Shown here piece by piece: positions 1 to 45,994 of a DNA stretch of 45,994 nt (within the stretch, counting starts at the first letter, position 1; every line of letters begins with the position of its first letter). Below the pieces are notes generated by a model. That model worked only from the letters and a program-made list of their open reading frames with translations. It was not told where the DNA came from and did no database searches. The translations under genes were made by a program, and so were the position numbers. The DNA is from Bacteroidales bacterium (GTDB lineage Bacteria > Bacteroidota > Bacteroidia > Bacteroidales > JAFGXI01), in NCBI GenBank assembly GCA_027064025.1, contig JAMOQL010000147.1, forward strand, positions 1-45,994. The letters run 5' to 3'.

Positions 1-58
1 TTATTACAAACTTATCTGTGGACAAAATCGAATATTGTAAGAGTTCTTTTAATGTCAT
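1..58 (-). CDS. N-terminus of an unidentified protein, cut by the window edge
   Basis: An ATG on the minus strand at 58 opens a frame that runs to the window edge and reads MTLKELLQYSILSTDKFVI. Only 19 residues are visible, so no family can be assigned. A match to the Bacteroidota -7 element lies 20 nt upstream (78-85, minus strand), which supports a real divergent gene start opposite siaB. The call rests on the promoter position and the open frame only. Confidence 0.45.
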   Translation of the reverse strand, partial: MTLKELLQYSILSTDKFVI

Positions 59-77
59 TTTCTTTCTAATTATTATT

Positions 78-85
78 CAAAGTTA
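78..85 (-). promoter_or_regulatory. Bacteroidota -7 promoter element
   Basis: On the minus strand this reads TAACTTTG, an exact TAnnTTTG match. It is placed to give a short leader before the ATG at 58. Confidence 0.45.
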
Positions 86-204
86 AATAATAAATAAAGA
101 CTTTATTAGATTAATAAGATAGAAATAGGTTTTTTGTTAAAAATAAATTAACTTTAAATATTATTTTAATTTTTTAAACTTATAGAATAATCTTAACGAA
201 TTTT

Positions 205-765
205 ATGGAGTCAAAAAAAACTTCTTTCCAAGAATTAGTATATAATTTTCACCAAACGGTACGCCCCTTAGATGTTAAATTAATTTACGAAGGTGAGATT
301 AATCATGATATTATGAAAGTCTTTACTACTCTTACTGAAAAAGGATTAAAAGCAGAAGAGTTCAAAGGTCAAAAGAAGGTTTTTAACGTAATGGTAGAGT
401 GTCTCCAAAATATTAGCAAACATTCGGACTGCATAGAAGGAATGAAGCAAGATAATATTGGACAGGGTATTTTTCTTATCTCCAATAATGAATATGAACT
501 CAATATTGTCACAGGAAATACTATAAAAAATGAAAAAAAAGCTTTTCTAACAGATAAACTTAATCATATCAACACTCTAAATACTGACGAATTAAGAAGT
601 TATTATAAAAAAACATTGAAGGATTCTGAAATTTCTCATGTAGGAGGTGCTGGTCTTGGATTTATAGATATCGCAAGAAAAACTAAAAATAAATTGTCTT
701 TCAATTTCCATCCTATTAATGAGAATTATTCATTCTTTATTCTATCTGCAAAAATCAGTAAATAA
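205..765 (+). CDS. siaB: SiaB-family protein kinase
   Basis: 186 aa, cytosolic, no signal peptide or membrane segment. The family is a GHKL/anti-sigma-like kinase that phosphorylates the partner protein SiaC. An N-box-like stretch NVMVECLQNISKHS lies at residues 61-74 (Glu65, Asn69) and a glycine-rich ATP-lid motif GGAGLGFIDIARK at about 147-159. The next gene, 21 nt downstream, is the matching SiaC substrate, which makes the assignment much firmer than sequence alone. In Pseudomonas aeruginosa SiaB belongs to a SiaABCD partner-switching module with a phosphatase (SiaA) and a diguanylate cyclase (SiaD). Neither SiaA nor SiaD is visible here, so the downstream output is unknown. Confidence 0.8.
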   Translation: MESKKTSFQELVYNFHQTVRPLDVKLIYEGEINHDIMKVFTTLTEKGLKAEEFKGQKKVFNVMVECLQNISKHSDCIEGMKQDNIGQGIFLISNNEYELNIVTGNTIKNEKKAFLTDKLNHINTLNTDELRSYYKKTLKDSEISHVGGAGLGFIDIARKTKNKLSFNFHPINENYSFFILSAKISK

Positions 766-786
766 CACTATTTCAAGAGCTTCAAA

Positions 787-1170
787 ATGGAAAATATATC
801 AATTAAAAAAACCAATCAAACTCCTGATGTAAAATTAGACTCTAAAACTGGAACATTATCATTCTCTGGTAGATCATTACCCGAAGATTCTACTCAATTC
901 TACGCTCCCATTATTCAATGGATTGACTCTTATCTTTCATCCCCATGCAAGGTTACTAATATAGTATTTGAATTAGATTATTTCAATACTGCATCTGCTA
1001 AAGCTATTTTCTCAATCATTGTAAAATTCGACAAATTATACGAGAGCAATTATTCAGTAAAAATTGAATGGCTATACGACGAAGATGATGAAGATATGAA
1101 AGAATTAGGTGAAGAATACAAAGATTTATTTAAAACCCCAATTCTATTAATTGCAAAAAAAGATGAATAA
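787..1170 (+). CDS. siaC: SiaC-family regulatory phosphoprotein (DUF1987)
   Basis: 127 aa, a STAS-like small regulatory protein. The family signature is DYFNTASAK at residues 64-72. The threonine of that motif is residue 68, the same position as the phosphorylated Thr68 of P. aeruginosa SiaC. The start ATG follows siaB by 21 nt. The stop overlaps the folK start by 8 nt, so the three genes are probably one transcript. By family knowledge the unphosphorylated form binds and activates a partner enzyme and SiaB phosphorylation releases it. The partner here cannot be identified from the window. Confidence 0.85.
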   Translation: MENISIKKTNQTPDVKLDSKTGTLSFSGRSLPEDSTQFYAPIIQWIDSYLSSPCKVTNIVFELDYFNTASAKAIFSIIVKFDKLYESNYSVKIEWLYDEDDEDMKELGEEYKDLFKTPILLIAKKDE

Positions 1171-1654
1171 CATCGTCTTACTACTTGGTGGCAACCTTGG
1201 TAATATTAAATCTAATTTCGAAAACGCACTAATATTAATTTCCAAAAACATTGGTTCTATATCCAAATCCTCAAATATATACCAATCTCACGCTTGGGGG
1301 TTCGAAAGTAAAAACTTATTCTTAAACCAAGTTATTCTTGTAGAAACTAGAATCTCTCCACAAGAACTATTAGTTCAAACTCAAAAAATCGAGAATAAAA
1401 TTGGAAGAAAAGAGAAAACTGAAAATCTAAAATATAGCTCTCGGTTAATCGATATCGACATTTTATTTTATAATAACGAAATAATAGAATCTGATCAACT
1501 CACTATCCCTCATCCTCGCTTACATCTAAGGAACTTTACACTTTTCCCACTTCGAGAAATACTTCCCAAGTATTTCCATCCAAAACTTAAAAAAAATATA
1601 ACTTGGCTGACTGAAAATTCTGAGGATAAAAGCGAATGTATTATTACAGAATAA
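1163..1654 (+). CDS. folK: 6-hydroxymethyl-7,8-dihydropterin pyrophosphokinase
   Basis: 163 aa from the ATG at 1163. A TTG-initiated extension to 1151 is possible but less likely. HPPK transfers pyrophosphate from ATP to hydroxymethyl-dihydropterin in folate synthesis. Family motifs are present in order: LLLGGNLGN at the N-terminus, NQVILVET, RLIDIDILFYNNE (the Mg-binding D-x-D) and IPHPRLHLRNFTLFPL. Length is typical for a stand-alone FolK. The chosen start gives an ATG that overlaps the last codons of siaC by 8 nt (ATGAATAA), an arrangement typical of translational coupling. Confidence 0.93.
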   Translation: MNNIVLLLGGNLGNIKSNFENALILISKNIGSISKSSNIYQSHAWGFESKNLFLNQVILVETRISPQELLVQTQKIENKIGRKEKTENLKYSSRLIDIDILFYNNEIIESDQLTIPHPRLHLRNFTLFPLREILPKYFHPKLKKNITWLTENSEDKSECIITE

Positions 1655-1678
1655 CTGAAACAAATAGCTCCATAGTTC

Positions 1679-2215
1679 ATGAAGAAACTTAAAACTAAAG
1701 AATTAAACAGAATAAATATTGAAGAGTTCAAATCAATTAAGAAAAGTCCTTTTATTGTTGTATTGGATAATATCAGAAGTCTAAACAACATCGGCTCTGT
1801 ATTTCGAAGTTCAGATGCTTTTTTAATTGAAAGTATTTATTTGTGCGGTATCACAGCCCAACCTCCTCACAAAGACATTCACAAAACCGCACTGGGAGCA
1901 ACAGATTCTGTAGATTGGAGATATTTTGAGAATACTTTAGATGCTATTTCCGAATTAAAATCGGAAGGATATAAAATTGTGTCTATTGAGCAAACCCACG
2001 GTAGTATTATGCTTCAGGATTTTGAAGTAGAAAGGAATCAGAAGTACGCACTAATTATGGGACACGAAGTTAAAGGTGTTGATCAAAAAGTAATTGACGC
2101 TAGCGACTTTGCCATCGAAATTCCTCAATACGGGACTAAACATTCGTTTAATATTTCTGTAACAACCGGGATTGTATTATGGGAACTATTTAGAAAATTT
2201 AAGTTCAATAATTAA
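1679..2215 (+). CDS. SpoU/TrmH-family RNA 2'-O-methyltransferase
   Basis: 178 aa SPOUT methyltransferase that uses S-adenosylmethionine to methylate a ribose 2'-OH in tRNA or rRNA. The three SpoU motifs are clear: motif 1 around NIRSLNNIGSVFRSSDAF (catalytic Asn and Arg), motif 2 ALIMGHEVKGV, and motif 3 IPQYGTKHSFNISVTTGIVLWE forming the trefoil knot. It has no N-terminal substrate-binding extension of the RlmB type, so it is closer in size to TrmH/TrmL, but the RNA target cannot be told from sequence. Its stop overlaps the stop of the convergent radical SAM gene by 4 nt. Confidence 0.88.
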   Translation: MKKLKTKELNRINIEEFKSIKKSPFIVVLDNIRSLNNIGSVFRSSDAFLIESIYLCGITAQPPHKDIHKTALGATDSVDWRYFENTLDAISELKSEGYKIVSIEQTHGSIMLQDFEVERNQKYALIMGHEVKGVDQKVIDASDFAIEIPQYGTKHSFNISVTTGIVLWELFRKFKFNN

Positions 2216-3102
2216 AATCCTCTTTGATATTCTGCTCTCAATTTCGATAAATCTCCAGAATCTAATACCGCATCTATTTGTTGAATAATTTTTTGCTTAT
2301 CTCTACCCAAAACACCTTTCAACACTAAGTAATTCGATGCATGGTCCGACCTAAAGATAGTCTCCTTTAACTCAAGACAATTAAAAAACTCTCGCATTTC
2401 AAGAAGTAATTCCATGGGTGATAGCAGCAAAAACTCATTATTTAATCTCGACTTAAAATGATCTAGACCTTTATATGTATTTAACACTAATAAAGAAGCG
2501 TATTTTACTTGGATTTCGTTTAAAATCTTGGCTGAATTAATAGCATGTTGTCTCGAAAACGCCCTACCTCCCAAGCCATTAATTATCATTACAGAACTAT
2601 TCAAATTTGCGTGTCGCAATTTAGAAAAAGCAGAAACCGTTGTTTCAAAAGTTTCACCTTTATTTATCAAGCTTAATACTTGGTCATCTCCAGATTCTAT
2701 CCCTACATATAACAAATCTAAACCTGCAGATTTTAACTCCTTCAACTCCAATATGGTTTTATTATTTATGTTTCTTGGCGATGCATAAGCTGAAATCCTT
2801 GTCAACTTAGGAAAATTTACTTTCAAATAATATAAAATATCAATTAACTTCTTAGTTGACAAAACCATAGGATCTCCATCTGCCAAAAATACCCGACGTA
2901 TAGAATCTTTGTACGGAAGAAAAGCGTCAATATCTTTAAAAATATCTGTCATTGCTCTTACCCTAAATCTTTTAGTAGAATACATTTCGCAAAACGCACA
3001 TTTATTCCACGAGCAGCCATAGCTCACTTGTATTATTACCGAGCGCCCTTCGCTTGGAGGACGAAACAATGGCTCATTATATGATATTGGAAAAGAATAC
3101 AC
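2212..3102 (-). CDS. Radical SAM protein of unknown substrate
   Basis: 296 aa. A cysteine cluster C30-x4-C35-x2-C38 (GCSWNKCAFC) near the N-terminus is the expected 4Fe-4S site. A later stretch RRVFLADGDPMVL and a segment GLDLLYVGIESGDDQVL fit the radical SAM TIM-barrel (SAM contacts and the GIESG strand). The spacing CX4CX2C is unusual compared with the classic CX3CX2C. The start is GTG, since the cluster must be included and no suitable ATG precedes it. The gene lies 18 nt downstream of the 3121-4377 gene on the same strand, so co-transcription is likely. Substrate unknown. Confidence 0.85.
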   Translation of the reverse strand: MYSFPISYNEPLFRPPSEGRSVIIQVSYGCSWNKCAFCEMYSTKRFRVRAMTDIFKDIDAFLPYKDSIRRVFLADGDPMVLSTKKLIDILYYLKVNFPKLTRISAYASPRNINNKTILELKELKSAGLDLLYVGIESGDDQVLSLINKGETFETTVSAFSKLRHANLNSSVMIINGLGGRAFSRQHAINSAKILNEIQVKYASLLVLNTYKGLDHFKSRLNNEFLLLSPMELLLEMREFFNCLELKETIFRSDHASNYLVLKGVLGRDKQKIIQQIDAVLDSGDLSKLRAEYQRGF

Positions 3103-3120
3103 TATTGAAAATACCTTAAT

Positions 3121-4377
3121 CTAGGTCTTAATTTTTTTCTTCTTTGCTGCGGGGAAAAGTACATTATTTAAGATTAATCTATAACCGGGACTATTAGGGT
3201 ACGTATCTAAATCTGTTGCAGGATCGTAAACTAAATGTCGATAATCCGCAGGATCATGACCACCATAAAAGGTCCACATTCCTTTTCCTAATGTACCGTG
3301 AATATATCTTGCTTCACCAGCGGCTTTATTTTCACCCAATATTAAAACATTCGATTTTATAAATTTACTATTATAAGCTGTTGTCTGTCCCATAAATCCC
3401 TTAACCATATAGGTATGATTTTGAGTCAGCATACTAGGAACTGGATCCCACTTAGCAGAAAAATCGAACAAGGTAAAATAATCACTTTCCTTACTCACTT
3501 TACGAGTCTGAGTAGCATCTATATTAGAATATTCGTACTCCATAGGATTTTTACTTATTGTAAAATCTTTAAAGGCTAACGTTTTAGAAAAATCTAATTT
3601 TTCCTGCGCATCGGGGTCTGCAGGATCTCCATCGTACATACTTTCGCAAATATCGACACCATCGGCAGCCAAAGCAATATCATAACTATCTGTTGCCGAA
3701 CACATAGCAAACATAAAACCGCCATTACGGATGTATTCTTTTATCGTTTTTGCAACAGCCAATTTTAACTGAGAAACTTTTGCAAAGCCAAAACGACCAG
3801 CCATTTCTTCATTTTCTTGAACTTGGTCTTGATACCATTTCATATGATGGTAAGCGGCGTAGAATTTCCCATATTGCCCTGTAAAATCTTCGTGATGAAG
3901 ATGTAGCCAATCGTAATCTTTTAACTTCCCTTCTAGAATTTCGGCATCATAAACCACATCGTAAGGAATTTGAGCATAGGTCAAGACTAAAGTTACAGCA
4001 TCGTCCCAAGGCTGCTTCCCTTTTGGTGAGTAAACGGCAATCTTAGGTGCTTTTTCGAGTTTCACATTATCCATATTCACATCTTCTTTCGATATTTCGG
4101 ATAATATTGAAGCAGCTGTTGCATCAGAAATAATCTCAGTACTTACTCCTCTTATAGCACACTCTGTTTGAACATCTTGACTATTTCGAATCAAAAAAGA
4201 GCCTCCTCTATAATTCAACAACCATTGGGTATCTACACCATTCTGCAAAACCCAATACGTAATTCCATAAGCCTTTAAATGATTGTGCTGACTTTCGTCC
4301 ATAGGAATCAAAATATAAGAAGCCCACGAAATTTGAATAAACAATATAAAGGTGATACTTAGAGTTAATTTACGCAT
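3121..4377 (-). CDS. Conserved secreted protein, commonly labelled asparagine synthetase B in Bacteroidota
   Basis: 418 aa with an N-terminal signal peptide (residues 1-19, cleavage near SWA). The sequence matches from memory a conserved Bacteroidota family with the hallmark YILIPMDESQHNHLKAYG and an internal PKGKQPWDDAVTLVLTYAQIPYDVVYD segment. Databases often name it asparagine synthetase B. I see no N-terminal glutaminase cysteine and no ATP-pyrophosphatase SGGxDS loop, and an exported protein would not meet ATP, so that name is probably wrong. The segment GGFMFAMCSATDSYDIALA and the C-terminal YGGHDPADY look like a flavodoxin- or glutamine-amidotransferase-like fold, which is inference. 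Function unknown. Confidence 0.75.
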   Translation of the reverse strand: MRKLTLSITFILFIQISWASYILIPMDESQHNHLKAYGITYWVLQNGVDTQWLLNYRGGSFLIRNSQDVQTECAIRGVSTEIISDATAASILSEISKEDVNMDNVKLEKAPKIAVYSPKGKQPWDDAVTLVLTYAQIPYDVVYDAEILEGKLKDYDWLHLHHEDFTGQYGKFYAAYHHMKWYQDQVQENEEMAGRFGFAKVSQLKLAVAKTIKEYIRNGGFMFAMCSATDSYDIALAADGVDICESMYDGDPADPDAQEKLDFSKTLAFKDFTISKNPMEYEYSNIDATQTRKVSKESDYFTLFDFSAKWDPVPSMLTQNHTYMVKGFMGQTTAYNSKFIKSNVLILGENKAAGEARYIHGTLGKGMWTFYGGHDPADYRHLVYDPATDLDTYPNSPGYRLILNNVLFPAAKKKKIKT

Positions 4378-4381
4378 AAAA

Positions 4382-4389
4382 CAAAGATA
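4382..4389 (-). promoter_or_regulatory. Bacteroidota -7 promoter element
   Basis: Reads TATCTTTG on the minus strand, an exact TAnnTTTG match, only 4 nt before the ATG at 4377. Transcription starting about 6-7 nt downstream of such an element would begin at or just inside the start codon, so this mRNA may be leaderless. Confidence 0.6.
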
Positions 4390-4434
4390 CAGAAATAAGC
4401 AAGATTTCGATCTGTGATTTAATATTTTTCATTT

Positions 4435-4887
4435 TCACATCGCAATCTGCTTCATTTTTACCTCCCCCTTATCAATTTTATCAATTGCCAAATGGCAAGC
4501 TTCAATAAAATCTTTAGCTAGATAATCAATAATAATAGTTGTTTGTTCCCTCGATTGATCAAGGTGACGAACCGTTTTATTTTTTTTATTCACTATCAAC
4601 AACTTACTCGAAGGCAATAAATTGTGAGCAGAATGATTTCTAAGAGCATCGTATAAAAAGTTTTGCTTATTAACAAACCCATATTGATTTGGAAATAAAT
4701 GGAACAAAGCAGAAGCAAATCTAAATTTAGATTGTTCTCTTGCCCGTATTGGTTTACTATCTATAATTGCGCCTAAAGTTTCTATTCCTATCGAAGTATA
4801 AACTAAAATAGGATAATATTGCTCATGTCTTAATAAAGACTCTACTTCTTTTATTAAAAATCGTTCAATAAACTGTTTACTATTCAT
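4435..4887 (-). CDS. Small hypothetical protein with a HEPN-like RX4H motif
   Basis: 150 aa, predicted largely helical, no signal peptide. I do not recognise a named family. Residues 83-88 read RNHSAH in the context FLYDALRNHSAHNLLPSS. An Arg followed by a polar residue and a His four residues later is the catalytic signature of HEPN ribonucleases, and the size also fits a single HEPN domain. It lies 11 nt downstream of rnhA in the marC-rnhA transcription unit. No adjacent nucleotidyltransferase (MNT) antitoxin partner is visible, so a toxin role is not supported. Start ATG at 4887. Confidence 0.6.
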   Translation of the reverse strand: MNSKQFIERFLIKEVESLLRHEQYYPILVYTSIGIETLGAIIDSKPIRAREQSKFRFASALFHLFPNQYGFVNKQNFLYDALRNHSAHNLLPSSKLLIVNKKNKTVRHLDQSREQTTIIIDYLAKDFIEACHLAIDKIDKGEVKMKQIAM

Positions 4888-4898
4888 ATTATTTTCTT

Positions 4899-5378
4899 TT
4901 ATAGAAGGTTATTTTTAGAAGAGATACTTTCAAGATAGCCAATATCATCTGGTAAATTTTCTTGATAAGATGCTTCAACAGCAAGCTCGTCGCATCGTTC
5001 ATTTTCCGGAATATTGGAGTGTCCCTTCACCCAAATAAATTTCACATTATGCACGGCATACACCTTCAAAAAACGTCGCCACAAATCCGAATTTTTTTTC
5101 CCTTTAAAAGCTTTCTTCTGCCATGCAAAAACCCATCTCTTTTCCACTGCATCGACCACATATTTTGAATCACTATACACTGTTACATCCGAACCTTCAT
5201 TCTTTAAGGCCTCCAAACCAATAATTACGGCCAATAATTCCATTCTATTATTAGTTGTATACTTAAAACCTTCGGCAATTTCTTTTCTATGCTTCCCCGC
5301 TAACAACACAGTACCATAACCTCCTGGGCCAGGATTACCTCTTGCTGCACCATCGGTGTAAATCGTTATCTTAGACAT
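4899..5378 (-). CDS. rnhA: Ribonuclease HI
   Basis: 159 aa from the ATG at 5378. RNase HI cleaves the RNA strand of RNA-DNA hybrids in the cytosol (R-loops, primer removal). The active-site residues are all present: Asp9 in YTDGAARGNPGPGG, Glu47 in NNRMELLAV, Asp70 in VYSDSKYVV, His120 in WVKGHS and Asp130 in ERCDELA. The longer frame to 5423 would add a non-homologous N-terminus inside marC. With the chosen start the ATG overlaps the last 8 nt of marC (ATGTCTAA), a coupling arrangement. A C-terminal tail of about 20 residues is not part of the fold. Confidence 0.96.
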   Translation of the reverse strand: MSKITIYTDGAARGNPGPGGYGTVLLAGKHRKEIAEGFKYTTNNRMELLAVIIGLEALKNEGSDVTVYSDSKYVVDAVEKRWVFAWQKKAFKGKKNSDLWRRFLKVYAVHNVKFIWVKGHSNIPENERCDELAVEASYQENLPDDIGYLESISSKNNLL

Positions 5379-5961
5379 GAGACAAATGGATTCCTGTGTT
5401 AGCAACAAATAATTTAATAGCAATTGCTAATAGAATAATACCAAATACTTTTTTTAATATCATAATTCCTCCTTGGCCTAAAACACGCTCTACAAAAGAT
5501 GTATTTTTAAGAACCACAAATACTAAAACCATATTAAGAATTAATGCAATACTAATGTTAATAGTAGAATATTCCGCCTTAAGCGAAAGTAAAGAAGTAA
5601 TACTTCCTGCACCTGCTATCATTGGGAAAGCAAGCGGCACAATAGACGCCCCTGTAGCGTCGTTGTCATCAGACTTAAAAAGTTCAATTCCTAAAATCAT
5701 TTCTAAAGCTAAAAATAACAATATAAAAGAACCCGCAATGGCAAAAGACTCAATATCAACTCCAAAAATACCAAGAATACCCTTCCCTATAAAAAGAAAA
5801 GCAAAGAGAGTCCCTGTAGCAACAAGCGTAGCTTTAGTGGCTTCGATTTTGCCATGCTTTTGCTTTAGCTCTATAATAATAGGTATAGAACCTGTAATAT
5901 CAATTACAGCAAACAAAACCATAAAAGACGAAAAGATGTCTACAAAATTTATTCCTAACAT
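5371..5961 (-). CDS. MarC-family inner-membrane protein
   Basis: 196 aa, about six hydrophobic segments. It matches the MarC (UPF0056) family: the N-terminal segment FSSFMVLFAVIDITGSIPI with the helix-breaking D/P residues, the soluble loop FKSDDNDATGASIVPLAFPMIAGAGSITSLLSL and the C-terminal GGIMILKKVFGIILLAIAI are characteristic. The biochemical function of the family is unresolved, and an original link with multidrug resistance was withdrawn for E. coli MarC. It sits between a decayed lipoprotein gene (5 nt upstream) and rnhA (8-nt overlap), so all are probably in one operon. Confidence 0.9.
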   Translation of the reverse strand: MLGINFVDIFSSFMVLFAVIDITGSIPIIIELKQKHGKIEATKATLVATGTLFAFLFIGKGILGIFGVDIESFAIAGSFILLFLALEMILGIELFKSDDNDATGASIVPLAFPMIAGAGSITSLLSLKAEYSTINISIALILNMVLVFVVLKNTSFVERVLGQGGIMILKKVFGIILLAIAIKLFVANTGIHLSHV

Positions 5962-5966
5962 AATAT

Positions 5967-6326
5967 TTATTTTATTTTATTTAACGGTAAAACAAGACAA
6001 TAGTTTCCACAAGCACAAGCCCCCCAATTCGTAGGGCATATAAAATAATCGGGGATTCTGTTATTAATTATTTCCATATCTAAATTTTTCTTTCTAAAGA
6101 AATCAACAATATTAATCTTTTTGTTTTAGTCTATATTAATTAAATGATAAATAGTATTTCCATGAGCCCCAAGAGTAAAGCTATTATTCTCTTTAATAAC
6201 TCAATCTGTGTATTCAATTTTTGAACTATCAACCTCGAACCTATCTGCATTTTTTTTAACATTAATACCTTCACACAATAAAAGCTGTAAGATTATGATT
6301 GTCAGAAATATATAGACACCATTCAT
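5967..6326 (-). pseudogene. Decayed small lipoprotein gene with two in-frame stops
   Basis: Reading the minus strand from the ATG at 6326 gives a continuous frame of 119 sense positions to a TAA at 5967-5969, broken only by TGA at 6201-6203 (codon 42) and TAA at 6126-6128 (codon 67). The N-terminus MNGVYIFLTIIILQLLLCEG is a lipoprotein signal with lipobox Cys18. The middle contains NNSFTLGAHGNTIYHLI and the C-terminus ends with CPTNWGACACGNYCLVLPL, a cysteine-rich tail. The frame stays intact over 360 nt, so only point mutations have occurred. The end is 5 nt before the marC start. I do not recognise the family. A selenocysteine at the TGA is unlikely because the TAA would still truncate the product. 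Confidence 0.6.
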
Positions 6327-6480
6327 TGTGATATTTTCTTATTATTGATAAATTTCTGCAAAACTAAATATTCAAAAGTAATATTCTACAAATCTTTGCG
6401 TTTATTATTCAATAAACTTGCGATTTTTAACTATTTTTATGAGTTTTAGAAAATACACTTAACTAGATTTGCAAACACAT

Positions 6481-7065
6481 ATGTACGAGTATATTAGTGG
6501 CCATATAGAAGCCTTAACACCAACCGAAGTTACCATAGATAACATGGGAATAGGATATATAATTAAAATATCACTGAATACATATTCTCAGATTGACGGT
6601 CTAAAAGAAGCTAAATTATTTTTACATTTTGTAGTTCGAGAAGACGCCCATATATTCTATGGCTTTTTCGACAATGAAGAACGTAAACTTTTTAGATTAC
6701 TAATCAGTGTCAATGGTGTTGGAGCAAATACTGCTCAAATGATGCTTTCTTCGCTTAGTTCGTCGGAAATAGAAAATGCTATTTTAGGTAGCGATGTAGG
6801 GACTTTGCAAAGCATAAAAGGTATTGGAGCCAAATCTGCTCAAAGAATTATTGTAGATCTTAAAGATAAAATTGGAAAAACAAAAGACAATGACTTTAAA
6901 CTAATGCTCGAACTTGACAATTCTATATATCAAGAATCTGAATCCGCATTACTAAGTCTAGGATTTAACAAAAAACAAGTAGATAAAGTATTGAAAAAGG
7001 TTAACAAAAACGAAGATGACTTAACGGTAGAAGAAATGATTAAATCCGCTCTCAAGCAAATGTAA
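6481..7065 (+). CDS. ruvA: Holliday junction branch migration protein RuvA
   Basis: 194 aa from the ATG at 6481; a TTG 12 nt upstream is a possible but less likely start. RuvA binds four-way DNA junctions as a tetramer and loads the RuvB motor. Visible parts are the N-terminal OB fold (YEYISGHIEALTPTEVTI, FYGFFDNEERKLFRLLISVNGVG), two helix-hairpin-helix motifs (GVGANTAQMML and GIGAKSAQRIIVDLKDKIG) and a C-terminal domain III that contacts RuvB (ESALLSLGFNKKQVDKVL). It is followed 6 nt later by sprA, a neighbour pairing common in Bacteroidota. Confidence 0.96.
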   Translation: MYEYISGHIEALTPTEVTIDNMGIGYIIKISLNTYSQIDGLKEAKLFLHFVVREDAHIFYGFFDNEERKLFRLLISVNGVGANTAQMMLSSLSSSEIENAILGSDVGTLQSIKGIGAKSAQRIIVDLKDKIGKTKDNDFKLMLELDNSIYQESESALLSLGFNKKQVDKVLKKVNKNEDDLTVEEMIKSALKQM

Positions 7066-7071
7066 AAAACA

Positions 7072-10000
7072 TTGAATCACTCTAAATCTCACATATTATT
7101 TACTTTTATTCTATTAGTTACTCTTAATATTACTGCTATTGCGCAGTCTACTGGAGAAGATACTACTAAACTTCCATACCCATTTAAGGATGACAGTAGA
7201 ACCAATCCTTTTGGAGCAAAACCATCTCCACTATATGGGAATCATCCATCTAACATAACAGAAAAAGTAGAATACGATCCAATAACAAACACATATAAAA
7301 TCAGTAAGAAAATTGGCAATATGGACTATACTTTCCCAGAAACCATGTCCGTTGACCAATATAGAAAACACGAATTTAACAACTCACTTCATGAGTATTG
7401 GGGAAACAGATGGAAAGGTGATTCGTATGACAAAAACAGCTTTCTAAATAGATCTTGGGCTGTAGGAGGAGAAGCATTCGAAACCATTTTTGGAGCCAAC
7501 ACCGTTGAAATTCACCCTCAAGGTTCTGCCGAATTAATTTTCGGACTAAAAATTAGCAAAGTAGAGAACCCAACACTCCCCGAAAGATTGAGGAGCACCA
7601 CGACCTTCGATTTTCAAGAAAAAATCCAAATGAACGTAACTGGAAAAATTGGAGATGCTCTGTCCTTGGGAATTAATTACGATACTGAAGCAACCTTCGA
7701 TTTTGAAAACAAAATGAAACTGGCTTACGAAGGAAAAGAAGATGACATCATTCAAAAAATTGAGGCTGGTGATGTAACCTTACCTCTTTCTGGATCATTA
7801 ATATCGGGAAGCCAATCACTATTCGGATTTAAAACAGAACTAAAATTTGGAAAACTTACTGTAACCAGTGTCTTTTCTCAGCAAAAAGGTAAACGTTCCG
7901 AAATAGAAGTCGAAGGAGGAGCTCAAGTTGAAGAATTTGAAGTTTATGCAGCCGATTACGAAGAAAACAAGCATTTTTTCTTATCTCAATACTTTTACGA
8001 CAATTACGATGACTTTTTAGCAAAAACCAATATCATCCGTTCACCTATCCAAATTACAAAAATGGAAGTTTGGGTAACCAATAAAACAGGAAATTTCGAA
8101 AATATCAGAAATGTTGTTGCTTTTATGGACTTAGGTGAAATAGATACAGCTAATATTTATAACGATGCACATGTTATTCCTAATCCATCTATCAACTATC
8201 CATGGCCTTCCGACACATCGAATAGTTTAAGTGAGATGAAACACAGCTTAGAAAACTGGACCGATGTAAACAATGCTTTAGGCAACAACTACAACGCCAG
8301 CGTCGATTATGAAAAAGTTGAATCTGCAAGAATGTTGCGAGCTAACGAATATACCTACAATCCTCAATTAGGTTACATTTCATTAAATTCAAAATTAAGT
8401 CCCGACGAAGTTTTAGCTGTTGCTTTTGAATATACCGCCAACGGAAAGACTTACCGTGTAGGAGAATTTACAAACAACGCCAAACCTCATCCATCGCCTT
8501 TAGTCCTTAAACTTTTAAAAGGAACAAGCGTGAGCCCTAAATTACCACGTTGGGACTTAATGATGAAAAATATATATTCATTAGGCGCATACCAACTAGA
8601 CAGAGACAAATTTGAACTCCATGTTTTATATAAAAATGATAAAACAGGTTCTGCAATGAACTACTTAGATGTTGGTGATTTAAAAGGCGATATTCTCCTA
8701 AATGTTATGGGTTTAGACCGTTTAAATTCTCAAAACGATCCAATTAGTGGCGGAGATGGTTCTTTTGACTTTGTAGAAGGAATAACCATAAATCAAGCTA
8801 AGGGACGAATCATCTTTCCGGTAGTTCAACCTTTCGGAGACCATCTTAGAAAAGAAATAAACGATGATGCTTTGGCTGATAAATACATTTACGATTTACT
8901 CTATCACGAAACTCAAAATATTGCAAAACAAGAGGCTCGAAAGAATAAATTTATGCTGAAAGGGAAATATCAAGCCTCATCGGGTTCCGAAATTTCATTG
9001 AATGCACTAAATGTACCTCAAGGATCTGTCACAGTATCGGCAGGAGGAAGAACCCTATCCGAAGGTTCAGACTACACTGTTGATTATACACTTGGACGAG
9101 TAAAAATATTAAACCAAGGTCTTCTAGAATCAGGAACACCTATTAAAATTTCATTAGAAAGTCACTCCCTTTTTAGCATCCAAACAAAAACCATGTTAGG
9201 AACACATTTGGATTATAAATTTAATGACAAGTTAAATATTGGAGGTACACTCTTAAATCTCTCCGAGAAACCTCTTACCGAAAAAGTTAATCAAGGTGAC
9301 GAACCAATTAATAATACAATTTGGGGATTAAACGGAACTTATCAAACAGAAGTTCCTTTACTAACAAAAATAGTAGATGCAATTCCATTTATAGACACCA
9401 AAGAAACTTCTACTGTAAGTATTAATGGAGAATTTGCACAACTTGTTCCTGGTCATTCCAATGCAATTGGAGAAGGAGGACAAGCCTATATCGACGACTT
9501 CGAAGGAAGCACAACAAAACTAGATCAGAAATACGCAAGTGCTTGGCATATGGCTAGTCTACCCAAAGACCCAAGTCTATTTCCAAATGCATTAGGAGAC
9601 AGTATTTCCACAGGCTTAAATAGAGCAAAATTAGCTTGGTATGTTATCGACCCTGTTATGGTACGTGAACAATCCGAAACCCCTAGTCACTTGAAAGGAA
9701 CTGATGAACAAAAATCATTCTTTGTAAAAGAAGTCTACGAAAAAGATTTGTGGCCTAAAAAAGAAAGTGCAACAGGTATTCCAACAACAATACCCGTATT
9801 AAACATGGCATATTATCCAAAAGAAAGAGGACCTTATAATTTTGACACCAACGTCAACTCTGATGGATCATTAAAATCCCCACAAAATAGATGGGCAGGT
9901 ATCCAAAGAGAACTTTCGAGTACCGATTTTGAGGAGTCGAATATAGAATATATTGAATTTTGGATGATGGATCCTTTTGTCTACGATAAAGGGCAAGGCC

Positions 10001-13000
10001 GTTCTGGAGATCTTATTTTTAATATTGGTGATATTTCGGAAGATGTTTTAAAAGATTCTAGAAAATCTTTTGAAGAAGGTTTACCAACCACGGCAGAAGT
10101 CAAAAACGTTGATACAACAGCTTGGGGACGTGTTTCCACTCAACAATCCATTGTATTCGCTTTTGATAATAATCCAAGTTCTAGAACATATCAAGATATT
10201 GGTTATGATGGGTTAAGTGATACAGACGAAAAGAATTACTATCAATCTTATCTGAACACTATGCAGGGCGTTTTAACACCTACAGCATATAACTTAGTCA
10301 GCGCAGACCCTTCTAGCGACGACTATCATTATTTTAGAGGAAGCGATTACGACAATCAACAACTAAGTATTCTTAAAAGATACAAGAAGTATAACGGTGC
10401 TGAAGGAAACTCACCTACCTCGGAACAATCTCCAGAATCTTACCCGACCTCTGCAACAATGAATCCTAACAATGAAGATATCAACAGAGATTACACTTTA
10501 AATGAAGCTGAGAATTATTATCAATACAACGTTCATTTATTCGAAGGAATGGATATTGATAACAATAAATATATCGTTGACAAAGTTGTCGACAAAAGTG
10601 GCATTGAAGGCGATGTAACTTGGTATCAGTTTAGAATTCCAGTTAGACAATACGATAAAAAAGTCGGTGAGATTTACGATTTTAAATCGATTCGTTTTAT
10701 GCGAATGTTAATGAAAAACTTCTCAGATTCAATTATTTTACGTTTTGCAACTCTAGATTTAGTACGAGGTCAATGGCGAAAATATTTAGGAGGATTAAGA
10801 GAGCCAGGAGCATATTTCCCTTCGGGTGGAGGATCTACTGACTACGAAATATCCGCTGTAAATATTGAGGAAAATGGACATAAAGAACCTGTTAATTATG
10901 TTCTTCCTCCTAAAATCTCAAGAGTGATAGATCCCAGTAATCCTCAATTACGACAACTTAATGAACAGGCAATGGTTTACCGAGTTAATAATTTAGGTGA
11001 TGGAGATGCAAGAGCAGCCTATAAAAATGCAGATTTAGATATTCGACAATATAAAAGACTGCAGATGTTTGTACATGCCGAACAAATGAAAGGAACTGTT
11101 TTAGCTGATAACGATGTAACCGCATTTATTCGTTTAGGTTCAGACTATACCGATAACTATTACGAATATCAAATCCCTTTAAGACTTACTCCTGAAGGTA
11201 TTTACGATACTGATAACGATGGACATAGGTATATCGTTTGGCCAGAGGCAAATATGTTCAATTTTAAATTCTCAGAATTAACCAACGCTAAAAAAATTAG
11301 AAATGGAGAAAATGCTCCTAATAGTCAAGAGTATGTTGTTAGATCTGGAAATAATAAAATTGTAATAAAAGGAAATCCAACGATTAGCGATGTTAGAACC
11401 ATAATGATAGGAGTTCGTAACCCTAAACAAGACCAAAATCCATTACCCGACGATGGAGCACCAAAATGCGCCGAAGTTTGGTTCAACGAATTAAGACTAG
11501 CCGAATTCAACGAGGAAGGAGGATGGGCTGCAAATATGAGAGTAGCAGCCAATCTTGCAGATTTTGCCAACGTAAGTTTATCTGGTTCCACTACCAAACC
11601 AGGTTTTGGAAGCATCGAGAAAAAAGTAAGTGAAAGAAATCAAGACGATATTTATAGCTACGATATTGCAACAAACTTATCTTTAGGAAAATTCTTTCCT
11701 GAGAAATCGGGGATATCAATCCCAATGTATTTAGGATACTCTAGAGGAGTAATTACACCCAAATATAATCCTCTTTCACCAGATATTACAATGGAGGAAA
11801 CTATGGCCGATCCTAATATTAGCGACGAGGAAAAAAGGGAAATTGAAAAAATTGCTAAAGATCAAACCACGAGGAAAAGTATCAATTTCACAAATGTAAA
11901 AGTAAAAAAAGGGAAAGGAAAATCCCACTTCTATTCTATCTCAAATTGGTCTGCTACATATTCGTACAACGAAACAAAGAAAAGCAACATAACTACTGAG
12001 TTCGATAACGAGCTAGAACACAGAGGTGTAGTATCCTATAACTTTAGTCCAAAAGCTAAAAATATTCAACCTTTCAAAAAAAGCAGGTCTAAATTTATGC
12101 GCTCTCCTTCGATGCGTCTAATTAAAGATTTCAATTTCTCTCTAATGCCAAAACAAGTCTCCTTTATGACTGATATGGACAAACGTTATCATGAGAAAAA
12201 AGCCCGACTGCTATCAACCGATGATATCAGAATAAAAACGACCTACGATAAAGATTGGCGATGGAATAGGAAATACGATTTGAGATGGGATTTAACCAAA
12301 TCTTTAAAGTTAACTTTTAATGCTATTAATACCGCTCGGGTAGATGAACCAGATGGTATTATTGAAAAAGGAGATGCTGACTACCAGGCTAAAAGAGATA
12401 CTATTATGGAGGAAATTATGTCGTGGGGAACCACTAAGCAATATAAACATTCCTTTAGTCTAAACTACACCATACCAATCAACAAAATCCCAATGTTAAA
12501 TTGGATTAATTCTACAGTTAGATACGGTGGCGATTATTATTGGAATGCAGGTTCTAAAGCGGTTAAAAATTCACCAGACGATTTGGGAAATATAATTAGA
12601 AATTCCAGAAATCTCCAATTAACCGCACAAGCCAACATGAAGAATCTGTATAATAAAGTGGGCTATTTTAAGAAATTAGACAAAAAATATAATAGACGAA
12701 ATAGAAATAAGAAAACTAAGGCTAAAGTTAAAGTCTATTATCCTTTACAAAAAGAAAAAGCTAAAAAAATCAATTTAAAAGCTGACGAAACTAAAACTAT
12801 CACTCATAAACTAGGAACAGCAGATGTGCAAATCGAAGTTAAAGATAGTACGGGAAAGAAAATTGACGGTAAATTAGTCGTTCTTAGTAAGAGTAAGATT
12901 TCTTTTACTACCGAAAAAAGTCATAAAAATGCAACGATTAGAGTAATTGGTAAAATTGACAAAAAAGATCCTTTGATACAAATAATTGCAGAGCGAACAG

Positions 13001-14385
13001 TACTGGTTCTTTTGGGAATAAAAAATATTAGTGCTTCGTACACCAGTAACGACCAAACAGTAATGCCCGGTTATCGTCCACGAACAACAGTTATGGGAAT
13101 GCAAAGCAATAGCGAATTTAATATGGCTCCTGGTCTTCCATTTATTTTTGGTCATCAAGATGATTCTTTTTTAGAATCCTCTGCGGAAGATGGCTGGTTG
13201 ACTCAGAATCAATTCCAAACCAATCCATACACCATGGTTCACGACGAGAACCTTTCGATTCGTAGTAATATAGAGCCCATCAAAGGACTAAGAATTGATC
13301 TTACAACCACTTACCGTTTTATGAAAGATTACACTCAGTATTATTCGTATAACGATACCACTGGTAGATATGAATTTCCATCGGAATTTAATCAAGGGAG
13401 TTACGCCATATCTATCAATACTTTAGGAACCGCTTTTGAGACCACTGGTAGCGATTATTATTCGTCAGCATTTGCTTCCTTCAAAAAGAATAGAGCTTCA
13501 ATTTCACAGAATATGGGAAATATCCGTTCGAAAAACGATCCCAATTATTCTAAAGGGAACGGTGAATATGCCGAAGGATTTGGCGAATTATCGCAAGATG
13601 TTCTCATCCACTCTTTTTTTACAGCCTACACCGGCAAAGACCCTAACAAAATTCAAACTACCAGTCATTTTTACAATTATATGTCGATGTTCCCTGGTTG
13701 GAGAGTTTCGTACGATGGTTTAGGCAAAACTAGATTAATGAAACATTGGTTTAGAAGTATTACCATGAATCACGGCTACCAAGCGTCTTATAATATTGGG
13801 AATTACCGAAGCAACGCCACTTTTACAGAGAATCATTTTAGTACAGCCCAATACGACTTTACCAATATTAGAGATATTAATAATAATTACACCGCACAAT
13901 TCGACATTCAATCGGTAAATATTTCTGAACAATTTAGTCCTTTGTTTGGGTTGGATATGACTTTGAAAAATAGTTTAAATATTAAAGTCGAATTTAAACG
14001 CTCTCGTAATTTAACTATGAATATTAGTAATGCTCAAATTACAGAAGTTAAAACTCAAGAATACATTGTGGGTAGCGGATATCGATTTAAGAAAGTTAAA
14101 ATTAGATTTAATGCTACAAAAGAATTCGAATCGGATTTAAATTTACGTATGGATTTCTCTATTCGTGATAACTTAACCATCATCAGAAAAGTAATAGAAG
14201 ATGCTTACCAAGTTACATCTGGACAAAATATATTCACTCTAAAATTTAATGCAGATTATAATCTTAGCAAAAGCTTTAATGTTCGCTTCTTCTTCGACTG
14301 GATTACCAACAACCCTCGTGTTTCTAATCGTTTCAAGACCAGCAATATTAACTTTGGTTTAAGTGTCAGATTTAGTCTATCGTAA
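7072..14385 (+). CDS. sprA: SprA, type IX secretion outer-membrane translocon
   Basis: 2437 aa, the length expected for SprA/Sov (about 2400-2500). It forms the giant outer-membrane beta-barrel through which type IX substrates leave the periplasm. Evidence: signal peptide (residues 1-25, ending ITAIAQ), the early motif SWAVGGEAFETIFGANTVEIHPQGSAELIFG written across residues about 129-160, a repeated domain with EVWFNELRLAEF near residue 1470, and a C-terminal barrel strand ending in FGLSVRFSLS. The start codon is TTG at 7072, since no ATG precedes the signal peptide and it lies 6 nt after ruvA. A lysine-rich segment at about residues 1864-1980 (12661-13000) looks like a soluble insertion. The 3' end overlaps the convergent hutD-like gene by 14 nt. 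Confidence 0.95.
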   Translation: MNHSKSHILFTFILLVTLNITAIAQSTGEDTTKLPYPFKDDSRTNPFGAKPSPLYGNHPSNITEKVEYDPITNTYKISKKIGNMDYTFPETMSVDQYRKHEFNNSLHEYWGNRWKGDSYDKNSFLNRSWAVGGEAFETIFGANTVEIHPQGSAELIFGLKISKVENPTLPERLRSTTTFDFQEKIQMNVTGKIGDALSLGINYDTEATFDFENKMKLAYEGKEDDIIQKIEAGDVTLPLSGSLISGSQSLFGFKTELKFGKLTVTSVFSQQKGKRSEIEVEGGAQVEEFEVYAADYEENKHFFLSQYFYDNYDDFLAKTNIIRSPIQITKMEVWVTNKTGNFENIRNVVAFMDLGEIDTANIYNDAHVIPNPSINYPWPSDTSNSLSEMKHSLENWTDVNNALGNNYNASVDYEKVESARMLRANEYTYNPQLGYISLNSKLSPDEVLAVAFEYTANGKTYRVGEFTNNAKPHPSPLVLKLLKGTSVSPKLPRWDLMMKNIYSLGAYQLDRDKFELHVLYKNDKTGSAMNYLDVGDLKGDILLNVMGLDRLNSQNDPISGGDGSFDFVEGITINQAKGRIIFPVVQPFGDHLRKEINDDALADKYIYDLLYHETQNIAKQEARKNKFMLKGKYQASSGSEISLNALNVPQGSVTVSAGGRTLSEGSDYTVDYTLGRVKILNQGLLESGTPIKISLESHSLFSIQTKTMLGTHLDYKFNDKLNIGGTLLNLSEKPLTEKVNQGDEPINNTIWGLNGTYQTEVPLLTKIVDAIPFIDTKETSTVSINGEFAQLVPGHSNAIGEGGQAYIDDFEGSTTKLDQKYASAWHMASLPKDPSLFPNALGDSISTGLNRAKLAWYVIDPVMVREQSETPSHLKGTDEQKSFFVKEVYEKDLWPKKESATGIPTTIPVLNMAYYPKERGPYNFDTNVNSDGSLKSPQNRWAGIQRELSSTDFEESNIEYIEFWMMDPFVYDKGQGRSGDLIFNIGDISEDVLKDSRKSFEEGLPTTAEVKNVDTTAWGRVSTQQSIVFAFDNNPSSRTYQDIGYDGLSDTDEKNYYQSYLNTMQGVLTPTAYNLVSADPSSDDYHYFRGSDYDNQQLSILKRYKKYNGAEGNSPTSEQSPESYPTSATMNPNNEDINRDYTLNEAENYYQYNVHLFEGMDIDNNKYIVDKVVDKSGIEGDVTWYQFRIPVRQYDKKVGEIYDFKSIRFMRMLMKNFSDSIILRFATLDLVRGQWRKYLGGLREPGAYFPSGGGSTDYEISAVNIEENGHKEPVNYVLPPKISRVIDPSNPQLRQLNEQAMVYRVNNLGDGDARAAYKNADLDIRQYKRLQMFVHAEQMKGTVLADNDVTAFIRLGSDYTDNYYEYQIPLRLTPEGIYDTDNDGHRYIVWPEANMFNFKFSELTNAKKIRNGENAPNSQEYVVRSGNNKIVIKGNPTISDVRTIMIGVRNPKQDQNPLPDDGAPKCAEVWFNELRLAEFNEEGGWAANMRVAANLADFANVSLSGSTTKPGFGSIEKKVSERNQDDIYSYDIATNLSLGKFFPEKSGISIPMYLGYSRGVITPKYNPLSPDITMEETMADPNISDEEKREIEKIAKDQTTRKSINFTNVKVKKGKGKSHFYSISNWSATYSYNETKKSNITTEFDNELEHRGVVSYNFSPKAKNIQPFKKSRSKFMRSPSMRLIKDFNFSLMPKQVSFMTDMDKRYHEKKARLLSTDDIRIKTTYDKDWRWNRKYDLRWDLTKSLKLTFNAINTARVDEPDGIIEKGDADYQAKRDTIMEEIMSWGTTKQYKHSFSLNYTIPINKIPMLNWINSTVRYGGDYYWNAGSKAVKNSPDDLGNIIRNSRNLQLTAQANMKNLYNKVGYFKKLDKKYNRRNRNKKTKAKVKVYYPLQKEKAKKINLKADETKTITHKLGTADVQIEVKDSTGKKIDGKLVVLSKSKISFTTEKSHKNATIRVIGKIDKKDPLIQIIAERTVLVLLGIKNISASYTSNDQTVMPGYRPRTTVMGMQSNSEFNMAPGLPFIFGHQDDSFLESSAEDGWLTQNQFQTNPYTMVHDENLSIRSNIEPIKGLRIDLTTTYRFMKDYTQYYSYNDTTGRYEFPSEFNQGSYAISINTLGTAFETTGSDYYSSAFASFKKNRASISQNMGNIRSKNDPNYSKGNGEYAEGFGELSQDVLIHSFFTAYTGKDPNKIQTTSHFYNYMSMFPGWRVSYDGLGKTRLMKHWFRSITMNHGYQASYNIGNYRSNATFTENHFSTAQYDFTNIRDINNNYTAQFDIQSVNISEQFSPLFGLDMTLKNSLNIKVEFKRSRNLTMNISNAQITEVKTQEYIVGSGYRFKKVKIRFNATKEFESDLNLRMDFSIRDNLTIIRKVIEDAYQVTSGQNIFTLKFNADYNLSKSFNVRFFFDWITNNPRVSNRFKTSNINFGLSVRFSLS

Positions 14386-14950
14386 TTTCAGCAATAGCCA
14401 ATTCTGAATTAGAAAAAGCATCTGCTGTTATTTGTACACTCTCGTTTTCTTTGCTTACCAACAACTCTCTCTCTTCAAGAAAAAAGACTTCATTATTAAC
14501 AGTAAACTTAGTCCTCCCCTTGTGTGCATATATAAAAGTAAAAAGGCTTGATGAAATAATTTGTTTGGGCTCACCATGGGAAATAAATAAGCCATATAAT
14601 TTTGATTTAGCACCATTCTTAGTCATTACATTAAAATCAATGCATTTCCCTTTCGATATGGTATTCCAATGACCCTCAAACTCATCAATATCAAATTTTC
14701 CCATGTGCTTTGAATATCGATTCTGATGATTAATTTCAATTTCACCATCAAGAATCATTAACCTTCGAGATACATCGGGTAAATTTGTAAAAATTGATTC
14801 TTCTATATCGACGGAGGCCGAACTAATTCTAAAATCAAAATCTTTATCCTGATAATTAGAATGCTTAGGATAAATAAAAAGCTCTGTTGTTGTTCCTCCT
14901 GCCCATTGCCCCGTTTTAAAATCTTTAGATTTAATAATATTAATGAGCAT
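14372..14950 (-). CDS. HutD-family cupin-like protein
   Basis: 192 aa, cytosolic. The N-terminus places a lysine and a tryptophan-glycine-glycine motif (WAGGTTTELFIYP) followed by FDFRISSASVDIEESIFTNLPDVSRRLMILDGEIEI, the HutD/Ves signature. The family has a bicupin fold. HutD is linked to histidine utilisation in Pseudomonas, but its biochemical role is unproven and no hut genes are present here. It is 21 nt downstream of the DbpA-like helicase on the same strand, so it probably shares the helicase transcript. Confidence 0.85.
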   Translation of the reverse strand: MLINIIKSKDFKTGQWAGGTTTELFIYPKHSNYQDKDFDFRISSASVDIEESIFTNLPDVSRRLMILDGEIEINHQNRYSKHMGKFDIDEFEGHWNTISKGKCIDFNVMTKNGAKSKLYGLFISHGEPKQIISSSLFTFIYAHKGRTKFTVNNEVFFLEERELLVSKENESVQITADAFSNSELAIAEITID

Positions 14951-14971
14951 TACTATTGATCTTTTTAAAAC

Positions 14972-16273
14972 TTAAGCCAAACTAATTCTTACTTTCTTCT
15001 TTTTCAGACGCGAATTATTTAGTGTTTCGATAATCTGCTCTGCCTTATATAATTGAACTGCCACAAAAGCACAATCTTGCTTTAGCTCTATTACTCCTAG
15101 TTCATCTTTATTTAACTTTCCTTGTTTCATAAATAAACCTGCAATATCACCTTTAGAAATTTTATCCTTCCGCCCCCCCGAAACAAATAAGGTACACCAT
15201 TCTACGGTATCTTCGAGCATTCTCGATTTGATATGTTGTACTTCTACTTTTCCAATAAATTCGGGTAATTTTTCTCCTTCCCACTGCAAAATATACGCAG
15301 TTCCCTCACTATTCATTCTAGCTGTTCTACCATTTCTATGAATAAATTCTTTGCTTCGTAAAGGCAGTTGATAATGAATAATAAACTTTAACTCGGGAAC
15401 ATCTATACCCCTTGCTGCTAAATCGGTAGCTAATAACAATTGATGTGTTCCATTTCGAAATTTGATTAAAGCACGTTCTCTATCTTTCTGCTCCATGCCC
15501 CCATAAAAACAAGTATGCGAAATATTATTTTCTGCCAGAAAATCGCTAACATAATTAATAGTATCCTTAAAATTACAGAAAATAATTCCTGGCTGATTGC
15601 CTAAAAAATGAAGCGTTCTAACCAAAGTCCCTAATTTATCTTTCGAAGGTGATAAAATAGTTTTTACACTTAATTGCGAAATTTCTTCATCTAAATAATT
15701 AATAATTAAGGGATTCTGTAAACCAACAAAGATTGGAATCTCTACACGTTGAGTTGCCGAAGTTAAAATTCGTTTCTCAACATTATTTAGAGCCATAGAT
15801 ATCTCACTCATATCAGCTTCAAAACCTACTTCCAAAGATTTATCAAACTCATCTAAAACTAGAGTTTTAATAAAATCTGTATTAAAAGAATCTCTTCGCA
15901 AATGATCGGCAATTCTACCAGGAGTACCCACTAAAATAGCAGGTCTATGTTTTAAATCTGATTTATCTTTGGCACCAGCTCTTCCTCCATAAATAGCATT
16001 GGCTTTCACACCTGCTCCCATTCCACGAATAACTTGTTCTATCTGAATAGAAAGCTCACGAGAGGGCACCATTATCAAACATTGAATTTCATGAATAGAA
16101 GTATCTAATTCAAAAATTATTGGGAGCAAATAGGCCAAAGTTTTCCCTGTTCCTGTTGGCGAAAGCAAAACAACATCTGTATTCGACAATATTGCTGATT
16201 GTGCCTCCTCTTGCATTGGGTTAAGCTGTTCTATGTTAAGCTTCTTTAATATATTCTCTTGATTTCTTAGCAT
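14972..16273 (-). CDS. DbpA-like DEAD-box RNA helicase with a DEFD box
   Basis: 433 aa. Helicase motifs in order: Q motif region QLNPMQEEAQ, motif I SPTGTGKT (38-45), Ia PSRELS, Ib GTPGR, motif II DEFD (141-144) instead of DEAD, motif III SAT (172-174), motif V ATDLAARGID and motif VI HRNGRTAR. The C-terminal about 75 residues (WCTLFVSGGRKDKISKGDIAGLF...) resemble the DbpA RNA-binding domain, which in E. coli DbpA binds hairpin 92 of 23S rRNA. A role in large-subunit assembly is therefore likely by inference. It lies 28 nt downstream of a second DEAD-box gene. Confidence 0.9.
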   Translation of the reverse strand: MLRNQENILKKLNIEQLNPMQEEAQSAILSNTDVVLLSPTGTGKTLAYLLPIIFELDTSIHEIQCLIMVPSRELSIQIEQVIRGMGAGVKANAIYGGRAGAKDKSDLKHRPAILVGTPGRIADHLRRDSFNTDFIKTLVLDEFDKSLEVGFEADMSEISMALNNVEKRILTSATQRVEIPIFVGLQNPLIINYLDEEISQLSVKTILSPSKDKLGTLVRTLHFLGNQPGIIFCNFKDTINYVSDFLAENNISHTCFYGGMEQKDRERALIKFRNGTHQLLLATDLAARGIDVPELKFIIHYQLPLRSKEFIHRNGRTARMNSEGTAYILQWEGEKLPEFIGKVEVQHIKSRMLEDTVEWCTLFVSGGRKDKISKGDIAGLFMKQGKLNKDELGVIELKQDCAFVAVQLYKAEQIIETLNNSRLKKKKVRISLA

Positions 16274-16301
16274 TATATTTTTTCGAGATAAATGTCAATT
16301 A

Positions 16302-17438
16302 TTATTTTAATTTGATATTAGTACTGTCAATCATATCAACCCACTTCCCCATTTTCTTCTGAATCACTTTAAAATGGTGCTCTTCTTCTGGAGCAACTAA
16401 AGAAATGGCTAAACCAGAAGCATCTGCACGTCCCGTTCTTCCAATTCTATGAATATAATCTTTTGGCGAGCGAGGCAGTTCATAATTTATTACACAAGGT
16501 AATTTCTCAATATCTACCCCACGAGCCAATAAATCGGTGGCTACAAGTACCGATATTTTACCATTCTTGAATTGGTTCAAGACTTTTGTTCTCGCCCCTT
16601 GCGACTGTTTGCCATGAATAGAGACCGCAAAAATTCCATTTTTAACTAACTTACTCGCTACCGCATCGGCTCTATGTCCAGAAGAAACAAAAATTAATAC
16701 CTGTTTCAATTTATCTTTTTTAATGATATATCGTAATAAAGGGCCTTTTTTTTCTTCCTCTACTAAATATGCAATTTGTTTAATCTGATCGAAAGCCTCT
16801 TTTTCTTCTTCGATATTCACAATTACGGGTTGCTTAAGCAAAACCGTTTTTATCTCCGAAATATCTTTACTTAATGTAGCCGAGAAAAGTAGATTTTGTC
16901 GGCATTTAGGTAATAACTTAAAAATTCTATTCATTTCATCTTTAAATCCTAAATTCAACATTTTATCAGCCTCATCTAAAACTAAAGTTTGAATATCTGA
17001 TAAATGAACCGCCTTAGATTCTACTAATTCTAAGAGTCTTCCTGGTGTTGCAACTAGAACTCTAACATTCTGCAAAGCTATCATCTGTGGGTTAATAGAA
17101 ACACCACCAAAAACAGCTAGCGATTTTATTGGCTCTCGTAAACTTGCCGCAAAAGTAGAAAAAACAGATTCTACTTGTACTGCTAATTCTCGTGTTGGAA
17201 CCAAAATTAACACATCGACATGTCTATTTTGTCCTATTTCTTTATTCTGTAACTGTGTTAATATTGGCAACACATAACTTGCCGTTTTCCCAGAACCTGT
17301 TTTAGCAATACCCAAAACATCTTCGCCCTTCAATACTTGAGGAATAACTTCTTTCTGAATAGGATACGGACTTAGAAAATCCTTCTGATACAATGCGTTT
17401 AAAATTCCTGATGATAAACCTAAAGATGTAAATGACAT
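16302..17438 (-). CDS. RhlE-type DEAD-box RNA helicase
   Basis: 378 aa ATP-dependent RNA helicase, essentially the two RecA domains with almost no C-terminal tail. Motifs: PYPIQKEVIPQ (Q motif), AKTGSGKT (45-52), PTRELA, ATPGRLLE, DEAD (155-158), SATLSKDI, ATDLLARGVD and HRIGRTGRA. The absence of a basic tail or RNA-binding domain is unusual for RhlE/CsdA and suggests that specificity comes from partners. First gene of a three-gene unit (this, the DbpA-like helicase, the HutD-like gene), with a clear -7 element 22-29 nt upstream at 17460-17467. Confidence 0.92.
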   Translation of the reverse strand: MSFTSLGLSSGILNALYQKDFLSPYPIQKEVIPQVLKGEDVLGIAKTGSGKTASYVLPILTQLQNKEIGQNRHVDVLILVPTRELAVQVESVFSTFAASLREPIKSLAVFGGVSINPQMIALQNVRVLVATPGRLLELVESKAVHLSDIQTLVLDEADKMLNLGFKDEMNRIFKLLPKCRQNLLFSATLSKDISEIKTVLLKQPVIVNIEEEKEAFDQIKQIAYLVEEEKKGPLLRYIIKKDKLKQVLIFVSSGHRADAVASKLVKNGIFAVSIHGKQSQGARTKVLNQFKNGKISVLVATDLLARGVDIEKLPCVINYELPRSPKDYIHRIGRTGRADASGLAISLVAPEEEHHFKVIQKKMGKWVDMIDSTNIKLK

Positions 17439-17459
17439 AATCTATATTAATTATTTTTG

Positions 17460-17467
17460 CAAAGATA
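17460..17467 (-). promoter_or_regulatory. Bacteroidota -7 promoter element for the helicase operon
   Basis: Minus-strand TATCTTTG, exact TAnnTTTG, 22 nt before the ATG at 17438. An overlapping plus-strand TATTTTTG at 17452-17459 makes this a back-to-back arrangement. Confidence 0.65.
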
Positions 17468-17528
17468 CAGAATAAAGAATAGCATTAGATACAGTCTGTA
17501 TTATTATTCATTTCTTTCAGATTTTGTT

Positions 17529-17536
17529 TACTTTTG
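17529..17536 (+). promoter_or_regulatory. Bacteroidota -7 promoter element
   Basis: TACTTTTG matches TAnnTTTG and lies 26 nt before the ATG of the first FKBP gene at 17563. Confidence 0.6.
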
Positions 17537-17562
17537 GATAACAATATATAGATAAAAAAATC

Positions 17563-18417
17563 ATGAAACAACTTCTCATCCTACTCGGACTTATTTTCTT
17601 ATTTTCTTGTGAAAATACCAATACATATACCCTCCACGAAAAAGGGTTCGAATATAAGTTCTTCAATCAAAACGAAGACGCACCCAAACCTAAAGTTGGC
17701 GATGTGATGGTATTAAATATGACATATTACTATAATGAGGATTCACTTTTGTTCTCCTCAGAAGAACTTAGCACACCTTTTAGAATGAAACTCAAAAGAA
17801 TTAAACCAATTGGAGAAACTATAGACGATGCAATGTCTTTGTTACACATTGGCGACAGTGCTAGTTTTAGAGTAAACGCTAGTTTATTTTATGCTCAGAC
17901 CAAGCAACAAAGAGTCCCTAATAAGGTTAATCAAAATGACAAAATCACTTTTTATGTAAAATTAATAAAGGTGATCGACAAAAAACAATTCCAGAAAGAA
18001 CAATCCAAAAAACAGGTTCCGGATACACCTAAAAAAGAACAACAACTTTTAAAGCGATATATTAAGATGTCAAACATAAAAGTAGAACCAACTAATAGTG
18101 GCTTATATTTTATTGAAGACCTAAAAGGCAAAGGGACGAAACCAGTCACAGGGAGTCGGGTTACGGTTAACTACTCAGGCTATTTTATCGACGGACGGAG
18201 TTTTTCTAGCACCTACGATATGGGTAAACCATTTACTTTTACATTGGGTAAAGATGAATTAATTGCTGGTTTTCAGGAGGGTGTATATATGATGCAAAAA
18301 AAAGGACATTACACTTTAATTATTCCTTCGTATTTGGGCTATGGAAAAAAAGGAAATGAACGAATTCCAGCTAATAAAACATTAATTTTCGACATTGATG
18401 TTCTCGATATTAAATAA
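17563..18417 (+). CDS. FKBP-type peptidyl-prolyl isomerase lipoprotein
   Basis: 284 aa. Lipoprotein signal MKQLLILLGLIFLFSC with lipobox Cys16, so it is anchored to a membrane facing the periplasm. The C-terminal FKBP domain (about 165-284) has the canonical GSRVTVNYSGYFIDG, F-E/Q-GVYMMQKKGHYTLIIPSYLGYG and IPANKTLIFDIDVLDI elements. An N-terminal region (about 40-135) has the same layout (GDVMVLNMTYYYN, LLHIGDSASFRV, ITFYVKLIKV) but is degenerate, like the non-catalytic half seen in GldI-type proteins. It likely catalyses prolyl isomerisation of exported proteins. It heads a plus-strand run with another FKBP lipoprotein. Confidence 0.88.
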   Translation: MKQLLILLGLIFLFSCENTNTYTLHEKGFEYKFFNQNEDAPKPKVGDVMVLNMTYYYNEDSLLFSSEELSTPFRMKLKRIKPIGETIDDAMSLLHIGDSASFRVNASLFYAQTKQQRVPNKVNQNDKITFYVKLIKVIDKKQFQKEQSKKQVPDTPKKEQQLLKRYIKMSNIKVEPTNSGLYFIEDLKGKGTKPVTGSRVTVNYSGYFIDGRSFSSTYDMGKPFTFTLGKDELIAGFQEGVYMMQKKGHYTLIIPSYLGYGKKGNERIPANKTLIFDIDVLDIK

Positions 18418-18473
18418 CTTAAAAATCTTATTGTATCTTGCAATTTAAGATTCAATTATTAAAATAATAAAAC

Positions 18474-19673
18474 ATGAAATATCTAATTCTCATTGCAATT
18501 AGTGCAATGCTTCTAGGCCAAACATCTTGTTCAGTTTTTAAAAAATCGGCAAATAAATCACAAAGCTCAACCGATACATTAACAACAGAAAGTGGATTAA
18601 AATATATTATCCGAGAAAAAGGGAATGGAATAATGCCAAAAAATGGAGCGACTGTAAAGGTTCATTATATTGGCCGATTAACTAACGACACCATTTTCGA
18701 TAGTTCGTACAAAAGGAATCAGCCTTTCTCATTTGTTCTAGGAAAGGGACGAGTTATTAAAGGCTGGGACGAAGGTATTGCATTGCTACACGAAGGTGAT
18801 AAAGCAACTTTAATTATACCCGCCAATTTAGGATATGGAGCGAGATCTACAGGAAACATTCCTGCCAATTCTACACTAGTTTTCGATATCGAATTATTAT
18901 CTGTAAAAAACCCAATAGAAGTTATACCTTTCGATTGTACAGGAAAAGACACGATAACAACAGCTTCAGGATTAAAATATATTGTTGTAAAAAAAGGCTC
19001 AGAAAAAAATCCTTTGGCAAAAGCAGGAGAGGTAGTTACGGTTCAATATTCAGGATACTTTAAAGATGGATTAATGTTCGATTCTTCTGTAAAAAGAGGC
19101 CAGCCTATTAAATTTACGTTAGGACAAGGTCAGGTTATTAAAGGTTGGGACGAAGGTCTTCAATTGATGAGGTCTGGAGATCAGTTCAGATTAATTATTC
19201 CTTATCAATTGGCTTATGGAGAAAACGGAAGAGGGAAATCTATTCCTCCAAAATCAGAATTAACTTTCGATGTCGAATTAGTGTATAATCAACCCGAAAT
19301 TAAAATTGAAGCATACAATACTAAAGGTAAAGATACCATTACAACAGCATCGGGTTTAAAAATGATTCCTATAAAAACAACTAATTTACAAAGTCCCAAA
19401 GTTGGTCAAACAGTAACCGTTCATTACTCAGGCTACTTAACCAATGGGAAAATGTTTGACTCTTCGATAAGAAGAGATGACCCTATTAAATTTGAGGTCG
19501 GACAACACAAGGTAATTCCTGGTTGGGACGAAGCTCTCCTAAAAATGAAGAAAGGAGAAAAATACAGGCTGATTATTCCTGCAAATTTAGCTTATGGAGA
19601 AAAAGGTGCCGGAAATGTTATTCCTCCAAATGCAACTTTAATTTTTGATATTAATTTAATTAATTTTAAATAA
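18474..19673 (+). CDS. Lipoprotein with three tandem FKBP domains
   Basis: 399 aa. Lipobox QTSC with Cys19. Three complete FKBP repeats follow at about residues 38-143, 160-270 and 288-399. Each has a V-x-V-H/Q-Y-x-G strand, a FDSS segment, G-x-x-x-V-I-x-GWDE and a GY/AYG loop ending with FDI/FDV. The GWDE and Y/F residues of the isomerase pocket are kept in all three, so all may be active. The repeats are separated by near-identical linkers (GKDTITTASGLK), indicating duplication within the gene. Likely a periplasmic or surface chaperone. The next gene starts 6 nt after its stop. Confidence 0.92.
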   Translation: MKYLILIAISAMLLGQTSCSVFKKSANKSQSSTDTLTTESGLKYIIREKGNGIMPKNGATVKVHYIGRLTNDTIFDSSYKRNQPFSFVLGKGRVIKGWDEGIALLHEGDKATLIIPANLGYGARSTGNIPANSTLVFDIELLSVKNPIEVIPFDCTGKDTITTASGLKYIVVKKGSEKNPLAKAGEVVTVQYSGYFKDGLMFDSSVKRGQPIKFTLGQGQVIKGWDEGLQLMRSGDQFRLIIPYQLAYGENGRGKSIPPKSELTFDVELVYNQPEIKIEAYNTKGKDTITTASGLKMIPIKTTNLQSPKVGQTVTVHYSGYLTNGKMFDSSIRRDDPIKFEVGQHKVIPGWDEALLKMKKGEKYRLIIPANLAYGEKGAGNVIPPNATLIFDINLINFK

Positions 19674-19679
19674 GAATAC

Positions 19680-21737
19680 ATGAGCGAGCGTAAAAATTCT
19701 CATAATAAATTCATTATTGCTAATGCCTTATTCATTCTTGCAGGGCTACTTATTTTCTTTCTTTTCCCGAACGAAACTAAATTTAAATATGAATTTTCAA
19801 AAGGGAAACCATGGCAGCATGAACGCTTAATCGCTCCTTTTAGCTTCGCTATCAACAAAACAGCTCAACAAATTGAAGCCGAAAAAGACAGCATTATCGC
19901 CAAGCAAATTTCTTATTATATCTGTGATAATAAAATTGGTGATAAAAAACGATCAGAATTACAATCTAGTTATTTTGTAAGTTATCAAAACAGTGACGAA
20001 TCTCTCTTCTTAGATTCCCTTTTAAACATTGCATATCAGAAGTACATTATCGATCCTATTGTTCTTGAAAGGCTCAAGCAATCTGAAATTTATGTGGTTA
20101 ATAACAACGAATACGAGCTTGTTTCTATCCAAAACTTATATACTCCTAAGAAACTTTTTATCGAGCTCCAAACACTTATAAATAAGTATAAAAGCTCGCA
20201 TTCTGAAAGCGAAAGTATTGTAGCAATCGAAAACCTTGATATAGGAAACTATATAAGCCACAATCTAAAATACAATGATAAATTAACCAAACGTTTATTA
20301 AAACAAAAGATAGAAAAAATATCAACAACAACAGGTTTAATACAAAAGGGCGAACTAATTATTTCGACTGGAGAAATTATTAATAATAACGATTACGAGA
20401 TTTTGCGTTCTTATCGTTCCGAATATGAATCTCGATACAGCCATTCTGGATCACTGATACATGTTATCGGAAATATTTTTATTATTACAGTCCCTCTTTT
20501 ACTTCTGTTCTTATTTTTATTCCAATACAGAAAAAAGATTTTGCTAAATAGAAGAAAAACCATCTTTATACTTAGTAATCTCGTTATTTTTACAACGATT
20601 GCTTTTCTCAACAACAAATACAAAATAAGCAATGTTTACTTAGTCCCTGTGGCTATTTTACCCATCATTATTCGTTCTTTCTTCGATACTCGCTTGGCTA
20701 ACTTTGTTTATGTAATTACCCTCTTACTAATCTCGTATTTGCTACCCAATAGTTTTGAATTCATGTTTATTCAATTTATTAGTGGAACCTTGGCTGTTTT
20801 CTCTTTATCGCATATTACCAAACGTAGCGATATTTTTAAAACTTCGTTAATTGTATTTGTAGCCTACAGCATTACATATTTCGGCATGGCCATGATTCAA
20901 GAAAGCGATTGGCACAAAATTAATTGGCAATATTTAGGTTATTTTGCAGGCAATTCTCTTATGCTTACCTTATCTTACCCACTGGTATACCTTTCAGAGA
21001 AGTTATTTGGGTTCACCTCCGATGTTACTCTACTAGAATTATCGGACACCAATCAAACTTTATTAAAAAAGCTTTCAGAAAAAGCACCAGGAACCTTTCA
21101 ACACTCTTTGCAAGTAGCAAATATTGCTGAAGAATTAATCCGAAATATTGGAGGCAATCCTTTGCTTGTTCGTACTGGAGCATTATATCACGACATTGGA
21201 AAACTAAAGAATCCTTCATATTTTACCGAAAATCAATCCGTAAGTTTTAATCCACACTCAAAACTCTCTTGTATCGAAAGTGCACAAAAGATTATTCAAC
21301 ATATTCCAGATGGGCTTAAATTAGCTCGTAAATATAATTTACCTCAAGCAATAGTCGATTTCATTCCAATGCACCAAGGCACATTAACAACAAAATTCTT
21401 TGTAACCACTTTCAAACAAAAGTATCCAGAAAAAGAAATTAATCTTTCGTTATTTACTTACCCTGGGCCCAAACCGTTTAGTAAAGAAACCGCTGTTGTA
21501 ATGATTGCTGATTCTATAGAAGCAGCATCTCGATCACTCAAAATATACAGTCCAGAAACAATTACTAAGTTAGTGGATGGCATTATTGATTATCAATTCG
21601 AACAAAATCAATTCGAAAATGTAAATATGACTTTTAAGGATCTAAAAACTATCAAACGTGTTCTAAAAGAAAAACTAGCCACTATTTATCACTCCAGAAT
21701 TGCGTATCCAGAAGAAGAAGAATCTCTTGTTAAGTAG
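19680..21737 (+). CDS. pgpH: PgpH-type 7TM-HD c-di-AMP phosphodiesterase
   Basis: 685 aa membrane protein. One N-terminal transmembrane helix (about 13-30) is followed by an extracytoplasmic 7TMR-HDED-type domain (to about 255), about seven transmembrane helices (about 260-450) and a cytosolic HD domain. The HD metal ligands are present: QHSLQVANIAEE (His near 475), GALYHDIGK (HD near 503), FNPHSKLS and DFIPMHQGT. This architecture hydrolyses c-di-AMP in Listeria PgpH. The cognate synthase gene cdaA lies 4.5 kb away in this window, which supports that role. It follows the triple FKBP gene by 6 nt. Confidence 0.9.
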   Translation: MSERKNSHNKFIIANALFILAGLLIFFLFPNETKFKYEFSKGKPWQHERLIAPFSFAINKTAQQIEAEKDSIIAKQISYYICDNKIGDKKRSELQSSYFVSYQNSDESLFLDSLLNIAYQKYIIDPIVLERLKQSEIYVVNNNEYELVSIQNLYTPKKLFIELQTLINKYKSSHSESESIVAIENLDIGNYISHNLKYNDKLTKRLLKQKIEKISTTTGLIQKGELIISTGEIINNNDYEILRSYRSEYESRYSHSGSLIHVIGNIFIITVPLLLLFLFLFQYRKKILLNRRKTIFILSNLVIFTTIAFLNNKYKISNVYLVPVAILPIIIRSFFDTRLANFVYVITLLLISYLLPNSFEFMFIQFISGTLAVFSLSHITKRSDIFKTSLIVFVAYSITYFGMAMIQESDWHKINWQYLGYFAGNSLMLTLSYPLVYLSEKLFGFTSDVTLLELSDTNQTLLKKLSEKAPGTFQHSLQVANIAEELIRNIGGNPLLVRTGALYHDIGKLKNPSYFTENQSVSFNPHSKLSCIESAQKIIQHIPDGLKLARKYNLPQAIVDFIPMHQGTLTTKFFVTTFKQKYPEKEINLSLFTYPGPKPFSKETAVVMIADSIEAASRSLKIYSPETITKLVDGIIDYQFEQNQFENVNMTFKDLKTIKRVLKEKLATIYHSRIAYPEEEESLVK

Positions 21738-21753
21738 TTATACTAAAACGTTC

Positions 21754-22254
21754 TTATTTCCTCAATAAAGTTTTTGGATAATTATTATCTTGACTGGATT
21801 CTTCCGTCTTATCTTTAATACTATAAGCCTGCTTAAAAGCCCACTCTCCAACAACCATAAAGTAATAAAATTGTCCTTTACGAGCTTTTACCGCTGCTAT
21901 GATACTGAATATTAGATAAGCAACATTAACGGTTGCAACTAAAAGTATATAGACCAAAAAGTTATCTGAGAAAGTAAAATCATCTTCTACAATCATTCGA
22001 ATAAACCAAGCCACTAAACCAATATTTAATAGGCTTGTCGGTATTTGGGAATATAAAGATTGTAACGTGTGAAAATGAACAAACCTCCCCTTCTTTCGAT
22101 TTACAAAATAATATATTACCGCAGCAATCAAATTTAAACTAGGAAATGGTAAACCAATTGCTAGTGCGGCAAACATCATAAGGTAAGCACCCATTGCATC
22201 CTCTCGTTCTCGAACAGAGATATCCTCGGGCTGAGGTATTTTATAATATTTCAT
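21754..22254 (-). CDS. DUF4870 membrane protein
   Basis: 166 aa with about four transmembrane segments (around 23-50, 65-87, 95-118 and the final part). The N-terminus has the DUF4870-type motif EREDAMGAYLMMFAALAIGLPFPSLNLIAAVIYYF and a later loop KKGRFVHFHTLQSLY with the conserved FH-x-x-Q-S. Function of the family is unknown. It is preceded at 158 nt by another small membrane protein gene on the same strand and ends 16 nt from the convergent pgpH stop. Confidence 0.82.
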   Translation of the reverse strand: MKYYKIPQPEDISVREREDAMGAYLMMFAALAIGLPFPSLNLIAAVIYYFVNRKKGRFVHFHTLQSLYSQIPTSLLNIGLVAWFIRMIVEDDFTFSDNFLVYILLVATVNVAYLIFSIIAAVKARKGQFYYFMVVGEWAFKQAYSIKDKTEESSQDNNYPKTLLRK

Positions 22255-22412
22255 TCAAAGAAAGATTGAGTTAATTTTATAAAAAGACGACCAACTCAGA
22301 ACACGTTTATCAACAATAAAACAGGTTCCGAAATCATGACATGGTCATTAATACCAGGTATTTCTTCAAACAGTAGATAAATGTATTTGGTATTACTTGT
22401 TAACTTAAATGA

Positions 22413-23012
22413 TTAATTCAATTCACTTTCTGGTTTACCAGAAAAAGGAGGATAAACATCGGTCATATTACCCATATATAAATTAACTCGAATACCCCAA
22501 CGAATAGTTCCCACATTAAATTCGTGCCATTTTTTTGGATATTCTCCAGTAAAAAGAACAGCCCAAAAAGCCAAAAAGACAAGAACTAAGGTTCCAATAC
22601 TACGAAAAAATAGCATAAAGCCATGTGGAATTAAAACATAAATACCACCAAAAAAAGCTCGAAGCAAAGTTGTCCCTCTACTTATTGTTTCAGGATATTG
22701 TATTTCAACACTAGTATTATCATCAGTAGCATCGAGACCAAATGCAGGATATCCATCGCTTAGGTTATAATATCTTGCTGTTAGTCGAACCTTCCATTTA
22801 ATCAATTTAACTTGATATTCGTAAAAACTTTGTGGATATTTTCCTGTAAACAATATAGCCCAAAAAGAAATAAAACCTAATATTGCTCCCCAAAGTCCCA
22901 TAAATAGTAAAATGAAGGCATGAGGAAGAATAATATAAATTTGCCCCAGAAATGATCTTAAGATAAGTTCACCTCTAGAATAAGAGTCCTGATGTTTAAT
23001 TTGTAGTTTCAT
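22413..23012 (-). CDS. Tandem-duplicated DUF4389 membrane protein
   Basis: 199 aa made of two homologous halves (about 10-95 and 108-193). Both halves carry SRG-x-x-LR-x-F-x-G-x-IY, IPH/LPH-x-F-x-L, FWA-x-LFTG-x-YP and a W-x-x-R-x-x-x-Y segment ending Y-P-x-F. Each half has about two transmembrane helices, so the protein probably has four. Function of DUF4389 is unknown. The N-terminal methionine at 23012 is well placed after an AT-rich leader. Confidence 0.82.
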   Translation of the reverse strand: MKLQIKHQDSYSRGELILRSFLGQIYIILPHAFILLFMGLWGAILGFISFWAILFTGKYPQSFYEYQVKLIKWKVRLTARYYNLSDGYPAFGLDATDDNTSVEIQYPETISRGTTLLRAFFGGIYVLIPHGFMLFFRSIGTLVLVFLAFWAVLFTGEYPKKWHEFNVGTIRWGIRVNLYMGNMTDVYPPFSGKPESELN

Positions 23013-23067
23013 ACTATAATGTTTTAATTGATTAGATAATGAAAATAGAAAATATTTTGCAATAACA

Positions 23068-23098
23068 AAAGCTCTAACATCAACAATATTAGAGCTTT
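23068..23098 (-). terminator. Rho-independent terminator after proline dehydrogenase
   Basis: A 10-bp stem AAAGCTCTAA/TTAGAGCTTT with an 11-nt loop lies 22 nt after the minus-strand stop at 23120. On that strand it is followed by a short T-rich tract (TTTTGTT). Confidence 0.75.
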
Positions 23099-23119
23099 AA
23101 AAATACACGTAGATAAATC

Positions 23120-24031
23120 CTATCCTCTATAGAAGAATCCTTTAATAATAAGACTTGCCATTTTAGGATTTTCTTTTAGTCTTCTGGTAGAATATCCAAA
23201 CCAATTTTCGCCAAAAGGAACATAAACTCTCATTTTGTAACCATCGTCAACAATGCGTTGTCGCATATCTGGAGTAACGCCTAATAGCATCTGAAATTCG
23301 AATTTATCTTTAGGCACATTATATTTTTTAATTAGCTTATAAGCTCCCTCTACAAGGGGTTTGTCGTGTGTAGCAATTCCAACATAAACTCCTTTCTGGA
23401 AAAGCAACTCTAAATCTTCTAAATAATGTTGGTTTATCTCTTCGTACTTCTTATAAGCAATCTCTTTAGGCTCCACATAAATTCCTTTACACAACCTATG
23501 GTTATTAGGAGCTTCTTCTGTGTGCATATCTAACATATCGATTAAATCTTGATGATTTCTACGCATATACGCTTGCATTACTAGACCAACATTAGTTGGA
23601 AATTCTGCTTTTAATCGACGATACATTTTTATTTCCATATCAGTACATGGAGAATCTTCCATGTCTATACGAACAAAATTTTTATATTCTGCTGCTTTTT
23701 TTACTATCTCACGAATATGAGTATAACAAACCTCCTCGTCAAGCAATAAACCAAACATCGTTGGCTTTACAGAATAATTTCCTTTAATATTATTTTTCTC
23801 AGCTTGCTCAATAACGTTGATATAATCCTTTTTATTGACCTCGGCTTCCGATAAATCTTCGATAAATTCTCCTAAGATATCTATCGTACTAACCATTCCC
23901 TTACTATTAAGATCCTTGGCTACAACTAGGGCTTGATCAAGATTTTTACCCGCAATATATTTTTTTGAAAATAACCATATAAACGATTCTGGCATATATG
24001 GCAACATGGCTGCAATTAATTTGTTAAACAT
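23120..24031 (-). CDS. Proline dehydrogenase
   Basis: 303 aa, mono-functional FAD-dependent proline dehydrogenase that oxidises proline to pyrroline-5-carboxylate. It corresponds to the PRODH barrel only, without the P5C dehydrogenase domain of PutA. Visible elements: YSVKPTMFGLLLD (the SVK strand), NFVRIDMEDSPCTD, VGLVMQAYMRRN, RLCKGIYVEPKEIAYK, VGIATHDKPLVE and the C-terminal VYVPFGENWFGYSTRRLKENP that binds FAD/substrate carboxylate. Single-gene transcript with its own terminator. A P5C dehydrogenase gene is not in the window. Confidence 0.93.
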   Translation of the reverse strand: MFNKLIAAMLPYMPESFIWLFSKKYIAGKNLDQALVVAKDLNSKGMVSTIDILGEFIEDLSEAEVNKKDYINVIEQAEKNNIKGNYSVKPTMFGLLLDEEVCYTHIREIVKKAAEYKNFVRIDMEDSPCTDMEIKMYRRLKAEFPTNVGLVMQAYMRRNHQDLIDMLDMHTEEAPNNHRLCKGIYVEPKEIAYKKYEEINQHYLEDLELLFQKGVYVGIATHDKPLVEGAYKLIKKYNVPKDKFEFQMLLGVTPDMRQRIVDDGYKMRVYVPFGENWFGYSTRRLKENPKMASLIIKGFFYRG

Positions 24032-24216
24032 AGCGTTTCTCTTTTAAATTTGTGTTTGCAAAAAAAATAAAAAGTTTGTTCTTTTCTTATGTTATAAAAA
24101 CATATTCTCATCAAATTTTGATTTTTTTATTATCCTAAGTTATGATAAAAATCAACAGTGATAATTCTCATTATTTTACCCTAGTATTAATTAGGCCTTT
24201 TGAATAAAGATGTATT

Positions 24217-26214
24217 TTAATTTTTTTTAATAACTAACAATTTTATTAATAAAATTTCAAGCAAAATAAATAATAAAGACAACATAATAGCATAATACCA
24301 CAATGCTCTACTATTCGACAAATTATCCGAAATAGAATGATTATCAATTTTAGAAGGTTCAAAAACCTTAACACGGGGAATCTTCTGAAGGTCTTCTGAA
24401 CTATAGAAATCCAAAGAGGATTCTAATCTATCGTAATTGTATGAGAAGCCCGATACCTCTTTTTCTTGATATGAAATAGAATAATAACCTGAATTGAGTT
24501 TTTTTGGTAAACTAAGCTTTATCCCTTCATCTGTCGAGAACTGCTCAGGAATCCAACTGTTTTTTGAGCTGAGAATTTTATAAATATTATCAGACTCTTT
24601 TATTTCTGTTCTAAGATATAGAGTATTTTCCCGATTGACATCGTAATAAATAGGATGCTCTCTAAAATCAGCCATAAAATTATACATGAGAGGAACAAAA
24701 ATAGGACTGGTAAAAAAGCTTTGATTTGATTCGTCCGCAGGAATTCCAAAAACAAGAATATGTTTTTTATTTCGATTCTGATTAGCTAACAATACATCTC
24801 CAGATTTACTTTTCAGAACCCATTCACCAAAATTATTTATTGAAAAAGAGTTTGAAACAATAGGCAAGTCTAATGTTTTATCAATTTTAGAAAACACATT
24901 CTTAAACAAGCTTGAGTTTAGATTAATTTGTTTAATTTTTTTTCTGCTAGAATCTTTTGAAATATTTTTTAGATTCAGATAATCGCTTAGAAGTTTACTT
25001 TTTTCTATATCATTAATAAGAAATAACAACGGTTTACCTTGCTCTACCTGTTGCTTAATATTGGAGAGGACGCTTGGCGTAATAATTTTATTTGTATTGA
25101 GAATAATAACGTCTGAGGACTGCCATAAATCCATATTAAAATTAGTCTCACTAAAATAGCGAACCTGATAGTAGGGGTTGTTTTTAAAAAAAGCATCCAA
25201 AAAAGGATTTCTATTTTCGCCAGACCAAATGCCTACGTTTAGGCTTTCTTTAATTGAATAATTAAAATAAATTTGATTGTCGTAATCTATCGGAAAATCA
25301 GAAATCGATAACCAGCCTTTTACTTCCCCCGAAGAAATGTTGCGATAAATAAAAGTATCTTGCACTGTTGTTCCCGAAGGAATATCAATATTAGTAATTG
25401 CTTTTAAACTGTCGTTGATATATAACTCAACCGCAAAATCAACAACATCATTTGTCCCATTATTAGTGAGCGAATAAATCAAGTTTTCATCTTCGAATAA
25501 ATTATGAATGGGAGCATAAAAATAAGCGGTATCAAGAACCATATTCTCACTAGTATTTGCACCCAAAGGGATGAGTGAAACACTATAAGTACTATCAAGT
25601 TTTAGAGCCTCAAATCCACTTTTCTGAAAATCTGAGAATATATATAAATGATGCTGATTTCCTACTTCAACTCTTCCTTTCATCACATTCTCAACATTTT
25701 GTATGGGAATAGAAAATGCCGAAACCTTAATCTGGCTAAGCTCCGAAACGCTTTCTTCTTTAGTCTTATATATCAACTGCTTAGCAGATAAATCGCTCGT
25801 TAATAACATGACTTTAGTCGATGCTGGATAAGCAGAAATAATATTCAGTGTTTTATTCTTAGCCTGCTCAAGCAAAATTCCTTCTCTTCCTTCGGCACTC
25901 ATACTAAAAGAATTATCAATAATAATAATTAAATCGGTATTCTGAGCGTTATTTTTCACTGTCGAACTATCTAATAATATCGGCTCGGCAAAAGCTAGAA
26001 CAAGAAAAACAATAAGTAAAATTCTTGACAAAAGGATTAACCATTCTCGCAAATTAGTTTTAGATTGATTATCTTTTTTAAGTTCTCTAAGAAGATGAAC
26101 ATTGGTGAAATAAACAACTTTATATCTTCTAAAATTAAATAAATGAATAATAATTGGAATCGCAATTAACGAAAGTGCCCACAACCAATTTGGTGATAAA
26201 AATTGTAAATTCAT
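24217..26214 (-). CDS. BatA/VWA-like membrane protein
   Basis: 665 aa. The N-terminal BatA region (1-80) has the family sequence FLSPNWLWALSLIAIPIIIHLFNFRRYKVVYFTNVHLLREL across two transmembrane segments. A VWA-like domain begins near residue 93 with LIIIIDNSFSMSAEGREG, a D-x-S-x-S MIDAS motif. A long extracytoplasmic region follows and a final transmembrane helix ends the protein (ALWYYAIMLSLLFILLEILLIKLLVI). The family is linked to aerotolerance loci and envelope stress, but its function is unsettled. It starts 12 nt after cdaA on the same strand, so the two are likely co-transcribed. Confidence 0.88.
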   Translation of the reverse strand: MNLQFLSPNWLWALSLIAIPIIIHLFNFRRYKVVYFTNVHLLRELKKDNQSKTNLREWLILLSRILLIVFLVLAFAEPILLDSSTVKNNAQNTDLIIIIDNSFSMSAEGREGILLEQAKNKTLNIISAYPASTKVMLLTSDLSAKQLIYKTKEESVSELSQIKVSAFSIPIQNVENVMKGRVEVGNQHHLYIFSDFQKSGFEALKLDSTYSVSLIPLGANTSENMVLDTAYFYAPIHNLFEDENLIYSLTNNGTNDVVDFAVELYINDSLKAITNIDIPSGTTVQDTFIYRNISSGEVKGWLSISDFPIDYDNQIYFNYSIKESLNVGIWSGENRNPFLDAFFKNNPYYQVRYFSETNFNMDLWQSSDVIILNTNKIITPSVLSNIKQQVEQGKPLLFLINDIEKSKLLSDYLNLKNISKDSSRKKIKQINLNSSLFKNVFSKIDKTLDLPIVSNSFSINNFGEWVLKSKSGDVLLANQNRNKKHILVFGIPADESNQSFFTSPIFVPLMYNFMADFREHPIYYDVNRENTLYLRTEIKESDNIYKILSSKNSWIPEQFSTDEGIKLSLPKKLNSGYYSISYQEKEVSGFSYNYDRLESSLDFYSSEDLQKIPRVKVFEPSKIDNHSISDNLSNSRALWYYAIMLSLLFILLEILLIKLLVIKKN

Positions 26215-26226
26215 TATATAATATTC

Positions 26227-27006
26227 TTAAAAGTCGAAGCTGAAAATGGATCTAAATTCTTCTTCAGAATTAATGGTTCTAAGCTGCCCATCCCAAACAT
26301 AGGAAATAGCTCCTGTTTCTTCTGAGACCAAAATAATAAGTGTATTGGTTTGGTAATGCATACTCATTGCTGATAAGTGTCGCATTCCATACTTCGATGG
26401 TAATTTTAAATCGTTGTTTATGGGCAGCGTACAACGAACTGCTACTATCTTATTTCTGATAATAATCATTGCCCCATCGTGTAGTGGAGTATTTTTAAAA
26501 AAGATAGTTTGAATTAAATTATTATTAATCTCGGAATTAATCACATCACCTGTATCGGTAAAAGCACTTAATTCTGATTTATTTGATAACACAATAAGAG
26601 CACCTGTTTTTGTTTTAGATAAGGCAAAACACGCTTTAATTATTTCATTCGAATAATTATCTTCAGAATTAATCAAATCATCATGATTCAAGTAATCAAT
26701 AAAAAGCCGAGAGTTTTTAGAAAAATATTTAGATCCAATATGTAAAAAAAACCGACGTATTTCTTGCTGAAACACAATAATAAGAGCAAGCACTCCTACT
26801 CCCATAAACTGTCCTAAGATGGTAGTCAGAAGTTGCATTTTAAGGGCCTTAACCAAAAGCCAGAATAAATAAAGAGCAAACATTCCCACAAAAATATTAA
26901 TGGCAACAGAACTTTTTATCCACTGATAAATTTGGTACAACAAGAGTGCTACCAAAAAAATATCGAAGACATCTAAAATTCGAATAGAAATAAAAGCTTG
27001 AATCAT
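26227..27006 (-). CDS. cdaA: Diadenylate cyclase CdaA
   Basis: 259 aa from the ATG at 27006. It condenses two ATP into c-di-AMP at the inner membrane. Three N-terminal transmembrane helices (about 12-30, 36-54, 62-79) precede a DAC domain with TGALIVL, the DGA motif LHDGAMII (177-179) and the second motif GMRHLSAM (209-213), where most CdaA proteins have RHRA. A TTG-initiated extension to 27048 is rejected because a -7 promoter element lies between the two starts (27026-27033). It is followed by the BatA-like gene, whereas many relatives carry folP or a YbbR-type gene next to cdaA. Confidence 0.92.
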   Translation of the reverse strand: MIQAFISIRILDVFDIFLVALLLYQIYQWIKSSVAINIFVGMFALYLFWLLVKALKMQLLTTILGQFMGVGVLALIIVFQQEIRRFFLHIGSKYFSKNSRLFIDYLNHDDLINSEDNYSNEIIKACFALSKTKTGALIVLSNKSELSAFTDTGDVINSEINNNLIQTIFFKNTPLHDGAMIIIRNKIVAVRCTLPINNDLKLPSKYGMRHLSAMSMHYQTNTLIILVSEETGAISYVWDGQLRTINSEEEFRSIFSFDF

Positions 27007-27025
27007 TAAATTACTATTGTTTACA

Positions 27026-27033
27026 CAAAAATA
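27026..27033 (-). promoter_or_regulatory. Bacteroidota -7 promoter element for cdaA
   Basis: Minus-strand TATTTTTG, exact TAnnTTTG, 19 nt before the ATG at 27006. It decides the cdaA start, since the upstream TTG candidate lies before the expected transcription start. Confidence 0.55.
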
Positions 27034-27072
27034 AGGTTTTGTTTTCAATTTTGTTCTCTGAATCTAAAAAAC

Positions 27073-27103
27073 AAAAAAAAGAGACCTAAGATAAATAGGC
27101 CTC
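27073..27103 (-). terminator. Rho-independent terminator after the outer-membrane protein gene
   Basis: On the minus strand GAGGCCTA pairs with TAGGTCTC (8 bp, one G-U) around a 7-nt loop, followed directly by eight T residues. It lies 27 nt after the stop at 27130. Confidence 0.9.
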
Positions 27104-27129
27104 TTCAAATAATATATTTTTATTCTTAA

Positions 27130-27627
27130 CTATAATTTCATTGATACGCCTAATTGAGCTCCGTTTCCTCCAGAAAGGATTCCTAAACCTAATTCTAGAT
27201 TTACGCCCCATTTTTCATTCCAATACCATCTTCCACCAACATGTGTTCCTAAATCGAAGTCTCCAGTACCAGAACCCACTCCAAAATAAAAAGGCATACC
27301 CAAATCTGCACCTGCATAAAAATCGAACTGAGAAGGAATACCTATCAGAGTATTAAAATGGTAATCTGCAATAATAGTTGGGCTAAGGATTGTTAGTGAG
27401 TAACCATCTCCTCCCCAATGATTTATACCAAGTTTACCTCCAATTGTTAAATCATCCATAATGCAGTAATCCATACCTACATAAATCCCATTCGAACGGA
27501 ATCCAGCGGCTCCATTATTTCCAAATCCAAAATTCACCTGTTTGTCTCCTTTTGTTATTGGAGCCTGAGAAAAGGCAAAATTCATAGTCATAACACTAAT
27601 TACAACTAACAATAAATTTTTTTTCAT
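27130..27627 (-). CDS. Small outer-membrane beta-barrel protein
   Basis: 165 aa. Signal peptide MKKNLLLVVISVMTMNFAFSQ (cleavage after FAFS or SQ). The mature part alternates hydrophobic and polar residues with many Gly and aromatic residues (VNFGFGNNG, LTIGGKLGINHWGG, FYAGADLGMPFYFG, WGVNLELGLGIL) and ends GVSMKL, as expected for an eight-strand barrel. Function is not recognisable. It is a single-gene unit with its own promoter (27654-27661) and a strong terminator. Confidence 0.8.
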   Translation of the reverse strand: MKKNLLLVVISVMTMNFAFSQAPITKGDKQVNFGFGNNGAAGFRSNGIYVGMDYCIMDDLTIGGKLGINHWGGDGYSLTILSPTIIADYHFNTLIGIPSQFDFYAGADLGMPFYFGVGSGTGDFDLGTHVGGRWYWNEKWGVNLELGLGILSGGNGAQLGVSMKL

Positions 27628-27653
27628 TTTTATATATTTTTTAAATTTAGATG

Positions 27654-27661
27654 CAAAGCTA
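27654..27661 (-). promoter_or_regulatory. Bacteroidota -7 promoter element
   Basis: Minus-strand TAGCTTTG, exact TAnnTTTG, 26 nt before the ATG at 27627. Confidence 0.6.
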
Positions 27662-27700
27662 AATAAAATATTTATTTAACCATATTCATATGTATAATAT

Positions 27701-28765
27701 TCATTTAATATAAGCTCCACCAACTAATCGGTTCTGTATATAAAAAGCAATAGGCTGACCTGCAGCTAAAGCCCATGCAATACCATCTAACGCAATGTTA
27801 ATGATAGAACCATCTATTATTTCTACCCGACAAAACCCTTCGGGATTGCGCCCAATTCCTCTTACCCAAACCGTTAATTCTGGATTTTTTATATCTTCTT
27901 TATTAATAAAATAATAATCGTAAGCCACAAACTCTTTACAATTGAGATCGGAATCGTAAGCAACTTTTATTATATTACTTTTTGCATCAATATCCACCAC
28001 CGTCAATTTTTTATCTTCAAGATTTAATCCTTTTTTCTGACCAATAGTATAAAATGCAGTGCCTTTGTGTTTGCCCAAAACTTTATTGTTGTTATCGACA
28101 ATATTTCCTTCATTAATTTTAGTTCCCTTGGTTTTATATTCGTTGATAAACTGATGATAACCAGAACCTCCAATAAAACAAACTCCCATACTCTCTTTCT
28201 TATGAGCCAAGAAACCCATTTTATAATCGATTGCAATTTGCTTTACTTCTGTTTTTAAATATCCGCCCAGAGGAGTCAACCAATACTGCAAATATTTTTC
28301 TCTAACATTCCAAAGAAAATAAGATTGATCTTTAGCAGGATCTTTACCCTTATGAATAAAATAATGCTTATTAATTTTAGAAATCCGAATATAATGCCCT
28401 GTTGCAAAGAAATCTGCTCCAGAATTAATCATCTCTTGATGTAAATAATAAGCTTTAATTTCATTATTGCACCACACGCAAGGATTAGGCGTTTCCCCTC
28501 CCAAATAATCAGCGATAAAAGGATCCACTATCTTATTCTTAAAAGACTTAGTAATATCTAACACCTTAAACTCTATTTCTAATTTCCGTGCTAAATTTCT
28601 AGCGTTTTCAATACTCGCCTCATTATTCCATAGCTTAAACGAACAGGCTATCACTCTATATGATTGTGCTTTTAGCAAGATTGCGGACACTAGACTATCT
28701 ACACCTCCGCTCAAACCTAAAACAACTGTTTTTCCTAAACCAATTTTAACTTTTCCATTTTTCAT
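27701..28765 (-). CDS. mnmA: tRNA-specific 2-thiouridylase MnmA
   Basis: 354 aa from the ATG at 28765; a TTG 12 nt upstream is unlikely. It thiolates U34 of tRNA Lys, Glu and Gln. The PP-loop SGGVDS is at residues 19-24. The two cysteines that carry sulfur are in TPNPCVWCN (Cys99, with Cys96 forming a CxxC) and GVCFIG (Cys196). The segment ATGHYIRI and the C-terminal beta-barrel region with GIAWALAAGQPIAFY are typical. Its start faces ndk on the other strand 89 nt away. Confidence 0.93.
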   Translation of the reverse strand: MKNGKVKIGLGKTVVLGLSGGVDSLVSAILLKAQSYRVIACSFKLWNNEASIENARNLARKLEIEFKVLDITKSFKNKIVDPFIADYLGGETPNPCVWCNNEIKAYYLHQEMINSGADFFATGHYIRISKINKHYFIHKGKDPAKDQSYFLWNVREKYLQYWLTPLGGYLKTEVKQIAIDYKMGFLAHKKESMGVCFIGGSGYHQFINEYKTKGTKINEGNIVDNNNKVLGKHKGTAFYTIGQKKGLNLEDKKLTVVDIDAKSNIIKVAYDSDLNCKEFVAYDYYFINKEDIKNPELTVWVRGIGRNPEGFCRVEIIDGSIINIALDGIAWALAAGQPIAFYIQNRLVGGAYIK

Positions 28766-28788
28766 TCTTAATTCCAATAGACATTTAC

Positions 28789-28796
28789 TATTTTTG
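28789..28796 (+). promoter_or_regulatory. Bacteroidota -7 promoter element for ndk
   Basis: TATTTTTG, exact TAnnTTTG, 58 nt before the ndk ATG at 28855. Confidence 0.55.
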
Positions 28797-28854
28797 CAAA
28801 TGTATCAGCGAAGATACATTATTCAATATTATTAACACTTAAAGAATTTTAATT

Positions 28855-29274
28855 ATGGCAAGTAATCGAACTTTAACAATGATTAAACCAGACGCAGTTA
28901 AAAACAATCATATTGGTCCCATTTTGGCTATGATTAACGAGGCTGGTTTTGTTATTAAAGCAATGAAATATACCCAATTAACAAAAAAACAAGCAGAATT
29001 ATTCTACGAAGTTCATAAAGAGCGACCTTTTTATGGCGAATTAGTTGATTTTATGACTTCTGGTCCTATTGTCGCTGCTATTCTAGAAAAAGATAATGCA
29101 GTTGAAGATTTCAGAAAATTAATTGGAGCTACTAATCCAGCCGACGCTGAAGAAGGAACTATCCGTAAAAAGTTTGCTACCTCTCTTGGCGAAAATGCGG
29201 TTCACGGATCGGATAGCAACGATAACGCTAAAATCGAAGGTGATTTCCACTTTTCTATGTGCGAACGATTCTAA
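28855..29274 (+). CDS. ndk: Nucleoside diphosphate kinase
   Basis: 139 aa, typical length. It transfers the gamma-phosphate of ATP to NDPs through a phospho-histidine. The nucleotide-binding start [11 protein letters not shown], the [15 protein letters not shown] loop and the catalytic NAVHGSDS (His117) are all present. Compact single-gene unit with a long-loop terminator-like structure 35 nt downstream. Confidence 0.97.
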
Positions 29275-29308
29275 GCATCCCTTTTCTCGCTCACTAGAAA
29301 AATAAATC

Positions 29309-29404
29309 AAAAAGCAGTCTAAACTGTGCCATTACGAGCCATAAGAATTCCTTATTCTTTATCAATTACATCGCAATGAGCCTTATTTTTAGACTGCTTT
29401 TTTT
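29309..29404 (+). terminator. Terminator-like inverted repeat with a long loop
   Basis: A 15-nt arm AAAAAGCAGTCTAAA (29309-29323) is repeated in inverse at 29388-29402 and followed by a run of T. The loop is about 64 nt, far longer than usual. It contains CATTACGAGCC and, in inverse at its far end, a GGCTCATTGCGATG-like sequence, with a small inner hairpin AAGAAT/ATTCTT. This may be an element inserted into the terminator loop after ndk. Confidence 0.6.
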
Positions 29405-29408
29405 GGTG

Positions 29409-29416
29409 TATCTTTG
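29409..29416 (+). promoter_or_regulatory. Bacteroidota -7 promoter element for mgtE
   Basis: TATCTTTG, exact TAnnTTTG, 38 nt before the mgtE ATG. Confidence 0.6.
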
Positions 29417-29454
29417 ATACATTAGTCCCCAAATAATTTCTAACACATAATGAT

Positions 29455-30846
29455 ATGACAGATAACAAACAACATGGAACTCAGATTTTTGAATTATCAA
29501 AGAATTTTGTTGACTCCTTACGTCAAATCATTCAAGAAAAGAACGAGCAAAAAGCCATTGAGGTTTTGGGCAAACTTCATGCGGCTGACATAGCCGAGAT
29601 TTATGATAAACTAAATGTTAAGGAGGCTAAATTTTTATATCTTCTACTCGACAAAGAAAAAGCAGCTGATGTTATCGCTGAACTCGACGAAGATGATAGC
29701 GAGAAGTTCTTAAATGCCCTACCAAGCGAAATTGTTGCCAAGCAATTTATCGAAGAAATGGACTCGGACGATGCGGCCGATGTTTTAGGAGAAATGTCAG
29801 AAAAACGTCAAGAAGAAGTCCTTTCGCATATAAAAGATCACGAGCAAGCTGGCGATATTGTCGACCTCTTATCATATGAAGATGATACAGCCGGAGGACT
29901 TATGGCTAAAGAATTAGTCGCTATTAATCAAGACTTATCTATAACTAAATGTCTAATTGAATTAAGAAATCAAGCCGAAACCGTTGATGAAATATATTAT
30001 ATTTATGTAGTCGACAATAAAGGCGTTCTTGTTGGAACATTATCCTTAAAGAAATTATTACTTAATTCCGAAAAATCATTAATAAGCTCACTTGCCAACA
30101 AAGAAATTATTTCTGTAAAAACGGACACTCCAGAAATTGAAGTAGCTAAAATCATGAAAAAATATGATCTTGTTGCCTTGCCTGTTGTAGATAGTATCGG
30201 TAGATTGAAAGGGAGAATTACTATTGACGATGTGGTTGATGTTATTCAAGAAGAAGCCGAAAAAGATTATCAAATGATTTCGGGTATCACCGAAGATGTA
30301 GAATCGGACGATAGTGTATATAAATTAAGTAGAGCCCGTTTTCCTTGGTTGCTTATTGGTCTTATGGGAGGAATAATTGGAGCTTGGGTTATTGGTTATT
30401 TTGAAGGCGATATTGCAAAATACGCAGGTATTGCTTTATTTCTTCCTCTTATTGCTGCTATGGGCGGAAATGTTGGGGTTCAATCTTCGTCGATTATCGT
30501 ACAAGGTCTTGCAAATCATTCTATTTCAAAAGGTGGTGTCTTTTCTCGTTTGAGCAAAGAACTTATGGTAGCCCTTCTTAACGGAATAAGTTTATCGATA
30601 TTAATTTTTATCTACAATCACTTTTTTAGTGATTCGTATGCTTTAACTCTTTCGGTAAGTTTAGCTCTTTTTTCTGTAATCATATTTGCAAGTCTTTTCG
30701 GCACGCTTGTTCCATTAATTTTAGACAAATACAAAATTGACCCAGCTCTAGCAACCGGTCCTTTTATCACTACGGTGAACGATATTATGGGTTTGCTAAT
30801 TTACCTATCAATAAGTAGAATTATCTTTGATGTATTAATGATCTAA
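29455..30846 (+). CDS. mgtE: Magnesium transporter MgtE
   Basis: 463 aa, typical for the family. The N-terminal superhelical domain (about 20-130) has the repeating LHAADIAEIYDKL / DEDDSEKFLNAL / MDSDDAADVLGEM pattern of acidic Mg-sensing motifs. Two CBS domains follow (about 140-265). The channel part has five transmembrane helices with the pore sequence FLPLIAAMGGNVGVQSSSIIVQGLA and the late ALATGPFITTVNDIMGLLIY. It forms a Mg2+-gated homodimeric channel in the inner membrane. Confidence 0.96.
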   Translation: MTDNKQHGTQIFELSKNFVDSLRQIIQEKNEQKAIEVLGKLHAADIAEIYDKLNVKEAKFLYLLLDKEKAADVIAELDEDDSEKFLNALPSEIVAKQFIEEMDSDDAADVLGEMSEKRQEEVLSHIKDHEQAGDIVDLLSYEDDTAGGLMAKELVAINQDLSITKCLIELRNQAETVDEIYYIYVVDNKGVLVGTLSLKKLLLNSEKSLISSLANKEIISVKTDTPEIEVAKIMKKYDLVALPVVDSIGRLKGRITIDDVVDVIQEEAEKDYQMISGITEDVESDDSVYKLSRARFPWLLIGLMGGIIGAWVIGYFEGDIAKYAGIALFLPLIAAMGGNVGVQSSSIIVQGLANHSISKGGVFSRLSKELMVALLNGISLSILIFIYNHFFSDSYALTLSVSLALFSVIIFASLFGTLVPLILDKYKIDPALATGPFITTVNDIMGLLIYLSISRIIFDVLMI

Positions 30847-30855
30847 ATAAAAAAA

Positions 30856-30889
30856 CTGCTTCAGAATCTATGATATTTTTCTGAAACAG
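30856..30889. terminator. Terminator hairpin between mgtE and frr
   Basis: CTGCTTCAGAA pairs with TTCTGAAACAG (one mismatch) around a 12-nt loop. It is flanked by A-rich and T-rich sequence on both sides, so it could serve both convergent genes. Confidence 0.7.
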
Positions 30890-30919
30890 TCTTTAATGAT
30901 TAGTTTATAACGGTAATAT

Positions 30920-31483
30920 TTATATGGTCATAATATCTTTTTCTTTATCAGAAATTTGTTCTTCTATTAATTTATAATATTTATCGGTTAATTTCTGTGC
31001 CTCAGATTCACCGTCTTTTTCTAAGTCTTCTGATAAACCATTTTTCTGCATTTTCTTTAGTTCATCTATTGCATCGCGTCTTGCATTTCGAACACTAATT
31101 TTTGCATTTTCGCCTTCAGCGTGTACTTGTTTAGTTAAATCTCTACGTCTTTCTTCTGTTAATGCAGGAATATTTATTCTAATAACCTCACCATTATTAT
31201 CTGGATTAAATCCTAAATTTGAATTAATAATAGCTCTTTCGATAGGTCCAATCATATTCTTCTCCCATGGCTGTATTGCAATTGTTCTAGCATCTGGAGT
31301 ACTAATATTTGCCACTTGCGAGATTGGAGTATCTGTTCCATAATAATCAACCATAACAGAAATAATCATTTTTGAACTAGCTTTACCTGCTCTAATTCCA
31401 GTTAATTCATTTTCTAAATGACTAATAGAACCACTCATCGATTCCTCGGCTGTATCTAAAATAAATTGAATATCCTCTTGCAT
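30920..31483 (-). CDS. frr: Ribosome recycling factor
   Basis: 187 aa, standard length. With EF-G it splits ribosomes after termination. Signature parts: the three-helix bundle start MxxSISHLENELTGIRAGKAS, VDYYGTDTPISQVANISTPDARTIAIQPWEKNMI, and IPALTEERRRDLTKQVHAEGENAKISVRNARRDA. It follows pyrH by 55 nt on the same strand, the usual pairing. Confidence 0.97.
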   Translation of the reverse strand: MQEDIQFILDTAEESMSGSISHLENELTGIRAGKASSKMIISVMVDYYGTDTPISQVANISTPDARTIAIQPWEKNMIGPIERAIINSNLGFNPDNNGEVIRINIPALTEERRRDLTKQVHAEGENAKISVRNARRDAIDELKKMQKNGLSEDLEKDGESEAQKLTDKYYKLIEEQISDKEKDIMTI

Positions 31484-31538
31484 CTTTATTAATATTTTTT
31501 ATTATTTACTTTTCTGTAATGTTTAATTATAAAAATAG

Positions 31539-32249
31539 TTAATTCTTAACTAAAGTACCAATATTTTCTCCAGAAAGAACCTTTTTAAGATTCCCTTTAG
31601 TATCCATATCAAAAACAACAATGGGCAAATTATTTTCCATACACATCGTTGTAGCTGTTAAATCCATAATTTTTAAATTTTGTTTATAAACCTCAGCAAA
31701 CGTAATTTCATCGTATTTGGTTGCTGTGGGGTCTTTTTCTGGATCGGCCGTATAAACGCCATCTACCCTTGTTCCTTTAAACATGGCATCGGCCTCAATT
31801 TCTATTCCCCGAAGCGACGATCCTGTATCTGTTGTAAAATAAGGATTTCCTGTACCTGCTGTAAGAATAGCAATATAGCCTTGTTCCATATAATCAACGG
31901 CTTTTTGTTTACTATAAAATTCTCCTATTGGTTCCATTCGAATGGCTGTTAATACTTTAGTTTTACAGCCAACTTGTTCCAAAGCAGAACTTAAAGCCAA
32001 ACCATTTATTACCGTTGCTAACATTCCCATAGAATCTCCTTTAACTCTGTCAAATCCAACCGCACTACCACTAATTCCTCTAAAAATATTTCCTCCCCCT
32101 ATTACAATAGAAATTTGAACACCTAAAGCCTGAGCTTCTTTTATTTGTTCTGCATATTCTGACAAACGTTGCTCATCTATTCCAAAAGACTTAGTCCCCA
32201 TTAGAGATTCACCACTTAATTTTAAAAGAATTCTTTTATATTTAACCAT
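31539..32249 (-). CDS. pyrH: UMP kinase
   Basis: 236 aa. It phosphorylates UMP to UDP in pyrimidine nucleotide synthesis; the family belongs to the amino-acid kinase fold and forms hexamers. Motifs: YKRILLKLSGESLMG, IVIGGGNIFRG, MGMLATVINGLAL, AGTGNPYFTTDT and KGTRVDGVYTADPEKDPTA. Own promoter element at 32276-32283; frr lies downstream. Confidence 0.97.
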   Translation of the reverse strand: MVKYKRILLKLSGESLMGTKSFGIDEQRLSEYAEQIKEAQALGVQISIVIGGGNIFRGISGSAVGFDRVKGDSMGMLATVINGLALSSALEQVGCKTKVLTAIRMEPIGEFYSKQKAVDYMEQGYIAILTAGTGNPYFTTDTGSSLRGIEIEADAMFKGTRVDGVYTADPEKDPTATKYDEITFAEVYKQNLKIMDLTATTMCMENNLPIVVFDMDTKGNLKKVLSGENIGTLVKN

Positions 32250-32275
32250 TATTTTTGTAGTTTTTATTTCTTTTC

Positions 32276-32283
32276 CAAAGATA
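32276..32283 (-). promoter_or_regulatory. Bacteroidota -7 promoter element for pyrH-frr
   Basis: Minus-strand TATCTTTG, exact TAnnTTTG, 26 nt before the pyrH ATG. Confidence 0.6.
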
Positions 32284-32410
32284 GAATAAAACAGAAATTA
32301 AGAAAATGATAATCCAAAAAAAAAATCAATATCCTTATGGCTGAGTCTACGAAGAGTAATAAAGAACTAATTAAACGCAAGCAACAGAAAATTAATTATC
32401 TCAAATGAGA

Positions 32411-34804
32411 TTAAAAGGAACTTAATCGTAAACTAATAATAAAATTACGCCCTGGCGCTGCAATTCCTGAAGAATACGGACGATAACGAACATCAAAGAT
32501 ATTCTCGATTCCCGTCGTAACTGAAAAGATTGAATTTATTCTATACGAAAACTTCAGATTATAAGTTTGCCATTCGGGGGCATAAGGCAATCCATTCTTA
32601 TCCTCCTCATAAATATGCGTCTTCACTCTTTCTGTTTGCGCTAAATCGTCGTACACTATTCGTCCATTATAATTAGAATAAACATCTACAATTAATTTAG
32701 AATTATCATAAATTATATGTGTAGACCCAAAAAACGGTGCTACATGTCTAATCGCATATCCTTGACTATCATGCCCTTTGGTATAATTTGCCGATGTTTT
32801 AAATATAAAGTTTTTATAAAATCTCCAATCTACTCCTGCTTGTACGCCATAAATCTTAGCAAAATCTTTATTGGTTACGGCCAATACTTTCGACATCTCG
32901 TCGTCGTAAATAATAGAATCTTGCCCAGCAAAAGAATAATCTGAGACAACCATTGCTTTGTCTAAATAAGAATAAAAACCATTAATTAATATATGAAATT
33001 TTTTCCAAAGGTGTTTTTCAAACGTTAAATCAATATTATATACTTGCTCGGGTTTCAAATCTGGATTTGGAACTACAATAGTCCCCATTCCCGAATCGAA
33101 TACTTTGGCTAAATCATCTACATTTGGAGCTCTAAAACCCGATGATAAATTAATTGATATTTTAGAAGTCATATTAGGTAAAAGAACCAAGCCCATATTT
33201 CCACTCAAAGCTGTATTTTGATTGTTTGCATTTTCGTAGGGGAAATTATGATAGACTTTACTAAATTCTGCAAAAACAGAACTATAATTCATTCTAATTC
33301 CTGCGTTAGCAATCCATTTCTCAGAAATATAATATTTATCGGTTAAATAAGCCGAACCTGAATAATATTTTGATCCATCAGGGTATCGTGAGGGCGCATC
33401 TGTTTTCGTATTATCATATATATTTAGATTATTAGCATTCGACCCAACAAGATTAAATAAGCCTTCTACTCCATAGTAAATAGTATTGCTACAACCTACT
33501 CTTTTGTATAAATCTATATTCACAGAAGCCATATTTACTTCTTCCAATTGTTGGTTTAAGATATCTTTGTTCAATTTCCTTTTATGACGACTTTCTTGAT
33601 AATTCTGATACGCAATGGTTGCTTTTAATTCATCGTATAAAATATTGTGTTTATGATTAGAAACGATTAATGAATTCATCAACCATTTTTGTGGTCCATA
33701 ATACCAATTGGCATATTTAGGCATGTTATTTTTTATTTGAATAAGCCTATCGTAACGAGGGACATCTGAGGCTTGAGAATAATAAAAATTATAATCTAAT
33801 TGCCAATTCCTATTGGGTTTGTAAGCTACTTTTTGTAAAATATTGAACTGAGAATATGCGGAACCAACTTGTATATTTCTATCCCTATTATTAACTACAG
33901 AATCCTGCTTTCCATTATTTAATACATAAAATTGCCTATCGTAAGATGGATGTCCAACACTCCCCATTCGTAAATCACCAAAATAGCTATTCGATAAAGA
34001 AGTAACACTAGACCACTTTTTAGACAAAATCTTTAATGATGCACTTCCTGTTTTTTCATTATTTGCCGAAGAATAACGCATCATAGCATTAGTTTTGGTT
34101 TTAACTAAACTGTCCGAAAATTCTGGATGCAAAGTGGAGTAACTCATCACGCCCCCTAAGGCATCGCTACCATACATAACCGATCCTGGTCCAAAAATAA
34201 CCTCTACATTATCAACAGAATTAACATCTATCGATAATACATTTTGTAAATTCCCACCTCGATATATTGCATTATTAAGTCTAACACCATCGACCACTAA
34301 CAAAACTCTATTTGCAGAAAAGCCTCTTATCATAGGGCTTCCCCCTCCTAGTTGACTTTTTTGTACAAATACTTTAGAGTTAGCCGACAGCAAATCGGCA
34401 GAAGTCTGTGGAGAATAAATTCGTGCTTTCTGAGCCATTATTTTATCAATAACTAAAGGGACTTCTCTATGCTCTTCGTTCCATTTACTCGCTGCTACTA
34501 CAACTTCCTGAATATTGAAAATATCTGGTATTAACAAAACCTCCAATGTTGTATCGGATTTAATATTATTAACTTTAAGAGTCTGCAAGATATAAGAAGC
34601 GTGTTGAAAAGTAATTGTAGAATCTTCACAAAAACCTGTAATATCGAAAGTGCCGTCAATATCTGTTAAGGCAGATTTACATTGTGAGAAAACAAAAACA
34701 TTGGAAATAGAATTCCCTGTCTGAGCGTCTTTTACGATTACCTTTTGTGCGTATACATTAACTAATCCAAGCCACAGCAATAGTAATAAATAGTGCTTTT
34801 TCAT
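32411..34804 (-). CDS. TonB-dependent outer-membrane receptor
   Basis: 797 aa from the ATG at 34804. Signal peptide ends near NVYAQ. A carboxypeptidase-regulatory-like domain (about 22-105) follows, then a plug domain (about 110-230) with VPLVIDKI, SQLGGGSPMIRGFSANRVLLVVDGVRLNNAIYRGGNLQ and NVEVIFGPGSVMYGSDALGGVM, and a 22-strand barrel ending IENIFDVRYRPYSSGIAAPGRNFIISLRLSSF. The plug resembles the haem/haemoglobin or BtuB-like subgroup. The ligand cannot be deduced, and there is no adjacent ABC or haem gene. It is single-gene, without a paired SusD. Confidence 0.92.
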   Translation of the reverse strand: MKKHYLLLLLWLGLVNVYAQKVIVKDAQTGNSISNVFVFSQCKSALTDIDGTFDITGFCEDSTITFQHASYILQTLKVNNIKSDTTLEVLLIPDIFNIQEVVVAASKWNEEHREVPLVIDKIMAQKARIYSPQTSADLLSANSKVFVQKSQLGGGSPMIRGFSANRVLLVVDGVRLNNAIYRGGNLQNVLSIDVNSVDNVEVIFGPGSVMYGSDALGGVMSYSTLHPEFSDSLVKTKTNAMMRYSSANNEKTGSASLKILSKKWSSVTSLSNSYFGDLRMGSVGHPSYDRQFYVLNNGKQDSVVNNRDRNIQVGSAYSQFNILQKVAYKPNRNWQLDYNFYYSQASDVPRYDRLIQIKNNMPKYANWYYGPQKWLMNSLIVSNHKHNILYDELKATIAYQNYQESRHKRKLNKDILNQQLEEVNMASVNIDLYKRVGCSNTIYYGVEGLFNLVGSNANNLNIYDNTKTDAPSRYPDGSKYYSGSAYLTDKYYISEKWIANAGIRMNYSSVFAEFSKVYHNFPYENANNQNTALSGNMGLVLLPNMTSKISINLSSGFRAPNVDDLAKVFDSGMGTIVVPNPDLKPEQVYNIDLTFEKHLWKKFHILINGFYSYLDKAMVVSDYSFAGQDSIIYDDEMSKVLAVTNKDFAKIYGVQAGVDWRFYKNFIFKTSANYTKGHDSQGYAIRHVAPFFGSTHIIYDNSKLIVDVYSNYNGRIVYDDLAQTERVKTHIYEEDKNGLPYAPEWQTYNLKFSYRINSIFSVTTGIENIFDVRYRPYSSGIAAPGRNFIISLRLSSF

Positions 34805-34958
34805 CAAAACAACCCTAAATTTTTAGTTTAAAAAGCATTTTAAGCAAAAATCAAACCAATTAAGCTCAACAAACAAGATTTTACAGTACTTATGTTTGAT
34901 AACAGATTAACAAGAAAAGCTTTTTTGAAAAAGCTATAGAAATTTAGAAAAAAATTGA

Positions 34959-34972
34959 TTAACTTCGGTTAA
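34959..34972 (+). other. UUCG tetraloop hairpin in front of comEC
   Basis: TTAAC-TTCG-GTTAA, a 5-bp stem closed by C(UUCG)G, lies 16 nt before the comEC ATG. Its TAACTTCG is also one base off the TAnnTTTG promoter element, so it may simply be a promoter. Confidence 0.4.
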
Positions 34973-34988
34973 CCAAAATAACTCTTGA

Positions 34989-37100
34989 ATGTTTTCTAGC
35001 ATCCCTTATATAAAATTATTTACAGCTCTTGCATTAGGAATAATAATTTCAACATTTACTGATTTTAGAATCCATCTTTCCACCATCCTAATTGGGTTTG
35101 TTATTCTAATAGTTTCTCATATTATCACTCATAAAAGAATCCAATTAATTCCATATTTCGGATTAACATTTTTAGCGTTTATTATTATACTTGGCATGTA
35201 TAAAGCTGGGTTGAGTAAAAATAAAGCTCGAAATACGAATCAAAAGCAAAACATATTTGTTATTGGAGAAATTACAAAAGCGCCTAAAATTTATGATAAT
35301 TTTGTAAAAACAAATTTAGAAATTATTGCTATTAGAGGACAAGATAAACTTGAAGAAAGCCAAGGGAAAAGTCTTCTTATGATAGAAAAAGATAGCTTAT
35401 CTCTAAAACTTAAAAAAGGGGATTACATACAATTTGAACCCGAATTTAAAGAAATAAAAACAAATAAGAATCCTGAAGTCTTCAATTACAAACGTTATTT
35501 ATTTTTTCATCTGATATCGCAACAAACTTTTCTAAAATCAAAACATTGGAATATAATAAATATAAAAAAATCGTGGTTCGATATTAACCAAATTTCTAGC
35601 CTCAGGCAATTCCTATTTCAGAAATATAAAGATTATGGTATTAAAGATAACGAGCTTTCGGTATTATCAGCATTAACTCTTGGATACAAAAGTAATTTAG
35701 ATTACAATATTCAAAAGTCGTATGCTGCAAGTGGTGCCATTCATGTATTAGCGGTAAGTGGTTTACATGTTGGAATTATTTTTATGATTGTTAGCCAAAT
35801 ATTAAAATTTCTTGGAAAAAAGAAATCGGCTCGTATAACACGTTTTATTCTTACCTTTTTATCTATCTGGTTTTTCGCATTGCTTACAGGTGCGGCTCCA
35901 TCTGTTTTAAGGGCATCACTTATGTTCAGCTTTATTGCTTTAGGACAAGCCATGAATAAAAGAGGGAATATTTACAATTCTATTTTCGCATCGGCCTTCA
36001 TTCTTCTTCTTTTCAATCCTTTTTTACTATTCGATCTAAGTTTCCAATTAAGTTATTCGGCAGTGATAAGTATTGTTTATTTTCAACCTATCATTTACCA
36101 ATTAATACCCATAAAGAATCTAATATGGAAATGGATTTGGGGTTTGAGTAGCGTTAGTATAGCTGCACAAATAGGAACTTTCCCTATAACTATTTTTTAT
36201 TTCCATCAGTTTCCTAATTATTTTCTTTTTAGCAATTTCATTGTTATTCCATTAGCAACAATCATTATTTGGTTAAGTATATTATTCTTCGCAAGTTTAA
36301 GCATATCAGTAATAGCACAATTCTTAGCTTCGGTATTAAGTCAAATTATTCGTTTTCAGAATTTCTTAATCGGAGAAATTGAAAGTTGGCCATATTCTTT
36401 AAGTAAAAATCTTTTCATTGATGAAATACAATTAACTATTCTAGTGCTAATCATCTTGGCCATAATGCTTCTAATTTATAAAGTCAATTTTAAACACTCA
36501 TTTATTTTAGGTTTATTAATTCTTGGGTTCTCCGTTTATAGCAATTATCTAATTATCAATAAACAAAATCAAAAAGAAATAATTATCTACGATATCAAGG
36601 GCTTTACCGCAATAAATTTAATTAATGGAACAGATAATATTTTAATTAGCTCTCTAAAGAATGATGCTAAACAAAAAGACTACAATATTAAACAAAACTG
36701 GCTTAGTTTAGGGCTAGAGCAAGAAAAATTTATCGAAACCAAACAACTCAATAGCAAATATAATTTGAGCCATATTTTAAAAATACAGGATCCTAATTTT
36801 TTTATTAAAAATCAATTTTTCCAATTTTTCGACAAACGAATTTTATATGTTAAGGACAAAACAGTTTTATCGAAATTCGAGGCCACAAAACTTCCTTTAG
36901 ATTATCTAATTATTGGGAATAACACTCAAATAGATCTCTCAGAATTAGACTTGTATTTTTCTGCAAAAACTATTATTATCGATTCTTCTCATTCTGCAAA
37001 GAACCTACAATTTTGGAAAACACAACAAGCTATTAATCCTAATAAGAATATATATTTAGTTTCTGAAAAAGGTGCTTTTATAGATGATGTGGATGTATAA
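34989..37100 (+). CDS. comEC: ComEC/Rec2-family DNA uptake channel protein
   Basis: 703 aa. Inner-membrane protein that passes single-stranded DNA into the cell during natural transformation. Two to three N-terminal transmembrane helices precede a DUF4131/OB-like domain (about 80-185), then the competence domain with the signature HVLAVSGLHVG (about 252-262) and LTGAAPSVLRASLMFSFIALG, and a cluster of helices to about 525. The C-terminal about 170 residues occupy the place of the metallo-beta-lactamase domain, but I see no HxHxDH metal motif, so this part is probably not a nuclease. No other competence genes are near. Confidence 0.88.
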   Translation: MFSSIPYIKLFTALALGIIISTFTDFRIHLSTILIGFVILIVSHIITHKRIQLIPYFGLTFLAFIIILGMYKAGLSKNKARNTNQKQNIFVIGEITKAPKIYDNFVKTNLEIIAIRGQDKLEESQGKSLLMIEKDSLSLKLKKGDYIQFEPEFKEIKTNKNPEVFNYKRYLFFHLISQQTFLKSKHWNIINIKKSWFDINQISSLRQFLFQKYKDYGIKDNELSVLSALTLGYKSNLDYNIQKSYAASGAIHVLAVSGLHVGIIFMIVSQILKFLGKKKSARITRFILTFLSIWFFALLTGAAPSVLRASLMFSFIALGQAMNKRGNIYNSIFASAFILLLFNPFLLFDLSFQLSYSAVISIVYFQPIIYQLIPIKNLIWKWIWGLSSVSIAAQIGTFPITIFYFHQFPNYFLFSNFIVIPLATIIIWLSILFFASLSISVIAQFLASVLSQIIRFQNFLIGEIESWPYSLSKNLFIDEIQLTILVLIILAIMLLIYKVNFKHSFILGLLILGFSVYSNYLIINKQNQKEIIIYDIKGFTAINLINGTDNILISSLKNDAKQKDYNIKQNWLSLGLEQEKFIETKQLNSKYNLSHILKIQDPNFFIKNQFFQFFDKRILYVKDKTVLSKFEATKLPLDYLIIGNNTQIDLSELDLYFSAKTIIIDSSHSAKNLQFWKTQQAINPNKNIYLVSEKGAFIDDVDV

Positions 37101-37109
37101 ACAGTGACT

Positions 37110-38342
37110 CTAAACCGACGCATCGAACACTCTGATTTGATTTAACAATTGTAAAGCACTATCACTTTTATTTATTAATCCTAACTCATTTACTTGACTG
37201 ACGACATCTAAATCTTGAAAGAATTCTGTTTGTCTCAAAATATTTAACACTTTTAAAATCTGAAAACCACCAAACCATTGCATAAAAGCAGCTTTAAATC
37301 GCTCAAAAGATTTATTATTCTTTTTCAAATTTCTAACTACTTGTTCAATTTTCTGCTTAATAAGATAATCGATAAACAACTCTGCTAAACCCGAATCTTC
37401 GGGATGAAAATCTTTTTCATATATACTTGGCAATAAATCAAATAACTTTTTTATTTCTTTAAAAGATTTATAATTATAAGTTAATTTTTTACCATTCTGC
37501 GATATTTCACCAACCGAAGGCCCAGTACCAAAGCCCACTCGATTCGATATTCGTGATGAAGGATAAACACAAGTTGTATTTAATTGATAAAAATGGCCTA
37601 AAGCAATAACTTTCTGAAGAAAATAAAAATCTTCGCCTGCTTTCTTTGGCGACATTCCATTTACTGCGGCATAATGTTTTGCTTTCACGGCAAAGGACGA
37701 CCCCACCGTCTGAAATGCAGAAGGTGTTCCAATCAATTTCTGAGCATTGATAAAATAACGTAGGTGTAGTTCATATAAAATAATGGCTTGATAAATTTCT
37801 AAAGAAAATTTATCGCCCGATATATTATGTTCAAACTTTATGGAGCAACCTGTTGCTCTAGGTTTTGATTCAAAAAAATCTTCCAAAGCCACCAAATAAT
37901 TCTTCTGACAAGATGAGTCTGCATCGAAACCCGTAATTATTCCATCCTCATTCTGAGCCCCCAATAAGCGACGAAAAGCCTCGTCCATCAATTGTTTTCT
38001 CGCCCATCCAACTCCTGCAATTTTTGAATCTTGATTTGGAAAAAACAATATATATATCCTAAAATTATCGGTCGATTTTATTTTTGCATAGTTTTCTAAT
38101 ACCTGAAAAGAAGCTTTATTGAATTTCTTTGAGCAACCGCTTACCGTCTCCGAATAATTAATATTAACAAGTACTTCAACTGCTCCTTTGGGATGATCGC
38201 AATCTAATAACGCATCAATACTTTTGATAGTTTCCGCCTCATTATATGCGGGAATTGTCACTACAATTGATAACAATGAACTCGGTCTCTCCTCTATCAG
38301 AGGCTCTTGTAATTTAGACAAATACTTTTTGGTAGCACGCAT
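37110..38342 (-). CDS. Family 2-type glycosyltransferase
   Basis: 410 aa, cytosolic with no obvious transmembrane helix. The GT-A start SIVVTIPAYNEAETIKSIDALL (about 24-45) binds the nucleotide sugar, and the acidic DADSS in ITGFDADSSCQKNYL (about 140) is the metal-binding D-x-D. AGEDFYFLQKVIALG (about 240) fits the ED acceptor-side motif. A long C-terminal helical tail with repeated aromatic/basic residues is not recognised. Acceptor and sugar unknown. The stop is 9 nt from the convergent comEC stop, and the start is 12 nt downstream of the ompH-like gene. Confidence 0.85.
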   Translation of the reverse strand: MRATKKYLSKLQEPLIEERPSSLLSIVVTIPAYNEAETIKSIDALLDCDHPKGAVEVLVNINYSETVSGCSKKFNKASFQVLENYAKIKSTDNFRIYILFFPNQDSKIAGVGWARKQLMDEAFRRLLGAQNEDGIITGFDADSSCQKNYLVALEDFFESKPRATGCSIKFEHNISGDKFSLEIYQAIILYELHLRYFINAQKLIGTPSAFQTVGSSFAVKAKHYAAVNGMSPKKAGEDFYFLQKVIALGHFYQLNTTCVYPSSRISNRVGFGTGPSVGEISQNGKKLTYNYKSFKEIKKLFDLLPSIYEKDFHPEDSGLAELFIDYLIKQKIEQVVRNLKKNNKSFERFKAAFMQWFGGFQILKVLNILRQTEFFQDLDVVSQVNELGLINKSDSALQLLNQIRVFDASV

Positions 38343-38354
38343 ATTATTCTACGC

Positions 38355-38993
38355 CTACTTTGTTTTAGAAACAGGCTTTTGTAACTCGTACTGTGTATTT
38401 AAAATATGCAAAATAGTATCTGTAACATCTTCAGTAACTCCAGGATCTAAGATAGTGGCCGAATTTAATATCAAATCGTATTTAGCATCTAAATTAAATT
38501 TCTTCAAATAACTCATAATAGTATCTGTAGCTTGAGCATCTAATTGTTGCATTTCTGCTTGGAGCTTCTGACTTAAATTCTGCTCTAAATTTGATAAATT
38601 TTCTTGTTTAGACCGAAGTTCCATTTCTTGTTGTTGTTGACTTTCTTGCGATAAAAAGCTTCCCATCTGAGCCTTTTTCATATATGTTTCATATTCTTTC
38701 TGAAATGCTTGAGCCTTTCTTGTATATTCTGCTTCTGCACGCTTTTGTTTATTTTGTAACTTTTCTACTATTTCTTTGTAATAGCCGTATTCATTAGTAA
38801 TTCGTTGCACATCGATTAGGGCTAATCGACCAGTTGCTTCTCTTTTCTCGATTTCTGTATTTGTTGAATCTTGAAGAACTAACTCATCAGAATTAACGTC
38901 TATTTCTTCTTTTTTGGATTGAAATACAATTACAAATAAAACAATTACACCTATCAAGGACAAACTAGATAATACAGTTGCAAGATTTTTCAT
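38355..38993 (-). CDS. OmpH/Skp-family periplasmic chaperone, membrane-anchored
   Basis: 212 aa. Unlike classic Skp it starts with an uncleaved-looking transmembrane anchor (LSSLSLIGVIVLFVIVF) and a short acidic linker. The OmpH domain then follows: GRLALIDVQRITNEYGYY, a long charged coiled coil (about 75-165, rich in Lys/Glu/Gln) and the closing YDLILNSATILDPGVTEDVTDTILHILN. Likely holds unfolded outer-membrane proteins or assists envelope assembly; the anchor suggests a fixed position. Promoter element at 39023-39030. It leads a two-gene unit with the glycosyltransferase. Confidence 0.88.
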   Translation of the reverse strand: MKNLATVLSSLSLIGVIVLFVIVFQSKKEEIDVNSDELVLQDSTNTEIEKREATGRLALIDVQRITNEYGYYKEIVEKLQNKQKRAEAEYTRKAQAFQKEYETYMKKAQMGSFLSQESQQQQEMELRSKQENLSNLEQNLSQKLQAEMQQLDAQATDTIMSYLKKFNLDAKYDLILNSATILDPGVTEDVTDTILHILNTQYELQKPVSKTK

Positions 38994-39022
38994 ATCACTA
39001 AATTTAATTTTTTCGTTTTCAG

Positions 39023-39030
39023 CAAAGATA
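39023..39030 (-). promoter_or_regulatory. Bacteroidota -7 promoter element
   Basis: Minus-strand TATCTTTG, exact TAnnTTTG, 29 nt before the ATG at 38993. Confidence 0.6.
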
Positions 39031-39082
39031 TATCTTAGTTTTCAGAAAAATAAATAACTTCTTTGAAAAGTAATTTTGATTG

Positions 39083-39928
39083 TTATTTTGAATCTTTTAA
39101 TTGATAATAAATAATACTCCCAATAATAATTAACGAGCCTATTATTTCTCTTAAACTCAAAGTCTCTCCCGCAAAAACATATGCAAAAATACTTGCGAAA
39201 ACGGGCTCAAGAGCAAAGATAACAATTAGTTTTACGGCACTTATATATTTTAATACCCAAACCGAAGCAAAATAGCAGAATAAGGTTCCAATCGCCCCCA
39301 AATAAAGCATCATATTCCAATCTACGAAACTTATATTGAAATTAATTTCACCAAATATCAACAAAGCAATCAAACTAAAAATAGCGGACCATACAAACTG
39401 AAAAGTAATCAACGAAAGCACATCCACTTTATTTACAAAATGGCTCGATGATACAATATGAAAAGCATAGGCAAAAAGAGTGACAATCGTGATTACATCT
39501 CCAATATTTATAGAAGTCTCAACGTCATAGGTTAATAAAAATATTCCTAAAATAACAAGAAAAGTCGTTATTAGCTCTATACTTCGGATACTCTGTTTAA
39601 AAAGAATAGCAAGGATAAACGGGACCACAATAACAGCAGACCCAGTGATAAAAGCACTATGACCACTTGAAGTAAACTTTAATCCAATAGTTTGACTGGT
39701 ATAAGTTAGAGATAAAAAAAATCCTATTATCGCTCCGTATGCAATGGATTTAGACTGAAAAAGCTTAATCTTCTTTTTATAAAGGGCATACAGAAATATT
39801 AAAATAGCGGCAATAATATTTCGAATAAAGACAATATAAAATTCATTTACATTGGCTACGGTATCTTTAACAATAAAAAAAGTACTTCCCCAAACAATCG
39901 TAATCAGTACAGCAATAAATATATACAT
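39083..39928 (-). CDS. EamA (DMT superfamily) transporter
   Basis: 281 aa from the ATG at 39928; a TTG-started extension to 39952 is less likely. Ten hydrophobic helices in two EamA repeats (about 5-130 and 145-280). The first repeat starts FIAVLITIVWGSTFFIVKD and the second ends with FALEPVFASIFAYVFAGETLSLREIIGSLIIIGSII, both typical for the drug/metabolite transporter family. Substrate unknown. Single gene. Confidence 0.9.
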   Translation of the reverse strand: MYIFIAVLITIVWGSTFFIVKDTVANVNEFYIVFIRNIIAAILIFLYALYKKKIKLFQSKSIAYGAIIGFFLSLTYTSQTIGLKFTSSGHSAFITGSAVIVVPFILAILFKQSIRSIELITTFLVILGIFLLTYDVETSINIGDVITIVTLFAYAFHIVSSSHFVNKVDVLSLITFQFVWSAIFSLIALLIFGEINFNISFVDWNMMLYLGAIGTLFCYFASVWVLKYISAVKLIVIFALEPVFASIFAYVFAGETLSLREIIGSLIIIGSIIYYQLKDSK

Positions 39929-39995
39929 TGTTTCTTTTTTGCGAAAATACAAGAAATTAGTAAAAATATATTCTTTATTGTAAAAATAAAATATT

Positions 39996-40003
39996 TACTT
40001 TTG
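39996..40003 (+). promoter_or_regulatory. Bacteroidota -7 promoter element for tRNA-Pro(GGG)
   Basis: TACTTTTG, exact TAnnTTTG, 11 nt before the mature tRNA 5' end. Confidence 0.65.
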
Positions 40004-40013
40004 TTAAATCATT

Positions 40014-40088
40014 CGGGGTGTAGCTTAGTCCGGTTAAAGCGCTGGTCTGGGGGACCAGAGATCGGAAGTTCGAATCTTCTCACCCCGA
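40014..40088 (+). tRNA. tRNA-Pro (GGG)
   Basis: 75 nt cloverleaf without encoded CCA. Acceptor CGGGGTG pairs with CACCCCG, discriminator A. Anticodon stem CTGGT/ACCAG with loop CTGGGGG gives anticodon GGG. T arm GGAAG-TTCGAAT-CTTCT (one wobble). Confidence 0.97.
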
Positions 40089-40098
40089 CCTGTTTGAT

Positions 40099-40128
40099 GG
40101 GAGTTGTTTAAAAACAGCTCCCCTTTTT
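40099..40128 (+). terminator. Rho-independent terminator after tRNA-Pro(GGG)
   Basis: GGGAGTTGTT-TAAA-AACAGCTCCC, a 10-bp stem with one G-U pair, followed by CTTTTTC. Confidence 0.9.
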
Positions 40129-40391
40129 CTTTTTGAGCCTTGTAAGTTTCAGAAAATAAATGGCTTGACTCAAACAATTTATTTACGCTTAGAGTTCGAA
40201 AAAGAGCTGTATTTTTTGATTATATAATATCCCTTAAAAAAACAGAAACTTTAATAAATATACCATCTGAACAACCACATATAATACACATTTTCAACAT
40301 ATTACAAAATTCAATTCAAAACAAAACAAACAATTTCTAACAGGAAATAAATTTTTATACAAAAGACTTGTTTCAGTTCAGAAATAATCTT
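40129..40391. other. Intergenic stretch between the two tRNA-Pro genes, nothing recognised
   Basis: AT-rich sequence without an open frame of useful length, tRNA or convincing hairpin. Only the promoter of the second tRNA at its right end is recognisable. Confidence 0.6.
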
Positions 40392-40399
40392 TATATTTG
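40392..40399 (+). promoter_or_regulatory. Bacteroidota -7 promoter element for tRNA-Pro(TGG)
   Basis: TATATTTG, exact TAnnTTTG, with a TTG-containing -33-like CTTGTTTC about 20 nt upstream and the tRNA 24 nt downstream. Confidence 0.7.
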
Positions 40400-40422
40400 C
40401 ACTCGCAATTGAGAAATCAATT

Positions 40423-40497
40423 CGGGGTGTGGCCCAGTCCGGTTAAGGCACCTGCTTTGGGAGCAGGGGATCGTGAGTTCGAATCTCGCCACCCCGA
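40423..40497 (+). tRNA. tRNA-Pro (TGG)
   Basis: 75 nt cloverleaf without encoded CCA. Acceptor CGGGGTG/CACCCCG, discriminator A. Anticodon stem CCTGC/GCAGG with loop TTTGGGA gives anticodon TGG. T loop TTCGAAT. Shares the acceptor and D-arm sequence with the GGG isoacceptor 335 nt upstream. Confidence 0.97.
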
Positions 40498-40510
40498 CTA
40501 CTAATAACAA

Positions 40511-40536
40511 GGCTTACAGAAATGTAGGTCTTTTTT
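40511..40536 (+). terminator. Rho-independent terminator after tRNA-Pro(TGG)
   Basis: GGCTTACA-GAAA-TGTAGGTC (8 bp with two G-U pairs and a GNRA loop) followed by six T residues. Confidence 0.85.
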
Positions 40537-40565
40537 ATGCTCTAAGGTTTAATAAAAAAAACGAT

Positions 40566-42524
40566 TTATTTTTGGCGTTCATTCTTCTTCAATTGCATAA
40601 TCGTATGCGTTCCCTCTACCTTTATATCTATTAGTTTCTGTTCTTCTAGTAAGCCAACTAAAATAGGAATCATTTTTTTAGTACATGTTGTTAATTGACG
40701 AAATTCACTAAGATTTATCCCCTGAATCTTTTGCTCAAGCTCTTTCTTTGTTACCAACTTTACTTTTTCAAAAATATCAACATGAATATAATTATCTTGA
40801 AACTTTATTAACCGTTGTTGATCCATCAGGTATTTCAGAAACATTTTAAATTCATCTTTAGAAACTTTCCTTTCTCTTGCTTCAATTTCAATATCCTTAA
40901 TAACTGGTAATTGAAGCTGATAATCAAAATATTTTTTTTCTAACCAGCCTATTTTTTGTTTCAAATCATCATCCAAAACTATTTTATGACTAGTTTTAGA
41001 CCATGTACTGCCGACTTTCTTTAAGGTTCCTTCCGAAAGCATTTCTAAGAGTAAGAACTCTATAAACTTTTTGCCCAATTGATTCTTCGAAAAATTAAAC
41101 TTCCCTGAAAAGAAATTAGTACTAATTCCGTCTTCAAGCAAATAGTATTTCCGATGATAAGCTTCTAATTCACTATTAATTTCATTCTTATAAAACTGTT
41201 TATCGCTTGTTAAAATAAGTACAGATTCGCCCGAAATTGAAAATACATGAACATTTTCAGAAGATTCTACCACCTCTCTAATATCAGATTCTGTATTATT
41301 AATTTTATCGATTAAATCTTTTAAATAAATAGGTAAGTGATCTTTCCCTAATTCAAATTCTATTTGTTCTATTAATTTATTTCCTAAAAGAATTTGTTGG
41401 TTAATTCTCTCTAATTGATGAATTAATCTTTCTGTTCTTTTCTTATGATGAAGAGGCAGAACATCAATAATTAATCCGCCACCAATAGTCCGATCTGCCG
41501 ATGATTTACGAATAATAAATTTATCTTTATTCAAAAGTACCGCAGATTTTTCTAAGTGAATCTGAACAATTGCATCTTCGCCTTTCTTTATGGCATCTTT
41601 ATTTAGAAGATGAACTTTCGCCAAACTCTCAAATGTTCCAGAATAAAAAATAACTGTAGACCATATTTTAAGTTCTGTTTTTTCATCGAAAACTGTCAAA
41701 TTAGCATCTATCAAATTGGTAGATTCTAAAACTTTATTAGTCAATACAGAACCTTTTTGTAAGTTCTCTTTCTTAATCCCCGACAGATTCATAGCGGCTC
41801 TATCTCCTGCAAAAGCCACATCCACGGAATTCCCATGCCTTTGGATACTCTTAATTTTGTATTTATCCTTAACATTTGGCAATAAATAAATTTGTTCACC
41901 AAGTTTAGCCTGCCCCGACAAAACCGACCCTGTAACTATCGACCCCAAACCTTTAATAGTAAACAATCTATCAACAAACATCCTAAAAACAGGGCCTACA
42001 GTTTTAGGCTTTACAGTTAAACTTTGCTTTTCTATCTCTGATATTAAGTCTTTAATACCCTCTTTAGATACTGCAGAAACAGATATAATAGAAGGCTGAT
42101 TGAGATTTTGTTGAACAAATAATTCTTTTATTTCATCCGAAGCCAATTCTAAAATATCGGCATCTACCAAATCTGATTTATTTAGCGCCACTATTATTTT
42201 ATCAATACCTAAAGTTCGAATAATATTAAGATGTTCTAAAGTTTGAGGCATTATTCCGCTATCGGCTGCAATTACTAACAAAGCAATATCGATACTTCCC
42301 ACTCCAGAAATCATGGTATTGATAAAATCCTTATGACCTGGGACATCTATAATTCCTAAAGAGTTGCCTGAAGGTAAATCTAAATGTGAGAAACCTAAAT
42401 TAATGGTTATTCCTCGTTCTTTTTCCTCTTTATGCGTATCACAATCTATATCAGTTAAGGCTTTTATTAAACTTGTTTTTCCATGGTCAACATGACCTGC
42501 CGTTCCTAATATTATGTGTTTCAT
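40566..42524 (-). CDS. selB: Selenocysteine-specific elongation factor SelB
   Basis: 652 aa, typical. It delivers Sec-tRNA(Sec) to ribosomes at UGA codons that carry a SECIS hairpin. GTPase motifs: GTAGHVDHGKT (7-17), KEEKERGITINLGFSHLDL, DVPGHKDF, NKSD and SAVSKEG. EF-Tu-like domains II-III follow (FRMFVDRLFTIKGLGSIVTGSV) and a SelB-specific domain with FIIRKSSADRTIGGGLIIDV. The C-terminal about 250 residues are the winged-helix domains that bind the SECIS, including FRQLTTCTKKMIPILVGLLEEQKLI near the end. The ATG overlaps the selA stop (ATGA). Confidence 0.97.
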   Translation of the reverse strand: MKHIILGTAGHVDHGKTSLIKALTDIDCDTHKEEKERGITINLGFSHLDLPSGNSLGIIDVPGHKDFINTMISGVGSIDIALLVIAADSGIMPQTLEHLNIIRTLGIDKIIVALNKSDLVDADILELASDEIKELFVQQNLNQPSIISVSAVSKEGIKDLISEIEKQSLTVKPKTVGPVFRMFVDRLFTIKGLGSIVTGSVLSGQAKLGEQIYLLPNVKDKYKIKSIQRHGNSVDVAFAGDRAAMNLSGIKKENLQKGSVLTNKVLESTNLIDANLTVFDEKTELKIWSTVIFYSGTFESLAKVHLLNKDAIKKGEDAIVQIHLEKSAVLLNKDKFIIRKSSADRTIGGGLIIDVLPLHHKKRTERLIHQLERINQQILLGNKLIEQIEFELGKDHLPIYLKDLIDKINNTESDIREVVESSENVHVFSISGESVLILTSDKQFYKNEINSELEAYHRKYYLLEDGISTNFFSGKFNFSKNQLGKKFIEFLLLEMLSEGTLKKVGSTWSKTSHKIVLDDDLKQKIGWLEKKYFDYQLQLPVIKDIEIEARERKVSKDEFKMFLKYLMDQQRLIKFQDNYIHVDIFEKVKLVTKKELEQKIQGINLSEFRQLTTCTKKMIPILVGLLEEQKLIDIKVEGTHTIMQLKKNERQK

Positions 42525-43921
42525 TGTTGAATTATTTTTGCAAGTTCTGAGCCAATTATTTCCATTTCATTTTCGTCTACAGTAAGAATATCGAAATAAA
42601 TATTCGCACTTTTCAGAATACTTAATATAGGAATCTCTTGATCTAATAATTGATGATAAATACGTTCTGCAATTTTTGACCGCTTTTGATTGTTCTCGTC
42701 AATGCGTAATTTTACTGCATAACTTTTAAGTTCTTTATCGGGCAAAGTTCCGCCTCCAAATTGACCAATACTATCGACAATAGTACAGTCAATTTTCTCA
42801 GCCACTAACATCGATTGTAATTTTTTAGCTTTAACTTTTAATACCTCATCGGACTGTCTTAACGTTTTAAAGAAAATATTATTTTCAAATAATTTATCTT
42901 CGTTCAAATAATTACGAGCAGCACTTTCTAAAAGCGTAAGGGTCGCTTTCCCAACTCTCAAAGCCCTCATCATTGGCTCCTTTTTTATTTGAGAAACATA
43001 TTCTTTTTTACCTACAATAATTCCAGCTTGCGGTCCTCCTAAAAGTTTATCACCACTAAAGCAAAGTAAATCGACTCCTGAAGCAAGGGCTTGTTTAACG
43101 TCTGGTTCCTCGTCTAATGCTGGGTGATTAATTCTTTTTAATAAGCCCGAACCAATATCAAAAACTACGGGAATATGATTCTTTTTCCCTAATGCACTTA
43201 AATCCTCTAAAGATACCTCAGCCGTAAAGCCTTTGATAGAGTAATTTGACTTATGTGTTTTTAAAAGAATCGCTGTATTTTCGTTTATTACTTTTTCGTA
43301 ATCGGATAATTTAGTTTTATTAGTTGTCCCAACCTCGACCATTTTACAATCAGAAGCCTCAATAATATCTGGGACACGAAAGGCTCCACCTATCTCAATC
43401 AACTCTCCTCTCGAAACCACGACTTCTTTCTCTTTCGACAAAGTTCGTAAAATCAACATTACTGCTGCTGCGTTATTATTAACAACCACAACATCTTCTG
43501 CCCCAGTCAGATATTTTAATATTTCTGAAACATGAGAGTCGCGATGTCCTCGACTTCCCTTCTTCAAATCAAATTCAAGGTTATTATATTTCTCGATATT
43601 GTGTAGAGCATCGTCTATCAATTGATGACCAAAAGGAGCACGACCTAAATTAGTGTGAATAATGATTCCAGAAGAATTAACAACTCTTTTTAAATTAGCT
43701 CTAGAGATATTATTGAGTTCTTTTTTTATTTCTTTAATAATAACAGAAAGATCCGGACAAACTTTACCTTTTTTTATCTCCTTTCTAATTCCATCTATTA
43801 CTTTTTGTGCACAGAAAACTACTAACGCATGATTATTTTCAAGCATTTCTAATTTTATATCTTTGTGATTGAGTAATTTATCTACCGCAGGTATTTTTTG
43901 AAACTCTAAAGATTGAGGCAT
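42521..43921 (-). CDS. selA: L-seryl-tRNA(Sec) selenium transferase SelA
   Basis: 466 aa, normal length. PLP enzyme that converts Ser-tRNA(Sec) to Sec-tRNA(Sec) with selenophosphate. Key parts: VVNSSGIIIHTNLGRAP (80-96), RGHRDSHVSEILKYLTGAEDVVVVNNNAAAV, RGELIEIGGAFRVPDII and the PLP lysine in FSGDKLLGGPQAG (Lys292, equivalent to Lys295 of E. coli). It lies 31 nt downstream of tRNA-Sec and overlaps selB by 4 nt, so all three are one operon. Its own stop codon is UGA, showing that UGA still terminates in this organism. selD is not in the window. Confidence 0.97.
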   Translation of the reverse strand: MPQSLEFQKIPAVDKLLNHKDIKLEMLENNHALVVFCAQKVIDGIRKEIKKGKVCPDLSVIIKEIKKELNNISRANLKRVVNSSGIIIHTNLGRAPFGHQLIDDALHNIEKYNNLEFDLKKGSRGHRDSHVSEILKYLTGAEDVVVVNNNAAAVMLILRTLSKEKEVVVSRGELIEIGGAFRVPDIIEASDCKMVEVGTTNKTKLSDYEKVINENTAILLKTHKSNYSIKGFTAEVSLEDLSALGKKNHIPVVFDIGSGLLKRINHPALDEEPDVKQALASGVDLLCFSGDKLLGGPQAGIIVGKKEYVSQIKKEPMMRALRVGKATLTLLESAARNYLNEDKLFENNIFFKTLRQSDEVLKVKAKKLQSMLVAEKIDCTIVDSIGQFGGGTLPDKELKSYAVKLRIDENNQKRSKIAERIYHQLLDQEIPILSILKSANIYFDILTVDENEMEIIGSELAKIIQQ

Positions 43922-43952
43922 ATTTTGTAAATTAAGTTTTCTCTGAGAATTG

Positions 43953-44044
43953 CAGAGAGGGCAGGGATCGAACCTGCCACAGCCAGTTTTATCTGTCTGC
44001 TACTGGTTTTGAAGACCAGCTGAAACACCAGTTTCGTCCTCTCT
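43953..44044 (-). tRNA. selC: tRNA-Sec (TCA)
   Basis: 92 nt on the minus strand without encoded CCA. Acceptor AGAGAGG pairs with CCTCTCT with discriminator G. The anticodon stem CTGGT/ACCAG closes the loop CTTCAAA, giving anticodon TCA. The D arm GAAAC-TGGT-GTTTC has a short 4-nt loop, a long variable arm CAGACAG/CTGGCTG (one mismatch) is present, and the T arm is GCAGG-TTCGATC-CCTGC. Short D loop, long variable arm and UCA anticodon together identify selenocysteine tRNA. I pair seven acceptor bases clearly; the eighth pair typical of bacterial tRNA-Sec is not obvious, so ends may shift by one base. Confidence 0.97.
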
Positions 44045-44330
44045 AAATATTTAAGCTAAAGTATAGAATTATTATCAATGTTAACTTTCGCAAGCCTGTT
44101 TTTTTTATTAATTTATCTTCAAACTATAATTATATGAACACTATTATTCAATAATAAAAATTTGTTACCATTTTGCTACCTCGGAGACTTTGATCATGGA
44201 ATAATATTTTTTCATCTTTAAATTTCAGAACCTCTTCATATATATTACTCTCAAAATAAACCTGATTTACTGGGCAACCTTTTTAAAGAAAATAAGTCTT
44301 TAACTTACAGTAGAATAACAAATTAAGACT
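44045..44330. other. Intergenic region between divergent tRNA-Sec and the selenoprotein candidate
   Basis: 286 nt, AT-rich, no further gene seen. It must carry both divergent promoters. A plus-strand TAACTTTC (around 44080) and a minus-strand TACTTTAG (around 44055-44062) are near matches to TAnnTTTG, but neither is exact. No Shine-Dalgarno-like sequence precedes the ATG at 44331, which is normal for Bacteroidota. Confidence 0.5.
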
Positions 44331-45994
44331 ATGAGAAACTTATTACTTTTTATTGCTTTAGCAATATCGGGAAATCTATTGTCACAAACCCCTTCAGGAG
44401 CCATGCCTATGGACTCAATTAACGGAATGACTATTCCAACTTGTAACGGATTATTTTCTGATAGCGGTGGACATTTTACACATTGTTGAGGCCAACCTCC
44501 GACGAGCGGCTACTCGTCCAACGAAGATTATACTGCAACATTTTGTTCAGATGATCCAGCAAACCCTAAAATTCAAATTTACTTTTCTAATGCTCATATC
44601 CATCCATCAGATACACTTTATATTTACGATGGTCCCGACACAAATTCACCTCTTTTAGGAGCTTTTAATAATTCAACAAACCCATCGTTATCATTATTAG
44701 CTATAGAATCAAGCATCACCAATACTTCTGGTTGTTTAACCGTAAATTTCATCTCTGGCCCAACCAATGAAAATACAGGGTGGTTAGCAGAAATCACTTG
44801 CGAACCTGTTTGTCAAGAAGTTGTTGCCCAATTAAATATGGCTCTTACATCCCCTACTCCAGATACAAACTATATTGCTATTTGCCCAGGCTCTGAAGTA
44901 AATTTCTCTGCAGACGCCATTTATCCTGAGAACGATTTTATTTATCATCAATCCGATGCTACCACGACTTTTGATTGGTATTTTGGAGATGGCTCAACAG
45001 CCACAGGTGAGAACGTTTCTCATACTTATAACACAGTCGGTGGCTATACCGTTTCATTATTTGCAACAGATGCTAATGGCTGCATAAGTAGCAATAGTAT
45101 AGAAACTAGAATTGTTATTGCGGGAAGTCCATTTACAGGTTCCACTCCCCCAGACCCAATTTGTGCAAATGACACTGCAGTTCTCGACTTTACAACGGTT
45201 AGTGGCTCAACGTCAGTAGTTGACGGAACTCCGTTTCACCAAGATATATCAACAACTTTAGGGGTATCCGATACAACCTTCTTACCCGATGGAACAGGAG
45301 ATTGTTACGAAACTTCAGTCGTATTTAATTGCTTCGACCCCGGACAAACCTTAGATGATCCTCAAGATTTTTTAAGTTTAGATGTCAACATGGAACATTC
45401 TTTCTTAGGAGATTTAGAAATCTCCATTATCTGCCCTAATAATCAGACACTTGTGCTAAAATCTTTTAACGATCTTGGAGGTGATCCTGGCTACGGAGGA
45501 GGAACTTTTATGGGAGAACCTATCGACGACGATGCAATTATGGATGCTGGTGTTGGTTACGATTACTCTTGGACTCCTATCACACCAACATACGGAACCA
45601 TGGGATTCGAAGGAGAGAATGGAATGTCGACATTAACTCAGGGTAGTTATACTCCTTTCGGATCATTCTACGATTTAGTAGGGTGTCCCCTCAACGGTCT
45701 ATGGACCATTGAGATATGTGATAACTGGAGTTCTGACAACGGCTATATTTTCTCATGGCAAATGACTCTAAATCCTGATATTGCACCTGACGCATGGGAT
45801 TACACTGTCCCGATTGATCAATATTCTTGGCAAACAGGGCCATATATTATCAACCAAACCGACGAAGCAATTTCCGTTAGCCCTCCTATTGCAGGAAACT
45901 ATCAATACACATATAATGTTATTGATCATTATGGATGCGCATGGGATACAACTATTACACAAGAAGTATTCCCAACCCCTAATGTTGACTTAGG
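44331..45994 (+). CDS. Candidate secreted selenoprotein with CUB-like, PKD and P-domain-like modules (3' end outside window)
   Basis: The frame from ATG 44331 runs to the window end (554 codons) with a single interruption, TGA at 44487-44489 (codon 53). Signal peptide MRNLLLFIALAISGNLLSQ. A CUB-like domain (about 35-165) has CNGLFSDSGG, SGYSSNEDYTATFCSD and DTLYIYDGPDTNSPLLGAF. A PKD domain (about 190-265) has WYFGDGSTATGENVSHTY, and a P-domain-like part (about 335-480) has LGDLEISIICPNNQTLVL and WTIEICDNW. The TGA follows His51-Cys52 in an apparent insertion between DSGG and TSGYSSNED. A SECIS-like hairpin lies at 44501-44518, and selC-selA-selB start divergently 287 nt away. I read codon 53 as selenocysteine. 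A nonsense mutation or sequencing error is the alternative. The C-terminus, and thus any type IX sorting signal, is not visible. Confidence 0.72.
44501..44518 (+). promoter_or_regulatory. SECIS-like hairpin after the in-frame UGA
   Basis: GACGAG-CGGCTA-CTCGTC is a perfect 6-bp stem with a 6-nt loop whose second and third bases are GG. The stem starts 11 nt after the UGA and the first loop G is 18 nt beyond the last base of the UGA. These values fit the bacterial SECIS pattern (short stem, G near the start of the loop, about 16-37 nt from UGA to the loop). A further lower helix GUUG (44485-44488) with CAAC (44519-44522) could form around an asymmetric bulge that includes the UGA region. The hairpin is inside coding sequence, as usual in bacteria. 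Confidence 0.7.

Follow-up and report, generated by a model that had tools for sequence, protein, structure and literature searches.

Prokaryotic selenoproteins were catalogued in 2026 as 119 families and subfamilies, among which there is no CUB, PKD or type IX member (PMC13188914). In several of the catalogued proteins, including KCU-star (NF033934), MbdU (NF045648), SaoB (NF040727) and others, selenocysteine (Sec) is placed at a UGA codon with a cysteine directly before it (PMC13188914). The gene described here, which comes from uncultured Bacteroidales and is referred to as Sec-CUB, has the same C-U arrangement, but differs from all of these in being of the CUB, PKD and type IX kind. The authors of deep-Sep report that almost all selenoproteins have Cys homologs, a property by which they filtered new candidates (PMC12013277).

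Our comparison of seven Sec-CUB genes shows a conserved UGA, coding sequence on both sides of it, a covarying RNA element, one origin, and an association with sel genes. We consider it very likely that the gene encodes a selenoprotein with SelB-dependent Sec at codon 53; no Sec protein or readthrough product has been shown.

The Sec-CUB gene

The window, i.e., the whole stretch of 45,994 nucleotides that was analyzed, belongs to a fragmented MAG of 304 contigs. It holds the following parts of the gene:

44331-45994, + strand: Sec-CUB gene, 5' part; 554 codons up to the contig end, remainder on contig C276
44472-44498, + strand: 9-residue insertion HFTHCUGQP; by alignment, missing from the non-Sec CUB homologs examined
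44484-44486, + strand: Cys52, adjoining Sec53; present in 7/7 orthologs, with TGT and TGC both in use
44487-44489, + strand: UGA codon 53, read as selenocysteine; same alignment column in 7/7 orthologs

From the ATG at 44331, the frame runs for 52 codons to the TGA at 44487-44489, after which no further stop interrupts it before the contig end; window position 45994 marks the contig end only, not the end of the gene. Contig C276 continues the gene with a 49-codon overlap at 100% identity, and carries the type IX sorting domain at its end. The joined gene, as inferred from this overlap, has approximately 1,185 codons. Contigs of three MAGs break within the Sec-CUB gene or at most about 350 bases from its start (window 45994; L083:9100; L084:1).

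Conservation of the in-frame UGA

Searching the family and order with read-through allowed identified the gene in five genomes, with N-termini 55-59% identical and exactly one TGA each. Scanning 85,000 species with a strict pattern returned seven sites, of which five were members already known, one was a new member (L092) and one a chance match (L094). The sixth ortholog genome, HGW-Bacteroidetes-21 (HGW-21), is known from the pattern scan only. The chance match, at L094:5671-5709, fits the Sec pattern out of frame; the surrounding gene is itself similar (32% identity) to the downstream part of the Sec-CUB protein. The strict pattern had no match in viral contigs, and searches at the class and phylum levels (approximately 790 genomes) gave no further Sec member, the top matches being without the motif.

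The six orthologs, all from other Bacteroidales MAGs, are 55-61% identical at the N-terminus and 1,103-1,338 codons long, and the orthologs are spread over at least four families (f1, f34, f50, f63). Each has exactly one in-frame stop, which is a UGA in the same column, and terminates with UAA. Since six other genomes hold a single TGA in the same aligned column, its presence is beyond chance. Differences among the Sec-CUB genes are highest at third and lowest at second codon positions on both sides of the TGA, and this excess at third positions indicates that both sides read as coding sequence. The seven members have the motif [H/N]-C-U-G-Q-P-P in common, located within the 9-residue insertion.

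Origin of the insertion

Twenty-eight other CUB homologs in the alignment, including a paralog from the same genome (L003), are without the nine-residue stretch bearing Cys-Sec, and three further homologs from the class search are without the Cys-Sec motif. No Cys-Cys was found at the Sec site in the 28 CUB homologs, even though the query carried Cys there and thus favored such forms, and no Cys form of the site was found in the approximately 1,180 genomes sampled at the order, class and phylum levels; such forms are usual among bacterial selenoproteins but not obligatory. In a tree calculated after removal of the insertion, all seven Sec members group in one clade with support 99/99. The absence of the stretch from other homologs argues that Sec arrived by insertion and not by Cys-to-Sec exchange. 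Together with the well-supported clade, it makes a single origin by insertion the simplest account, and a likely one. Because no Cys form was found, finders that rely on Cys homologs would miss a selenoprotein of this kind.

Protein architecture and cysteines

The domains identified within the window are:

44412-44810, + strand: CUB-fold domain, residues 28-160; model pLDDT 77; PDB match with Z 15.4 and rmsd 1.8 over 114 residues
44853-45101, + strand: PKD domain; PF18911, E 6e-16
45375-45464, + strand: proprotein convertase P-domain match; PF01483, E 5e-9

The domain order is signal peptide (assigned by eye), CUB fold, PKD, P-domain, SprB repeats, PKD and CHU_C. The Pfam CUB match is weak, and below cut-off for the window copy; the CUB fold is supported by Foldseek and VIA-align, with PCPE-1 as the top structure match (Z 15.4). 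TIGR04131 and CHU_C score above cut-off in the source genome (G000), G386 and G391, as does CHU_C in G038. We infer from these domains that the protein is type IX (type B) cargo at the cell surface; export and location are untested.

The N-terminal region contains six cysteines in addition to Cys52. Cys72 and Cys135 co-occur in 20 of 34 sequences and are both missing from the remaining 14, with zero exceptions, and Cys38, Cys157, Cys161 and Cys185 are invariant. As judged by this co-occurrence and invariance, the six cysteines are likely paired, suggesting three disulfides. Cys52 and Sec53 are extra to them and lie in a loop that was modelled with lower confidence (block mean 61). Since the other six cysteines appear paired, we infer that Cys52 and Sec53 probably make up an exposed site for redox chemistry or for a soft metal. 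The RNA hairpins described below do not include Cys52, which is coded by both TGT and TGC; this indicates that it is kept for the sake of the protein.

These results bear on an earlier note, made from the window sequence alone, which had proposed a new selenoprotein in the form of a secreted CUB-like/PKD protein. The core claim held, by virtue of orthologs with UGA at the aligned position, and so did the description of the protein (CUB-like fold and PKD) and of an intact frame on both sides of a single UGA (52 codons before it, open to the contig end after it); the label "adhesin-like" rests on domains only. The note expected homologs with UGA or a Cys codon at the aligned site, of which the UGA part held and the Cys form was not found. 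A sequencing error at the UGA, named there as a refuting case, is ruled out by the orthologs. As for another of its refuting cases, homologs lacking H-C-U-G, the non-Sec homologs lack the whole segment and the seven orthologs keep [H/N]-C-U-G. A frameshift, dismissed by the note, is also ruled out here, with the same frame on both sides of the UGA in all seven genes.

An RNA element at the UGA

A structured element begins at the UGA codon:

44487-44518, + strand: SECIS-like element; hairpin 1 at 44488-44499, hairpin 2 at 44501-44518; covariation; one copy per genome

The sequence at the TGA is GAGG-NCAA-CCYC, followed by the second hairpin, the stem of which varies with pairing kept (GACGAG/CTCGTC versus GCAGAG/CTCTGC). 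In a formal count over the element, 87% of cells are paired, and in hairpin 2 both partners are changed in four of the six pairs. The covariation score of 0.348 compares with at most 0.167 when the element is slid, and was reached in 0 of 500 shuffles. The covariation on hairpin 2 shows that the stem-loop directly after the UGA is under selection for pairing. In some members the hairpin register slips by one base, with the hairpin still kept. Codon +4 after the TGA is CCG in 7/7 members and codon +1 is never GGA or GGT, though these genes mostly use others; chance figures for this restriction ignore kinship. It is possible that the conservation of G-Q-P-P after Sec is partly owed to the RNA element.

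Agreement with the published bSECIS model (stem, loop, early G in the loop, energy limit -7.5) is only partial: most members fit and several depart. Two (L083 and L092) exceed the energy limit, and the predicted apical loop lacks an early G in L011, L083 and L092. The folding energy of four members is not better than that of shuffles at p 0.05 (three of them with p 0.19 to 0.73). Searched with a covariance model, each of the seven Sec-CUB genomes has one site, and four selB-positive genomes without the gene have none; as the model was built from the same seven sites, only the absence of others is informative. Rfam SECIS_1 had no match over the source genome, and none in any control genome either, which renders this search uninformative.

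Selenocysteine machinery and its linkage

In the window, Sec-CUB is divergent from an intact selC-selA-selB cluster:

43952-44044, - strand: selC, tRNA-Sec; ARAGORN tRNA-Sec(UCA), Rfam RF01852 at 58.3 bits (cut-off 47)
42521-43921, - strand: selA; NCBIfam TIGR00474 at 535.8 bits (cut-off 267.9)
40566-42524, - strand: selB; NCBIfam TIGR00475 at 304.8 bits (cut-off 242.25)

The source genome has the full selA-D set, with selD elsewhere and not at the Sec-CUB locus. This SelD (L039:1513-2502, - strand, contig C192) has an in-frame TGA of its own (U39, context G-A-G-U-G-C-K), and together with Sec-CUB it therefore brings the genome to at least two candidate selenoproteins.

Strong tRNA-Sec matches (E at or below 4.5e-10) were found in approximately 40 of 393 genomes of the order. 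They occur in 5/6 Sec-CUB genomes in the order sample versus 35/387 others (p=5e-5, kinship ignored), and the seventh Sec-CUB genome, HGW-21, has SelA and SelB. Part or more of the machinery is thus present in six of the seven Sec-CUB genomes. The exception is G038 (L082, L091; rated 95% complete), which contains Sec-CUB with the UGA and hairpin, but in which no SelA, SelB or strong tRNA-Sec match was found; missing contigs are the simplest guess, and a possible one.

In G386, selC adjoins Sec-CUB, divergent as in the window and 40 bases from a contig end, and selA and selB were not found in the bin. In G391, Sec-CUB and selC-selA-selB share a strand, with Sec-CUB upstream. G151, HGW-21 and G003 carry the sel genes on contigs other than that of Sec-CUB, so that adjacency is seen in three of the seven genomes only, and not in those three or G038 as assembled. 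Apart from the sel genes, no common partner was found among the neighbor genes. The view that this adjacency makes a functional link likely, put forward in the earlier note, held in part (three of seven genomes); we regard such a link as possible, i.e., suggestive and not general. Of the predicted homologs with UGA at the aligned position in sel-positive genomes only, the UGA was found, and nearly all genomes are sel-positive. The assumption that Sec use is rare in Bacteroidota failed for this order, where about 10% of genomes have a strong tRNA-Sec match, and Sec use in Bacteroidales may be commoner than was assumed.

Proposed mechanism and alternative explanations

We propose that SelA would make selenocysteyl-tRNA on selC, with selenophosphate supplied by SelD, and that SelB would bring it to UGA codon 53, guided by the SECIS-like double hairpin starting at the UGA. 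By means of its signal peptide and type IX (type B) sorting domain, the chain would cross both membranes and stay outside. Sec53 would then sit beside Cys52 in the 9-residue loop added to the CUB domain, where the pair may form an exposed selenenylsulfide/selenol site for cell-surface redox chemistry. This redox role is inferred and untested, and it lacks comparative support because no Cys form is known.

The closest rival keeps the same Sec protein and makes the Cys-Sec pair a surface ligand for a soft metal or metalloid (e.g., mercury, copper, arsenic), without redox turnover. Several catalogued C-U selenoproteins are linked to metals (SaoL, HgcA, MbdU; PMC13188914), but the likeness amounts to two residues, and there are no common metal-handling neighbor genes. 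A metal ligand remains possible; we favor the redox role, which we hold to be about as likely as not. A different reading takes the UGA mainly as a selenium-controlled switch, such that the full surface protein is made only with enough selenium and the residue itself is minor. The early position of the UGA (codon 53) and the adjacent selC in three genomes would suit a switch, but Cys52, which is outside the RNA element, is kept in 7/7 members with both codons, arguing that the Cys-Sec pair is selected for at the protein level and making this reading unlikely.

Ordinary readthrough of the UGA with a standard amino acid, or its reassignment in this lineage, would also account for a protein made past the UGA, as judged by conservation. 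Both are very unlikely, since no sense codon occurs at the site in 7/7 members, and there are both sel genes and a SECIS-like element. Global recoding is ruled out: TGA is the terminal stop of three of the 34 long open reading frames in the window, selA included, and the tRNA-Trp found carries the anticodon CCA. Finally, the window comes from a fragmented MAG, and the UGA could be a single-base sequencing error, or else a nonsense mutation that recently turned the gene into a pseudogene. This is all but excluded by the same TGA in seven separately assembled genomes, and by the open frame that follows it, more than 1,000 codons long in each of the six complete copies.

Comparison with known systems

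No NCBIfam selenoprotein model matched the Sec-CUB protein, and no report of CUB, PKD, type IX or gliding-motility selenoproteins was found in the literature searched, which was mostly without subscription papers. Sec-CUB is very likely an uncatalogued selenoprotein family, with a new place, a new domain and no Cys relative found; a selenoprotein as such is a known kind. On balance we lean towards a bolder reading, in which Sec-CUB represents a class of type IX-exported surface selenoproteins where Sec was gained de novo without a cysteine ancestor: a short insertion would have carried the UGA and part of the SECIS into an existing CUB domain, which would give Bacteroidales a redox or metal site, based on selenium, outside the cell.

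Animal CUB domains (cubilin, neuropilin, PCPE-1, TSG-6) have the same fold (Z about 15) and a distant sequence match (cubilin, E 3e-8), but contain neither Sec nor the insertion, and their binding roles are not transferable. The CUB-PKD-CHU_C surface proteins of Bacteroidota (T9SS type B cargo) share the domains and the secretion signal and have a homologous CUB domain (36-50% identical), but the insertion of nine residues is missing from them, as are the UGA and the RNA element. SelD of the same genome likewise has an in-frame UGA and the same sel machinery, but is a cytosolic enzyme of unrelated fold, for which Cys forms are well known. Selenium is normally used by redox enzymes inside the cell; Sec-CUB would instead place it outside Bacteroidales cells via the type IX system, and it illustrates a route to Sec by insertion and not by Cys exchange, which makes the role of an exposed Cys-Sec pair at the cell surface a testable question.
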